From contig NC_088939.1 of assembly GCF_033473495.1 (NCBI RefSeq), positions 186,001 to 250,000 on the forward strand: a DNA stretch of 64,000 nt, given 5' to 3'. Position 1 is the first letter of the stretch. The number at the start of each line of letters is the position of its first letter. Both the position numbers and the translations under genes were made by a program. The stretch is from Cercospora beticola. Lineage: Eukaryota > Ascomycota > Dothideomycetes > Mycosphaerellales > Mycosphaerellaceae. The notes beneath the pieces are model-generated. The model was not told the DNA's origin. It did no database searches and saw nothing but the letters and a program-made list of their open reading frames with translations. Below are positions 1 through 64,000 of the stretch, piece after piece.

Positions 1-1335
1 GCGAGGCTCAACGGCTGCCTACTCGGCCTGGCAAGGAATCCAGAAGACTGTTGGCAATACGAGATGATTCGTGGGACAGATGGTGGACGTAGTTCTGTGA
101 CTTTAGCATAGGATCATAGTATCTGGCCCGGTGCTCCTTTCTTCTCGAGCTTTTCGAGGTAGCTGCCTTCCGTTTGCCGTTCCGCACCATTGCAACTCCC
201 ACCACTCTGAGCCAACGAGAGCCGTGACGGCCTACACTACAGCTCGAAATCACCACTACGCGGAGATATCCGACGGCCAATGCGTCGATTCGAGACGTAG
301 GCCAATGGATTGTCACCATAAGTTGCATCCTTCAGCCCTGGCACCCCAATCTAAGCCGGTTCAGGGAATTGTTATACAGCTGTTTGAGTTTCACTTCTCA
401 GCCATTGAGTTTCGCCTTTGGGCCACGGCGTAGAACTCCACGCTAGACTCGTATCCCCGCTTTCTGAAAGGACGACATCTTCTAAAATACAACCCTAGCA
501 GTCTTCGAGTTCATGCGAAGAGGCCAACTCTCTAGCCAAATGGTACAAGCTCAATACTTTGTGCCGCCAAGCAGCGCCCACGCGTGTACAAGCGGTTACA
601 CCTCATTCGCTACTAAGGCATAAGATCAACGCTATCGTAGCCAAGGCTCTGAAGCGAAAGGGAGTGTAGCATTAAGCATGGCGTCGAAACTTAACTACCG
701 TCTAGACGGCTTCACTCGTGTTCGACTGAGGTTGCTCTGCAGCAAGTATTAATCTAGACTCTATCACTCCTTCACCACGTGTGTAGAGGACCTCCGTCCT
801 AATTCACTGCAGACCTAGAACTATAAGATCGGCAACACTATAGATCAGACCACCTCTGCGAACGGTGCGAGACTTCGTGACTTGCTTCGTGTTCCATGGT
901 AGTTCATGAGCCGCACTCATGCAATCTCGATCAGGCGTCGGCGAGAGTCAGAACGATGGCACTTAGGAAGAATCGGATCTGCAGATGCGTGAACTGAAGA
1001 AGCACAAGTCAACCTCTAACCCAAGCCACTCTATTCGGTGTGACCGGAGCTACAAGTCTGGAAGGAAGGTCACATTCGCTAAGCCATTAGTCTTCTTGAC
1101 CGCAAGCTTGTTCGATCAACAAGAGGAGTGAGAGATTGCTAAGAATAGGACGGTCTCCATTTGTTCCCCGGATTGGCCACTGAGGTTCTTCGATGCATCG
1201 TCGGCTTGTGAGGCCTGAAGAAAGAATTCAATGGGATTGATGGGATCGTCGCTGTATGTATACAAGATCTGCAAACCACCCCTGCCTATCTATCCCCAAA
1301 CGCCATGCTGTCTATGATTCCGTTCTGCTGCGAGC
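1..1335. other. no gene recognised
   Basis: Open frames on both strands in the first 430 bp are short, overlap each other and show no recognisable domain. No repeat, RNA gene or transposon relic was seen in the rest. Confidence 0.5.
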
Positions 1336-2268
1336 CTACTGGGTAGACAGTGCTTCTGCCTTCCATCCCTCTCCATATCCTCGCTGATAAGGATCCTCTC
1401 CATATTCTTCATGTTCACCTCCATGACTCCTCGCCATCCTCGACGCACTCGTCTTCAACAATCCCTTACTGGCATCCACCACCGGACTCGCCCACCTCTC
1501 TTCTCCAGTCTCCTTATCAACCACCTTGGTCGTCGTGCTCGTAATTCCAGAAGCATAACTATTAATATAGATATTCTCCCAATGTCCTTTGGGAACATGA
1601 TACGTCTCATGATAAATCGAAAGATGCGGATATTTCTTCGTCGATGTGTTCCACCAATTCCACGCTTCTCGATGATAACTCGAATGCGCGAAAGCGTGGA
1701 GTCCTTCGACAGTGCGGAAATAGCACACGTAGAGGGAATCGGATTTGGTGCTGCGTTGAGTATAATTGAACCAGGATGTCATTCCCAAGAAACCGAATTC
1801 GTCAGCGTGGTCTTCGAGAACGCCGGCGAGGTTTTCGAAATGTTTTGCTGAAGTTGGCATGCCTGGGGCAAGGACGCCGAGGGGATGGTTGGAGCGGGCG
1901 CCGATGAGGAAGACAACGATATCTGTGTCTGCGGGCTTGGAGCCGTAGTTTCCTGACGCATCGGGGATTTGGGCGGAGAACTTTTTGGGGATGACGCCTT
2001 TCATGTAGGGGTTGGATATGAGGCCGGTGCTTATGAGCGCTGTCTCGAGGCCGATGAGGAGAAGGTAGAAGGTGACGGGGACGAAGGCGTAGGCGCCTAC
2101 AGCGACGTATAGAACTGCTTGGGCGGCGGCTCCGAATGCCAACCAGGTCTGGATTGTGAACTGGTCTCGGATGATAGATTGGAGTGCTGCAGGGCCATAG
2201 AAGTGTGATTTTGGCTTTTCCTTTTGGGTTGGTAGGAGCGGGATGAAGTCCTCGCCTGGCTTGGACAT
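1336..2268 (-). CDS. DUF4188-family protein with N-terminal membrane segments
   Basis: A single-exon gene of 310 residues starting at an ATG (2268). Residues about 40-80 are strongly hydrophobic and probably form one or two membrane helices. The rest resembles the DUF4188 family, a dimeric alpha/beta-barrel (monooxygenase-like) fold: a strand near VVFLIGARSNHP, the segment GFLGMTSWFNYTQRSTKSD, and the Trp/His-rich stretch FAHSSYHREAWNWW. The tail from about 255 is polar and Gly/Glu-rich. No reaction is established for the fungal family members, so an oxygenase role is only an inference from the fold. It is transcribed in the same direction as the next gene and separated from it by about 650 bp. 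The frame looks intact. Confidence 0.75.
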   Translation of the reverse strand: MSKPGEDFIPLLPTQKEKPKSHFYGPAALQSIIRDQFTIQTWLAFGAAAQAVLYVAVGAYAFVPVTFYLLLIGLETALISTGLISNPYMKGVIPKKFSAQIPDASGNYGSKPADTDIVVFLIGARSNHPLGVLAPGMPTSAKHFENLAGVLEDHADEFGFLGMTSWFNYTQRSTKSDSLYVCYFRTVEGLHAFAHSSYHREAWNWWNTSTKKYPHLSIYHETYHVPKGHWENIYINSYASGITSTTTKVVDKETGEERWASPVVDASKGLLKTSASRMARSHGGEHEEYGEDPYQRGYGEGWKAEALSTQ

Positions 2269-2913
2269 TGTAGCTGCTCTTCGAGGAAATGCAAAATCTG
2301 GTCTGTTGCCCTGATGTCTCCAGTTATCTGATTCAGATTGATGCCGATGCTAATGCTGCTGGACTTGTCGCTGTAGGTTGTGTTTGTTCAGTGGCTTTGG
2401 ATGGCGGAAGTTTGTCATACTTATACTGCAAACTTACATTTCGCAATAGAGTATTTCTAAACACACCGAGGCGTTCAATAGCGTTGCTTGGCCCTTCTGA
2501 CGTCAATACTATACGTCCGTTCGCAGTGGTCAGGTTTGCGAAGTACTTGCTGTTTCATGGTCGCTCGGCGTGAGCCCTAGGCGTGGTGTTGTCCCGCTTT
2601 TGTCGGCCGTAAGCCACAGAGTGGCAGGGCACCAACATCACTGGCCACAATTTCTTCAAAGGATGTCGCACCGCCTTATGACGACCCTAAAGGCCGTACT
2701 GAGAGCTTGATAAGTCATCAGTCATTGTTGCGACCACGCGCATCCCGCGGAAAGAGGGATGAAGACTCGCGCTGTCCGCGCTGTCATGAGTCTCGAAGGA
2801 AACCAGTCGTTCCAAAGCAGAAGGCGTCACCAACATGTATCACCGTGTGCGTTCGGGAAGGAAAAGAGCGGTGACAAATGAGCTGAGCATGTGGCTGTGG
2901 CTGTATTCTGACA
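2269..2913. other. intergenic, no gene recognised
   Basis: This gap between two minus-strand genes holds only short overlapping frames. It should contain the promoter of the DUF4188 gene and the 3' end of the Sen34 gene. Confidence 0.5.
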
Positions 2914-3900
2914 CTACATGCCTGCCCATTCGATACCGAAGGCGCGAATATTGGCGTCGGTGCCCTCCTGGCCGGGCTTCTGTTCTTCGCCGCCGACGAG
3001 GAAGCCTTTCTTGACGCCAGTACCTAGACGACCGCCGCCAACCAAGTCGATCAAGCTGAATTCTTGATCCCAATCCATGCCATTGCACAAGAAATGCGAA
3101 TGGAAACGAAGAGGATCGCCAGGGTAGGCCATGTACTGACAGCCAAAGCGCAGACCTGGTGCCATGAAATACCCGTTCTCATGCAAGTGTTTGTACAGCG
3201 GATAAGACGTTGACACTTCCGGCAGCTCGATGTTCTCTGTTTTCTGAAACTGAAGAGGTGGTCGTGAAGTCGTTGGCGTGACACCATATGGCTCGTATAC
3301 GGCAACCGAGCTCGCAACGGACTGTGTGCGTGTTACATTGGCCGTGCCTTCGGACGCGTTAGCCGGCGCACCAAACAACGACTCATCCTCGTCGAGAGCT
3401 TCGGCAGCAGTCTCTACCTTCGGCGCCTTCTTCTTGCGACTAGGGCCAGGAGTGAACATGTCCTCTGGAATATCATTCCAGTTCTCGGTGTTGTTCTGTA
3501 TCTTGGACAACGCAGCCTTCTTCCTGTCGTCACTCCTCTTGCTCGCGTCCAGTGCCGCAGCTTGCCCTTGCTTTCGCAATGCTGCCTGGTATGCTCGCCT
3601 CTCCTCCTCATTCAACCCGTTGCCTAAGAAGTTGCGCTTGTGCTCGGCAGTGTCGTCCACAATGTACGCGACATTCTTCTCGACTAGCAGTCGAGCCTCT
3701 TCTGGCATCAACTCCAGAGGCAAGCCTAGGAAGACATTCTGCTGCGAGGCTTGAGGCAGTGTCCCCATCAGCACACCACTGATGTTATGCTCTCTGCGCA
3801 GATATGTCACATGGTTCGCATCGTACAGCACAAATCGATGTGCGAGCTTGAAGATGGGAATCGGCTCGGTGACAGTGGGCGCGGTGTTCGCGGCAGACAT
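2914..3900 (-). CDS. SEN34: tRNA-splicing endonuclease subunit Sen34
   Basis: The product has 328 residues if translation starts at the ATG at 3900. The frame stays open upstream to 4134, but that part does not look like family sequence, so 3900 is preferred. Sen34 is a catalytic subunit of the heterotetrameric tRNA intron endonuclease and cuts the 3' splice site of pre-tRNA. The C-terminal domain carries the expected nuclease signature: a Tyr-containing block FGCQYMAYPGDPLRFHSHF with the conserved His, followed by GTGVKKGFLVGG with the catalytic Lys. The N-terminal part (IFKLAHRFVLYDANHVTYLRREHNI) also fits. The middle (about 130-235) is charged linker with a basic patch RKKKAPK. No intron is needed. 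Confidence 0.9.
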   Translation of the reverse strand: MSAANTAPTVTEPIPIFKLAHRFVLYDANHVTYLRREHNISGVLMGTLPQASQQNVFLGLPLELMPEEARLLVEKNVAYIVDDTAEHKRNFLGNGLNEEERRAYQAALRKQGQAAALDASKRSDDRKKAALSKIQNNTENWNDIPEDMFTPGPSRKKKAPKVETAAEALDEDESLFGAPANASEGTANVTRTQSVASSVAVYEPYGVTPTTSRPPLQFQKTENIELPEVSTSYPLYKHLHENGYFMAPGLRFGCQYMAYPGDPLRFHSHFLCNGMDWDQEFSLIDLVGGGRLGTGVKKGFLVGGEEQKPGQEGTDANIRAFGIEWAGM

Positions 3901-4345
3901 GGTGGGAGATATGTGGAAATTCTGGACACTCGTCAGCTTCAACTCAGCGCAGTCAAACTGGTATAGTGAAAGTGTCAAGGCTGTAGTGAATATCATAAAG
4001 AGCATAGCATTTTTTTTCTCGTCAATAGCGTGTAGCTTCAGGGGATTGACAGATTGTAAAAAGTGTCTAATCATGTGAAAAGGTGATGATGAAGAGGTGA
4101 AGACACGTACCTGATGATCCTCAGCCCGTACCACGCAGGTCGAGCTCGTTGTTGGTTGTTCAGCTCATGATGTTGATGCAGGACGGGATGAGCAAGCGTG
4201 GGCGGCTGTCGAATTCTGCTGAGGCAGGCACGAGGCGCAAGCACGGGCCCGCATTCTCTTGGCACTTGCGGACTCCAATTTTCTCTCCTCCGAGCTCCCT
4301 GAACTTCACCTTCACAACAACAACATCAACTCCGCCGCCTTTCGA
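3901..4345. other. upstream of Sen34 gene, no gene recognised
   Basis: This stretch lies between the Sen34 start and the first ATG of the broken plus-strand gene. Both promoters probably lie here, but no clear TATA element was identified. Confidence 0.4.
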
Positions 4346-5909
4346 CATGGCTGCACCTCCGGCAGATTCTGGGTGAACCGAAGCGCATAGCTGAGGCAAT
4401 CGACCGAGCTCTCTACATTCCCGAGAAACGGCTGTCTGCGTTGACTGCGAGGCGACGAATGTCCATCTTCTGGCCGCGAAGCTGGAACTGAGCTCCACGA
4501 TGCAATTGAGGCCCATTGCACAAGCACAATAGTGCTTCTGCTGCAGCCTTCTGAGTGCGTCCTCACCTTCACTCCTGCCCCCTTCACCTGATGAATTCTT
4601 CACAATTATGTTCCGGTGATCCTCATGATCCAAGAACAAAACATGCATCACCATCTGATCTTGCTTCCAATGGTCTCCTTGCAGCACACAACACACCTGT
4701 GTCGAGCTTGACTGACAGTCAACAGCGCAAGTGTTCTTTGCGACAGGCATCTGGCTAAATTCGCGTCCCTCTCGCGCCGAAAGATGCGCTTCGCGACACA
4801 TCCGCCAGTCACAAGGTACGTCAGCTTTCTCTCTCCGTCGCACGCGCTTCTATGATGAATGGTTTCTTTCAGTTCTGCTTCCGAACTATCATGTCGATAA
4901 TAAACCATCTTACCAAATCTTGTCTGATCCAAGCGATCTCACCATTTGCGTTCATCGTCAATTTCAGCACGGGCACATTCTGACTTCGCTCACAGCAGCA
5001 CTCACTGCGAACGCCGTCCCGTTCGGTACGTAACGTCACCTGCTCAATGGTGGGCGCAACTGCTATACGATCGAGGTAAGCTTCGGCCATCTTTCATACA
5101 CATCCCACTGCAAAGATGACACCTAGTCTATCCATTCAACGAACCTTTTGTAGCCAAGTCTACCGAGTCGTCCTCCCTATACCGTACCAACGAAGCTTCG
5201 GCTGAATTGGGAGGATCGGTTGTGGAGTTGTGGCAGCTGGTGAGGCTTCGGCTAAGCTTGCAGCTGCGTGATACGACTTCAGAGCATCAGACCGTGTCAT
5301 TCGTCTTGGGTGATATCGGCGAGATGCCGGCGGGCGGGCATGCGTAAAACCGGCTTTTCTGAGTCCTTTCGTGATGCAGCATTCACTTACATGACTACGT
5401 TGCAGCGCAACTGCTGACATTCGATCAGCTCAGTAAGCCGGAGAAAGTGCCACAGCTCGTGCGCAGCTTCGAGCCGTCCCTCGACAGCTTTGACGAAGAG
5501 CACACCGCGACCAATCTCGTTGTTGATGACCTAGTCAATCTGATCTTGACACCGGAGGGCCAAGCGACCGCTCAACTCCTGGATGGCATATCGCAAATAC
5601 TACAGCAGAGTGCTCGCATCACACACTCAGAAAGCGATCTCCGGCTGCCTGGCTCAGTTGTGGAAAGCATATCTTTTCACGGCAACTTGACCCTGGTGGA
5701 TGGGCTTTGTGGAAGCGACCAACCTCCCAGGCCAACTCAATGCGAACAACCAGCTCTACAACATATTTGTTGGCGAGCAGCTCAACTTCGGCACCAACAC
5801 ACCGTCGTATGAGACCGCTGCTCCACAGTTGGTGACCTTCGATGGCGCTGAGCTCGACATCAGTGCTTTCGGCGAGCCACGGGCGTCGCTTAACATCCAG
5901 TATCAGTAG
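4346..5909 (+). pseudogene. broken, unrecognised multi-exon gene
   Basis: Stretches with good coding character run along the plus strand but cannot be joined in one frame. Starting at ATG 4346 (MAAPPADSG) the frame hits TGA at once; shifting by one base gives EPKRIAEAIDRALYIPEKRL. A second shift is needed to reach NVHLLAAKLELSSTMQ, which then meets a TAG. Likely splice sites follow: donor gtacgtcag near 4814 with acceptor tttctttcag near 4872, and acceptor cgttgcag near 5405. The last part (VPQLVRSFEPSLDSFDEEHT onward) needs a one-base shift near 5690-5700 to continue into VEATNLPGQLNANNQLYNIF and end at 5909. I do not recognise the family. Either this is a decaying gene or the assembly has indels here; exon limits are approximate. 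Confidence 0.45.
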
Positions 5910-6807
5910 CCACATAGCCATGGCTGGCGTATCGGAGCCACGGCCGTCCGGGAGGCGGTACGTAATGCTAAGCTCCGCGCTTCTCGAAAGCGACAACACA
6001 GTCAACAAGTGCATGGGCAGCTTTGCAATATAGCAATCCAAATCTTTTGATCCATGATTTCATTTCGCCTTTTCGTCTAATTTTCAAACTTCCCACGTGT
6101 CTGTCACCTGAAAGCGCGAGGCGGCTGGGCGGCTGTGGCGTGCACGATGATCAGCCTGCAGGCCGCGTGTCTCTAAAATTGTCCAGCCTGAATCCCAACA
6201 GGAGACTGACTCGAGCTGGGCGTGCTTCATTCATCGAAGCTGCTGTGAATGTCCGACTTGGTGTAGATAGCCATAGCACGTCCAATGTCCGTCTCATGCA
6301 ACTTGAAACGTTCAGCCAGTGGTGTACGAGAAACACGACAGGGGTCGGTAGTTAGAGTTCGTCTCCCGCGCTTCTCCCTTCGAATAATCGCTGCGCAAGC
6401 AGACACGACACCTCAATCTCCGCCTCCGCAACACCTCCGCAACCTCAACACACCTCGTCACTCGCTCGCCGTAAACCGCCCTGCTAAGAGTACCCTGCTG
6501 TTTCTGCCCGCCTCGTACCTGCGCGGTGGTCGAGTAGCGAGCACCAACGACACGTTTCAGCGAGAGTGGGAATAAATCGCCGGCCGATCGAACGAACCAG
6601 GGAGCGAACACCAAAGGAGACGCCCACAACAATTCCTCCCACCTCCTCACGCAACCTCTTCAGCCATCTGCAAACCCCCCTCCCAACGCCATCGCGAGCG
6701 ACGACCACGCCATCGTGGCTACGGGGCCTCGAGCTGGCTTCGCATAAGCTCCGCAGCTCGCCGGCCACATGTTGCCCATATATACCAAGTCGGATCATCA
6801 CGAGAAG
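5910..6807. other. upstream region of the Anp1-type gene
   Basis: A long pyrimidine- and CA-rich leader region precedes the ATG at 6808. Overlapping short frames on both strands have no recognisable content. An in-frame upstream ATG at 6769 could extend the next protein by 13 residues. Confidence 0.45.
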
Positions 6808-8629
6808 ATGAATCGACACCCCTTCGGCAATGGCCAGCCCAAAGGCTCTGGTGCATATCCCATAGGCGGTGGTGGGCGGAGAGGGAGCGCTTTCAACATC
6901 AGGCCTGACAAATACGACAAATACCAGCCGCGATCCATACGGGGAAGGAGGCGCAGAGCAGCAATGCGGGTCGGCGGAGGAGTAGCATTGTTCTTCCTTC
7001 TACTCACATTCTTCTTCCCATCACTACGACCGGCAGGACTTTTCGGTGGACTGGGGTTAGCAATCTGGGGCGGCGGAGAAGAGTTCAACATTGAGACAGT
7101 GCGATACTACGATTTGGCCAATGTTGGCGGCACATCAAAAGGTTGGGAAAGAGAAGAGCGAATTCTACTCTGTGCTCCTCTGCGAGATGCAGCGCCGCAC
7201 ATGCCCATGTTCTTCTCGCATCTGCGGAACCTGACATACCCGCACCACCTCATCGACCTGGCATTCCTGGTCGGAGACAGCAAGGATAACACATTGAACA
7301 TCCTTTCGGATATGCTGGCGGAACTGCAAGCAAGCGATGAGCCCAAGATGGCATTTGGCGAGATCTCCGTCATTGAGAAGGATTTCGGACAAAAAGTCAA
7401 CCAAGATGTGGAGAGCCGACACGGCTTCGCAGCGCAGGCCAGCCGGAGAAAGAGCATGGCGCAGGCACGCAATTGGCTACTTTCTGCTGCACTACGACCC
7501 ACACACAGCTGGGTTTACTGGCGAGATGTCGATGTCGAAACGGCACCGTTCACGATTTTGGAGGATTTGATGAGACATAACAAGGATGTCATTGTGCCGA
7601 ATGTGTGGAGACCGCTGCCAGACTGGCTGGGAGGAGAGCAGCCTTACGACTTGAACAGCTGGCAGGAGTCGGAGACTGCCCTGGCACTTGCGGATACGCT
7701 GGACGAAGATGCCGTGATCGTCGAGGGGTACGCCGAGTACGCGACCTGGAGACCTCATTTGGCATATCTTCGAGATCCATATGGCGACCCAGATATGGAA
7801 ATGGAGATTGACGGCGTGGGAGGTGTATCCATTCTGGCGAAAGCAAAGGTCTTCAGAAGTGGTGTCCATTTCCCGGCATTCTCATTCGAGAAGCATGCAG
7901 AAACTGAAGGATTTGGCAAGGTGAGTTTGAAACACGCGGAAGAAGTCGTGGAACATGCTAACTTTACTCCAGATGGCCAAGCGAATGGGCTACTCCGTAG
8001 TCGGTCTGCCACATTACACCATTTGGCATCTGTACGAGCCTTCGGTCGACGACATCCGACACATGGAGGAGATGGAACAAGAGCGAAAGCAGAGAGAACA
8101 AGAAGAGAAAGAGAAGCAGGAACGCCTAGATAAGATCAACAGCCAGTTCGAGGTGGGCTCGTCGCAGTGGGAGAAGGACAAGGAAGCCATTCAAGGCGCA
8201 ACAAAGGAAGCAGCAGCAAAAGAGCAGGCCGTCTTGGAGGCCAAAAAGAAAGCGAAAGCCGACGAAGTGTAAGTGGAAAATGGAGAACGATCAAAATGTT
8301 AAGAGAGGCGAGAGAGTTGACGTTGTTATGATTACGTGTGAGCAGGGGCAGGAAGTTCGCTAACAAGTTCGCCTTGCAACAGAAGCAAAGAGTCGAAGAC
8401 GAAGAAGGAGCAGACTCATGACGATAAGGACGCGAAGGACTCTTCATCAGAGGTAAAGCAGAATCCTTCTCCTCAACAAAAAGCCGATGGCCAGCCGGCA
8501 AAGCACCCCGAAGAGGCCAAACGACAAAAAGCAGCAAAGGATTCTGATGGCGACAAACCTGTCGCCAAAGCAGGCCCACCCAAGGACGAAACGGAAGCGG
8601 ATATGCCGAAGAAGCCTGCGAAACGATGA
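6808..8629 (+). CDS. anp1: mannan polymerase II subunit, Anp1-type GT62 mannosyltransferase
   Basis: Exons are 6808-7920, 7973-8268 and 8383-8629, joined by introns with gtgagt/ctccag and gtaagt/caacag ends; the product has about 551 residues. It is a type II Golgi membrane protein: a basic cytosolic N-terminus, one signal-anchor helix (about residues 53-75, VALFFLLLTFFFPSL), then the Anp1/Mnn9/Van1 domain. Family blocks include ETVRYYDLANVGGTSKGWER, LCAPLRDAAPHMPMFFSHL, LTYPHHLIDLAFLVGDS and the metal-binding DxD-like YWRDVDVETAPF. The first of these favours Anp1 over Mnn9. The complex extends the alpha-1,6-mannan backbone of cell-wall glycoproteins. After the catalytic domain comes a long Lys/Glu-rich tail. 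An alternative last exon is listed separately. Confidence 0.85.
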
Positions 8630-8878
8630 GCTTGACCAGTTCAGCAATACGGCCTTATTGATGTCCGCTTCATCTTCCGGAACGCGCTCTGCTACGTCGA
8701 CCAGTGAGATACGGCGCGAACACCATATCTACTTTGATCCGTGCTTAGGCTTGCGTTCTGCGCATTTGCTTTTCGTTATACTCATCTTCTCTTCTTTGCT
8801 TTGCAAAAGAGCTTCATGTTGTTGTCGCGGCGAGAATGTTTGATTCTGACTCGAGCTCTTTTGCCTTTTGTCCTGCAG

Positions 8879-9274
8879 GTTGAAGATCACATTTCCGACA
8901 AAGAGGAAACCTCTTCATCGTCCCAGGATCGAAACAAGGGAAAGAGTGACAAGGGCCAAAAGCCGCCTTCATCGCAGACAAGGCCAAAACCGAAGGAGAA
9001 GGGAAAGAAGAGGCCGCAGACCCAGCGTGGATCTTCCGCGAGAAAGTCTGAGCAAGACTCTGGAAGAGTTGCAGGTGACAGCAAAGATGATGCGGAGGAC
9101 GACGAGGGCTCGACGAAATTCAAACAAGAAGTCCGCGATCTATCTCCTATGAAGCGGAAGTCGATGCAGAATGCAGGTGTGGGCTTGACTGGTGATCGAA
9201 AAGCTGCGGCTTTTGAGAGCACGATTCAGAGGCACCTGGAGTCAAAGGCAAAGGGGAAGAGTGGGACAGGGTAG
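8879..9274 (+). CDS. probable alternative last exon of the Anp1-type gene
   Basis: A Lys/Glu/Ser-rich open frame follows a strong 3' splice site at 8878 (pyrimidine tract, tcctgcag, with a CTGAC branch candidate about 30 bp upstream). Splicing from gag|gtaaag at 8453 to 8879 keeps the frame of exon 3 and would give a protein of about 624 residues ending at the TAA/TAG-terminated frame at 9274, instead of 551. The peptide (VEDHISDKEETSSSS... RHLESKAKGKSG) matches the composition of the preceding tail, so one gene with two 3' ends is more likely than a separate gene. Coding status of both ends is inferred. Confidence 0.5.
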   Translation, partial: VEDHISDKEETSSSSQDRNKGKSDKGQKPPSSQTRPKPKEKGKKRPQTQRGSSARKSEQDSGRVAGDSKDDAEDDEGSTKFKQEVRDLSPMKRKSMQNAGVGLTGDRKAAAFESTIQRHLESKAKGKSGTG

Positions 9275-11034
9275 ATGGACTTCTCCATTCGGCATGCCAT
9301 GGCGTGGCCAAGATGCTGCAACATGGCAGCTGGTGTTGTACGACGTGTACTATCGAACATTATCACACATCGGGGGCGTTCTGTTTGATACTGTTCGTTC
9401 TGGGGATGGGCATATTTTGATCGCTTGCATCATATTATGGAGGCGTTTCTGGTCGCGCAAAGATAGCGTGGATGACCAACAAAATAGAGCTTCTGGATAG
9501 GAGGAGGCATGGATGGAGTCGAAGATATTAAGTGTCTTCAACAATCCGGTGTAGAAATATGTATCAATTGACATGGGAAAGCTTCAAAGGATGGGTCTGG
9601 TCTTTCATCACTCCTGTTTGTTATGGATTTGTGGCATTGCGGAAGTTACTGATGAGTATATGTGGGCAGGTGCGGCCGCAGTTCGAACACAACGTCTTGT
9701 AGCACGCCTCCCCAAGCACAACAGCCTAACCATCATCGAGGGAAGCCAAGTAGAATGCGAGCTCAACGCTTCTGGAAAGTCATGTCTTGGTGCCAATGCG
9801 GAAAAGGCAGGTCGGTATTGCGAAGCGAAGCACCCATACGAGAGTGGAAAGAAGATGTTCCTGACTTGAAATGAGACGGATCAGAGACTGGCTTTGGCAA
9901 GTGATGAGTCCTGAACTTCCTTTGATCAGACTGGCAGCGATGCTGTTCGGCAGCCCATGTCCATTTTCAAGACGGCCTTCGTCAATCATCAACCATTTTG
10001 GACGTCCATCGAATCTTTTTGAGAGGACTTCCAAGGTCAAGCGGTGTGGGTAGGTTTGAAAAATAGGTTCGCGCAATGCCACCTCTACTTCCTGAGCTGA
10101 GTGGGCCCTGGCGTGCTGTCGATCATCGTGGATATGAGCATAGCTCTGTTGCCTCACACACAGTCGGGAGGATGTGGAAACGCAGTGTATACTCGAGCTG
10201 GTGCTGGAAGAATGCTGTTTGGCTGTGAAAGACACAGCAAACCAGTCGACTTGCCAAAGATCGGGCACCTATCTAGAGTTCGCCATGACTTCTCGGTCGA
10301 CTTTGCTGACATTGCCTTCTGGAGACTATGCATACCTACTGACTGCTAGGGTTTCAGGCTCCTCGCGATACTGCCGATCGGTCACAATTGCTTTCCTTCC
10401 AGGCAAGATGTACGGCCGCAAGCGCGTCGATGCTCGATATCTCAATCATCGCTCGTCATGACGGCCAGATGGGGAACATCAATTGGTAGGAATTCTCCTA
10501 TCGAGAACTTCTGCTGAGCTTCAAACGATTTCCAAGACGAGCGACGCCGCGGCGTGTATCATACGCAACGAGTGATCGATGCTGCCATCCTGGACTTTCT
10601 CGCCGAGGTGCATCATGGATCAGCACAAGTATATCGAACTTACAATGGGAGACTACTGGTCAGATCTCTTTGGTTCTGGGCAGACTGTGCTTTGTCTTGA
10701 TCTTGGGTGAAGGGCGACTGGGGAAATTCCGCATTTGGCCATTCACCTGGAGTACGCCTATAAACAAAGAACGCGTCATGCCGGCAATGCCCCGATTCAC
10801 TGCTCGAACTCCGCTTGGCCTTTATAAACAAAATTTTGACATAAGCACTTGGTCGTTCCATTCCATCGTTGGGAAGCGGCAACGAACGACCACTGCAAAT
10901 CTACGCAGCGCCAGCCACCTAAGCACCACCAGCGTACCGAGCGACATCACTGCTGAAACCAGAGCAGCACCACCCGCCGCCCACCTCTTCACTGAACTCG
11001 AGTCTCTGCCCTGTTTCGAACAATAAACGTCAAG
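9275..11034. other. long intergenic region, no gene recognised
   Basis: Several frames of 70-160 codons overlap on both strands (for example minus strand 9780-10268), but none shows a domain, a codon bias distinct from its opposite strand or a credible start. The right end holds the promoter of the next gene. Confidence 0.5.
10823..10828 (+). promoter_or_regulatory. TATA box of the first SANT-like family gene
   Basis: A TATAAA lies about 207 bp upstream of the ATG at 11035, in an otherwise mixed-composition leader that becomes CA-rich before the start codon. Confidence 0.4.
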
Positions 11035-12462
11035 ATGCCGAAACCGACTTGGCAGATCGAAGAACGACGGACCCTTTTCGTTCTGAAAGTCGCCTTAGGC
11101 CTCAGTGACGACGAATCGCACGATCTCATGGGCCGTATCTTCGGTGGCACATGGCGCAACGCTACTGATCCACCACGAAAGAAGTACGGAGTCAATGACC
11201 TTCGAGACGAAGTCAAGTTTCGTTGGTCTGCCGGAAAACGACACCAACACTGGAACACGATCGACCCGGAAGATGGCCCAAGCGACGAGGAACAGAGAGC
11301 ACAAACAAGCACACTCGGCACGATTGTCTCAGCAGCACGGCAGACGGACCAGGTCAATTGGCTCCTGACCAACGACAAGGGCGTTATGACGAGGCAATTG
11401 AGTGTCATCCCAATTCCTGATGCTGCAAGTCGACCACACTACCAACGAGACCCAGCAACATTCGATCGCAACTTCTATGGAAGCGAACGCAAAGCTCCCA
11501 AACGTAAGCAGGAAAATCCGGAAAGTGGGCCCAGAAAACAACCCCTAATGAGCAAACACCCTGCCACGCAGCACTCTGATTCCACCGCGACTACGAGCGT
11601 GGCAGAGTCCACTCCGCAACGGAGTACCGAGCCAACGGCCGACATGAAACGCCCAGATCCTCTCGAACACTGGACTGGCTGGCACGTCGACATGGTCCAC
11701 GAAAAGTGGTATCTGGAGCGGCGGCAACAGCTCGAGTCAGGAGCTGAGCTGACGGGCAGCCAAGTGCCCGAGTACATCTTCGAGGATTGTGGAACTCGGC
11801 AATTTGGTGGCCAGCTGGTTCGTATCTACAACCCTTCCAGTACGATCGAATTCGAGGATGCGTTGGTTTGTCCCAGTGCAGTGTGCGACCAGTGTACCGG
11901 TCTCAACAACCTGGAAGACAAGCGAATTGCAGACCTGGTGCCTGGGGTTGAGGTCACAGATGGGCCAACCAAAGGGTTGCCGTTCGTTCACAGGAAGCGA
12001 GATGTCAAGCTGGCTTTTGGTGGATCTGGACGACTTGTGTTCAACCAGGCGAAGGATGTGGACTATCAACCGCTGGTTGTCCCTGAAAGAACGAAGCTGT
12101 ACGTGGTACGGTGCATGGTCAGGACGAAGAAGAGGGATCAAGTTGTTCAGCGAGATGTTAAGGTGCTAGGGTGCGTTCCTGAGTCCTGTGAGGTCTGCAA
12201 CCCAGAGCTGGCGCAGGCTCGGGAAGCTGAGAAGGCGAAGCAAGCTGAAAAGGCTGTCAAAGCACAAGATGAAGTGGGAGGAGCACACGAAGGAGAAAAC
12301 GAAGAAGCGCCGGACAGTGCGGAGGAAGAGCATGAAGCTGGAGACATTGAGGAGCCAGCCAAGAGCGACTCCGATGATAGTGACTACGACGAGCCACTGC
12401 GAAAGAAGCGTCGTGGTAAAGCGAAGAAGTCAAAGCCGAACAGAGTATTAGCTGGAAAATAG
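11035..12462 (+). CDS. tandem family protein A: SANT-like N-terminus plus Cys-rich domain
   Basis: A single-exon gene of 475 residues. The first about 60 residues (PTWQIEERRTLFVLKVALGL... LMGRIFGGTWRN) share a block with the two genes downstream; its pattern of a leading Trp, EERR and hydrophobic heptads resembles a Myb/SANT helix bundle, which would suggest DNA or chromatin binding (inference). A middle Ser/Thr/Pro-rich linker follows. The C-terminal half (about 240-395) has CPSAVCDQC, TDGPTKGLPFVHRK and VLGCVPESCEVCNP, all matched in gene B. The tail is acidic then strongly basic (EPLRKKRRGKAKKSK), a likely nuclear signal. At the position where genes B and C have an intron, this gene is continuous. 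No function is known to me. Confidence 0.8.
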   Translation: MPKPTWQIEERRTLFVLKVALGLSDDESHDLMGRIFGGTWRNATDPPRKKYGVNDLRDEVKFRWSAGKRHQHWNTIDPEDGPSDEEQRAQTSTLGTIVSAARQTDQVNWLLTNDKGVMTRQLSVIPIPDAASRPHYQRDPATFDRNFYGSERKAPKRKQENPESGPRKQPLMSKHPATQHSDSTATTSVAESTPQRSTEPTADMKRPDPLEHWTGWHVDMVHEKWYLERRQQLESGAELTGSQVPEYIFEDCGTRQFGGQLVRIYNPSSTIEFEDALVCPSAVCDQCTGLNNLEDKRIADLVPGVEVTDGPTKGLPFVHRKRDVKLAFGGSGRLVFNQAKDVDYQPLVVPERTKLYVVRCMVRTKKRDQVVQRDVKVLGCVPESCEVCNPELAQAREAEKAKQAEKAVKAQDEVGGAHEGENEEAPDSAEEEHEAGDIEEPAKSDSDDSDYDEPLRKKRRGKAKKSKPNRVLAGK

Positions 12463-13132
12463 AGCTTTTGCATCCACCTATAGGCAAGGTCATCGATCAA
12501 CAAACGCTTATGGCTATTCCCCAGACATCGTTGTTGGCTATGAGATGCCCTGAACACATCGTGAAATAGATCAACAGGTTGCTTGAAGCATCGTCATCTC
12601 AAAGTTTGCCGTCATGTGTTTTTCAGTCCTGTTCTCTGGGCGGTTGTCTCGAAGAATCCATTGAATATTGACTGTTGAGCTGCGCTCAAAATGAGTGACA
12701 AACATCTGCAAGTCTTAATGCTTTGTGCATTGATTTGTGTGGCAGCAAACATATTCCCGCAGGTATTGCTGTCATAGCCAATGTGAAGCCAGGCTGATTG
12801 AAATGTTCCCGTTTCTCTGCTCGGCCCCTGAATCCAATACTCATCGAACATCGTCCCAATACATGCGTTCTTAAAGTTTCTGTCTACACCATACATCACA
12901 GGGTTCTGTATACAAGGTCATCAGCACTCCAGTGAGTGCTGAAGCGGTGTAGTGGGTCAGTGAACAGAAACTTCGCCATCGGCCCGCCAAAAACTCTCGA
13001 GAGTGAATGGCCGTTCCTTCGATACAGAAGGCCGGCTTGCCGACGAGACCATCTCTGCCACTCGGCCTCGACAAATCCAACTCACTAGATCAGAACACTG
13101 CCTTGATCACCGCTCTACAAGCCCTAGACATC
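12463..13132. other. spacer between family genes A and B
   Basis: No gene or repeat recognised. It contains the 3' end of A and the promoter of B. Confidence 0.45.
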
Positions 13133-14595
13133 ATGGGAGGACCTACTTGGACGATCGAGGAGCGCCGCGATCTGCTGCGCATGCGCACCGACTACGACTT
13201 GACCGATGAACAAGTCCATGATTTGATTGGCCGTATCTACGGCGAGGCCTGGCGCAATAGCAGTCCTCAACGCAAGAAATACACTATCAAGGACATTCGA
13301 GACGGTGAGTTCTTCCAGGTTGTTTCGATCTCGAGTCTTCAAACTGACATACTTTACCAACAGAGATCAGTTCTCGATGGAAAGCCGGCCACCGGAATGG
13401 CCACTACGAAACCATCGATCCAGAGAATGGTGTATATGATGCCAACGAGACATACGAGCGTGCACGATCCGACCAGCGCATTCGCAATGCTGCTCACCAG
13501 ACTGGCGGCTTGAACTGGCTACGCGAGGATGGACAAGGGGCATTGGCAACGCCAAACATGGCAATACCTCTCCATCCGAAGCCAACGCCTTACCGTCGAG
13601 ATCCCGCCTCTTTTGCTGCTGCTTTCGCTACTGAGCAGGCTCAGAAGGCTGGAGGGCGAGCAGCGCAGCCAGCGATGATGCCAGGAGGGCAGGGTTCAGA
13701 CACCACTGCTCGTCCCCGCCGAGCTGCTACAGCACGAACTCCAACCACTTCGGCTAAGCCTCCACAGACGGGAACTTCATCGAGGCCAAGCAGATCATCC
13801 GCCGCCCGGAACACAGCGACGTCCATACCGCCGAGTCAGGCTGAGCAGCCGACAGTGGAGCCAACGCCAAATGTTCCCACCCGCCCCGGCCGCAACCCTG
13901 CTGTGCGAGCCTCTCAGAAACTCGAAATGGTTCACGGCCAAGACATCGACGTTGAGAACGATCGTCTCACACTGCCTTCTGATCGAGTCGTCAAGACAGT
14001 CGACAAGTCCTTGGCAATCTACAAGCACGGCGGTGAACTCATCCACGTCTGGAATCCGCGTCGTCAACGCTTCGATGATCTGATTCGCTGCGACGGCGAC
14101 GTGTGCAACAAATGCAACGACTGCGGCAGATCTGGTGGGCTGGCGATCAAGATCAGACGTAGTCCCACGGATGGCCTGCCTTTCGTTCACCTTGGCCAAA
14201 ACAGCATTCAAAACAACAATGGCGAGTACATATTCAGCCATACGGGCGCTCCGTCGAACGATGAGTTCACAGTGCCGCCTCATAGGCACACTGTGAAGGT
14301 TGAGATGTGGTGCAGGAGCGGAGGAGAGGACATGCGTGTGACTGTTCTCGGCTGTGTGGCTGAGCGCTGTGCCATTTGCAGCCCAGCTACCTTTGAGCGT
14401 GATGGCGGAGATATGGACTACCACAAGAATGGTGGCTTCTATGGTGAAAATGATGTGGTTGAGTCCGATGGGGAGGAGAGTGTCTGTACTGATACTGACG
14501 ATGACGGCCCTGCTGGGTCGGCAGGCGAGGCAGAAGATGAAGACGCTGAGGACGCAACCAGTGTGGCGGGCGAGAATGAGATAGCTATCGATTAG
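13133..14595 (+). CDS. tandem family protein B: SANT-like N-terminus plus Cys-rich domain
   Basis: Exons 13133-13304 and 13364-14595 (intron gtgagt..caacag, 59 bp) give 467 residues. The start is placed at the ATG aligned with genes A and C (MGGPTWTIEERRDLLRMR), although the frame is open further upstream. Shared features are GRIYGEAWRN, KKYTIKDIRD, the post-intron block WKAGHRNGHYETIDPENG, and the C-terminal motifs CDGDVCNKC, TDGLPFVH and VLGCVAERCAICSP. Between them is a Ser/Thr/Pro/Arg linker; the tail is acidic (SDGEESVCTDTDDDG). The paired Cys motifs could bind a metal, but this is unproven. It is the best-preserved complete member that keeps the intron. Confidence 0.8.
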
Positions 14596-15476
14596 GATGA
14601 CTAGACATAATATTGATGATCATGGACGACTTACTTTGCCTTGCTTAGAGGCGGAATCGCTATTACTGTGTATCCAAGAACAGCTGAAGCAATGGGATAC
14701 ATCCGTAGCGATTCCCACGCGAATCTTGTATTGATCCCAGTCAAGGTAGGCTGAAAGGTAGACATCAGCTAAGTGTTTGAATTCAATAAACCATGGCGAA
14801 GAGAGCGCTGGTTTCTCATGAAGATCTGATGATGCTTGCTGGATGTCCTGGATGCCCCGGATGCCCCGGATGCCCCAGATGCCCCGGATGCCTTCAATGC
14901 CTTGAATGCTTTGACTGCCATGGATGTGAACACATTAAGGATCCGCTTCGAATGTATGGCTGTACAGCCTCTAAAAGTCGTGTACCTCTCGACAATGCCA
15001 GTGCCTTGCCGATATTTCCCTATGTTTGATCCTGACAAACATAATTGGCCGCCAAGCTATTCAGAGCAATGCGAGAGTTGCGCTCCCCATTCTTCGTTCC
15101 AGACAGCTTTCAAATATGCTGTAGAGTCGTGCCAATCATCCTAACACGTCTTTCACACTATCGTGAGAGCTCCATTCCCAGCAGGCCTTGTTGGGCGCGG
15201 AGGCTGTACCACATATAAGGAGGCTCGTCAGCTGCTAGAAACCGCCATTACACCAGTCTAGTGGATATCTGTTAGCTCTTGGTGGCTGTGCGGACTCGAG
15301 ATCGGCAGCTTCATGTTCTTGACGGGATCTGCCGGAGTGAATGCACAATTCCGGGACGCCTCCATTTCTTGCCGACCACGAAACAGACCAGCTTGACCAC
15401 AGACACAACCACTCGACTGCCATTTCCCGATCCAAAACGGCTTTGACGTCGTCCATCCGCATTTCGCACTGTCATC
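14596..15476. other. spacer between family genes B and C
   Basis: Apart from the short minisatellite listed separately, no gene is supported. An open frame across the minisatellite (14836-15144) is low-complexity and has no independent evidence. Confidence 0.4.
14840..14915. repeat. short minisatellite, unit GATGCCCCG
   Basis: About seven or eight 9-bp units of the form GATGCCCCG or GATGCCTTC run in tandem, degrading at the right end into GAATGCTTTGA. On the plus strand one frame reads as Asp-Ala-Pro repeats. Confidence 0.75.
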
Positions 15477-16387
15477 ATGGGTCGACCAGCTTGGCAGATC
15501 GAGGAGCGTCGTGACAACTTGTGGATGCATACAGAAACGGACCTCGACAAGTTCCAGATCCACAACATCATGGGTCGCATCTATGGTGAGATCTGGCGCA
15601 ACTCAGATCGCAGGAAGTACACAGTCAAGGATATTCACGATGGTAAGCACAGCTTTGGCTCCTGAAGTGATGGCTCTTCTGACTCGTAACAGAGTTTATG
15701 TCTCGCTGGAAAAAGGGCCATCGACACGATCACTACCGCATCATTGACCCAGAGAGCGGTGTTTACGATATCGAAGAAACGAACGCTCGCAACAATACGA
15801 GAAATCGCGTCATCGCTGCGACGGCTCAGACTGGTGGAAGTAACTGGCTCAAGGAGGACGACGATGGCGGTTTGGCATCGATGAATGCTCCAATTGCTTT
15901 CAACCTGGTGACGGTGCCATACGTCCGTGACCCAAGCACATTTGACGCAGCGTTCGCTAGCGCGAATGGAACCGGGCTGCCCGCCAGAGTAACAGGAGGT
16001 GGTCGGGCCTCCTCTGAGACACCTTCTGCTGGATCATCGACTCCAACGCGATCAAGATGCAAGCGAAAAACTCCAGTTCCAAGCCCCCATGTGGCGCCAA
16101 AGCGATCGAAGACTGCGCGCAGCACGCCAATCGAGGACGACGGAAGCACGGAAGCTGGCAGCGATAATGAGTTGGCAGTTGTGGCAGAAGAGGAGTTGGT
16201 TGACGACAACTTAACTGGTGGGCCAGAGCACGGGCGGGCAGGAGGCAATGACTGGTGGTCTCTTCTGGGCGTCGAAGACGGAGACCGGCCGTATGAGCCT
16301 TTCGCAGATGAGAAGCCGACTGACTGGCCTTCGGAGGAGAATCCACCGCCTACAACGCATGCAAGGCTGTGCTACAGGGGTTGGTGA
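15477..16387 (+). CDS. tandem family protein C, lacking the Cys-rich half
   Basis: Exons 15477-15642 and 15693-16387 (intron gtaagc..gtaacag, 50 bp) give 286 residues. The N-terminal block (PAWQIEERRDNLWMHTETDL... MGRIYGEIWRN) and the post-intron block (WKKGHRHDHYRIIDPESG, NWLKEDDDGGLAS, VPYVRDPSTFDAAFA) match B closely and A less closely. After a basic linker (RSRCKRKTPVPS) and an acidic stretch the protein ends in an unrelated tail, GNDWWSLLGVEDGDRPYEPF. The Cys motifs and TDGLPFVH present in A and B are missing, so C is a truncated family member, perhaps with altered function. Confidence 0.75.
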
Positions 16388-16725
16388 GGATCGCATGAGG
16401 CCTTTCGAAAGGCAAATTCTTGTACAAAGCCAAATAGCTGGCGTCTCTCCAAGTCAAGGGGCGCAACAAAAGTTTCAATTAGTGGCCAAAAATTGTCAAA
16501 AAGAACGTTGAATTCTACGGACCTCAGGATATAGATGCGCAGCTGAAGTCAAGGTGAAGCCGTGATTTGTCTTCTGATTTGCGGGTAGAAGGAGGGAGGC
16601 TGGCAACAACCCTGTCCAGCAAGTGAAGTTGAACGCCAAGAAACGGTTGCTCAATTCCCTGCACCTCATCAGATTGCGCTTCTGCAGCTTTTCTCCCATC
16701 ACCACAACAAACCACCCACATCAAC
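16388..16725. other. spacer, no gene recognised
   Basis: It includes a pyrimidine- and CA-rich leader just before the ATG at 16726 that resembles the leader before 18505. Confidence 0.4.
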
Positions 16726-17864
16726 ATGACTCGACCCAAAGACAAGCTCGATAGACACGTTTCAGACAACACTTAAGCGCGCCGCGCAGAAATGAAGCAC
16801 TTCAGCGACGTTCCCGAGGATGGCGACAATTGCCGCACGGACAGTTTCTTATGTCAGCCAACAGAACATACAGTGGCAACACCACAATGGAGAGTGATTC
16901 AAGACGACATACAATTCGAAAACCACGCAGCTGAAAGACAGTCGATCACAGGAATCGACCTGCATCTGGCAGAAATTGACCCTCCCATAGGCCAGCAGCC
17001 TCAGTGATACATAATGGGGAGGCCCAATTGCCGCCGCAGCCCACGAGTCACAGCAAGCGCAAGCGAAATGAAGACGAAATTGAGGAAATCTCAGCTCGTC
17101 TAACGATACTCCGGAAAAGTCTAGAAGATGGCCGGAGCTTTCGTACTCCAGAGCAAACGTCTGGCACGCAAGATCAACCTCCGAGTAGCTCGAACGTAGC
17201 TGCCTTGCCGGTGACGAGCAACGACGGGAATGAAGAACGTCCTCTAGCTGGAGACACAGATTCGCAGTCGGATCCCCACGTTCGCGACATGCTACCCAGT
17301 TTGGCCGGGCTTGTCGATGACGATGGCGAGGGAACTGACAGGCGACGCGAAACATCACGCATCGAGGAAGCAGAGAATGAAGAAGCTTCAGATGACGATG
17401 ACGAAAGTACAGTCATCATTGTTGAGCGCGAAAGGTCTCTTGAGAACAAGGAGCAGGAAAAGAAGAGCAGGCAGCAAGGTCACCGCGGGGAAACCAGGAG
17501 GCAAATGCGCAAACGTCTGCGCAGGGAGAGGGCATTGGCAAGAACCCCAGCCGAGAATGAAGCTCTTAGGCAGAACCGCATCCAAGAGCGCAAGAAGAAG
17601 AAGGAGGCCAAGGCCCATGCGGAAATGCTTGAGAGGTTCGTCAATGATCAAAAAGAGGACAAACTGGCAAAGGCCGCGGCTGAAGCCAAAGCCAAAGATA
17701 AAGACGAAGATGTGAGGAAGAAGCGCCGTCAAGAGCAAAAGGAGAAGGAAGAGATGAAATTGATGATGGCGGCGTCACAAAAGGAAACCCTTAGACAGAA
17801 GCGCATCCAAGAGCGCGGCGAGAGGAGATTGGCAAGGGCCGAGGTCAATTGGCAGGCTGAATGA
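16726..17864 (+). pseudogene. decayed WW-family copy with an open Lys/Glu-rich 3' part
   Basis: The ATG at 16726 sits in the same CA-rich leader context as the WW gene at 18505 (caacATG), but its frame (MTRPKDKLDRHVSDNT) stops after 16 codons. At about 16845-16885 the DNA matches the WW exon downstream (tatgtcagcc, aacag, cagtggcaacacc) with small deletions that shift the frame. From about 17010 to 17864 one frame is open: it starts near a KRKRNEDE motif, like the KRKRGEED of the intact gene, and continues as a highly charged predicted coiled coil. That part has an internal duplication, ALRQNRIQER and TLRQKRIQER. This frame has no in-frame ATG near its beginning. A functional gene with undetected exons cannot be excluded. 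Confidence 0.55.
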
Positions 17865-18504
17865 TGGTGGAAGAGGGCTCAGGGTGAACAGTCATCGTAT
17901 TCTCATGTGCCGTCGGTGCAAGTTCTACGCTGGATAGACAGCAGCTTGCCAGCGTGAGATGAGTGGTAGCATCCAGCGCACTGGAGAACAGGACCGTGAT
18001 CAGAAATCCACACAGCCAACGATCTACCATGGCAGCTTTGGGCGATGTTTGGCGACTAAGCAATATTGCTGGCATCTTTCAACGTTTCTTAGCAGTAGGA
18101 CTCTCACGCGATTGCACACAGACAAGCTCTCATTCCTTGACTGGACCGCTCTTACGTAGACTGCAGTAGGCGCCATATCGTAGTTCTGAGACTATATTCG
18201 GACAGATACTGCTTGAAGGATCTGCCTGCTTTTGTGCTGCTCCAAATCCTTCCAATGCTTCATGCTCCTGGTCTTCGATTAAACTCCTCCGTGCGAGTCT
18301 CGTCTCGCAGTTCCGCTGGGCATATGTCGAGCCATTCAATCACCGCACGTGGCCCACAAATCACTCTCGTGTGTCAAGTGAAGTGACAAACAACGTTCTG
18401 CACGGTTCTCGAGCAAACGACGCCAAGGAATCTTGCTGTCACTCTTCCTTTCTCCGGCTCGAGCTTCTCAGGCTTTGATTCCAACAACACAACACAACCA
18501 CAAC
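17865..18504. other. spacer, no gene recognised
   Basis: No supported gene. The last 80 bp is a pyrimidine- then CA-rich leader ahead of the WW gene. Confidence 0.4.
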
Positions 18505-19500
18505 ATGGCCAAAGCCAAAGGCAAAGCAAAAGCTCGTACTGCACGCGCGAGTTGTCAGCGCTGTACGCAACTGCGGCTGTTCTGTGACGTTCCTGGTAGC
18601 TGTGCAGAGTGTCGCAAGAAAGGCTGCAACTGCAGTCCTGCGGGTAACGAGGTACCAGCAATGCGAAAGACTGCAGCCAGAGGCGACCCTCGAACTCCAC
18701 GCCGTTTTGGCGAAGGAGTCGAGTCAGGTCGCTCATTTCTCCAATCGTCGTCGACCGCTCCTCCACCTGCAGGCCAGCTTCCGCAAGGATGGCAATGTTT
18801 TCACGACTCCCAGGCCAATAGGGACTACTATGTCAGCCCAACAGGACACATTCAGTGGCAACACCCTCTGCAGGGCCCCATTCCTCCTCCACTGCCGCAA
18901 TCACTCCCTATTCAAGTTCGAGGATTGCCAGTCGGAAGATCTGGAATTGGACACGTGCAAAACGGTCCAGCCTATCCAAGACAAGACAACAAACGCAAGC
19001 GAGGGGAAGAAGACGCTCGGGATCTTCCAGCTCCTTTCAGAACACGCGCGTATGGTCACGGAGGCAGCACGATCTCCCATCCCGTAGCGCAGAGATTTCG
19101 CATCCCACCTCATATGCACACCAATGCGAATGCTGGTGGACCACCCAGTGCTCCTCGTAACATGAGACAGCCTCTATCAAGAGGAGAGCTCTTGGGCGGT
19201 TCTCGATACACTGGAGCGCCTGGGAGAGGCCGTCCGGGCGGCTCGCAGCGTGAATCACGGGCCGTGAAAAGCTTGCCATCCAACAGGGGCGGAGAAGGGA
19301 TTCTGCCTTCTCAGGCGGCACATGACGAGGCAGGGGGGTCGCAAGAGGTGTTGGAAGAGATACGAGCAAACGCACACGACGAGGCTGTCAAGACAGAGGA
19401 GGAAGGCGCCGCTGACGAGCAGGAGTTGGTGAAATCTGAGGAACCCGTGAGGGAAGAGGAGCCGCGCGATTTTGGCTTGAGGTCTCGCAGCAGAGGCTGA
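18505..19500 (+). CDS. Zn2Cys6 cluster fused to a WW domain
   Basis: A single-exon gene of 331 residues. Residues 17-43 have the spacing C-x2-C-x6-C-x5-C-x2-C-x6-C (CQRCTQLRLFC, then CAEC), which fits the fungal Zn(II)2Cys6 binuclear cluster, preceded by a Lys/Arg-rich N-terminus. Residues about 92-122 form a WW domain with W96, W118 and P121 (LPQGWQCFHDS... GHIQWQHP). A nuclear-type NKRKRGEED follows, then a Gly/Arg/Pro-rich region and an acidic C-terminus. Zn2Cys6 clusters usually bind DNA and WW domains bind Pro-rich peptides; pairing them in one small protein is unusual, and the usual fungal transcription factor middle domain is absent. The next gene downstream is a paralog. Confidence 0.75.
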   Translation: MAKAKGKAKARTARASCQRCTQLRLFCDVPGSCAECRKKGCNCSPAGNEVPAMRKTAARGDPRTPRRFGEGVESGRSFLQSSSTAPPPAGQLPQGWQCFHDSQANRDYYVSPTGHIQWQHPLQGPIPPPLPQSLPIQVRGLPVGRSGIGHVQNGPAYPRQDNKRKRGEEDARDLPAPFRTRAYGHGGSTISHPVAQRFRIPPHMHTNANAGGPPSAPRNMRQPLSRGELLGGSRYTGAPGRGRPGGSQRESRAVKSLPSNRGGEGILPSQAAHDEAGGSQEVLEEIRANAHDEAVKTEEEGAADEQELVKSEEPVREEEPRDFGLRSRSRG

Positions 19501-20353
19501 AATGGAAGAGACGCCGAGATCGAGAAACGAGCTCAGTGTTGAATACTGGATGGAACATCTCATGTCCGCAATGGGGAACAGCCGAGTCCCTTAGTGAGAC
19601 ATCGCATTTGGTACGGCACACTCCGAATGAATACCTGACATGCAGTGCAATGAGATTTGTCCAAAAGGCGAAGAGAGACGGATCGAGTAGAGGAGCAACT
19701 GTCAGGTCCGCTAGCTAGAGATTCATCCTTCACCAAATGGCAGACTTTCTCCACCAGATGGACTGTGAATTTGCCTTTCTTACGGGGTGACAAAGTGAAA
19801 TTGTAGAGCCTGCTGGATCGAGGAAGAGACCAGGGCATGCGGTGAGTCATTCCACAGTGTTCGACAGTCCGCCATACTCTTCATGGGCCCGACCCTCTTG
19901 TTGGAGAAGCGATGTGCTCCCGATGATCTTCGTGATTACAAGAGCTGCCAACTCACTCTGTCAAAATCGTCTGAACAATGACTTGTGGAAAAATTCAGTC
20001 GATCACCTACGTTGCCGCATTGCAGTGCCTCAGTTCACGCTCAAGACTTGACATAGCATCTGTAAGTTCACTCAGCTCGATATCAATTTAGCGAGTTCTC
20101 AGGAATTCCTTGACTTCCTTCAGCGAATGGGAGTTCGAAGCTCTTTTAAGGATATGTTGACCCCGCAGACCACCAAAAATGTCCAGGAGTCGATACATAC
20201 CCTGCTGTCTGGTCGCCGAATGCAAAGCATCATTGTGCAAAGGGGCATTGATCACCAACTATTTCACTATCAACTGTTCTCGCCTTCTTGACGCATTTCC
20301 CCGAGGTTTTCAAATCCTGGATATCAATAAAGCTTCCCCTCACAGGAGAAGGA
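19501..20353. other. spacer between the two WW genes
   Basis: No gene recognised. TATA-like TATATATG lies near 20383. A pyrimidine-rich acceptor-like ttttcag at about 20448 falls inside the next gene model. Confidence 0.4.
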
Positions 20354-21997
20354 ATGCTGGTGCTTCCAATATACATAGAGAAGTATATATGTGTCTCCTG
20401 TGCGTTGCATCTCAGGGGCTCTCCTTCATTCACTTATCATCTCTCCTTTTTCAGCAGCCATCTCCCAATCTCTCAAGAACGCCAAGACACAGCTTTCCCA
20501 TCATGCGGGGGTCCCTGTCAGCGCTGCGTGCAACGCCGTCTGCACTGTGACACTCCTGGGAATTGTTCAGAATGTCGCAGACAACGCATCCGTTGCTCCA
20601 ACGCAGGGAATGAGGTACCCGGAGGAAGCGGTGGGCCATCACATAGACCAGCGAAGGGGGTTGCTTCCAGCGATGAAGCTCAGCGGCATTTGGCAAGAGA
20701 TGATGATTTGGGTAGTAGAGCCCATCGAAACCTGACGAGAGGTGTTGCTTTCCGTAGCAGAGAGCATCGAGTCCTGACCGGCAGCGACCATTGGGATCCG
20801 GCAATGGATATTGCATTTGGTCATAGAGCCCGGCGGGATTTGACAAGGGCCGGCGCCCCTGGCGGAGATGTCGTACGCATGGGACCAGACCGTTCTATGG
20901 CGCGACCAACAGCGACTTCCGCTCCCTCCCAGCTGCCGCCAGCGCAGCCAATATCTACTTCTACTCCCCTGAGCCAGCATCCACCAGCGCAGACGGCGAC
21001 CACTACAGCTTCTGTGCGCAAGCCTCCACCAGCGCAGATGACATCCACTTCAGCTCCTGTACACAAGCCACCGCCAGCGCAGATGACATCGACTTCTGTT
21101 CCTCTGAACAAGCCGCCGCCAGCGCGGAAGGCATCAACGACTGCCCCTTTGACTCAGCCGCCACCAGCGCAAGCGGCACCATCTTCTGCTCCTCTGCACC
21201 TGGCACCATCTTCTGCTCCTCTGCACCTGGCACCACCAGCGCAGATGATGTCCACTCCCGCTCCTTCAGACCAGTCGCCATCGCCGCAAAGGACTGGGAT
21301 CTCTGTACCTTTGGGCCAGCCGTCGCCAGCGCCAACAGCATCAACTTCTGCTCCCTTGGAACAGCTGCCACCGGCGCAGACGGTCTCGATTGCTGCTCCG
21401 TTGGACCAGACACCAGAGCAGACAACATCGACTCTTGCTCCATTGGGCCAGCTGCCGCCAGATTGGGACGAGGTGTACGATCCCGACACGAATCGGCCTT
21501 TCTTCGTGAAATCCGGAGGTCACGTCCAGTGGCGGGATCCTCGGAGCGGCCCCCCACCTCCTCCTCTTCCGCCAGCTCCCGTCGTTCAACCGCATAGATC
21601 AACTCCTGCCCCTTTGGGCCAGTTGCCGCCAGGCTGGGACGAGGTGTACGATAAAGTCACAGAACAGCCTTTCTTCATCAATAATTCCTCGGGCCATGTC
21701 CAGTGGCGGCATCCTCGGCAGGCGCCACCTCCACCGCCTCCTCTCCCACCAGGCTGTGTTGTTCAACCGCATGGATTGCCTTCCATGAACGAGACCAAGC
21801 GCAAGCGTGATGAAGAACATGTACAGGGGCCTCCGATCCCTCTGGGCCCACGTGGGGATGGACCGGAAAGCAGCACGGCCTCCTTGGCTGTTCGAGCGCC
21901 AACCACTGCCGCACCTGTCCCGCCCAGTGTCAACGTTTCCTGTCCCACGATGCCACTAGCGATGCGTAACAGCAGTTCACGAACATTCGCTGTTTGA
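20354..21997 (+). CDS. expanded Zn2Cys6-WW paralog with Pro-rich repeats and two WW domains
   Basis: The frame encodes, in order: a Zn2Cys6 cluster (CQRCVQRRLHC, then CSEC, C-x2-C-x6-C-x5-C-x2-C-x6-C), an Arg/His linker, about a dozen imperfect 15-residue units of the type STSAPxxKPPPAQMT, two WW domains (LPPDWDEVYDPDTNRPFF and LPPGWDEVYDKVTEQPFF, each followed by GHVQWR and Pro), and KRKRDEE. The start is uncertain: the in-frame ATG at 20354 is far upstream, a strong acceptor at about 20448 suggests a spliced first exon, and the ATG at 20503 that aligns with the paralog is one base out of frame. At 21997 the frame ends, yet a neighbouring frame continues to 22313 in coding-like sequence (see separate entry). 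The Pro-rich repeats could be ligands for the WW domains. Confidence 0.6.
   Translation: MLVLPIYIEKYICVSCALHLRGSPSFTYHLSFFSSHLPISQERQDTAFPSCGGPCQRCVQRRLHCDTPGNCSECRRQRIRCSNAGNEVPGGSGGPSHRPAKGVASSDEAQRHLARDDDLGSRAHRNLTRGVAFRSREHRVLTGSDHWDPAMDIAFGHRARRDLTRAGAPGGDVVRMGPDRSMARPTATSAPSQLPPAQPISTSTPLSQHPPAQTATTTASVRKPPPAQMTSTSAPVHKPPPAQMTSTSVPLNKPPPARKASTTAPLTQPPPAQAAPSSAPLHLAPSSAPLHLAPPAQMMSTPAPSDQSPSPQRTGISVPLGQPSPAPTASTSAPLEQLPPAQTVSIAAPLDQTPEQTTSTLAPLGQLPPDWDEVYDPDTNRPFFVKSGGHVQWRDPRSGPPPPPLPPAPVVQPHRSTPAPLGQLPPGWDEVYDKVTEQPFFINNSSGHVQWRHPRQAPPPPPPLPPGCVVQPHGLPSMNETKRKRDEEHVQGPPIPLGPRGDGPESSTASLAVRAPTTAAPVPPSVNVSCPTMPLAMRNSSSRTFAV
20920..21465 (+). repeat. 45-bp coding minisatellite (15-residue Pro-rich units)
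   Basis: About a dozen imperfect 45-bp units encode variations of SAPLxQxPPAQTxST. An exact 27-bp tandem duplication lies inside it at about 21179-21234 (ccatcttctgctcctctgca, read twice). Confidence 0.75.
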
Positions 21998-22313
21998 TGA
22001 CAGCGAAAATGTTCCCCCGCCTATCTCGTCCTACGCTTTCGATGAGGCTAGCAGAAATCTCAAACCCCAGTCCAATGGGAGCGCGAAGCGTCTGCCGAGT
22101 TGCATCATGGCGTTCTTGTTGTCAGCGAGCTCCGGCAGTCGCCAGCGAGAGCGAGCTTCACGACTCCAGGTAGAAGGTCCTCACCATATGCGGCAGACAG
22201 GCAATTGGGGAACTCGCGACCAAAGGGCAAGGGCGGGGCTGAATGAGATGGAATCGATTGCGGTTGGAACAGAGCGCCACGCTGCAGAGAGAAGAGAAGC
22301 AGTGCGCGCCTGA
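21998..22313 (+). pseudogene. frame-shifted 3' continuation of the expanded WW gene
   Basis: Directly after the stop of the preceding frame, the +1 frame reads FDDSENVPPPISSYAFDEAS and stays open to the TGA at 22313 with no stop. The junction would need removal of one base around 21990. This suggests that the original protein was about 100 residues longer and that a frameshift, real or an assembly error, cuts it off. No domain is recognised in the tail, which is rich in Arg, Glu and Ser. Confidence 0.4.
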
Positions 22314-23423
22314 CAATCAGCAGTCCGTCCCCGAAGGGATAATTATCGCTGCTACAGGCCCTTCCGAACAGACATTGGGTAGCACAATGCTGCAGGATGA
22401 TGTAACCAGAAGCTGGCGCCGGGTTCATGTTCCACATATTGGTAGGCTGCACCCTCATCGACTGGATTGTATCCTTCTTTTCCTCCTAGATAGTGCTTGC
22501 TTTACCGCCCGTGCAAGTCGTGTTCAGTGGTTGGTCCTGAGTCAGTTGCCAGCGCGAACTGTACGGGCTTCCACCCTACTTGATCCGATTCTACATGATC
22601 ATACTCAGTCACAATTGCTTGATATTGTGAAGAGGTTCGTATGCTTCCCGGGTTTCGCAAGTCGTGTCCCTGACGGAGGAATCAATCGCAGGCAAATCCG
22701 GCATGAAACGCGTAACGCACGGAGCCAAATACTGTTTTCGTTCATCACGCTTGGGAAAATTCGACCGCTATTCACGACCGTAGGTGATCAACAATGGTTC
22801 TACATTGCTCAGACTTCCACAGAAAAGCCGCACAACACCGTCATTCCTCTTTTTCTGCCGTATCGTTCGGTGGAACGTCACGCTACCAGCACTATGCCCA
22901 CTTGGATGCGACATGGCCTACCAACCGGCTTGTCCAGCCACTTGAGATCTGGCACGACAGACCACCACCAGACGCGATATGAGCATCGGTGCGCTATCGT
23001 CACCAAAAAGTCGCTGGACTGTCCTCCAGTACAATAAAATTAAGGCTAGGGTCCAGTATGCCCAAATCTGAGAGGGCTGATGCTTTTAGTTGTGAAGTAG
23101 CAGTGCGCCCCTGTCTCCCACTATTCCGAGCCACATCTTCCGTTGATGTAATGCGTTGTATCTTTCTGATGACTGTAGGCCCATGGTCGATTGATGGATT
23201 CATCCTGCTGCCAACTACTGTGACATTGGTGTTGTAAAGTCCAGCCCTGCAGCCAGTTTCGCTGCAGAGAGTATCGGGTTCTGGCGCCATTGATCACATT
23301 TGTGGGTATAATACTGGGGGTGGGATTTGTCGGTGGGCTTGATCGATCCCTTTCGTGGCCAGTTCTCGACAGATACATCTTCCATATACGAGCCGATTGC
23401 GGGGACACTCAACAGATCGAGCT
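22314..23423. other. intergenic, one unsupported long frame
   Basis: A plus-strand frame of 264 codons (22243-23037) overlaps the WW gene tail. It has no recognisable domain and a composition unlike the neighbouring genes, so I do not call it. The region holds the 3' end of the HET gene. Confidence 0.4.
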
Positions 23424-25136
23424 CTATCCCAGGGCATTGTTGCTTGCCGTGTCTTTGATAATATCCAACATCAACGCTTCTGCTCTGGACAAACCTGTAA
23501 ACGATGCTCTCAAATTTGGTCGCGCTTCCACGTTCCTAGCGCCTGGACAACAGTCGCATGACCAAGACTTGACCTTGTTGGAGATTGGAGTCAGGGATGA
23601 ATACAGGCACGTTACACGTCCCACGACCTGGAACTTCGTAGATCGTTCCGTGGGGCGAATTATGATGAAACAACAACCGAGCCTAATTAGGATGTCGCCA
23701 GGTGTCGCTTCGTGCCATGCAATCACCGACAGTCTATTCTCTGTCAAAAGCTGAACAGGCTGGTGCTCTCTGTCGTGGAGCGAGTTTGTGCTGTTGAATC
23801 GCCTTCTGCAACCCGCATAAAGATGTTCCTCTTCTCCAGCGGGGTCGAGCTCAGTCCCGATATAGTCGAGAGCAACAAAGAGCTGTCCTTCACAGTCTTG
23901 CTGAATCAAGCAGGCAGCAGTCACAGATGTCTCGTACAGAATCGAACCTGAGTTCGCAGGTTGCGTTACAGTTACCGATGCTTTGAATTGCTGAATAAGG
24001 TCGGCGATGTCAAGTTTGTCGAGTGCGAGCGCTGCGACTATGCCGTCTGTGTCACCTAAGCTGAGAACTTGAGTGTGCGACAGCAGGTGAAGGGCTAAAT
24101 CGAAACACGAGATCTCATAATCGGGCAAGGGCTTTTCAATGCCAGCAAGGTTCCAGGGAAATATTCCAAGGACGCCATAGACACGATCCCGAGGATCTTC
24201 GCATGAGAAATGAGACAGATTGTCCCAGAAATATTCTAGATGTCCACGAGCGGTAGCGGCATCCCTGCGATAGACGCTCTTCATGATATCAATTTCCCTG
24301 ATGAAAAGCTTATGTCCTTTGTACCATGAGTCGATGAGGCCCCATTCGTCGAACAAGGAAGCTATTTTGGCAAGTTGGTCCCAAATCGCGGTCAGATCGC
24401 CACACAAGATCTCTATCCGGTCATTGTATCGAGCACTGTGTAGCTCCTGGATGATCCACAAGCGGGACCAGTATGCACGAGTCGAGAAGTTATCCCAATG
24501 CTCTGCCATCTTGCGTCCTAACTCGGAACCATCCAACATGTCCCATTGTCCGGGATGCTCAAACTGAGACCAAAAGGGACCTCGTACAAGTGCACGGTGA
24601 TCGAATGCGTCATGTGAATCTATCTCGTCGAGATGGAGGTCGAGATGCTGATAAAGTTCGTAAATCGCGTTACTGGAGGCATCGGCTGGGCCAATGCAAG
24701 CGAGGACAGTCTCCGCCGTCCGGTAGATTTCTGCCATGATAGCAACTTGTGCAGCCTTCTCCGTCAAGTTGGACTGATCGATGCATATAGAATCAATCCA
24801 AAGATACGAATCTGGGTAATGTAGTCTTGCTTGCCAAAGAGCATACCGAGCGTTCTCTCGCACTTTGACACGAGTACAATCCACAAGTTCAAAACCGTAT
24901 CCTCTGGAAAAAAGAGTCATCGATGTAATGTTGACGAAAGCCTCCACATCCGGCGAACCCCAGGCGTATGAGATTGCTCGATATTCCGGCGCGTCCTCGA
25001 GATCCCATACGGATACGGTGCAGCGTATTTCGTCTTCTTCATGGCCGGCATGAATCCAGAGCAGTCGAATCTGAGAGCTTGAATCTCTCAGTGGAGGCGG
25101 CTTCCAGGCGGAGGGGGGACGGCGCGTAAGATCCAT
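23424..25136 (-). CDS. HET-domain protein (heterokaryon incompatibility type)
   Basis: A single-exon gene of 570 residues from the ATG at 25136. The N-terminal HET domain (about 25-185) has its three typical blocks: EYRAISYAWGSPD, SYLWIDSICIDQSN and AEIYRTAETVLACIGPAD. The remaining C-terminal region has no recognised effector or repeat domain. HET proteins act in non-self recognition and can trigger cell death on fusion of unlike hyphae; most family members have no known partner, so the specific role is open. The frame is intact. It stands between the WW genes and the cluster of secreted proteins. Confidence 0.88.
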   Translation of the reverse strand: MDLTRRPPSAWKPPPLRDSSSQIRLLWIHAGHEEDEIRCTVSVWDLEDAPEYRAISYAWGSPDVEAFVNITSMTLFSRGYGFELVDCTRVKVRENARYALWQARLHYPDSYLWIDSICIDQSNLTEKAAQVAIMAEIYRTAETVLACIGPADASSNAIYELYQHLDLHLDEIDSHDAFDHRALVRGPFWSQFEHPGQWDMLDGSELGRKMAEHWDNFSTRAYWSRLWIIQELHSARYNDRIEILCGDLTAIWDQLAKIASLFDEWGLIDSWYKGHKLFIREIDIMKSVYRRDAATARGHLEYFWDNLSHFSCEDPRDRVYGVLGIFPWNLAGIEKPLPDYEISCFDLALHLLSHTQVLSLGDTDGIVAALALDKLDIADLIQQFKASVTVTQPANSGSILYETSVTAACLIQQDCEGQLFVALDYIGTELDPAGEEEHLYAGCRRRFNSTNSLHDREHQPVQLLTENRLSVIAWHEATPGDILIRLGCCFIIIRPTERSTKFQVVGRVTCLYSSLTPISNKVKSWSCDCCPGARNVEARPNLRASFTGLSRAEALMLDIIKDTASNNALG

Positions 25137-26073
25137 TCTGGCAGCAAGGAACCAATATGTGCTGTCTAAATACTTCGAGGGTGTGTCAACGCCATCGGAT
25201 AGAGTGTCGTGTTGGTCGCGCAGCTTTCGCGGGACGGAGAGCTACAGACGGTGTGCTGAAGTGTGCCAGGCGTACGCAAGGCTGAGCTTTGCACAGCCCG
25301 CAAGCCATGCAGCCACCCGCGGAGGCGGCTTCGCGCAATACACCTGAACGAGCTCCACTGCAGGCGGCCCAGAACTCAGAGTTCGACAGCATTTGGCCTC
25401 ATCATAGACGTGAGACTGGCCAGTCGCTATGGCAGGCACCGACACCTGGTCGGCGACGGCCTGAAATCGGGGAAGGCGCAAGGCGGCATCTCGCCACTTG
25501 ACACCTCATCAATTCCATGCTGCCGAAATCACGCAGGACGTTGACTTGGAACTGCCGGATCCTGCGTACATCAAGCTCCGGCCAAGCTGGAAAGTCTTCG
25601 CTCTGGAACACATCGTTAACCTCGTCATGCTCGTCTCGCTGCTATCCAACGAACATGCGGCATAATTCCAGGCGTGGTGCTCCAGGAACTGCAATCTCGA
25701 CCACCGCACGGCGCTTCCATTTTCTTCGGGCGGACCAGAATAACACCGGCTTTTCCTTTTCAGGGCGACAAAGATTGGCTAGCGACGGCTGAACAAATGA
25801 TAGGCATATGCCATGATCAGCAATATGTCTTGGCGGCGATTATATGTAATCAACCGGCGAGTTCGTTGATGACCAACGAAGAATTTGCACCTTCCCATTT
25901 GGCTAGACCATTACTTGTTCGGTAAGCTGGAGCAATTTCGCACTCGGCCACGAGCCATTGAAAAGGATCACCCGTCATACGATGGTAGAAGATACCGATT
26001 CACGCGGATGGAATATCCCTTGGCCGGCCTTTTCATCGCTCCGGACGCTTTAGAGCTGCAGGAAATCTGCGTG
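25137..26073. other. intergenic, no gene recognised
   Basis: Short overlapping frames only. The right end holds the promoter of the first small secreted protein gene. Confidence 0.45.
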
Positions 26074-26081
26074 TATATAAA
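26074..26081 (+). promoter_or_regulatory. TATA box of the first small secreted protein gene
   Basis: TATATAAA lies about 80 bp upstream of the ATG at 26156, a normal distance for a fungal core promoter with a short leader. Confidence 0.55.
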
Positions 26082-26155
26082 CAGTCATGGACAGATGCTT
26101 CAGTCATGGTATCTAAAGCAATACAACCTCTTTCCACTAAACCACCGCCGGCACA

Positions 26156-26547
26156 ATGCTCAAATCACTGTACATCGCACTCTACCTCGCTGTGTGCGCA
26201 TCTGCTCTAGAAGTTAGTCTACAAAAGCGTCCAAACTGTAATGCAAAGCACAGTAAAGCTGACTTCCCGATTGCTAGGGCACTTGCGGCTCCAGTACCAG
26301 ACCCGGAGCTGGCATGGAGACCGTCTGTAGAGCCGGAGCTACAGAACAGGTTTGCGCGTCGGTGAGCAATTAGATGAAGCACCGGCAAAAATCATAGTGT
26401 TGACATATAGTGAAGGTCAGTCAGTGTTGGGGCGAAGGCGAACGCTGCGTGACAGGGAGAATTACGGACGCGGATGGTGCCACAAGGGCAGCTTGCTGTT
26501 CTCGAGGTGCAGCACGAGGTCTGCAAGGTTGCACGACTCCCGTATAG
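26156..26547 (+). CDS. small cysteine-rich secreted protein, three exons
   Basis: The proposed exons are 26156-26212, 26278-26361 and 26416-26547, giving about 90 residues. Exon 1 encodes a signal peptide (MLKSLYIALYLAVCASALE). Intron 1 has gttagt..ttgctag with a GCTGAC branch site. Intron 2 starts gtgagc and has a TTGAC branch; the nearest AG (26410) would give an immediate stop, so the AG at 26415 or 26424 is preferred. The mature part has eight Cys, including GTCGSS, a CWGEGERC block, an adjacent Cys pair in RAACCSRG, and a C-terminal GCTTPV. Even Cys number and small size suggest a disulfide-stabilised extracellular protein, effector-like. I recognise no family. Without splicing, the frame is a featureless 69-codon ORF. 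Confidence 0.6.
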
Positions 26548-26999
26548 TTGTTAGCAACAAGTGCGAATGGAAATCGTGTTACATTTTATCTGTATACCAT
26601 CCCGCCATCTCGTTCGTAGGCTGCACTGTCATGATTCCCAAGTTTGGGGAAGGATACCCCAGATAGCACAATAGTCTGTTCCTGTTGTCAAGTGATTACC
26701 TGCAATAACTTCGCTGCTCTGCAATCTGGTCGAGAATGGTGGTGTTCCCGAGAGCAGTATCTCACATTCATATTTAGCTTAGCGTATCGTTGTCAATTGT
26801 CGGATCTTTGCCGCCTTGATCACAGAGGTCTCAGATAGTACTCAAGACCAGATCTAGAGCATATTAGTCGAAGTTCAGCAACACTACACAGTCTGGCCGA
26901 ATCTCAAATTTCTGCACTCGATCTTGAGTATATCAAGGCAAAGGCCATCCCTTTCACTGCGAACTTCTAATTTTCAACACTTTGCATTCACCATTCATC
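26548..26999. other. spacer, no gene recognised
   Basis: No gene seen. The last 100 bp is the leader of the next secreted protein gene, with a TATATC element near 26929. Confidence 0.4.
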
Positions 27000-27400
27000 A
27001 TGAAGTTCGGACTGTCAGTTGCAGCTGCATATCTTCTCATAGCCAGCGTGGCTTGCCAAGAAGGTCAAGTCGAGACCTATGTACGGTGACACCTTGTCGC
27101 CAAAGGGTACACAAGTCGATGAGCATTGTCTAACTCTACTGTGATATAGAACCAATGTACTACAAACGCCAACGCTGAAAACAAAGCTCTCTGGCCTCGT
27201 GGCTTCTGCGCACGAAAGAGATCTGATGACCACACCATGATCGCTGGAGCTTCATGCAATCCGGTAGGACAAAATTCTCTCGCCTTTGCCAGTTGCGTAT
27301 GTGCTGTTCTGACGATGTCTGTGTTCAGGGTCATGAGTGTGTTGACCAGGACAATGGATGCATCTTCACGTCTGCGACCGAGGCCAACTGTAGCAATTGA
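27000..27400 (+). CDS. small cysteine-rich secreted protein, three exons
   Basis: Exons 27000-27080, 27150-27263 and 27329-27400 give 88 residues. All junctions are in phase 0 and both introns have canonical ends (gtacgg..gatatag with TCTAAC branch; gtagga..gttcag with a CTGAC branch). Residues 1-19 are a signal peptide (MKFGLSVAAAYLLIASVAC). The mature part has six further Cys: NQCTTN, RGFCARKR, GASCNP, HECVDQ, NGCIFT and ANCSN, just before the TGA. This layout is typical of secreted effector or antimicrobial-type proteins; no family is recognised. It is unrelated in sequence to the neighbouring small secreted proteins. Confidence 0.72.
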
Positions 27401-28611
27401 TTTGATGATGGAGCAATGACCGGAACCTCCGGCAGCTGGATATTCGAATATGATCGATTTATACTGCTACGAAGCAGTAACACTCTGTCCGTCTTAGGTC
27501 AAACGGGACATAAAGTCATGCGATTGAAGTTGTAATCGAAGTGCGGCGATGAAGTGGGTAACAATCTTGCAAAGCAGAACGCATCGCCGAGGAGCTTCCG
27601 CGAGTGATTTCTGGCCGACACTATGAACATTAAACGCATGCTCTGCAGGAATGGAAGCTTCATGTTCAATCGTTTGGGGTCGCCTGGGAGGTAGGCCGAA
27701 GGAAAGAGGATGGTCGCATACTATTCGTGCCAACAAAGTTCCTGTGTACAATTGTGCTACCACCTGCTGTCAGCTCTCCGCTGGACCGCTCATCGAGCAT
27801 ATATTTTGCGCCGGAACTACCACCAGAGATGTGCTTATGATGCAGAGTAGTGTCGCTGCACAACAGAGGTCATCAACAACGCGTGGCTCCTGCGCTCCAA
27901 GATCGTCCCATAACTTTCTGGCTTACTCACTCCCGGAGCGCTATGCCAAGACTGGGACGTCCTTGCTTTGAGACACGTTTTCGCCTTAAGTTTCATCTCT
28001 TGACCGAGCATACGCAAGTGTCGAACGGGCCATCACAACGTCGCCAATCTGCGGACATAAATGTCTCCTACGGGCCGTGCTATGATCGTACCTCCTTTCC
28101 AGTGCCGAGTGGGCATCATTCGGCTTTCGGCGTGACGACCCAACCGTGCCAATCTGATGCCTTCGTTTGTGCCTAGCAAGGTTTTGGCGCAACATTAGCG
28201 AAGAGTCGAAGTGGATAATATGGAGCCCACCTAAGATTCGCCTTGGTGAATGTCAATACAGTAGAGTCAGGAGAAGAACACTGGTTGTTGATTGCTGCAG
28301 TGAACATCTTGGACTCCTGTAGCCGAAGTAAGTACGGAGATGAACCAGCGCGAAGGACAATGCTCGTCGTAAAGCTCGCAACTACAAATCCAAACTATGC
28401 TTCATGTAAAATTAGATCTAACAACTCTTTGTAGCGAGAAACAAGCGCCCTTAGGCTATCAAGACATCAAGAATGGTTGCGAATGATACGAGAACGTCTG
28501 CGCGGACCTCACAGCGAGGTTCAGGTACATAGTTCACCTGGCGTACCTACAGAAATCAAGATCTTCCACATCACTTCCCGACCCAGTTTCACCCACGAAA
28601 TTCCGATCAAG
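27401..28611. other. intergenic, no gene recognised
   Basis: Many short overlapping frames without support. Near 28436 begins a stretch similar to one upstream of 29764 (see regulatory entry). Confidence 0.45.
28433..28455 (+). promoter_or_regulatory. upstream motif shared by the two paralogous secreted protein genes, copy 1
   Basis: GCGAGAAACAAGCGCCCTT lies about 175 bp before the ATG at 28612. A near-identical copy (one substitution over 19 bp) lies about 205 bp before the ATG at 29764. Both are followed by other, looser matches. Confidence 0.5.
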
Positions 28612-28902
28612 ATGAAAAGCTTCCTTCTGGCCTCCCTCCTCGCCGGCCTCGCCGCAGCCCAAGGCGCTCAAAAGCCAAACCCATACTTCGGCGGCTGCGA
28701 TTACTCTCCCATTGGCCAAAACGCCCCTTACTACAACTGCGACTGGCTACCTGGAGGTGGAAAGAGTGCCTGTGAAGGCATTGTTCCAAACTGCATGTCG
28801 CCATGCTTCCGCGCAGGATCACAAGATGACAAGTCGGGCTTCCAGATCGTCACAGAGAATGATGGCAACAGTGTTTGCCGGTGCAGATGCAAGTTGAATT
28901 AG
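28612..28902 (+). CDS. small cysteine-rich secreted protein, paralog 1
   Basis: A single-exon gene of 96 residues. The start ATG at 28612 begins a clear signal peptide (MKSFLLASLLAGLAAAQG). The mature protein has eight Cys in the pattern GGCDYSPIG, YNCDWLPGGG, SACEG, PNCMSPC and a C-terminal CRCRCKLN. The frame is open upstream, but that part is not conserved in the paralog. Together with the gene at 29764 it defines a small family: both have CDYxPIG, NCDWL, a Gly-rich turn, PNC, a TxND motif and a CxCxCKL end. An extracellular effector or antimicrobial role is plausible, not shown. Confidence 0.8.
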   Translation: MKSFLLASLLAGLAAAQGAQKPNPYFGGCDYSPIGQNAPYYNCDWLPGGGKSACEGIVPNCMSPCFRAGSQDDKSGFQIVTENDGNSVCRCRCKLN

Positions 28903-29555
28903 AAGAGACGGGAGAAGGTTACTGTTGAAAGCGCATTGGATGTGGGACAGGAGGGCGTGGCAGTGCCGAAAAGTCACATCACAAACAGAGTGAAGCACGA
29001 AGTCGATGGAATGCGAACAAAAAATGGTAGGCTCCGTTCTTGAAATTCAGTGGTGAGGGACTGACTGATTCCTGCAGTATATACCATGTCAATCTTCCAT
29101 CACGCACCACTGATGACTATTCGCCACACTGAAGAACGGAGTCATATGCAAGTCTGGCATATAATATCACGTATCGATTCACAGTTCAACATTCAAGTAA
29201 ACAAGTGAAGTTCAATTGATTCCAGGTTCCGGATGCTGAGTCAGGCAACACCTGGTCGAGGTCACTCAGTGTTTATTGACTAAATAACGTACAGCATTTA
29301 CGCTATGTATGCGCTGACAGGGTCTCAGATCAGCCCGAGTTCGTTTTCAAGCCGTGCACTGGGCACAGGACCAGTGTACGGAGCAAGAAGATCGTACCTC
29401 AAGCAATTCGAGAAGCGTCGGATGGATTTCCCCAATCAACGTCACGTTGCTGTCTACCTGGTTGAGCTGCATCGGTCACGCGCTGCCCTTTATACACACA
29501 CTCGGCCTCCCATGATATCTAATCCAAGCAAAGCTTGGTATAGGGTTATGCGATG

Positions 29556-29578
29556 TTGCGAGAAACAACCGCCCTTCT
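29556..29578 (+). promoter_or_regulatory. upstream motif shared by the two paralogous secreted protein genes, copy 2
   Basis: GCGAGAAACAACCGCCCTT; see copy 1 at 28433. It suggests the gene pair arose by a duplication that included the promoter. Confidence 0.5.
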
Positions 29579-29680
29579 TAACATGTTCACAAATCAAGAA
29601 GTCAGCAAAGGATGACACGAGCCTCATCTCCGCGCTGTCCGAAGTCGTTGCGGAAAACCAAGTATAAGAATCTCACCTAC

Positions 29681-29686
29681 TATAAA
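29681..29686 (+). promoter_or_regulatory. TATA box of secreted protein paralog 2
   Basis: TATAAA lies about 78 bp upstream of the ATG at 29764. Confidence 0.5.
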
Positions 29687-29763
29687 CAAACCTCAAACTT
29701 TTGGTCTCCTTACACCGCTACTGTCGAAACGCCCTCGCAATCACAACTCTCTCCCACATCAAA

Positions 29764-30027
29764 ATGAAGCTCCTCTCCCTGGCCATCCTCTTCACCGCCA
29801 CCGCCACAGCACGCGAATACGTCGGCAATTGCGACTACATTCCCATCGGCTTGGATGCACCTGCCAGCAATTGCGACTGGTTGTCTAATGGCGGACTGGA
29901 CGCGTGCAATGCGCTTGAACCCAACTGCGCCGGGAAATGCGGCCGAAACCCGAACGAAGCATTCGAGATGACGACGGCGAACGACGACGGAGGATCGAAT
30001 TGCCAGTGCATTTGCAAGCTGAAGTAG
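29764..30027 (+). CDS. small cysteine-rich secreted protein, paralog 2
   Basis: A single-exon gene of 87 residues with a signal peptide (MKLLSLAILFTATATA) and eight Cys in the mature part: GNCDYIPIG, SNCDWLSNGG, DACN, PNCAGKC and the C-terminal NCQCICKLK. All eight align with the Cys of the gene at 28612, while much of the sequence between them has changed, which is the pattern expected of diversifying secreted proteins. The number of intervening residues differs by only a few. No family is recognised beyond the pair. Confidence 0.8.
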   Translation: MKLLSLAILFTATATAREYVGNCDYIPIGLDAPASNCDWLSNGGLDACNALEPNCAGKCGRNPNEAFEMTTANDDGGSNCQCICKLK

Positions 30028-30764
30028 ACGGAACTCGGAGAAGTGGATGGATTGATGGGAACTTCGAGTTGGAGAGTGGAATGGCAACGGGAGAGCAAAT
30101 CGCAGAGTCGGACGGGATGGTACGATTTCAGCATGAGCTGGCTTGGAACGAGCATGTACTGATTGAGCTGTGGCAGTGGCTCTACGTCGATCCTCCTCTG
30201 ATGCAAACATCGATTGCTGTACCTGACGATCCCTAGGTGGCTTCTCAGTCGGAGATCGGGTGTGAACTCACACATCAACATCGCCCAATTTCGCGTTTGG
30301 TCGGAGAACTAGGTTGGAAAAGCATCTTGATTTAAGACAATCGTCCCCGATGGATAGATGCTGGTGTGAGTAGCACGCCCGATATTATACGATAGTTTAC
30401 GCGCGGTTTGCCTTATTCAAACCTCAGGAAATGTTACGCATTCCCACCAGGATCAACTTAGTCAGCCAGCTGGACCAGGGGCTTACCTTGCCTTTCTGCT
30501 CACCATAAGCACTCCTCTACTACCTCGCAAGACTTGCCCTTTGACGACTTCATTAGCACTTGCAATACCAACCGGTGGCATCCTCACCATTTTGGTTATT
30601 AATCACGAACGTGCTCTAGACCGCCTTCAATCCGGCATCCAAAAATGACTGAAACCGGCATTTGGCGGAACTACTAGAGCCTTGGACTCTTGGAGAGCAA
30701 AACATCTTCCATTCTTCAACGACTCCTTCCCCTCTATCTCCATCACGATCACGACAAGACCAAA
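30028..30764. other. intergenic, no gene recognised
   Basis: Short overlapping frames only. It includes the 3' end of the paralog 2 gene and the leader of the next gene. Confidence 0.4.
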
Positions 30765-31665
30765 ATGAAGACCTTCCTCGGACTCCTCGCAGCCTCCGCG
30801 CTATCAGCCCACGTGCAAGCCGCACCTCCAAAAGAAGTCTTCTCCCACTACTGGCTTGTCGGATGGGGAGAAAATCAGCCGTTCATCCGCCAAGTGACGA
30901 CAACATTGGTTCTGCCTCCAATCAACCCAACTCAAAAAGGATTTCTCAAGATCTATCCGGAATTGTGGACGGAGGAGAATGCGAGTTTGACGGGTACTGC
31001 TTTGACTTTGCTTGATGATCGGTAGGTGTACCTCTTTGCTATTGATCCGGATTTGAAATCATCACAGCGCTGACGGCTTCGATTTTCTCTGAAGATCACC
31101 GTGCTGGCCAAATGTGGTAGACTGGTGCGTATCGGCTCGGATGGTGCTAGGAAATCAGCAGAACTCCGTGATCTACAAGCCTGTGCCCATCGGCGCAGAG
31201 TTGAAGATCCAAAGTAAGTGGCTCTTCGCGGAACACAACCCTCCCTTCGGATCTATACTTACACTGCTCGCAGTCACCTACGATGATGCCACCAAAAAGC
31301 ACGACCACACTCTTTCCGTGGATGGCGAGATCATCTCCCAGCTCCCAGTCACGGATGATGAATTGAACCTTGGTTTGTCTTCTCCCAATGATTTTCATGT
31401 CAGATGAGAGTAGCGCGACTAAGAATCTGCAGTTGCCGGTCGCGGCGTAGGGTTCCGTACTCAAGTCGAATGCCAGCTTGAAGTGTGTGGCAACGTCTCC
31501 AGCCATGACTACCTCAATACCACGATTGTCCTCGATTCACCAGACCCGTCTTTTGCCAAATGGAAGGAGACATTCAACACGAGAGGAGATTTGAAAACTG
31601 CTGATGGCGGTCTAACGTGGACGGTTGACAGAATTGTGGTCAACTCTGTCACATATGATCATTGA
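30765..31665 (+). CDS. secreted protein of unknown function, four exons
   Basis: Exons 30765-31021, 31095-31213, 31274-31372 and 31433-31665 give 235 residues in one frame. The introns are 73, 60 and 60 bp with gtaggt..ctgaag, gtaagt..ctcgcag and gtttgt..ctgcag ends; the first acceptor is the least certain. Residues 1-19 form a signal peptide (MKTFLGLLAASALSAHVQA). The rest is rich in beta-strand-like segments (FSHYWLVGWGENQPF, VTTTLVLPP, HTLSVDGEIISQLPV, TTIVLDSPDPSFAKW) and has few Cys (SPCWPNVVDWCV and ECQLEVCGN), suggesting an extracellular beta-sandwich. No family is recognised. It ends the run of five secreted protein genes. Confidence 0.7.
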
Positions 31666-32151
31666 AGTCTGCGACGTTGGCGCTACAGTCGCGCAGTGTA
31701 AAGATGTAAGAGTGTCGCTCTCAATCAGTGATTAATGCTGTATTCGTAGAATCGTGTGCCCAGCTGTAACAAGAGAGGTCGCGCTGTATCAAACTTTGAT
31801 CTCCAAGATCTTGCTGTCGCTTAGTCATTCATTGTGTTGCCAAGAGACTCACGCGTAACGACGCGGTCCAATTTCTTTCTTGTCACGGACACTCTCACGT
31901 CTCGATGTCTACCTCCGGTCTGCGGTGTGATGTTGATGCGACCGTGTCTCTTGTAGGACTAGATCTGATGTTTGCAGAGCAGGGTATGCCAGGAACGGAT
32001 TTAAGTGGCATACCCTCTCCTCCGGATCCCTCTCGGCCGATAGATATGAGATATATGCTCGCAGCCAGCTTGATGCATAAGGGACGCAACAGCGACAAGT
32101 GAGTACTCCAGACTCTTGCACACATTCCAGAGAGCCTACGTCCCCAGCAGA
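31666..32151. other. intergenic, no gene recognised
   Basis: A 65-codon frame at 31905-32102 has no support. Confidence 0.4.
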
Positions 32152-33027
32152 ATGGCTTCCAGCAAAACAGTTGTCCTGATCACAGGCGGAAATACCGGCC
32201 TGGGTCTTGAAATCGTCAAAGCCTTATACACTTCCGACAAAGCCTACAACATCGTGATTGGCAGCCGCAATATACAAAGAGGCCAAGACGCCATAACCAG
32301 TGTCAAGCAAGAAACACCTGAAAGCAAGAGCTCGCTCTCCCTAGTCCAGGTGGACATCTCCTCGGACGAGTCCATCACAGCGGCACGAGACCAAATCGCC
32401 TCCCAATTCGGCCACCTTGACGTCCTGATCAACAACGCAGGTGCGAACCACGATGCAGAATTCGATGGGAAGCTCGGCTCGCGCGAAGGATGGCTCAAGT
32501 CTTGGGACACCAACGTTGCCGGCAACATGGTGATGACCGACGAGTTCATGCCACTGCTCGTCAAGTCTACCGATCCGAGACTGCTGTTCATCGCGAGCGG
32601 GACTTCCAGCTTGGCCGACACCTTGAGAATGGATCATGCAGGCTTTGTGGCAATCAACAGTGGTCCTGAAGCTGGTTGGCCGAAGCCGCCTGCGCCATTC
32701 TCAGCTGTGATGTACAGGACTGTGAAGACGGGGTTGAATATGGCGATGCGTGAATGGAGTCGTATCTTGAGCAAAGATGGAGTGAAGGTCTGGGGTGTAA
32801 GTCCTGGATTCTTGGCCACGGGTCTTGCGGGCGTTGGACCGGAGAAGTTGAAGCAGGTGAGTTCTTGGAAATTCGCATGTCATGATGGAACAGTTGTACT
32901 GACCTCTTTCCAGATGGGTGCCCTTGAACCTTCCATCGGGGGACACTTTGTCAAGGACGTGGTAGAAGGCAAGCGTGATGACGATGTAGGAAGGGTTATT
33001 CGCAAGGACGGTATCCAGCCTTGGTGA
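32152..33027 (+). CDS. short-chain dehydrogenase/reductase (SDR)
   Basis: The start is set at ATG 32152 (MASSKTVVLITGG) because the SDR fold begins there; an in-frame ATG at 32116 adds 12 residues. The coenzyme-binding loop is GGNTGLG, followed by NNAG, a catalytic Ser in FIASGTSS and the YxxxK pair in MYRTVK. This is the classical SDR layout using NAD(P)H; the substrate is unknown. A GTGAGT..TTCCAG segment at 32857-32913 is exactly 57 nt, in frame and free of stops, so both spliced (272 residues) and unspliced (291 residues) products are readable. The inserted residues (VSSWKFACHDGT) do not look like SDR sequence, so I infer it is an intron. Confidence 0.85.
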   Translation: MASSKTVVLITGGNTGLGLEIVKALYTSDKAYNIVIGSRNIQRGQDAITSVKQETPESKSSLSLVQVDISSDESITAARDQIASQFGHLDVLINNAGANHDAEFDGKLGSREGWLKSWDTNVAGNMVMTDEFMPLLVKSTDPRLLFIASGTSSLADTLRMDHAGFVAINSGPEAGWPKPPAPFSAVMYRTVKTGLNMAMREWSRILSKDGVKVWGVSPGFLATGLAGVGPEKLKQVSSWKFACHDGTVVLTSFQMGALEPSIGGHFVKDVVEGKRDDDVGRVIRKDGIQPW

Positions 33028-33436
33028 AAAATGTTTTCTCCACTCCGGCCTCGCGTCTACAGCATGTTAGCAGGAAATCGTTTTGATACTGTTAGCAAAA
33101 TTGATGCAGATCTTGTGATGTTAGACGGCGATCATTCTGACCCCATGCAAGCACCAAACTCAATTCGGGTGCGACGCGTAACATGCCACCGGGTGTCTGT
33201 CACACGAGCACCTTCCAAGATCCCCTGTTGCCTGGTTGCAAGCGCCGTGCTCGACTAGAGTCTCCATGTTGGCATGCGTCCTCGCTGAAATTCCTCTGCT
33301 GCAAATTTGCCGTTTCGGAGGCCAGCCCGGACGTGTTCGTTGCACTTGGCTGTTCAATGTTCAATGCTCAAAGTGTGTGCTCTGTCGCAATACACCACCG
33401 CTGTGGATGTTGAATTGACAATGAAGATCCGCAAGA
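33028..33436. other. intergenic, no gene recognised
   Basis: Short overlapping frames only; leader of the GT17 gene at the right end. Confidence 0.4.
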
Positions 33437-34711
33437 ATGATCTCTGCCTTCACAAAACGCTTCAGCTTCTTTGCGGCGTCGACCGTGTTTCTACTACTCT
33501 TCTTGGTCAGCAGAGAGCATTTACTTCCTCGTCAGCGAATCAACCGGAAATATGACGCAGGTTGGACTCCAGAACTGCCTGCTGCTGCAGGTGCAGCAGA
33601 AGCTCTGTGCCGTGAACACAACTTCAAGCCATATCGCGCTGGCGCCACGACACATCGAAAGGTCTACGACCTTTTTCTAATCTCTCTCGAACTGGACTGG
33701 CTGGAGATACGCCTCCATACCTTGGCTCCATATGTCGACTACTTCGTCATCGTCGAGTCAAACATGACCTTCACAGGTCTTGCCAAGCCACTGTACCTGC
33801 GCGAGAACTGGTCGAGGTTTCGTGATTTCCACCACAAGATCATCCACCGCGTAGTCCAAGATCCTGGACCGCGCGTTGGTAACTCGATATGGGCGCACGA
33901 AGACTTTTTCAGGAATGCCTTGCTACACAATACCTTTCCCAGCTTGATGTTCTCGGAAATGGAAGCCAAAGAGGGCGATGTGCTGATCGTCGGCGACGTT
34001 GACGAGGTCCCCAAGCCGGAAACTATTGCTGTGTTACGGAGCTGCGAGATTCCAGATCGGATGACTTTGCGAAGTCACTTCTACTACTACTCTTTTCAAT
34101 GGCAGCGTGTCGGCGAACAATGGGCTCATCCTCAGGCCACCGTCTTCCACGGGTTAGCGAAAACACTCTCGCCGGTCGACTTACGCCACGGCATTGGTGG
34201 CCAACGATCACGAATACCACTCTACTCTGCTTTCATCCGGTGGTGGCATAAAATCGATCTGTGGGATGCAGCATGGCATTGCAGCTCGTGCTTCGCGACT
34301 GTGGCCGAGGTGCAATCGGAAATGGAGAGCTTCTCCCATCCGGACCTAAAGACGTTGGACGATAAGCGAGCCGACACAAGTCTCGAGCGCTTTCGTACCA
34401 AAAACAATTTGTTCGGCAGACCAGGGCAGAGATATGAAAAGATCAAGCAGAACAGAGATGTTCCTCAATATATCCTGGACAACAGCCAGCGCTTCAGCTA
34501 TTCCAGATGCCGGACTCCAAAGCTAAGGCGTTGGCAGATATACAATGAGAAAATTGTGGACTCAAGGCTGTCGCGCTGGTTGTTTGAGCCTCTTACTCGT
34601 TCCGGGTTCCGGCAGAACGCTTGGAGCAGAGGCGCACCTTTAAGCGTCGTTCGTTGTACGCTCGATATGTTGCTGTGTGCTTGCATGAAAGCGATGGCAA
34701 GCAACGCATGA
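33437..34711 (+). CDS. GT17-family glycosyltransferase
   Basis: A single-exon gene of 424 residues. It is a type II membrane protein: short N-terminus, one signal anchor (about 10-26, FFAASTVFLLLFLVS), then the lumenal catalytic domain. Typical GT17 blocks are YDLFLISLELDWLEIRL, YVDYFVIVESNMTFTG, KPLYLRENW, and the DxD-like VGDVDEVPKPE. The animal family prototype (MGAT3) adds bisecting beta-1,4-GlcNAc to N-glycans; fungal members are common but their acceptor is not established, so the activity given is by family only. The protein probably works in the Golgi. Confidence 0.85.
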   Translation: MISAFTKRFSFFAASTVFLLLFLVSREHLLPRQRINRKYDAGWTPELPAAAGAAEALCREHNFKPYRAGATTHRKVYDLFLISLELDWLEIRLHTLAPYVDYFVIVESNMTFTGLAKPLYLRENWSRFRDFHHKIIHRVVQDPGPRVGNSIWAHEDFFRNALLHNTFPSLMFSEMEAKEGDVLIVGDVDEVPKPETIAVLRSCEIPDRMTLRSHFYYYSFQWQRVGEQWAHPQATVFHGLAKTLSPVDLRHGIGGQRSRIPLYSAFIRWWHKIDLWDAAWHCSSCFATVAEVQSEMESFSHPDLKTLDDKRADTSLERFRTKNNLFGRPGQRYEKIKQNRDVPQYILDNSQRFSYSRCRTPKLRRWQIYNEKIVDSRLSRWLFEPLTRSGFRQNAWSRGAPLSVVRCTLDMLLCACMKAMASNA

Positions 34712-35149
34712 GGCGAGCAATGTTGGAAAGACGTGTGACGTTGTTAGTCTGGTTAGTTGCTTACCTTGTTGTATGCTGCTAAAACTTGTTCACGGACGGA
34801 GTATTGTATCAGCCAGGCAGACCGTGCGTTGCGTCGAGCACCAGGTCGACAGCCAGCATACGTGTGGGATGCCAGCTCGTTACTATCAGTGACGAGGCAG
34901 AAGACGAGTTAAAAAAGGATGAAGACTGTAGTTGTAAAGAATTTCCGAAAGCCGCCAACAAGGGCAGTAATAAAACTATTGCACCGCCACAAATGCCAAG
35001 TGCATGCGAACTCCGAGCTTCAGCCACTCTCATCAGGCAGGCGTGGTGACGTGCATACATGCAGCTGAACAGACATATATGTAAATCCATCTTTCACTTC
35101 TAGAACACAACCACAACCCCAAACTCGATCACAAACACGAGAAACCGAC
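34712..35149. other. intergenic, no gene recognised
   Basis: No gene seen; the leader of the PI31 gene is CA-rich. Confidence 0.4.
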
Positions 35150-36253
35150 ATGGCCGACTCCTCACCAATCAACGCGCTGTCCGGCGGCACAATCTCCAAA
35201 CTCATCCTCGCTTCATTCCCTCCGGACGCATCTCCGCAGCTGCGACACGCATACGATGCCATCGCACTCGCAGCCCACTCCTCCATGCTGGCCATTGGCT
35301 TCCGACTCGTAGGACTCGGCGAAGACCACCGCATAGAAGCCACATCCGACAACGACTCTCCACAACCCTTACCGTCAGAATGGAACGCATCAAGTGGCAG
35401 CTACGCTTTCCGCTACAAGCACCGGCAAAGCAGCATGGAATACCTGGTCAAAGTCTCCCGGATGGGCAACAAAGCAATCATCATGGGAATGGGAATGGGA
35501 GACGACAAGACACATACAATCGAAGTGAAAGTCGAGGAATGGATCAGCGCTGGGAATCTACCACTCGAACTCACATCTGAGCAAGACGACGCATCGAAAG
35601 AGGAAGCCATAATTGCGAGTTTCATCAATGTGGGACGACTGAGTGATTTTGGATCTCTGATGCGGGTGAAATTGATTCAGAAGTTGATTCCAGGTGTGCA
35701 GAAGGAGGGGTATGAAGAGACACAGGAACAGACGGCAGAGGGGAGTAGGAGACAACCTGCTCCTGGGCGGGAGCGAGATGATCCACAGTATGATCCGCTG
35801 AGAGAAGAGCGCGCTCCTCCTGCCCGGCCGTATCCTTTAAATGATCCGCTTGTGCAGCCGCCGAGGAGAGGACCTTTGCCGGATCCGATGCCTGGGTTCG
35901 AGGACGAGTATGAGGTGAATCGGCCTCCAAGAGGTATGGGCCAGCCAGGTGGTGGCTTGGGGAGATATGGTGAGCGAGATTTGTATCCACAAGGGCTGGG
36001 ACCAAATGACCCAATGCGTGGTGGTGTAGGGCCTGGCTTGGGCGGAGGTTTTGGCGGAGGCGGGATGCATCCTACATTCGATGATCCTCTGTTCGCTGGG
36101 CAAGGCCAACAAGGTGGTCGTGGAGGACAAGCACCGCCCGGTGCGAGATACGATGATCCATTCGGACCGGGGATGGGACATCCTCGTGGCGCTGGCATGG
36201 GTGGGAGACCGCCGAATCCATTCGGGGGATTTGGAGGTGGAGACTTCATCTAG
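35150..36253 (+). CDS. FUB1: proteasome regulator of the PI31/Fub1 family
   Basis: A single-exon gene of 367 residues. The N-terminal FP domain (about 20-170) fits PI31: HAYDAIALAAHSSMLAIGFRLVG and WNASSGSYAFRYKHRQSSMEYLVKVSRMG are characteristic. From about 195 onward the protein is Pro/Gly/Arg-rich and disordered, ending in GGRPPNPFGGFGGGDFI; the NPFGGF/DPF-type repeats match the C-terminal tail by which PI31 inhibits or regulates the 20S proteasome. Known members act at the proteasome in cytosol and nucleus. The frame is intact. Confidence 0.9.
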   Translation: MADSSPINALSGGTISKLILASFPPDASPQLRHAYDAIALAAHSSMLAIGFRLVGLGEDHRIEATSDNDSPQPLPSEWNASSGSYAFRYKHRQSSMEYLVKVSRMGNKAIIMGMGMGDDKTHTIEVKVEEWISAGNLPLELTSEQDDASKEEAIIASFINVGRLSDFGSLMRVKLIQKLIPGVQKEGYEETQEQTAEGSRRQPAPGRERDDPQYDPLREERAPPARPYPLNDPLVQPPRRGPLPDPMPGFEDEYEVNRPPRGMGQPGGGLGRYGERDLYPQGLGPNDPMRGGVGPGLGGGFGGGGMHPTFDDPLFAGQGQQGGRGGQAPPGARYDDPFGPGMGHPRGAGMGGRPPNPFGGFGGGDFI

Positions 36254-36634
36254 ATGTGTGGTTCCCCAGAGGTCTAAGCTGCGTGTAGGACTCAGGGGCT
36301 TGCGCTGAATGTGTGCCGAAAGTGTATGAGGATGACGAAGACGATGAGACGAATTACGGTGCACATGACTGATGAACAAAAATGGGTGCATGGAAAAATA
36401 TAAACCACACACCAATCGAGATAACGTGTTCACTTTATTCTCGCAGTTCGCTCGTTCCTTCTACATGAGACTGTCAGGTCCCGACGAGTAGTCGACCTTG
36501 ATTGAGGCAAAGCATCGATGTCGACAGCGATCAAGCTGCAGTCTGCAGTCTGCGATCATCTCGCACTGCCGTCCCGCTTATTTGTGTTGCGCTTGACTCC
36601 TGTCACGTCGTTTCCAGAGTCTCAGCAAAAGGCC
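36254..36634. other. intergenic between convergent genes
   Basis: The PI31 gene and the next gene converge here. Only 3' ends are expected; nothing else seen. Confidence 0.45.
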
Positions 36635-37776
36635 TCAATGTAGCCCTTCGTCCTGGTCAGATACGTGCTCTAGTAATAGTCCACCCCAATCCTCGCTCTG
36701 GAGCGGAGTGCGATCCGTCAGCTCGTCACTTTGATCTACAAAGAGGTGTCAATAAGTAATTTGAAGATTTCCCGTAGATGCCACAGAACTTACGGTCTTG
36801 CCCGTCCATCCACCCATGATCCCATTCGTCATAGTCTGGCACATACTCTGATTGCCATCCGCCCCAGCCCTCGTTCTGGAACGCACCGAGAGTCTTCCAC
36901 TCGAGAGGTTGTTCTACACAGAGGTGTTAATGAAAACTCTCGAGATTACCTGCAGAAATTACAGAACTTACCAGCTGGCTCGTTCATCTTCTTCCAATGT
37001 TCGTCCAAAGTCTCGAGCGGAGTCACAGTGTAAGCAAATTCGAAAGGAAAGTCCTTCGCAGACCAAAGTGGCTTGATGATCAAGGCCTTAAGCGCTGCGG
37101 AAGACACATCAGTGATCCGGTGAACCATGTCGATCGTGGTCTGGGCAAATTCTGCAACCAAGTTCGAGAAGCAGGTCGCGCGATCCGGTGGTCCATACCA
37201 GCCACTTGAAGCGTAGCTCATATAGTGCAGCCGTACCACGACCTGCGAGAACGTGTCAAGTTCAATATGCCGAATGAGCTTTCGATATTCTCCCTTGATG
37301 TTGCGAAGCCACGTGGTGCAGAATTTGGCCATTTCTTCGGGGCCTGAGCTTGAGAAGTTGAATTTGTGGCAGATGTAGTAGAGGCCAATGGAATCCGTGT
37401 AAGTTTGCTTGCAGGCGAGCACAATGCCGTTGTTTTTGTACCATTTTGGAGGACGCTTGTAACTTTGCGAGAACGATACTGTAGTGTTGAAAGCTTCCTC
37501 GTAAATCCGGTTGCGTAGTTCTGGTGGTAGTCTGAGGAAATACGATGGTCGCTTGCGGTATTGTTTCGATGCTGTGAGAGCCCTTCGCTTTGGCTTGCCT
37601 TTTCGAGTCACTGTCGCTATTGTCATCTTGAAGGCATTGTTCGGGGGAACTTGGACCAAGGACTTGGGCTGAGCGTGGGCGACAGAAAGTTGCGACAGCG
37701 ATTCGGACGCCTCGTCAGTCGCTGAGGCTCTGTGCTTGACCCCATCAGTCTCGAGCGAAGGGATTGGAGCTGTCAT
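36635..37776 (-). CDS. LPxELRNR-motif protein with duplicated intron-exon unit
   Basis: The exons (minus strand) are 37776-36972, 36913-36794 and 36735-36635, giving about 341 residues. The start is the ATG at 37776; seven codons upstream are open but begin with GTG. The motif YFLRLPPELRNRIYEEAF and the later IVLACKQTYTDSIGLYY are typical of a large fungal family of F-box-like/2EXR-like proteins of unknown function. Both introns are 58 bp and alike, and the exons that follow them are alike too (FQNEGWGGWQSEYVPDYDEW against LQSEDWGGLLLEHVSDQDEG), so an intron-exon unit was duplicated in tandem. A paralog lies just upstream at 38224-39246. Confidence 0.72.
36736..36971 (-). repeat. tandem duplicated intron-exon unit
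   Basis: Intron 36914-36971 and intron 36736-36793 are both 58 bp, begin gtaagttctgt and end in acacctct.tgtag. By ungapped hand comparison about 42 of 58 positions agree. The exons downstream of each also share the FQNEGWGG/LQSEDWGG core. Confidence 0.7.
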
Positions 37777-38223
37777 CTTGGAATCGGTGTGTTGCACTTG
37801 CAGTGGTTGATGAAGTGTTGGTCACGCTGCCGACTAGTGCTGGAGGTGGAGGTGACTGGAAGGTTAGTGCAGATGCTGGAAGAGCCGCTGCCTAGCGCTG
37901 TTGAGTGAAAGTGAGCGCATGCCGAAGTGTGATTGCATTATTTACATGTGACTGTCAGTCTGAATCAGGAATCACTCTCGTAAATGACTCCTCACCGATG
38001 CAAAGCGTTGGAGGATCCTGTCTTCACGCTCAGGCTGCACACTACACCACGTAATTTCCAGTCCTCTAATCCCGCTGACTTGCAATACCCTGGGTTTCTA
38101 CCGCTGCATTGTCACAAGCGTAGCCAAGGTGAACGCAGTGTTGCCTTTCGTGATGCATGCCACAAACTCATACTACCTCCTATCCCAAGCCTTGTTGACG
38201 AATAATGCCGAGTTCACCGGCAC
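37777..38223. other. spacer between LPxELRNR paralogs
   Basis: No gene recognised. If the upstream paralog has an intron as in the downstream gene, its last exon could lie here. Confidence 0.35.
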
Positions 38224-39246
38224 TCAGCTGCTCGGGATCGTGCAGAACTTTGCGCAATGTGGTTCAGAAGTGCGGCGGCAGTAATGCTGGTCGTGGGCAC
38301 ACACCCCCTCCACACACTGATCGACCACCTTCCAATGATCCTCAAGAGCCTGGATCGGAGCTCCGGTGTAAACAACCTCGTGAAGCTTCAGATTGCCGGG
38401 CTTAGTCTGCTTCATCATCGAAGCTTCGAGCACTCCGATGCGCATGACGAAGTGGCGATGGACAGTTTCGATCATGTGAAAGGCGGTGTCGGCGATTTTG
38501 CTCGATAGACACTCTTCACGAGTTGCTCTTCCAGCCTCCTTAAGTGCCTCTTCTTGATATTGTCCCTTCACAATATCCATCGAAAGCGTGTCGAGCTCGA
38601 TGCGTTCGATCATGCCGCGGTGCTGTCTCTTCATGCCGGCGAGCCACTCGACGCAGAGCTGCATCATCCAGAAGGCGTCTGACTCTCCTGAGAACTTGAA
38701 CGTGTTGCAGCTGTAGTAGAGTCCGATTGCTTCGCTGTAGGTTTGCTTGCAAGCGAGGACGATGCCATGGTTTCCTTGGCTCGCGTCAAGACGTCTGTTG
38801 AGCGGAGTGCGAGTGACTGTGGTGTCGAATGCTTCTTCGTAGATGCGATTCCGCAATTCAGGGGGCAATCTGAAGAAGATCGGCTGACTCGAGGTCTGCG
38901 GCGGGTCTTCCTTGGTTGCCATTGCGGTTGCGCTCTTGTCTGTATGACCCCCGATCAGTGCCGCGAAGTTTGTTGTCGTTGGCACGTAGTCAAAGGTGAG
39001 TCGATGGAGCAGCCCAAGAAGTACCGCGGGACTCGTGTCCCGTGGAGTGGGTCCGCGCTGCGCTCGCACCAATGATACGAACCAAGGAGTGAATCGAGGA
39101 GCCAGTGGCACGTGATATGACTCTTGTTCGCTCGAAAGGTTGGCGTTGGCGCACCCGCGCGCATCTTCTGGTGCCGTTTTGGTTGTCTTATAGTTGGCGT
39201 GCTGCGATGGACCGATCTTCATCTCTGTGGAGCGAGCGGAGGGCAT
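38224..39246 (-). CDS. LPxELRNR-motif protein, paralog
   Basis: An open frame of 340 residues from the ATG at 39246; the conserved part begins near a second ATG at 38922 (MATKEDPPQTSS), so the real protein may be only about 232 residues. It shares FFRLPPELRNRIYEEAFDTTV, HGIVLACKQTYSEAIGLYYS and IERIELDTLSMDIV with its neighbour at 36635-37776. Where that gene has its first intron (after EHWKKMNEPA), this one has a potential donor, GGTGTGTGCC after DHWKVVDQCVE, so the last about 25 residues (VCAHDQHYCRR...) may be intron and the true C-terminus different. Function unknown. Confidence 0.65.
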   Translation of the reverse strand: MPSARSTEMKIGPSQHANYKTTKTAPEDARGCANANLSSEQESYHVPLAPRFTPWFVSLVRAQRGPTPRDTSPAVLLGLLHRLTFDYVPTTTNFAALIGGHTDKSATAMATKEDPPQTSSQPIFFRLPPELRNRIYEEAFDTTVTRTPLNRRLDASQGNHGIVLACKQTYSEAIGLYYSCNTFKFSGESDAFWMMQLCVEWLAGMKRQHRGMIERIELDTLSMDIVKGQYQEEALKEAGRATREECLSSKIADTAFHMIETVHRHFVMRIGVLEASMMKQTKPGNLKLHEVVYTGAPIQALEDHWKVVDQCVEGVCAHDQHYCRRTSEPHCAKFCTIPSS

Positions 39247-39751
39247 GATGACTGCTGTTGCGTTCGGTGTTTGTGTCTCGGGTTGAAGTTTGAGATTAGG
39301 CGGCTGGAGGCGCTAGCGCGTTGCAAAGTGAAGTCGAATTTCCAACTGCCGCACATTGATATTGGCTAGTGACGCGTGATCGCGAAATGAACTTTGAGCC
39401 TTGCGCGGCAAGCCGTAAGAAGGTCAGCAGGGTCGAAGGAAGACTGGTCACGTTGCCACTTCAGGGGAATTCCAAATCTCGAATCTGCAGTCGTCGTAAT
39501 TCTCGTCCTGGAAAGAAATGTTGTCAGGGTATCATGCCGAGCAAAGCTCATACACGCGTATTGTACAGGTCTCTGCAAGTAAGCATGAGAAAGAAAAAAA
39601 CGCCACCATGCCTGCGCGTGCCATTCCTCGTCCGACCGTCCATCCTCAGGTCGAGTTCCGTCTTGCATAAAAGTTTAGGTATCATCAGAAGCACTAATAC
39701 CACCTTTCACATGTTCCCCAATTCTCATATCTCATCATGGTCATACTGGGC
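39247..39751. other. intergenic, no gene recognised
   Basis: It contains the promoter of the LPxELRNR paralog and the 3' end of the phosphatase gene. A plus-strand frame at 39369-39890 is antisense to the phosphatase and unsupported. Confidence 0.4.
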
Positions 39752-41233
39752 TCACAAGAAATACTCTCCTCTCCCTTGTCTTCCGGCGGGTACGGCTCGT
39801 CGATGGTCCGGCACAGCACTGAAAATCTTGAAGTCCGGCTCCAGATCCTCTCCAAGTGTCATGATGGAGGCGACATTGCCACATCTGTAGCAATAGTTTG
39901 GTGCAGACCAGACTGTTACCACGTCTTGAGAGGCGAAATGGTATTTGTAGCCCTCGTTGACGAGTTGATGGGCACGAGCAATCAGTGATAGGCCGTTGAC
40001 GTGGTTGAACTGGCGATATGTTAGCGAAAAAAATTGGGAAGAAGCATGAGCAACAATCGCACCTCGCTGGAAACTTTGTCTCCAAATAACCAACCTGCAC
40101 CTCTAGGTGAAACAGCCCATGTATCGACCTCTTCAGGATCTGACCAGACAAGATCACAGAATGCGCCTTCATGTGGAATCTCCTGTGCTCGTGCCACGAC
40201 GCGGATTTGGTCGAGCGTTCGGATCTCAGGTGACAAACCTCCATGCACACACAGCACTTTGCCGTCGATTATGGCTGCCAGAGCCAGAAAGTCGAATACT
40301 TGGCAGCAAGACTTCCAGACACTTGCGTTGCCATATTTCTGTTGACACTCTTCGTAGAAGCCGTAAACTTGCGTAATCTGTCGTGATTCGTGATTTCCTC
40401 GCACGAGTGTGACTTTATCTGGATACCTGTGGGCGCTGTTAGTCCATTGTCACGAATATAATTGCCAGGAGGAGTACTCACTTTGCCTTCAAACACATCA
40501 ACAATGTAAAAGTCTCAAGGGAAAAGTATCCTCGGTCCACAAAATCTCCAAGGAAGACGAAGTTCTGCATTCCGTTCGCGTGATCGGCCTTCTTCGTCGT
40601 GCTCTTGCTTCGGCTTGGCCCAGGACTCCTGACACCCAGTCCAGAATCATCTGAGACATCGTCTTCGACATCGTCCCCATCATCTACGGCCTCGCCCATA
40701 CTTCGACTCCGCACTCTTCCTCTCTCCTCCTCGCCTTCCTCACCAGTTTGACTCCCATCCTCACTCGCCGCAGATGTGTAAGCACTATCTCTCTGGAATC
40801 TCCTCTTCATCTTCCTCTTCACCTTTGGGTCTGTGATTTGTGTCGGAGGCTCAATATCGGCAGCACTGATGGCAGTCGTTCCAGAGGACATACTACTCCT
40901 CTTGCCCTTCTTCGTCGCCTCTCTTTCAGCCGCTGCTTTCTCGGCCGCGCGTTGGTCCACTTCGCCCGGCATTCCACCTGCTACATTGAATAGCTCCAGT
41001 AGATCGTAGAATTGGCCGTGGATATCACCGCAAACTGTGACTGGCGCTTCAACGGGCTGGATGTTCGACTCCTCCATGAGGCATTCTTTGACGATCTCAC
41101 AGAGGCGTTTCATGTCGGCTTCGGGCAGGTAGCGGCACAGCTTCGCCTGCTCCAGCCATTCGTCTGGTCCGGCATGGGAAGATAGCGTCGCGGGGCCTGG
41201 TTGAGGCACATCGCTGTCCTGTTCGCGTGCCAT
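39752..41233 (-). CDS. SIT4: Sit4/PP6-type Ser/Thr phosphatase catalytic subunit with large insertion
   Basis: Exons (minus strand) 41233-40482, 40426-40063 and 40009-39752 give 457 residues; splice phases agree. Active-site motifs are all present: [67 protein letters not shown] and [10 protein letters not shown], with the C-terminal YFL of PP2A-like enzymes. The signatures ([20 protein letters not shown] and [20 protein letters not shown]) match Sit4/PP6 rather than PP2A or PPG1. Between [14 protein letters not shown] and [12 protein letters not shown] there is an insertion of about 125 residues, rich in Lys, Glu, Ser and Asp, where the family normally has a direct connection. PP6 acts in the G1/S transition, TOR signalling and stress responses; the insertion may carry regulatory sites (inference). 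Confidence 0.9.
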
Positions 41234-41718
41234 ATTGAAAGGTGTTGCTGGTCGCGAGGGGTGGGTCGTTTGGTCTCGATGAGGGCTGTATGTGGCGCTG
41301 ATCCCGCAGCGCTGTGCGACGTCTGGTCGCGGTAAAGTCGCGCAATGAGTGTAGCAGTCAGAGTTCCAACCTGGCCAAGTTTCGGAGTATTGCGTTGAGG
41401 TGTACGTGATGTCCGACTCTGATCATCTGGCCCGAGTCGCAAGCACGACACGAGACCCTGCCCGCCTCGGCGGCGTGAAAGTCTTGGCGATATGCCATCA
41501 CTTGTGGCCGCCTGCGACTTTCACGTTCACACACAATGTTACATTCATCTCGTGCATCTTTTCCGGTTTGCTATATGAGATAATCACATGGATGCTTGCC
41601 GTGTGCACGTATTGCCTGCTGCTGACATTCAACTCGCAATCATAGCCTTTTCGCAAGGACTATTTGGTTTCACTCTACGGTGCTATGAAGCGAAGAAAAA
41701 CACGCCTCCAATCTGCAA
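41234..41718. other. intergenic, no gene recognised
   Basis: Promoter of the phosphatase gene and 3' end of the next gene; nothing else seen. Confidence 0.4.
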
Positions 41719-43148
41719 TCACTCGAACTCAACATAAACCAAGGGCGTAGTATACCCAGCAATCTCTCCTTTTTGCGCCTCATCATTTTTGGTGTACGTA
41801 ATGTACATTTCATTCTTGGTTGAACTTCTCGGCACCATATCTGGATGTGCCTGGACAGAATATGCTCCGAGAGCATGATTGCCACGAGGGCCTATCTCCC
41901 ATGTCAGCATCACTCCACCCTTATTCCGTACTCGGTACTCCCTTACCTGTGTAGATTTGCACAGCCTGTGACCAAGGTCCTTGGGGCTCAGGCGCAGTAC
42001 AGACATACGTCTCAGCACCTGGGAAGATATCACCTCCAATCCAGGTGTAAGCATTCCAATGCTTGTTGAAGAAATACGTGCCTTGGCCTCCGGCATTCGC
42101 ATTCTGGATCTCGACTCCATCTTGGCCAAGCTTTGGCATATCCCGTGTCCATTGACCGTGGACCCAGTACTCATACGCACCACGATCCTCCACTTCATGA
42201 GGTTGGACGCGAGCCAGCGCGGTCTTGTGGTCCCATTGTCCCCACAGCCAGGCATATCCATTGTGGACAAGCGTTCCGTAGGCACCGTACGCGATCTCGC
42301 CTTGCCTCCAGAATTGCTCAGCTACGATCTTGGTCTTGGGCAGACTATCTCGGCCATGGAAGCGAGAAGGATGATACTCCGTCTTGTAGAGTATGGTCGA
42401 AGGGTTCTCCGTCTCTACGCCAAGACTTTGATTGATATGAGCTGCAGGTACCCAAGTATATGCCGTAATATTCCCATCACTAGTCTCGGACGTCACGAGA
42501 GGTGGCTGATTAGGCCACAGCGCAATTCGCGTCCCATCGTCCCTGTTGCCCGCCGGCGAATGACAAAGATGTTTACCAGGCGACGGGAAAAAGCTCTCAT
42601 CGTGGCCATTCTTTCCATATTGTCGGAGAACAACAGAGTTGAGTGGATCTCTGCCACGCTCGATTTTTGGCCTTCCGTCGGACTCGTAGTCGGACCAAGA
42701 AGCTGTACTGGTTATGATCGGGAGCATATTGACGCTGCCATCAGAGTTACACAACTGAGTATCGCGGTAAGTCCATAAGAGCCGATCGCCAAATCGTACA
42801 GAACCTCCGCTGTCGCGATTGAGACTTGGGTCGCCGACCAAGCCTAAGAGTTCGGGTTCACGTTTCGTTTTGGGGATGATAGGCCCAGAGCCCGGATTTG
42901 CTTGTACCGGTTGATCTTGACCTTGAGGAGGGCCGGCTGATTGTCCTTGTGGTGCGTTGGGTGGAGGATTGCCTTGAATGGGTTGCTGCTGTCCAGGATA
43001 GTTCGAAGATGAAGCCGTGCCTTGAGAGTTGCGTTTGTCTAATGCTGTATTTCAATCAGTACTTACACTTCTGGCTGACGAAGTTCATTCACATACCAGC
43101 TCGGCCTTGGTCGATGGCACTGGACAGACGCTTCTTCCATTTGTCCAT
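41719..43148 (-). CDS. predicted propeller-fold (DUF4185/DUF5005-like) protein
   Basis: Exons (minus strand) 43148-43097, 43038-41947 and 41891-41719 give 438 residues; introns have gtatgt..cattag and gtaagg..gatag ends. The N-terminus (MDKWKKRLSSAIDQGRAG) is followed by a Gln/Pro/Asn-rich linker (about 18-75). The folded part contains DPSLNRDSGGSVRFGDRLLWTYRD, TAYTWVPAAHI, GAYGTLVHNGYAWLWGQWD, YFFNKHWNAYTWIGGD and PEPQGPWSQAVQIYT, repeated strand-turn blocks typical of five-bladed glycosidase-like propellers. No signal peptide is seen. The assignment to a DUF4185-like family is tentative and no substrate can be named. Confidence 0.6.
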
Positions 43149-43695
43149 GATTTACCAAATACTCGGCGTGATTCTGAGTCGTTGGATCTCTAGTGCTTGA
43201 AAATCAAGGTAGTTCCAAGGGTGTGACGTTGAGTTCTCGACTCGACAATAGTCAACAGCAGTTGCGCAACGAGATAATATAGATGGATGAGCAAGAATCC
43301 GGGCACATGCACGTTTGGAGGAGCCGCGGTCTTCAATCAATATACAGCATACGTCAGCGGGGAATGGTGACATTGGCGTACAGTAGTGGCAGAGCTTACC
43401 CAAGTTTCTCGACACCACACCTCTGGTTGATGCAATGAAGGGCCGCCGCATCTGGCAAGAGATTTCACAATAGTATTGATTCGAAGCGTGTGTGATTCTG
43501 ACTCTGCCTGAATTGCTCTACTCTACATAAGTGTCACGCACACCAGATACCTGCTATCCCCTACAATGTCTTCAAGTATGCTCTGAACTTGCACGGGTCG
43601 ACCAACTGTGCGCTTCTTAAAATCCTTCAGGCTTGCAAATTCCGAGCACAACGACCTGAGCCCGCTGTTCAAGCTGTAGAACGCCACATGAGCCA
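43149..43695. other. intergenic, no gene recognised
   Basis: Short overlapping frames only. Confidence 0.4.
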
Positions 43696-45288
43696 TCAAG
43701 TCGTTGGATTTGGCGTGATAGGTATTCCCCTCATGCGTGACATTAGAGGGCGAGGTCTGCATACGATGCATCGGCATGGATTCTCAGGATCGCGAACGTA
43801 AAGGTAATCGAGCACTTTGTCAATGCCTCCGCTGTCTGCCAGCCGAATGATGTCTCTCATGGATGTTGCGAGAGAGTGATATCTCTTCCAGCAATGGAAT
43901 TTGAGAAGTCTGCCTCCACGTGCGCTCTGATCAGAGGTTCGATTGATGGTCCACTGCACAGGTCCTCCAGACCTTGATAGTATTGCCCGCGAGAGGCACA
44001 TGCGCAAGTCGTAGCTTTCGTTTGGTTGGAACATGATCTCGAAATCTCGGAGAGTTTCGGATATGCTGCTACACACAGCTCGAAGAGTAGTCGGCAGTGC
44101 ACGCAAATCTTGCAGGCTATGGATTGTGAGTGAACTTAAGGAGGCCGGCAGAGTCGTTACTAGCTCAGAGTGCCCATCGGCTGTGGTCCGACGTGCACCG
44201 TGAAGGAGGAGAGTTTCGTCAATAGTCAACGAAGTCAGACATGCGAAGTTGCTTAGGCCGTGCGCGAAGACTCTTGACTCATTTGTTGGATAGAGCAGTA
44301 CTGTAGTCGTCCTCGAGTCACGTAAGCTGAGCGTCTTCAAGCTCGAGCGATGTTGTTTTAATGCCGCGAGAAGTGCGCATGGGTTGACAACATGACCCTG
44401 TCGTCGAGACCAGCTGATCGACACCCTGTCCAAAGCTCTACAGCTCATGATCAACCGAGAAATATCTCGCCCGTTCAAGAGACATTTCCGTAGACTCAGT
44501 TGGAAGATACTGGAGGCTGGAGGCGGATTTGGCCATGGATTGTCGTCAAACACAGATCTGATCGCAGTCCCGACGAAGGTAGTGACTCTCGGTCGCTGCA
44601 TCACCGGTAACAATGCGGTTTGAAACGTAGGACCAGGGCCCTGCCGCTTGCTTCCAATAATATGAACTTCAGACAAATTCAAGTACTTGACGGTCTGCGT
44701 GCTTGGTGGTGGTGTTGAAAGCATCGAGTTGAACATTCGTGTCATATCAGGACAACTGCGGCATTGCTCCGTCTCTTCATTGTGAGGAGGATCAACGAAA
44801 CATACCAGGGTCCTGATTCTGTTGGTCAGCGCGGCGAGCATGACTATTTCCCATGTCCGACAACTGCTTCTCGGGTTGAATGTAGCGTCGGCCATGGCGA
44901 ATCTCACTCCCTGCCCGAAATTTTGCTCGGTCGCTTCCCAGCAGATCTCAAGTCGATCGAGCGGCATGCACGGCGACATGCCATGGACAGGGCGCAGAAG
45001 TAGAACTTGGACGAAATTTGCAAGTTGTGGGGATCTGCTCAAGGTGCAAAGCAGTTGCTGAATCTTCCCTCCAAGTTCTGGGGTTCTGATGAACTTGTAC
45101 AGATGAGACTGACCGATGGGCAATAAGGTCCGAGAAGTGCGACTAATTGCTCCGAAGGTTGCGATGCGCTGCTTGTATGCTCGAGGTGACCGATCATGAA
45201 GTGGTGGCCCAGCTAGGTCGACTATGCGGTCCAACACCTCGTTTGGCAGTGATTCCAGTGCACTTAACATGGCCGGGGCACTTGACAT
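43696..45288 (-). CDS. F-box-like protein
   Basis: A single-exon gene of 530 residues from the ATG at 45288. The N-terminus LESLPNEVLDRIVDLAGPP is an F-box-type motif; after it, SRTSRTLLPIGQSHLYKFI and leucine-rich segments (VKYLNLSEVHI, IFQLSLRKCLLNGRDISRLI, LKTLSLRDSRTT, CLTSLTIDETLLL, LSSLTIHSLQDLRALP) suggest a degenerate leucine-rich repeat domain. F-box/LRR proteins normally recruit substrates to SCF ubiquitin ligases; the substrate is unknown. The frame is intact. Confidence 0.8.
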   Translation of the reverse strand: MSSAPAMLSALESLPNEVLDRIVDLAGPPLHDRSPRAYKQRIATFGAISRTSRTLLPIGQSHLYKFIRTPELGGKIQQLLCTLSRSPQLANFVQVLLLRPVHGMSPCMPLDRLEICWEATEQNFGQGVRFAMADATFNPRSSCRTWEIVMLAALTNRIRTLVCFVDPPHNEETEQCRSCPDMTRMFNSMLSTPPPSTQTVKYLNLSEVHIIGSKRQGPGPTFQTALLPVMQRPRVTTFVGTAIRSVFDDNPWPNPPPASSIFQLSLRKCLLNGRDISRLIMSCRALDRVSISWSRRQGHVVNPCALLAALKQHRSSLKTLSLRDSRTTTVLLYPTNESRVFAHGLSNFACLTSLTIDETLLLHGARRTTADGHSELVTTLPASLSSLTIHSLQDLRALPTTLRAVCSSISETLRDFEIMFQPNESYDLRMCLSRAILSRSGGPVQWTINRTSDQSARGGRLLKFHCWKRYHSLATSMRDIIRLADSGGIDKVLDYLYVRDPENPCRCIVCRPRPLMSRMRGIPITPNPTT

Positions 45289-45853
45289 GGCAGTGAGTAT
45301 CCAGGCAGATGTTGATAGCAGAGGTCAAAGGCTCAGGCGTGTTCTCCGACACATTTAAAAGCCGAAGATCAACATTCCCAAAGGTTCCAGAAGTGTGTTG
45401 AGCACAAACATTTCAGCTGCACCCTTTCAGAGACACGAACGCAAAAGCCTACGAGCAACTGGTACATTCGTCAAGCTGCCAGGACATCCACGCTGGGTGT
45501 TACTGCTGCTACGGATTGTGGAGAGCAAGAGCGAGGGGATTCTCCCATCATGCGTTCGTGAGAGACCAGGACCAATAGCCAAGAACAGTAGGCTTGAATT
45601 TGAGCTTCTTGATGGTCTCGGAGAGCGAGAAAAATGGAAGAACGTTCCACTGATTCTCTTGCTGCATGTGAAGCTCATGTAGTCGATATCTGCCAATGCA
45701 TACAACTGAGTCGAGCTGGAACCAGGGTTTGGCTGTCGCTGCCTCTGCGACTCGAGCCAGAATCGAAGGTGCCAAATGCGCAAGACGAATGCTGAGCGGA
45801 CAGGCGCGTGCTGTGGAGATCAATTCTCACCGGCCCTCGACGCCGTACCAAGG
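45289..45853. other. intergenic, no gene recognised
   Basis: Short overlapping frames only. Confidence 0.4.
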
Positions 45854-46482
45854 CTAATAGCCACTCAAAAGCGTCCTCTTCCTCACCATATCGATATCCC
45901 TCGGATCTCTCTCCCATACCCCTAGCTCTGCCAAACTCACCCAAGACACCTCAAAGTTCTCATCGCTCCCTCCAGTTCCAACGCGCTTGGTCCGGAGCGG
46001 GACTTTGGCCGCGTGAGCGCTCAAATCCCCTCTGCCGTAAATTTCGACCAGTTTCGTGAGCTTGGGAATGAGAATCTGCTGAACGGCGCTGATCTGGTAC
46101 ATTGTGCAGCGCACATCGCGAAGTAGGGTGAGGGATTGTTTGTCCAGGCTTTTCAGGAAGACGTGCGTACAAGTGACGGTGTGGCTGATTTGTCGGTCAG
46201 CTGGATTTGCTGTTTGACATTGCTCGGGAGTACTCACGATGTGAAAGTGTTGCTGCCATAAACAATTGCAAGAGCTTCGGTGCGCACTTGCTGATTGACT
46301 GCGGCTAATGCTGGAAGTCGTGGGAGAACTGCTTCATGATCTTGATACGCGGGGTCGTTCTGTTGATAAGGAGACTTGGCTTGGCCAACGGTCCTGGAAA
46401 GGCTGATGAGTTGATTGTGGGCGATCACAAGCTCGAATACGCGGTTGCGCAGCTCAGCAGGGAGATGCAAGAAGCCTGTCAT
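45854..46482 (-). CDS. LPxELRNR-motif protein, two exons
   Basis: Exons (minus strand) 46482-46238 and 46184-45854 give about 191 residues. The ATG at 46482 starts MTGFLHLPAELRNRVFELVI, the same family motif as at 36635 and 38224. The frame is open for a further 50 codons upstream but without an ATG, so an upstream exon is possible. The intron (gtgagt..aaatcag) joins YGSNTFTS to TVTCTHVFLKSL. Later blocks are SLTLLRDVRCTMYQISAVQQ and VSWVSLAELGVW. Function unknown. Confidence 0.65.
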
Positions 46483-46795
46483 GTCGATGCCGAAAAGTGT
46501 GTTTGTTTGCTGAAGTGGCAGTTCCTGCGAAGTCTTGTTGTGAGGGACGTGGCGTGGGTCTTGTTCGTGGTCGGGCGATGTCGGAGCCCCGAAATCGGTC
46601 GTCTGCTGAGACGTCACGCACGCCTGCTGCAAGCCACGAAAAGTGCAGGTAACGGTGCGTAGAAGCTATCCGCCTGTAAGCGTATTAGTGATACAGAATA
46701 CAAGTCTCTCCATGGCGGCCCAATAGTTTGACTGTGGCTTCTCCGTGACGAGTGGCCTGACTCCGACACAAACAACAAGAGCATCTGATACCTGG
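46483..46795. other. spacer, possible upstream exon
   Basis: See the preceding gene; nothing else recognised. Confidence 0.35.
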
Positions 46796-47987
46796 CTACG
46801 TGTAAAGCTCGTCGTCCTCACGTTCGATGTGTGTGCCAGCAGGATGCCTTCTTCTCTTGGCTGCTTTGCCTTGACCTGCAGCCCAGCCGCCACGTATGCC
46901 ATCGTAGTCATCGACATTGTTCCAGCTGATCCAGACATCGTCCGCTTCTCCCTCGACAGTGATTGGAACGAGTGCTACGTCCCGGCGAAGCCCTTCTGCA
47001 TTGCGTGCATTCAAGTCTTGCAGTGCTCGGTGCACGAATCCCATGTGACTTAGCTTGCTGGAGAGTCGGACTGATCCTGGCTCCAGAGATCTCAAGTACT
47101 CTCTGGGCAACTGGCGTAGGAACTACAAGATGTCAACTGTGTGCAGCTCCCACCAGTGACCGTTCTCGTCATACCTTGATCAACGGTGTGTGGAAGATGC
47201 ATTCAAATGTGTTTTCACTGTAGTACACACGCAGGGCTTCCTGTTGATAGTGAAATACTGTTTCTGCTGGCGCACCCGAAAGGCAGGACATCTTGCTCAC
47301 GTCTGGTTCTTTGATATAAGGCCACTGCAGCGAAAGCTCGATTGGCAGATCAGATGTTGTGATTGCTGCAATCTCCGCGTCTATTTCTGCAGATCGAGTG
47401 AAGCGAGACTCTACGCGATTCATGGTGTCAACTTCAACATCCATTGGCGTGGGTTGAGCGGCATCCGCAGTGGGTTGAACTGATGAGCTGCCGAAAACGA
47501 TCTGCACAGGTGGGCCTTCGGACGATGGGTTGTTGCTAGCTGGTTGTTGGAGCTCTCTACTCGCGCTGGAATTGTTCTCTGACCGTGTAGATATGGCAAT
47601 TCCATCTCCTCCGAGGTGCGGCCTTTGCCTCATGCGTTCATCTTTGTGATTTGAAGGGGTTGGGGCTTTCGGCGCATGAGTTCTCAGACTTCCTGTGCCA
47701 GTCCGAGCGGCGTGGCGGCCAGTATGCGGAAGGGAGCGCTTGCGGTAATTCTCGGTCGAGGCGCTGCGAGCGGACAACGTGGCCTCCCGCATCGTCTCGA
47801 GACCGAGCTCCGCCCAGTCCTCGTTGTCCGTTTCGCCATCGTTCGTGTCGGAATCTCTATCCAGGTCGTTATCGAGCGACATCTTCTCATCAAAGCGTCG
47901 TTTCTTGCGTCCGGTGTGCATGTGGCCAATTTTGCGGCTGATGGCATCTGCCTGCGCCATCATGAGAGCCGCTGGTGGAGTCGGCAT
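46796..47987 (-). CDS. LPxEL-family-like protein with basic N-terminus, two exons
   Basis: Exons (minus strand) 47987-47175 and 47122-46796 give 379 residues; the intron (gtatga..ttgtag) is in phase 0. The N-terminal 200 residues are charged and disordered with a basic cluster (HTGRKKRRFDEK) and acidic runs. The folded part, around 255-290, reads APAETVFHYQQEALRVYYSENTFECIF, which matches the Tyr-Tyr-x-x-N-x-F segment seen in the LPxELRNR proteins nearby (IGLYYICHKFNF), so it is probably a diverged relative whose first motif is lost or unrecognised. The C-terminus has a basic KAAKRRRHPAG. Function unknown. Confidence 0.6.
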
Positions 47988-48266
47988 TTTGCCTGTGGAT
48001 CGGTCTGTCAGTTGGCGGATGTTGACGAGCGGAAGAAGTCACATTTCCGTTGCGGAGGGAGGTTTCAGCAAGCGGCAGTCGCGACTGTAGAAAAGTCTCC
48101 ACACACCTGCAAGCACCCGACGCGAAAAAACGCGTAAAGCAAACAAGTCACATTTTCCTACAGCAAGAGCACTCGGCTCGCTTGCTGACTCCAAACGCCA
48201 CGCTAAACCTCGTCATGTTCATCTCAGTCGTGCTTCATCATCGCGCAACGCGTGATATCCTCGTCC

Positions 48267-49064
48267 TCATCCAAGCGTCTTCATTTTCTTCTTCTTCCCC
48301 GCCTTCTCGCCGTTCTTCTTCTGCGAGAACTCCCGCCAACTTCCAATGCGCTGATCTCTCGTCTTCTCCCAATCCTGTTCGTGCTCCCGCTTTCGCTTGC
48401 GTTCTGCCAGCTCAGCTTCTTCCTGCTTCTTCTGACGCCCCTCATCTTGCATCTGCGCCTTCAGCTGTCGTTGCCGGCGGAGCTCGTTATCTGCCAGAAC
48501 CCATTTCACTTTGTCCTTCCATGCCTTCATGAAATCAATGTCTGGATCTTTCACCTCCTCGCTATCGACTGTGAGCTTCTTCTCGCGAATCAGAAGCATT
48601 CGGGCATCGGCGATCGCCTCGTCGAGCTTCGCACGTTCCTTTTCGTCGAGGAGCGCTTGGTAAGCTTTGGCCAATCGGTCGAAGGCGTCTTGCGCGTAGG
48701 GGTTTTTGGTTTTGTCAGGATGTATCAGAAGCGACTTCTTCCTGTACGTCTTCTTGATGTCCTCGTCCGGCACGCCTGGCTGGAGGTCGAGTACATCGTA
48801 TGCGTTGGCGCGAAAAGCGTTCTTGATGCGCTCGATCTCTGAGTCCTATTGCTTGTCAGTACACCAGATTCGTAGTGAGCTGGACGTCAAGTAACAGCGT
48901 CATGGCTGGACTAATTAGCCCCTCTGTGGTCTTTGCGAACGTACCTTGTCAAATTCCTTCGAGTCTTTCTCCAGGTTGGCGAGAAAGGCAGCATCTTCCA
49001 ACTCCTGCTGCTTCTCAAGCTCTTTCAGACTCTTCTCTGGCTCCGGTCCTTTCGTCTCCGACAT
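48267..49064 (-). CDS. J-domain protein, Spf31/DNAJC8-like
   Basis: Exons (minus strand) 49064-48945 and 48845-48267 give 232 residues; the intron is 99 bp with gtacgt..caatag ends. The J domain lies near residues 53-115 (NAYDVLDLQPGVPDEDIKKTYRKKSLLIHPDKTKNP in pieces) with its HPD motif intact. The C-terminal charged helix ends in DWEKTRDQRIGSWREFSQKK, close to the end of the DNAJC8/Spf31 spliceosome-associated J proteins, followed by Lys-rich GEKAGKKKKMK. Family members bind Hsp70 and work with splicing factors in the nucleus. It is divergently paired with the DBP4 gene, with only 256 bp between the start codons. Confidence 0.82.
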
Positions 49065-49320
49065 GGTGGACGTGCTGGGCTAGATGCTGAAGTGATTGTG
49101 CGAATCAGAGAGTGTTCTTCGAGGTTGCGCTGGAGGCGAGAGCTCGACTACAAGGGTTCGCGCTAGCGCAAACTCTAATTGCGATTGCGGATTTTTCGGA
49201 CATAACTTTCTCTGTCCCAAGCGATTTCTGCTGTACGATCAGGCCTCTGTTCGAGGGCACGCGACTTGACGCCACGCTGAGTGCAGGCAGCTTGGTGCTC
49301 ACGACTGCCACTGCGGGACT

Positions 49321-51750
49321 ATGGCACCTATACTCACCGGGCGCACGAAGCCCACCAAGCCCAAGAAGCAAGCTCGAGGGCAGAAGAGGAAGAGAGATGA
49401 TGTCGATGTCGAGACTCTGGAGGCTGCTGTCAAGGAACTGGATCCCAAAAGCAGCAAAATCGAGACCTTCGCCGATCTACCGCTGTCCGAACCGACGAAA
49501 GCTGGTCTGAAATCATCTCACTTCAGCACACTCACCGATATCCAGTCGAAGGCGATTCCGTTGGCATTGAAAGGGCGCGATATCCTTGGAGCTGCGAAGA
49601 CAGGTAGTGGAAAGACACTGGCATTCATTGTCCCCGTTCTCGAGAACCTGTACAGAGCGCAATGTGTCGGAGCCGATGCAGGGCTGGGTGCCCTTATCAT
49701 CACTCCCACGAGAGAGCTCGCGATCCAGATCTTCGAGGTGCTTCGGAAAGTGGGAGGGAAAGGACATCTCTTCTCAGCTGGGCTGGTAATCGGAGGAAAG
49801 AGCGTTAGAGATGAGGCGGATGCTATGTTGAGGATGAACATTCTGGTCTGTACGCCTGGGCGGATAAAGCAGCACCTGGAGCAGACAGCAGGATTCAATG
49901 CGGATAACCTGCAGATGCTGGTCCTTGATGAGGCGGACAGAATTATGGATATGGGCTTCCAGCATGCCGTCGATGCGATCATCGAATATCTGCCAAAGCA
50001 GCGGCAGACCATGTTATTCAGCGCAACGCAGAGCAAGAGAGTGTCTGATCTGGCACGGTTGTCGCTCAAGGATCCAGAGTACATTTCTGTTCATGAGGCA
50101 GCCTCCTCAGCCACTCCAGCGACGCTTCAGCAGAACTACGTTATTACACCCCTCTCCGAGAAATTGGACACGCTCTGGTCATTCATACAATCAGCGAAGA
50201 AAAGCAAGATCATTGTGTTCCTGTCCGCGACAAAGCAGGTACGTTTTGTATACCAAGCCTTCCGGCACATGCAGCCTGGTATTCCACTTCTGCATCTCTA
50301 CGGAAGAATGAAAGAGACGACGCGTTTGGAGACCACTGAGAAGTTCTCGAGGGCCAAGCATAGCTGTCTCTTCACCACCGATGTTGTTGCGCGAGGACTG
50401 GACTTTCCGGCTGTTGATTGGGTAGTGCAAGTTGACTGCCCGGAAGATGCAGACACCTACATTCACCGCGTCGGACGTACAGCACGATACGAGCGGAATG
50501 GACGTGCAGTGCTCTTCCTGGACCCCAGCGAGGAGGAAGGCATGCTCACTCGACTGGAACAAAAGAAGGTGCCAATTGAGCGCATCAACGTAAAACAAAA
50601 GAAGCAGCAAAGTATCAAAGACCAGTTGCAAAACATGTGCTTCCAAGATCCGCATCTCAAGCAGTTGGCTATGAAGGCATTCGTGGCGTATGTCAAAAGT
50701 ATACACATTCAGAAGGACAAGGAAACGTTCAACCTGCAAAACTATAAGCTTGACGAGTGGGCGACCAGTATGGGTCTTCTGAATGCTCCACGAATCAAAT
50801 TCCTCAAAGCCGACCCCGAAGAACAGAAACGCAAGAAGAACGAATCGCGGCAAGCCAGAATTCAAAGCGAGGATGAGGATGAGGACTCCGATGATGAGGA
50901 GGATCACAAAGCGAAGAAGAAGGATGGCGTTCGAACCAAATATGATCGCATGTTCGAGCGGCAGAACCAGGACATCTTGGCAGAGCATACTCGCAAGCTT
51001 CTGCGCGACGACGACTTTGATATCAACAGGCTGGACGGAGAACAATTATCAGACGACGATCTGTTTGCTGTCAAGAAACGTATACCAGTAGACGCAGACG
51101 AGTCGGACGCTGCTTCTTCGACTGATGAGGAGGAAGAGGACGTCGCGGGAGTGAGAAAGGTCAACATTCCAGGTGCCAAGAATCCAATCGTACTGGACTC
51201 TAAGCGTCGTGAGAAACTTCTCAAATCAAAGAAGAAGCTCACGAAACTCAAAGACAAGGGTCAAAAGCTGGTCTTCGATGATGAGGGTAATGCTCATCAA
51301 CTCTACGAGCTTGAGAATGAGGAAGATTTCCGTGCCAAGGGTGAAGCCGAGGAGCAACGGAAACGCTTCTTGGAGAAGGAGGCAGAACGTGCTGCTCAGG
51401 CGGATGTCGAGGATAAGGCGCTTGCGAAGGAGAAGAGGAGAGCCAAGAGGGAGAAGAGGAAGGAGAAGGAGAAGGCTGCAGCGATTGGAGCACAGAGTGA
51501 TGATGATGAAAGTGATGATGGAGGGGCTCCGCTGGAGGACGCGAGGGATGATTTTGCCAAATTCCTCGGTGATATTCAGTCGAGCGGAGGTGAGAGCGAG
51601 GACGAAAGCGATGCGGAAAGTGAGCGGCCGCAGAAGAAGCCTAAGTGGTTCCAAGAGAAGGGACGTCGGAAAGACCTCGATGATCAAGAGATGGAGATTG
51701 AGTCGTTCGGAGACCTGGAAGCTGCTGCTGCTGCTGCTCTTCAAGGATGA
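49321..51750 (+). CDS. DBP4: DEAD-box RNA helicase Dbp4
   Basis: A single-exon gene of 809 residues. Helicase motifs appear in order: Q-motif region ([16 protein letters not shown]), [23 protein letters not shown] in [16 protein letters not shown], the ARGLDF block and HRVGRTAR. The spacing and the segments [14 protein letters not shown] and [16 protein letters not shown], plus the post-helicase [17 protein letters not shown] and a long acidic/basic C-terminus, identify Dbp4 (Hca4), which acts in 40S pre-rRNA processing and U14 snoRNA release in the nucleolus. The C-terminus has several Asp/Glu-rich tracts and basic [10 protein letters not shown]. Confidence 0.93.
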
Positions 51751-52396
51751 TACTAAGATCAGCTCGCAGAGATACTGGGCGCCGATTGTTCACACACACC
51801 TAATGTATAGACCTAGGCAGACGGCTACAGGCAAGGAGGAGAAAAGCGCTGTCAAACAGATCTCCGAGATCCGTTTGCATTTTCTCCACTTTCACAACTC
51901 AGTACGATGCTCCTTCTGCAACCTGCTCCAGTGTCAAGGACTTCCCGTACGCGAAGCACGGCCTCTCAACAAATGCGAATATCATCTCCATGCCGCTCCA
52001 GTTCTTCTGACTGCCGAATCAGCTCTCGGCAAAAGATATGTCATCGGATCTGTCGTTCAATCAGGTGTCTTTGCTATCTGCTAATCTTACTCTCACGCAT
52101 ATCCAAACGAATGTGTCTCTTATCGCGAAGGGAGATCCCTACAAGCACTCCCACTACCAAGTCATCTCCAACATCAATGCCACCAAGCCAAACCAAACTA
52201 TCCAACATCCACATTACGCCGAAACTCTGGCCATCCACCGCACAATTCCAACTTTTTCAATTTGCTTGCAGCGAATAATTCTTCCCAAACAAAAGCAAAA
52301 TCCACGATCTGGGGTCAGCCCCAGAGCACAGCACCTTTACCTGTTTTTTTTTAGGCAATTGCAATCGCAACGCCTTCCATCACAACAGAGCACCCC
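51751..52396. other. intergenic between convergent genes
   Basis: The frame at 52038-52484 overlaps the 3' end of the cell-surface protein on the other strand and has Pro/Asn low complexity; rejected. Nothing else seen. Confidence 0.4.
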
Positions 52397-54433
52397 TCAA
52401 AGCCCCAACAACCCTCCCAGACCTAATCCCAATAACCCGCCACCCCCAGCAGTAGCAGTGGGCGGTGCGGCGCCTACGACATAAGCAGCCGTATATCCAG
52501 ACATTGCATACGGGCACCTCGAACCACCACCCACGATCTCCATACACAAACCCGAAGTGTAATACAATCCAGTGCAAGTCCCAGTACATTGAGCAATGCA
52601 AGATGCCAAATTCGTGGTTGCAGCTCCAGTCCCGGAGTACGTCGCTGTAGCTCCACAGTGCGCGGCATTGCAAGTCATTTCAAATGCTCGGTTGTTGAGA
52701 GTTGTGATGGCGGAATTTGCTGCTGGGCAGACTGTTGGTGCAGGAGTAGGCTGGACAGATGGGCCAGGAGATTGGGGCGGACTGGCTGCAATGGTAGAGG
52801 TGAGTACTGCCGGAATTCTTGAGGTCGTGAAGGACGATGGCTGAGTTGCAGACGACGTGGGAAGTGGTAAAGATGCGACGGATACTGGGCTAGATGCGCT
52901 GACCGCTGCAGAAACTGCTAGTGAAGCTGAAATGGCCGGTTGCAAAGAGGACGCAACAGATGCGCTGACCGCCGCAGAGCCTGACAATGCAGCTGGATCA
53001 ACTGATTGCGAAGAGGACGCAACTTCTACCGAAGCAGTCGCGCTCGCCGTCACGGAGTCTGATGCGGAGATTGAAATTGGAGTAGCAGGTTGCGGAGTTG
53101 AAGCAGCTGACACTGAATCAGATAGGCTAGCCGCCGGAGAGTCTGATGTTGGAGCTGAAAGATCCGTTTCAGAAGACGAGGCAACTGGTACTGCGACAGA
53201 TACGCTAGGGACCGAAGTGTCTGGGTCTGTGACTGGCACTTGTGAAGAAGACACAACGTTTGTCGAGCTCAGTGTGTCCGCTGGAGACTCTGGGATCAAG
53301 GTCGGATCAGCCGCTTCCGAAGAGAATGTACCAAGCGTCGAGCTCAATATCTCCGTCGAAGAGTCTGAAATCGAGGCTGAACCAGCCACCTGTGAAGAAG
53401 ACACAACGATCGTCGAGCTCAGTGATTCCGCCAGAGAATCTGATGTTGAGACCTCGACGTCAACCTGGAAAGAGGACGCAATGAGTGTCGAGCTCGATAT
53501 GACGGCCGGAGAGTCCGAAATCGTAACTGGGGTAGCCGCCAGTTCAGAAGACACAGCAATCGTTGAGCTCAATATTTCCGCCGAAGAGTCTGAAATCGAG
53601 GCTGGAACAGCTGCTTGCGAAGACGAGGCATCAGTGGTCGAGCTGAGTACTGCTGTTTCGGAATCTGGAATCGAGACCGGAATAGCCGTCTGTGAGGAAG
53701 ATTCAACAGATGTCGAGCTCACTATTTCCGCTGGATAGTCTGATGTCGAGACTGAGATATCAGCTTGTGAAGATGAAGCAACAATTGTCGAGCTCAATGT
53801 TGCCGTGGGAGAGTCTGGAACCGAGACTGGAACAGCGGCTTGCGAAGAGGAAGCACCAAGTGTCGAGCTCAAAGTCGCCACAGGCAATGAGTCCACCGTC
53901 GTCGTAACTTGCACCTCACTTCCGCTCCCCACACTCGACACCTCGATCTCAAGCGGCGTGGTTGTCGCAGGCACAGCAGAAGCACCAGGCTGCCCCGTAA
54001 AATTATATCCCGTAACCCTCACATAAGCCGATGCCTCATCTCCCCAATCTCTCCAACCAGGCTGTGTCAGCAGTGGCGCAACCATTAAGATCCTGCAATA
54101 GCATTCTCCATCGTTATATCCGAAACCCAGACACTCGGAGCCAAATGTCTCACACGATAGAGCACAGTCATCTATGCCGCACTTGCCCCATTTCGTATCA
54201 CCGCCGCTCTCTGAGCTGTCGATCAGCATGTAAGGGCCGCCATAATTGTAGACATCACCGTTCCAGAATGTAGTTTTAATTGGGCAAGCGGCATCGGACA
54301 ATACGCCAGTTGCGGGCTCACAGGTGGGAGTAGCGGGAGCATTGGTGACAGTGGCTCGCCAGTTGGGAGGAGCTCCAGATTGCTGCGCGGAGGTAGAACT
54401 GATCCAGGCCAGGGGCAGAAGTGTGTAGTCCAT
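52397..54433 (-). CDS. Ser/Thr-rich cell-surface protein with Cys-rich ends
   Basis: A single-exon gene of 678 residues. A short signal peptide (MDYTLLPLAWISSTSAQQ) is followed by an N-terminal Cys domain (about 35-145: TFWNGDVYNYGGPYMLID, KCGIDDCALSCETFGSECLG, GECYC), similar in layout to PAN/apple- or WSC-like carbohydrate-binding modules of fungal walls. Residues about 190-390 are eight imperfect 25-residue Ser-rich repeats. More Ser/Thr/Ala/Pro sequence follows, then a second Cys cluster (VCPAANSAITTLNNRAFEMTC, CIAQCTGTCTGLYY) and a Gly/Leu-rich end GGGGLLGLGLGGLLGL. Heavy O-glycosylation is likely. No clear GPI signal: the C-terminus lacks a long hydrophobic tail. It may be a wall adhesin or sensor (inference). 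Confidence 0.75.
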   Translation of the reverse strand: MDYTLLPLAWISSTSAQQSGAPPNWRATVTNAPATPTCEPATGVLSDAACPIKTTFWNGDVYNYGGPYMLIDSSESGGDTKWGKCGIDDCALSCETFGSECLGFGYNDGECYCRILMVAPLLTQPGWRDWGDEASAYVRVTGYNFTGQPGASAVPATTTPLEIEVSSVGSGSEVQVTTTVDSLPVATLSSTLGASSSQAAVPVSVPDSPTATLSSTIVASSSQADISVSTSDYPAEIVSSTSVESSSQTAIPVSIPDSETAVLSSTTDASSSQAAVPASISDSSAEILSSTIAVSSELAATPVTISDSPAVISSSTLIASSFQVDVEVSTSDSLAESLSSTIVVSSSQVAGSASISDSSTEILSSTLGTFSSEAADPTLIPESPADTLSSTNVVSSSQVPVTDPDTSVPSVSVAVPVASSSETDLSAPTSDSPAASLSDSVSAASTPQPATPISISASDSVTASATASVEVASSSQSVDPAALSGSAAVSASVASSLQPAISASLAVSAAVSASSPVSVASLPLPTSSATQPSSFTTSRIPAVLTSTIAASPPQSPGPSVQPTPAPTVCPAANSAITTLNNRAFEMTCNAAHCGATATYSGTGAATTNLASCIAQCTGTCTGLYYTSGLCMEIVGGGSRCPYAMSGYTAAYVVGAAPPTATAGGGGLLGLGLGGLLGL
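53255..53860 (-). repeat. 75-bp coding minisatellite in the surface protein gene
   Basis: About eight units of 75 bp encode 25-residue repeats of the form ASSSQxxxPxSxxDSxAEILSSTxx. Units are diverged, with changes concentrated at the x positions. Confidence 0.7.
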
Positions 54434-54878
54434 ATTGATGTTAAATTAGGAGGCGATGGCCTGTACCAAGGGTATCCAGGATGCTGTACGCCTCAAAGGT
54501 AGCGCCCTGGTCGAGCTGGAAGTACTGCGCAGTGAGTCCATTTAGGCACGTGCGTGTGCATGCATTCTTCTACTGCGCATAACACGAAAGTCGGGCTCGG
54601 CTGGCCGTGAGAATTTCACGCAAGGGATATGAGCTTGATCTGCCCGGCAAGGCCGATATGTTATGCGAGCACTGTGCCGATTCCGTGTGCGCATAACATC
54701 AGGTGCTTGCTGGGTAGCATCCCATAGTGCCGGTATAATACCCACTGTCGCTATTGGCAGGTCAGAGCGTCGTGTCGCATACCGAAGTTGATGAATGCCT
54801 GTGATACCGTCAGTCTCCATAGAGACGAATCTTGGCTACAGAATATGGCGTCAGGGAATGTCATCTTGTGTCTGCAAC
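54434..54878. other. intergenic, no gene recognised
   Basis: Nothing supported; 3' end of the permease gene and promoter of the surface protein gene. Confidence 0.4.
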
Positions 54879-56550
54879 CTATCTCGGAGTCCAAGAAGGC
54901 ATCATCTCCATTGGGCGCTGCCTCAAACGCCGCTGACCGGAGATGAAAAAGCAGAGCGCATACGCTACCACAAAGCAATACAGTAAGAATGTCCAATTCA
55001 TATCTGCAGCGCTTGAACTGTGCATGGTAGGCCAAAAAGACCAGAAGAATGCCCAGACCGAGTACACTACTGCGATGACGTTGATCCAGATGCCAGCTCT
55101 ACCAAGTGACCAGCTAGCGCGTGGAAGGCCGTCTCCTTGAAGACGTCTGCGGATCAAACACCCAATCACAATAATGTAGGTCGTCATTAGCGTTGCGACT
55201 GCCAATCCCATCATAGTGTTGAGCGGTGCGGTCGTTGCGATAGTGACGAGAATCAGGACGAGGGCGAAGAATACGCTCGAATAGATGGCGTTGAGGGGGA
55301 CCTGCAGTCTTGCGTCGACTCTTCCGAACCACGGTGCCGAATAGAGTGCTCTGTCTCGCCTAAACAGCGTCAGCTTTGTAGCTTGAATCGCTGTCCACCA
55401 GAACTGACCCAAACGCGAAGAGATGGCGAGACGTCGTCACCATAGTGCTGACAGCAATCATAAAGAGTAGAGACATGACCACGACCAAGAAGCCGGTGGT
55501 GGCAGCGTCAGATTGTAGCGCCATAGACAGAACTGAAGCAAAAGGAACAATGGCTTCTGCTGTGGCCTCGAGATCCGAGACGTTGAATGCATAGGTCAGT
55601 AGTAGCAGAAGGGTGCCTGGAAGGTTCGCAAGATAGCTCCAGAGCATGCATCTTGGAAGCACAGTCTCTGGCTCCTCGACTTCTTCCGAGATGTGTACTG
55701 TGGCCTCACTTCCCAGGACTGTGAAGAAAGCAGGAATTTGTCCTACTAACACACCAAGGACTGGAGACGGCTAGCCACCACCATTGTCCGTGCAGTTGAA
55801 GAACACATCCGCGACAGATTGCTTCGGGGCCAGAACCCAGAGGGAAACGACGATAGGCACCAGAGCGTAGACATGGCAGATGGCAAACAACCCCTCGGCG
55901 ACCGAGAGATGGCTCGCTGCAAGCGCGTTGAACGCTGACACAACGATGAGGACTCCAAAAGTGAGGAGGTTGCGCTGCCAGCGTGTGGGAGAAAAGTCAT
56001 CATGGTTGATCTCGACAAGTGCCAGAACGACGCCGGCCAAGATGTAGCATATTGCAGTGAGTCTTGCCTGCCATCCGATCGAGCAGAGCGATCCGGTGAA
56101 ATACGAGAGGACCTGTTGGTATCGTGGAGGAGCGAATGCTGACGCCCAGCGGTACTGCCCACCCGTGGGAACCATAGAGCTAATCTCTGCCAGGGAAAGC
56201 ACGATGAACAGTTGGCCGACGTGCGCGAAGATGGTAGACCAGACGAGACCGGGCAGGCCGCCATTGAAGAGTATGTTGGAGTTGCCAGAAAGGAGCACCT
56301 CCTAGGTGCCGGTGACGAGAGATGTGAAGCCGATGGTGGAGACCAGGCGGAAGCTGTGCTGCATCTCTCGCTTGCGACTGACTGGTTCAACGGGGCGGAA
56401 GTCCATGGAGAGGCGCGCAGGACGACGCTTGGTAGAGAAGATGAACTCATCACTGCTTGGAGTATCTGGTGTCCGTGGCTTAGGGAAGTCGCTGGCGTGG
56501 GCGATCGGAAGATGAGGGCGTAGGGTGAGTGTTGAAGCTTCTGATTGCAT
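54879..56550 (-). pseudogene. APC-family permease interrupted by two in-frame TAG codons
   Basis: The reading frame from the ATG at 56550, with an intact 49-bp intron (55408-55360, gtcagt..tgtttag), spans 540 codons and ends at 54879. It encodes a polar N-terminus and about a dozen membrane segments of the APC superfamily, closest in feel to fungal GABA/choline permeases: TIGFTSLVTGT, LLSGNSNILFNGGLPGLVWS, EISSMVPTGGQYRWASAFAP, LVGQIPAFFTVLGSEATVHISEEVE and HLFAFG/RDRALYSAPWFG across the intron. TAG occurs at 56304-56302 in GT-TAG-EVLLSG and at 55773-55771 in GGG-TAG-PSPV; the family has Trp at both places (TWE and GGW). There is no frameshift and no TAA or TGA. Either it is a young pseudogene or UAG is recoded. 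Confidence 0.75.
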
Positions 56551-56817
56551 GTTGAAGTATGTGGGTGTGGGCGTGATATCGATGAGGGAGGAAAAGCAAG
56601 TAGTTTCAGAGCTGTATGGAGACAGCTAAGTCTCACAGCTGCCGCGTCTTCGTGACTTCCCGCAACGCGAATGCAACGCTGCTGCCTCTTCGGCTTCGAT
56701 GGCGACCGGATTGTTGCGAGTCGGCATCTCCAAGCACTCCATCCACGTTCGTCTTCCCGTGCAGACGCCTACACTCTGGCCGAGAACACGCATCCACCTT
56801 GAGCGCGATGCGTCTCC
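56551..56817. other. divergent promoter region
   Basis: A 267-bp region separates the start codons of the permease and the rhodopsin-fold gene, which are divergently transcribed and may share regulation. No specific element identified. Confidence 0.4.
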
Positions 56818-58431
56818 ATGTCCGGACTCGATATTCCTAGCGCAGCCGCATACATCGCCATCACCTGCTCCGTTGCTATTGTCTGGACCACCTTCACCTT
56901 CCTCATCCGCGCCTTTCTGCGTACGAAAGTCAACGGTCCCTTTGGTGCTGATGACACTGCATGTTTGGCTGCGACTGTAGGTGTCGCGCTTTGAGTTTCG
57001 TTGGTGATGAGTTGTTGACACCAGCAGATTCTCGGCGTCGCGCAATCTATTACGACACTCGTAGCGATCCACTTTGGCCTGGGATATCATGCTTACGCCC
57101 TCTCTATGTTCAGTTTCGAACGAGTTTTCCTCTGCACCTGGATCGCAGAACAGCTGTACATCCTGTCCGAGGGAGCTGCGCTGCTCTCAATCTCTTTCCT
57201 GATCCGGCGTATAACTTTGTTGCGAGAGCACCATCGGATCTGCTTTGCAGTCGCATACCTGACAGTGATCTGGGCACTGTCTTCATGGCTACTCCACATA
57301 TTCAAATGCCCCCTTCCTCGACCATGGGACATTCTGAATGCGGATAAGTGCCTCGATCGTATTGCGGTCCGTTTAAGCATTACGATTTCCGCAGCGCTCC
57401 TGGAAGTGACGAACGTCATCATCGCGATATACGTCGTCTAGAATGTGCAGATGTCGCGGCGCCCCAAGATTGCTGTCATGGTCGCTTTCCTGCTGCGGCT
57501 CCTGGTACTTCCAACCATGTTCCTCCGGTTTAACTTCTTCGCCAGTGCGGTGCATGAGGACGATGAGACCTACGTTCGAACAGACGTGACGATAATCACC
57601 CAGGTCGCAATGCATTTGAGCATCATCTTGGCCACAGTCCCCTGCGCGAAGCCCTTCTTCGTAATCTTTGAAGGCGGAGTTTTCCAGTCTCCAAACGATC
57701 AGCGCAGCAGGAGAACTATCTCGAACCTCAGCAGCGGGTGGAGGACACGAACCGGCGATGGCCAGCGATCAGACTCCAATGCGGCGCTGGAACGAGCAGA
57801 GCGAGCGGCCTTGCGACCGACCTAGGATCGACGTAGCACATTCGCGAGACCGAGCATATCAGCACTTGAGTCTCCACTGAGAGCTCCAACGTTGGAGCGT
57901 CCGTTGAAGAGAGTATCTCTGAAGCTCCCGCCACTGACGTGGAATCGGAGGAGGACATTCGCGAAGGAAGAAGGTCCTGCCCCACCACCGGATGCATGCC
58001 AGTATCATAAGCCATCCACGTCGAGCAAGTCCGATCCGCGGTCCAAGTCCTCCAGCAGCCATAGCTCGCGCACACGCTTGCAGCAGTATGCTGCTGAGAA
58101 TTCATCAAGACCTGAATACATGAATCGAGGGGAAAGTCACAATTCTGACCGGACCATTGGCCGCGATAGCCAACGCACCAGGAACATTCTGGCACCCATC
58201 TTGCGTCCAGACCAAGGAGAGACAACCACGATTATCGCGCATGACCCAGATGCTTTGAGAACGGGGTTGGCGGCCACCACCGCCGATCGCGAGGGCGTGC
58301 ATGAAGAACTAGCAAGTGGGGTCATTGAGCTGAGGACGGAAGTGGTCGTCACCTATGAAGATGCCGAGCATTCGAAGCCACAGCACAAGAATTCTGTAGG
58401 GCCAAAAGAGCGGAAACCTGTTGCATCGTAA
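56818..58431 (+). pseudogene. fungal rhodopsin-fold membrane protein interrupted by two in-frame TAG codons
   Basis: Exons 56818-56976 and 57028-58431 (intron gtaggt..cagcag, 51 bp) form one frame of 520 codons. Seven hydrophobic helices include YIAITCSVAIVWTTFTFLI, GVAQSITTLVAIHFGLGYH, RVFLCTWIAEQLYILSEGA, CFAVAYLTVIWALSSWLLHI, ITISAALLEVTNVIIAIYVV and IAVMVAFLLRLLVLPTMFLR. The tail has LRPDQGETTTIIAHDPD and VTYEDAEH, typical of this large fungal family (SAT4-like/rhodopsin domain), whose function is mostly unknown. TAG codons lie at 57439-57441 (IYVV-TAG-NVQ, where the family usually has Trp) and at 57823-57825 (ALRPT-TAG-DRR, in the cytosolic tail). Otherwise the frame is undamaged, so recoding or recent loss are both possible. 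Confidence 0.7.
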
Positions 58432-58560
58432 AGTCTTGACCATCTAGCAAGTGTTTATACGTACTCAGCACATGTACAGGATGTCGCATTTCGCGAGTTG
58501 TTCGCTCCCGGCAATCTCATTACTTCATTCATGGTCCGGACTGACCGACTGTCTTCATGT

Positions 58561-59628
58561 TCATGTATCCTTGTCGCTCCCAGCGTCGTCGTCCTCTCCT
58601 TCCACCTGCACTCTCTTCCCTTCAACACCCTTCTCCACCTCTGCAACCAGAGTCTCCATGTACTCCTTATCCTTACCCACCAACGTCACAGTATTCCGAC
58701 TCTTACCCCATCGTGGATAACTCCCCACCTTGATCCCCTTACTCTCCACCTTTTGAGACAGCTCTGTCAAGTATTCCGCCACCGCACTCTCTGCCAGCGG
58801 CGTCGAGAACAATATCCTATGCACTCCCTTCCCCTCAGGATCCACAAGTCGAGGCAAAATCCTCGGCTTCAGCCCTTGCAATAACTTCTCAAACAGCCTC
58901 GGAATCCCAGGCAAAATATGCACATTCCCATTAACAACCGAAATCGGAACCCACAGATCCTCTGCCGTAAAAACGACCTGATCCTCATCCGGCAAGTTCT
59001 TATCATACGGCAACTGTATCATCCTCAACTTCGCCCTTCGTGCAGGAGAATCCACATCCCAGCTAAAATCTTTCTGACTCGGATGTGGTCGTGATAGAGC
59101 TTTCATTTTCGTGTAAGCTTCTTCGTGGAGGACTAAGGGGAGATCGAAAGCTTTGGCGATGGAAGCGTAGGTGATATCGTCGTGGGTGGGACCAATTCCA
59201 CCGGATGTGACGACGAAGTCGTAGGTGTGGGACATGCGGCGGGCGGCTTCCACGATTTCGGATTCATCGTCGGCGATGACTTCGACGCGTTTGAGGGCTA
59301 TGCCGAGGGAGAAGCAGAATTTGGCCAAGTAGGCGGAGTTGGTGTCGACGGTCTGTGGGGGGTTCACGAGGGCTGGGTTTAGCGGGGGGTCTTTTCAGCT
59401 TGGGTCGAGGCTGGTTTTTGGGATGGAGGATGAAAGACTCACCTTGCCGCCGAGGACTTCATCGCCTATGATTAGGCATGCTGCTGTGTGGATTTGTCGT
59501 TTGCTTCGTTCGGCTGCCATTGTGCGTGACGTCAAGATGGAGCTGGTTGTTCGAGCTGCGGAGTTGTGGAGGTAGTTGGGGAGTGGTCGCGAAAGATGGC
59601 GAGCGAGTTGATTTACTCGAGAAAACAT
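58561..59628 (-). CDS. MoaB/CinA-type molybdopterin-binding-domain protein
   Basis: Exons (minus strand) 59628-59443 and 59352-58561 give 325 residues; the intron is 90 bp (gtgagt..cccacag, phase 0). Residues 1-36 look like a mitochondrial leader (MFSRVNQLARHLSRPLPNYL), and a second in-frame ATG starts MAAERSKRQ. The domain begins HTAACLIIGDEVLGGK, joins TVDTNSAYLAKFCF across the intron, and contains RVEVIADDESEI, VTSGGIGPTHDD and YASIAKAFDLPL, the MoaB/Mog fold. Fungal homologs include the molybdopterin-binding-like domain associated with FAD synthesis; the reaction cannot be decided here. The gene converges closely on the rhodopsin-fold gene (129 bp). Confidence 0.8.
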
Positions 59629-59858
59629 GGATGGGGAGAGAGTCCAATGGCAAAGATGTGAAGTGAAGGAAAGGAGAGCGACATTGCGAAAGGAAGGTCC
59701 AAAGTGATGTTGTCACTGTTTACGGGTTTAACGTGGGGTCGATCTTCGAGCCTCACTCACGCCCACCTGCATCGACTGGGATGACCTGCCTGGAACACAC
59801 CTGCACACCTGCAGCCTTCCACTGAACGCTATTCGAGAACACGACTAACACCGCCAAA

Positions 59859-60518
59859 ATGGTAAGCTCATACACATGGTGCTTTCATCCACGCATTCTG
59901 ACAAGCACCACAGTCCTCCGAATCGCGCCTCTACACCATCTCGACCGAGACCAAAGACAAACTACGCAAATTCCGCCTAGGGACATCTCGTGCCAAAGAT
60001 CCTCAAGCAGTCATATGTGCGTACTATCCAGTACACTGATCGCTCTGGAAACAAAACCAGCAGCCGTCTCTTTCTGCATCCGCGACGAGCCTCACTGATA
60101 ATCTCCCCCCGCCAGAAGACCACATCAACAAATCCAACATGGAAATCTGCCCCGAAGACACCCAAATCTACACAAACATGCAAGAACTCGCCGACGAGCT
60201 ACCCGATAACACTCCACGATATATCTTGCTGAGTTATCCCTTGACACTGGTTCGTACAAAACCCCTCGGCCTTCCCCTCTTCAGCTCTGAGCTGTTCATC
60301 TGGCTTCCACGCTGATTGTTGTGTAGTCCTCCGGCCGCCTCTCAGTCCCCTACGTCCTGATAAACTACCTCCCACCAACCTGCAGCGCCGAAAACCGCAT
60401 GCTGTACGCCGGAGCGAAAGAGTTGATTCGTAGTACATCGGAAGCTGGGAGGTTGATTGAGATTGATTCGGCGGAGGAGTTGGAGGAGATAGAAGAGGTT
60501 TTGAAGGGGGAGGATTAA
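59859..60518 (+). CDS. AIM7: GMF/Aim7, ADF-cofilin-fold actin regulator
   Basis: Exons 59859-59861, 59914-60016, 60119-60249 and 60327-60518 give 142 residues. The first coding exon is only the ATG. The acceptor of intron 2 is the second AG (60118), because the first (60115) would create a stop. The product starts MSSESRLYTISTETKDKLRK and contains FRLGTSRAKDPQAVI, MQELADELPDNTPRYILLSYPL, SGRLSVPYVLINYLPPTC and AENRMLYAGAKELIR, hallmarks of glia maturation factor, which debranches Arp2/3 actin networks. Length matches the family (about 140). Confidence 0.9.
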
Positions 60519-61574
60519 GCAGAAAGGAGATATGATGCTATGATTGAGGAATGATGTGCTCTCAGTGGCATACAAGGCCATGTGGAAGAGGGTATGAATG
60601 GGGTCGCGAACGGCCAGGATTAGTCGGGCTCGGCGTACGAATGGAGGAAATGCATAACTGAAAGAGTCGACGTCACGCCATGACTGCGCAGGTCAGTGTG
60701 GATATGAGCAGGGAGGCATAGATGTTCGAATGATCGATGCAGTTGTGAATGAAGTGGGAGGAAGCATCAGTTTCTCGATTTTCACTTGACGAACTCGTTC
60801 TACATCATTCATTCGGTGCTAGCCTCACGGTTCTGGGGCGACTCGAGCACGTCAACTCGAGAAATCGCATAGAAAGCGGTCGCATACGCCAATGAAGCTT
60901 TGCGACAAGGACAAAAGATCAACGGAAGAAGTAGGGCACATCTCACTGTTCTCCATGCAATCTGTGTGTAAAAGTGTTGCGTCTGTGCATAGTAGTGGAA
61001 AGAAAGAAGTTTTCGGTTGAATAAGATACTAATGCGCCAAATTGCGTATGGGCCTGTCGTCCTGTTGTAATGCTGCAATCGTTGTTGTTGGGAAAAGGAT
61101 GATTTTGTCTCATGCATTACAAAGACCATAAAGAAGACTTATGAAGGTGGTTAATGAGAGGCTCTTTTGTGGTTCTCGCGATGAGTGAGGTGATGTTTTC
61201 TGGCGTTGGTTGAATGATTGGGGCCCTGGGGTATGTGGTTAAAGTCGTAAGTGACAAGCAGCAGAACCTGGTCCATCTGCTCTTCCCGCTGCTCCGGTGG
61301 TTGTCTTTTGGTAGAATGGGCTTGTCATGATCGCACACGCGCCGGAATCCATGCCTCTGCCGCGCGCACTCGGTGTGTGCAGGGCGTCTCGTTGTCGCCC
61401 CTCTTTCTCTGCTCCTGAGGTACCCAATGCTGCAGTTCTCGATTCGTCTTGTCTTCTCCCAGTTCCGGTCATCCCCGTTCCCCGCTTATGCACGATACTG
61501 TCGCTGTGTGAATATCGCATCGCATATTGCAGCACACTCCACATCTTTCGTGTTTCAGGCACGAACGGCGCAGT
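60519..61574. other. intergenic between convergent genes
   Basis: No gene recognised over about 1 kb. It should hold the 3' UTRs of GMF and Ras1. Confidence 0.45.
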
Positions 61575-62459
61575 CTACATGACTGTGCATTTCCCACAGC
61601 ACCCAGCGTCTTGCTCCTGATCCACTTGGAACTCATCCTTGGGCTTGCTGCCCGAACCACCGCCACCGGGGTATCCCGACATGTCCTTGTTGTATTTCCT
61701 GATTTCGCGCACGATGTCGTAAAAGGCGTTCTCCACATTGATCCTCGACTTGGCGGATGTCTCGATGAATTTGCAGCCAAACTGTCGTGCGAGTTGTCTG
61801 CCCTCTGTGGTTGGATGCATGGTTAGCAAATATTCCGCATTGTGCAAGCTCGTATGCAGGTACACTATGTTTCACCGCGTGCACGTATATAGTGTCGTCG
61901 TGCACTTGTTTATTCCTCCGCCGCTGTACGCCGAACAAAAAGAGATAACGGGCATGCATACCTTCTGTGCTCACTTGTCGCTCGTGCTCCAGATCGCACT
62001 TGTTGCCCACGACGATGATGGGGAAGTAGTCCTTGTCCTTGACGCGCAGTATTTGTTGCTGGAATGTCACCATCTCTTCAAAGCTTTGCCGTGATGTGAT
62101 GCTGTAGACCAATAGGAATCCCTCTCCTGTCCGCATGTATTGTTCGCGCATGGCCGAGTATTCCTCCTGTCCGGCGGTGTCGAGCACATCGAGGAGGGCG
62201 ACTTCATCGTCGATCACGCATTGCTTGCGGTAGGAGTCTGTCAGACGGGAGGTGTCAGTGTATGGAGCTCAATGGCAGTGCGCAATGCCAGGTCGGTGAA
62301 GGCGTGTCCGCGGCGGCTGGACGGGGGCGAGATACCTTCGATGGTCGGATCATACTCGTCGACGAAATGCGATTGGATGAGTTGGATGGTCAGACAGGAC
62401 TTTCCCACACCACCTCCACCGACTACCACCAGCTTGTATTCCCGGAGGAACTGCGACAT
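61575..62459 (-). CDS. RAS1: Ras GTPase (Ras1/RasA)
   Basis: Exons (minus strand) 62459-62336, 62237-61962 and 61804-61575 give 209 residues. G-box motifs: GGGGVGKS (P-loop), effector region DEYDPTIED (across the first intron), [16 protein letters not shown] and ETSAK. The C-terminus has a Gly/Lys linker and CCGKCTVM: a CaaX box for farnesylation with upstream Cys for palmitoylation. The second intron (157 bp) is long for this window. Ras1 controls growth, polarity and cAMP/MAPK signalling at the plasma membrane. Confidence 0.95.
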
Positions 62460-64000
62460 GACTGTCAGTAGGCTGCACAGGGCCGAGCTTTGCGGCGCCG
62501 CGTAGGGAGCACAGAGAGGCGGCGCGTGCGAACAGGGCAACGGAGGGTTGTTGGAAGGGATGCAGCAGCAGCAGTGGGAGGGAGTGGAGTGCGGCGTACT
62601 TTGGATGCCATCTCGAAGGAGCAGAACCAGCAGCAGGCGTTGTGTGCCTTGGTCGTGCGCTATGCAGCGGCGGGATTTGAGTCGCGGGAAGCCGGTACCG
62701 TGGCGACGCAGATAGTGTGTGCAGTGAGCGGTCGGGGGGATCCAAGAAGCACGAGATGCGCCTTCGGCTCGGCGAGCTGCTGCAATGTGATGACGCCGAT
62801 CGCCAGGCGAGGGAACGTGTGGGTGGGTGGGTGTGATGAGAGGAGCGGCCAGCCAGCCAGCGGAGCGGGACGCAGGTCAACGCGCGAGTCGTCACGTTCC
62901 GTTGGCAGCGGGTGCGGAATGGCGACGATGTGACAGCAACGACGAGGCGTGCGCGGCGACGGTGCGGTGGTGGAGGGCGACGAGGTGGCCGGCGGAGGAC
63001 AGCGAGTACAGCGACAGGAATGCGTGCGTGCCGTGCTACACCCAGCAAAATCGCCCAAGCGCCGTCAATCGCTGTGAGCGCGCTCCACTCGGCGGGTGCG
63101 TGGTGAGTTCTGGCGTCGTTCTAGCGAACCCACCGTGCTTGTTCAATCAAATGGTCCAACCTCACCACCCAACCTGTTCATCTACTCCTCCCAGCTAGCT
63201 CTGTCCTCGTTATTGTCGCCTCCCGTCCCCTTTTCTACTCATCTCCTCTACGCCACACATCACCTCGCTGCCTCTTCTCTCGGGACAAATGACCATCTGC
63301 GATAGCTCTCCCCCGAGGCGCCCTCCGATGATTTCATCACCACATGTCTGACGGCGCGCGCGAAAAGCCTCCGCCGTTCCAGAGCAGACATGATCGACAA
63401 CGCTACCGGCTTGTATTTTCCACGAACAGACACAACCCGGCTCCATACGCACAAGCTGCTCTCCTGCTTGTCGAATCGCGCCCAGCTCCCTACTGCACCT
63501 CCTCGCCATGCCCTGTGCCACGACTGAATAGAGCGCCCGCCGCCAGCCAATGGACTGCAACGACGCGCTGGCATGCACGACACTGCGCGCGCTCATGAGA
63601 CAACTGTTCCAAGCGCGTGAAGCTATAGCACCTGCTCTCCCACCTATATCACCCACCGGTGTCGGCTCAATGGCGTCGTGGGCAGGAGACTTTGGCTGCA
63701 TGGTCGATGCCCTCCCCGATCGCAGCCACAGCAGCCTCTGACTCGGACAGCCGAGCTTGCAATGCACTCACGCACGCTTGACGCCTCGCATTTCTGCTGG
63801 TTCACGGGCATCGATCCAACTGACGCCAACTACTGACCTGCAGCTGCCATTGCAACTCAAAATTGCTGTGTGAACCTGAGGTTGATCTTTTCATCACGTG
63901 ACCCACGCATGATGCGTAGCTGCCCGACGTTGGCAGACAGCTGCCAGCACAACTGCTGCCCCCCAGACACAACATTTTCCCCACGAGGCCATAGCTTCTG
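62460..64000. other. Ras1 upstream region, no gene recognised
   Basis: About 1.5 kb up to the window edge. It has a GCA/GCT triplet run near 62565 and pyrimidine-rich stretches, with several overlapping GC-rich frames that show no domain. A long 5' UTR and promoter of Ras1 are the likeliest contents. Confidence 0.45.

What the first reader, a model, noticed from the sequence alone, without database searches (positions are those of the whole stretch)
54879..58431. Four in-frame UAG codons, and no other lesion, in two adjacent membrane-protein genes
The permease (minus strand) and the rhodopsin-fold gene (plus strand) are divergent neighbours. Each has a complete frame and a normal intron, and each is broken only by two TAG codons. 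Random decay would be expected to add TAA, TGA and frameshifts. Three TAGs sit where the families have a Trp (TGG). A-to-I editing of mRNA in sexual tissue, which turns UAG into UGG in some ascomycetes (Fusarium, Neurospora), is established; whether this fungus does it is inference. Stop readthrough or a suppressor tRNA are alternatives. RIP-type CpA-to-TpA mutation would also give TGG to TAG, but normally damages many sites.
Basis: partly seen in the sequence, partly recalled or inferred. Interest (0 to 1): 0.88.

Follow-up and report, generated by a model that had tools for sequence, protein, structure and literature searches.

The report
Conserved stop codons in paired genes
Two neighbouring membrane-protein genes of a Cercospora fungus carry four stop codons exactly where related proteins have tryptophan, at least two of them apparently shared with a sister species, which suggests that the fungus recodes the messages (probably by RNA editing) rather than having lost the genes.

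Summary
An amino-acid permease gene (minus strand) and a fungal-rhodopsin gene (plus strand), divergent across 267 bp, each have an open frame, one ordinary intron and two in-frame TAGs. All four TAGs, not three, lie where relatives have Trp. The genome is a Cercospora. Public gene models imply stops at sites 1 and 3 in C. kikuchii and at sites 1 and 2 in C. berteroae, with the artefacts described for an edited stop in Fusarium CHE1. Septoria linicola and Zymoseptoria tritici models also avoid site 1 or 3. Protein past the shared stops stays constrained: 3.7% change in the permease and 6.6% in the rhodopsin domain, against 21.5% in the rhodopsin tail. In 39 other family matches of this genome with stops, these lie in or beside introns, read by eye. 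RIP indices are ordinary. Simple decay fits poorly; A-to-I editing of UAG to UGG fits best. No RNA, and no DNA of the relatives, was available; I saw no report of editing in Dothideomycetes; TAG1 and TAG3 could also serve as 3' splice sites; and the rhodopsin C-terminal half changes faster in the window with two of three outgroups.

The parts
54879..56550 (-). Amino-acid permease gene (AA_permease_2), 541 codons incl. stop; exons 56550-55409 and 55359-54879, intron 55408-55360
56302..56304 (-). TAG1, codon 83, at a Trp in the family; apparently shared with C. kikuchii and C. berteroae (deduced from gene models)
55771..55773 (-). TAG2, codon 260; Trp in C. kikuchii; the C. berteroae model skips it
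56302..56382 (-). 81-nt stretch that could be spliced in frame (GTCAGT...ACCTAG); coding in Pseudocercospora, Zasmidium, Lecanosticta and more distant relatives
56551..56817 (.). 267-bp region between the two start codons (possible bidirectional promoter; inference)
56818..58431 (+). Fungal rhodopsin-domain (PF20684) membrane protein gene with a long C-terminal tail, 521 codons incl. stop; exons 56818-56976 and 57028-58431, intron 56977-57027
57439..57441 (+). TAG3, codon 191; the C. kikuchii protein P0047 ends exactly before it; Trp in C. zeina
57823..57825 (+). TAG4, codon 319, in the motif PTWDRR; Trp in all 7 of 8 relatives that cover it
57367..57441 (+). 75-nt stretch that could be spliced in frame (GTCCGT...GTCTAG), ending at TAG3

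Best explanation
The two genes are not dead. They are read past their UAG codons, most likely because A-to-I deamination of the mRNA turns UAG into UIG, read as UGG (Trp), in a stage or condition in which the pair is expressed. The stops then act as an off-switch for the full-length permease and the receptor-like protein elsewhere. Shown: four TAGs at Trp positions, no other lesion. Deduced from public gene models, not from DNA: a stop at sites 1 and 3 in C. kikuchii and at sites 1 and 2 in C. berteroae. Shown on proteins: constraint past the shared stops. Inferred: that recoding is by editing, the enzyme (Tad2-Tad3 with a cofactor, or an OTT_1508-type deaminase, of which this genome has at least four), the stage, and the shared promoter.
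For: (1) All four sites are Trp in relatives, the residue that UAG-to-UGG editing gives; chance 2.4e-4 for random nonsense mutation at transition weight 2, 0.05 for RIP-type change only. (2) The C. kikuchii and C. berteroae permease models both join RPVEP to EVLL. If the DNA around is like the window's and the splice is GT-AG, an AG must stand directly before the GAG codon, so codon 83 ends in AG there too, TAG being one step from TGG. C. kikuchii P0047 (190 aa) ends exactly at site 3 and P0042 starts downstream; the three C. kikuchii models bear consecutive locus numbers. (3) S. linicola P0043 lacks 11 residues over site 3 and P0003 starts nine residues past site 1; Z. tritici P0010 skips about 33 residues around site 1. 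These are the three kinds of wrong model described for the conserved edited stop of CHE1 (PMC11169179 passages). (4) Window versus C. kikuchii: 17 of 456 residues differ in the permease after TAG1, 17 of 259 in the rhodopsin domain, 50 of 233 in the tail; Fisher 8.7e-13 and 1.4e-6. If dead since the shared stops arose, about 15 or more new nonsense changes would be expected, 2 are seen (P 4e-5; the script assumes that 72% of changes alter the residue and 4.2% make a stop). (5) The flanks fit the Fusarium editing preference better than the 21 TGG codons left in the genes (one-sided Mann-Whitney 0.028; preference from PMC9600606 section 6). (6) TAG is an ordinary terminator here: it ends 21 of 76 stop-to-stop runs of 300 codons or more, overlapping loci and antisense runs included, and no other true in-frame stop was found in the matches read of the two families (the permease family only partly scored). 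(7) Four OTT_1508 deaminase matches with intact HAE and CxxC.
Against: No RNA was seen. [quoted passage not shown] the Tad3-Ame1 interaction is said to originate in Sordariomycetes (PMC11087585 passages). Only 2 of 4 sites are predicted in hairpin loops (probabilities 0.36, 1.00, 0.99, 0.07; control: above 0.5 in 35% of 93 other UA sites). TAG1 and TAG3 each have an in-frame GTNNGT donor (60 of 972 codons do), which favours a splicing role for those two. The C-terminal half of the rhodopsin gene (residues 217-520) changes faster in the window than in C. kikuchii with two of three outgroups (21:13 and 37:12, but 10:11 with S. linicola). Within the permease the window-C. kikuchii differences fall only weakly on variable columns (4 of 164 conserved, 6 of 187 middling, 7 of 109 variable; conserved against variable P 0.12). 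The stops of other species are deduced from gene models, whose DNA I did not see; the kind of stop at site 3 of C. kikuchii is unknown. C. zeina has Trp at site 3.
Confidence: 0.5

Rival explanations
1. The pair is decaying: both genes lost their use in part of Cercospora, and the TAGs are C-to-T type nonsense mutations, shared between species by descent, introgression or polymorphism, that have not yet been followed by other lesions.
For: TAG is a single-transition product of TGG, and RIP-type mutation makes TAG rather than TGA from TGG; under RIP-type change only, four of four at Trp has P 0.05. Faster change of the C-terminal half of the window rhodopsin gene with two of three outgroups. 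A Trp of the tail kept in relatives (codon 391) is Arg in the window.
Against: RIP indices of both genes are those of the rest of the window (TpA/ApT 0.60 and 0.46, 4-kb segments 0.41-0.68; (CpA+TpG)/(ApC+GpT) 1.31 and 1.36, segments 1.24-1.44). No frameshift, TAA or TGA in the 3.2 kb of the window; about 15 or more nonsense changes expected if neutral since the shared stops, 2 seen. In C. kikuchii no further stop shows in the parts its models cover; permease residues 57-83 and rhodopsin residues 191-216 are not covered. Permease and rhodopsin domain are 3 to 6 times more conserved than the tail. The window permease does not evolve faster than that of C. kikuchii (4:8 and 4:9 with two outgroups); the N-terminal half of the rhodopsin gene gives 1:7, 4:2 and 3:2 with three outgroups.
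Confidence: 0.25
2. Intronisation: TAG1 and TAG3 are 3' splice sites of new, optional in-frame introns (81 and 75 nt), and the genes make shortened proteins or use intron retention as a switch.
For: Each of the two has a GTNNGT donor in phase 0; 60 of 972 codons do, so two or more of four has P 0.02. The junction of the C. kikuchii and C. berteroae permease models is that of this 81-nt stretch. In Fusarium FgBUD14 both editing and alternative splicing around the stop are reported (PMC11156358, parts 1-2 of 3 read).
Against: TAG2 and TAG4 have no such donor. The removed pieces would hold most of a first and a fifth helix that relatives keep (the helix assignment is inferred). The 25 codons before TAG3 differ by one residue from C. 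kikuchii, P 0.019 against the tail rate, although the tail is no strict neutral standard. The C. kikuchii rhodopsin models and the S. linicola model do not use that intron. The stretch ending at TAG3 has no match to the branch pattern tried; the one ending at TAG1 has one.
Confidence: 0.13
3. UAG is read through by the ribosome, with or without a suppressor tRNA.
For: It would also keep the frame under selection. No direct evidence.
Against: Readthrough has no reason to choose Trp sites or UAG; UGA would be the likelier way to insert Trp (recalled). Two stops per gene would multiply losses. A general UAG suppressor should leave TAG elsewhere; none was found in the matches read of the two families, and TAG ends 21 of 76 long runs. 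Suppressor tRNA: 5 of the 92 places matching a CTA-anticodon pattern (41 forward, 51 reverse) overlap one of the 30 tRNA matches; 4 have the motif near the 5' end, in the D arm by my reading, and the fifth is tRNA-Val(AAC) by ARAGORN. Three further places with nearly the same sequence gave no ARAGORN gene in the short stretches fetched. Only 62 of 905 tRNA candidates were scored, so a suppressor is not excluded.
Confidence: 0.07
4. Assembly or base-calling error at the four sites.
For: Raw reads were not available.
Against: Independent assemblies of C. kikuchii and C. berteroae behave as if they had stops at sites 1, 3 and 1, 2.
Confidence: 0.02

Closest known systems
Premature-stop-correction (PSC) A-to-I edited genes of Fusarium and Neurospora (PUK1, AMD1 and others; sexual stage, Tad2-Tad3-Ame1)
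   Same: In-frame UAG at a place where a full-length protein needs UGG; two stops in one gene as in PUK1; AMD1 is also a transporter-type (MFS) membrane protein; frame otherwise intact; U at -1, pyrimidine at -2
   Different: Dothideomycetes, for which I saw no report of editing; RNA not seen; two adjacent divergent genes; hairpin loop predicted at only two of four sites
CHE1 of Fusarium graminearum (conserved hyphal PSC editing)
   Same: Stop conserved among related species and the same three kinds of wrong gene models (stop as end, start at downstream Met, small bogus intron)
   Different: CHE1 is a C2H2 transcription factor with one site; here permease and rhodopsin-fold genes with two sites each; there the DNA and RNA were seen, here not
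OLD-ZAO antiviral editing of Neurospora crassa
   Same: Few targets, UAG correction, U at -1; this genome has four OTT_1508 deaminase matches with intact catalytic residues
   Different: Targets here are not zinc-finger genes and do not lie beside a deaminase; no listed C2H2 match within 50 kb of the four deaminase places
RIP-inactivated genes
   Same: C-to-T changes giving TAG from TGG
   Different: RIP indices ordinary; no Gln-to-stop change among the four

Membership tests
PSC-edited genes of filamentous ascomycetes | In-frame UAG inside an otherwise intact coding sequence | tested here: met
PSC-edited genes of filamentous ascomycetes | UGG (Trp) is the expected codon at the site | tested here: met
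   W is the commonest residue at sites 1, 2 and 4 and at 2 of 3 covered relatives at site 3
PSC-edited genes of filamentous ascomycetes | Stop conserved in related species, with typical mis-annotation (described for CHE1) | tested here: inconclusive
   gene models of C. kikuchii (sites 1, 3) and C. berteroae (sites 1, 2) behave so; their DNA was not seen, and C. zeina has Trp at site 3
PSC-edited genes of filamentous ascomycetes | Preferred flanks (-2 C/U, -1 U, +1 A/G, +2 G, +3 and +4 A/G) | tested here: met
   scores at the four variable positions 4, 2, 2, 3 against the 21 TGG codons left, one-sided Mann-Whitney 0.028; a small sample
PSC-edited genes of filamentous ascomycetes | Edited A in a predicted hairpin loop | tested here: inconclusive
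   2 of 4 sites
PSC-edited genes of filamentous ascomycetes | A-to-G mismatch between DNA and RNA | not testable with these tools
   no RNA reads on hand
PSC-edited genes of filamentous ascomycetes | Editing activator Ame1 able to bind Tad3 | not tested
   two DUF726 loci exist; the deciding residues were not aligned, since no Fusarium Ame1 sequence was fetched
OLD-ZAO system | OTT_1508-like deaminase with HxE and CxxC | tested here: met
   4 of 4 matches; orthology to OLD not tested
OLD-ZAO system | C2H2 zinc-finger gene next to the deaminase gene | tested here: not met
   none of the 150 PF00096 matches listed lies within 50 kb of any of the four; (177 candidates, 150 scored)
RIP-inactivated gene | Raised TpA/ApT and lowered (CpA+TpG)/(ApC+GpT) | tested here: not met
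   0.60/1.31 and 0.46/1.36
Amino acid permease AA_permease_2 (PF13520) | Profile match over the curated cut-off | tested here: met
   three separate pieces, 49, 30 and 39.1 bits, cut-off 27
Fungal rhodopsin domain (PF20684) | Profile match over the curated cut-off | tested here: met
   two separate pieces, 49.6 and 37.1 bits, cut-off 27

The most novel reading that the evidence does not exclude
A UAG switch kept through several genera of Mycosphaerellaceae at the same Trp codons of two divergently transcribed genes: a receptor-like protein and an amino-acid permease that are made full-length only when an A-to-I deaminase is active. It would be the first restorative mRNA editing known in Dothideomycetes as far as my searches reach, perhaps by an OTT_1508-type deaminase with few targets rather than by the Sordariomycete Tad2-Tad3-Ame1 complex.
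Probability: 0.33. Interest if true: 0.88.

Novelty: new member of a known kind. Interest (0 to 1): 0.72.

Why it matters
Which fungal groups outside Sordariomycetes and some Pezizomycetes edit mRNA is stated as undetermined in a 2024 review (PMC11156358). A pair of genes with stops at Trp codons, apparently conserved in Cercospora and perhaps in Septoria and Zymoseptoria, gives named positions at which RNA-seq can settle the question for Dothideomycetes. It would also mean that automated annotation has been splitting or trimming such genes in this large group of plant-associated fungi.

Tried and rejected
RIP: indices ordinary. General code change or family-wide decay: among 98 PF20684 matches in this genome (124 of 124 candidates scored), 34 hold a stop inside; one is the window gene and the other 33 were read by eye, every stop lying in or at the edge of an intron-like stretch. 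Among 22 PF13520 matches 6 hold stops, all intronic by eye, but only 20 of 88 candidates were scored and the window permease is not among the matches. A codon-usage scan for interrupted frames in about 350 kb, with overlapping loci, had too little power: the four known sites ranked 12, 16, 20 and 480 of 1547 isolated stops. Suppressor tRNA: tRNA matches and a CTA-anticodon pattern compared by position, one overlap resolved as tRNA-Val(AAC); nothing found, coverage partial (62 of 905 tRNA candidates scored). OLD-ZAO pair: deaminases yes, zinc-finger neighbour no. A second rhodopsin search, with an alignment, added one protein, the decisive P0047. Paper searches. Ame1 residues could not be compared. 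No structure prediction was run, since it would not separate the hypotheses.
Full report
What is there. The window is G000:C5:186001-250000 of a 36.07 Mb, 10-contig genome. On the minus strand lies an amino-acid permease gene (start 56550, end 54879), on the plus strand a gene with the fungal rhodopsin domain (56818-58431). Both frames are complete, each with one short GT-AG intron, and each has two TAG codons: 83 and 260 in the permease, 191 and 319 in the rhodopsin gene. Nothing else is broken.

All four stops are at Trp. In 39 permease homologues site 1 is W in 28, L in 2 distant ones and not covered in 9; site 2 is W in 32, Y in 3, F in 2, not covered in 2. In 8 rhodopsin-gene relatives site 3 is W in 2, L in 1, not covered in 5; site 4 is W in 7, not covered in 1. 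For random nonsense mutation in these two genes the share of Trp-to-TAG is 0.124 at transition weight 2, so four of four is 2.4e-4; if only CpA-to-TpA changes are allowed the share is 0.472 and four of four is 0.05.

The stops look shared. The C. kikuchii permease model (P0001) and the C. berteroae model (P0002) both run from ...RPVEP straight into EVLLSG..., leaving out 27 residues that end at site 1. With the window DNA as guide and a GT-AG splice this needs a donor after CCA and an acceptor AG directly before GAG; TGG has no AG, so codon 83 ends in AG in those species, that is TAG by one step. For the rhodopsin gene, C. kikuchii has two consecutive models: P0047, 190 residues, ending exactly before site 3, and P0042, starting at a Met downstream. 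The kind of stop there is unknown. At site 2 C. kikuchii has W; the C. berteroae model jumps over the site. C. zeina has W at sites 3 and 4, so sites differ within the genus. Septoria linicola P0043 lacks 11 residues over site 3, which would be a 33-nt intron, and P0003 starts nine residues after site 1; Zymoseptoria tritici P0010 lacks about 33 residues around site 1; two rhodopsin ORFs of unnamed source (P0045, P0046) start four residues after site 3 and one permease ORF (P0028) two residues after site 1. Each of these alone is weak; together they are the three mis-annotations reported for the conserved edited stop of CHE1 in Fusarium (PMC11169179, passages read). DNA of these relatives was not seen.

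The genes are constrained past the stops. Between window and C. kikuchii 17 of 456 permease residues after TAG1 differ, 17 of 259 in the rhodopsin domain and 50 of 233 in its tail (Fisher 8.7e-13 and 1.4e-6). Genes dead since the common ancestor would diverge evenly. Using the tail as a lower bound for neutral change, and assuming that 72% of changes alter the residue and 4.2% make a stop, about 15 or more new nonsense changes would be expected over both branches; two are seen, both in the window (P 4e-5). C. kikuchii models do not cover permease residues 57-83 and rhodopsin residues 191-216. In 12 or 13 informative permease sites the window lineage has fewer changes than C. kikuchii (4:8 with S. 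linicola, 4:9 with Pseudocercospora musae as outgroup); the N-terminal half of the rhodopsin gene gives 1:7, 4:2 and 3:2 with C. zeina, P0041 and S. linicola. Against this, its C-terminal half changes faster in the window with C. zeina (21:13) and P0041 (37:12), not with S. linicola (10:11), and permease differences fall only weakly on variable columns (4 of 164 conserved against 7 of 109 variable, P 0.12). These tests rest on the stops being shared by descent.

It looks local to this pair. In the same genome 34 of 98 PF20684 matches hold a stop; apart from the window gene all 33 were read by eye and lie in or beside introns. Six of 22 PF13520 matches hold stops, all intronic by eye, with only 20 of 88 candidates scored. 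TAG ends 21 of 76 stop-to-stop runs of 300 codons or more in the window and the loci held then, overlapping loci and antisense runs included. So UAG is not reassigned and the rhodopsin family is not decaying as a whole. Other families were not surveyed.

Mechanism. RIP indices are ordinary. Readthrough has no reason to choose UAG at Trp sites; a suppressor tRNA was looked for in part only. A-to-I editing of UAG gives UGG and so predicts both features. The flanks of the four sites fit the Fusarium preference (PMC9600606, section 6) better than the 21 TGG codons left in the genes (one-sided Mann-Whitney 0.028); TAG1 fits at all six positions. Sites 2 and 3 are predicted in hairpin loops, 1 and 4 mostly not. 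For the enzyme there are two candidates: the Tad2-Tad3 complex with an Ame1-type cofactor (two DUF726 loci here, though the interaction is said to originate in Sordariomycetes, PMC11087585, passages), and OTT_1508-type deaminases, of which four matches have intact HAE and CxxC. An OTT_1508 deaminase, OLD, edits premature UAG in few targets in Neurospora (PMC12754623, parts 1 and 2 of 3). No listed zinc-finger match lies within 50 kb of the four.

A serious rival for two sites is splicing. TAG1 and TAG3 each close a stretch (81 and 75 nt) that could be an in-frame intron with a GTNNGT donor; 60 of 972 codons have such a donor, so two or more of four has a chance of 0.02. The removed pieces would hold a helix that relatives keep (helix assignment inferred), the stretch before TAG3 is conserved as protein (1 of 25 differs), and TAG2 and TAG4 have no donor. 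Editing and alternative splicing at one stop are both reported for FgBUD14 (PMC11156358, parts 1 and 2 of 3), so they do not exclude each other.

Literature. In the listings, openings of abstracts and passages that I saw, no A-to-I mRNA editing is reported in a Dothideomycete (searches; one search listed 25 of 104 papers). The review PMC11156358 names Sordariomycetes and Pyronema, reports none found in Aspergillus nidulans and Botrytis cinerea, and calls the rest undetermined. C. beticola has no known teleomorph but balanced mating types in some populations (PMC13195098, passages). PMC5496914 was seen in the search listing only; AMD1 is described in it and in PMC11156358.

Verdict. That the genes are recoded rather than dead I put at about 0.7 (editing, splicing or readthrough together), editing as the way at 0.5. 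Only RNA can settle it.

Noticed in passing
P0041 (ENA contig of 2285 nt) against the window rhodopsin gene: Its membrane half differs at 104 of 284 residues from the window but its tail is closer to C. kikuchii (32 of 234 differ): it looks like a recombinant or gene-converted copy.
   Followed up: no
G000:C2:1246376, C8:632901, C2:5067489, C2:1821989: Four OTT_1508-type deaminase matches with intact HAE and CxxC motifs, candidates for an editing enzyme.
   Followed up: partly
G000:C4:1776480-1777490 and C1:5127666-5128765: Two DUF726 loci (three matches), the family of the editing activator Ame1.
   Followed up: no
P0002, C. berteroae permease model, C-terminus: The model also jumps near window codon 482 to a different C-terminus (AVYS to AFINFG), as if a further stop lay in that Trp-rich stretch.
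   Followed up: no
window codon 391 of the rhodopsin gene (about 58039): A Trp kept in the three Cercospora relatives that cover it (SDPWSKSSSS) is Arg in the window, a possible sign of relaxed constraint.
   Followed up: partly
window 18382-21997: Two neighbouring plus-strand ORFs with a Cys-rich N-terminal part and WW-like segments among Pro/Gln-rich repeats.
   Followed up: no
window 52397-54445, minus strand: A 682-aa ORF with long Ser/Thr/Ala-rich repeats between Cys-containing ends, next to the permease.
   Followed up: no
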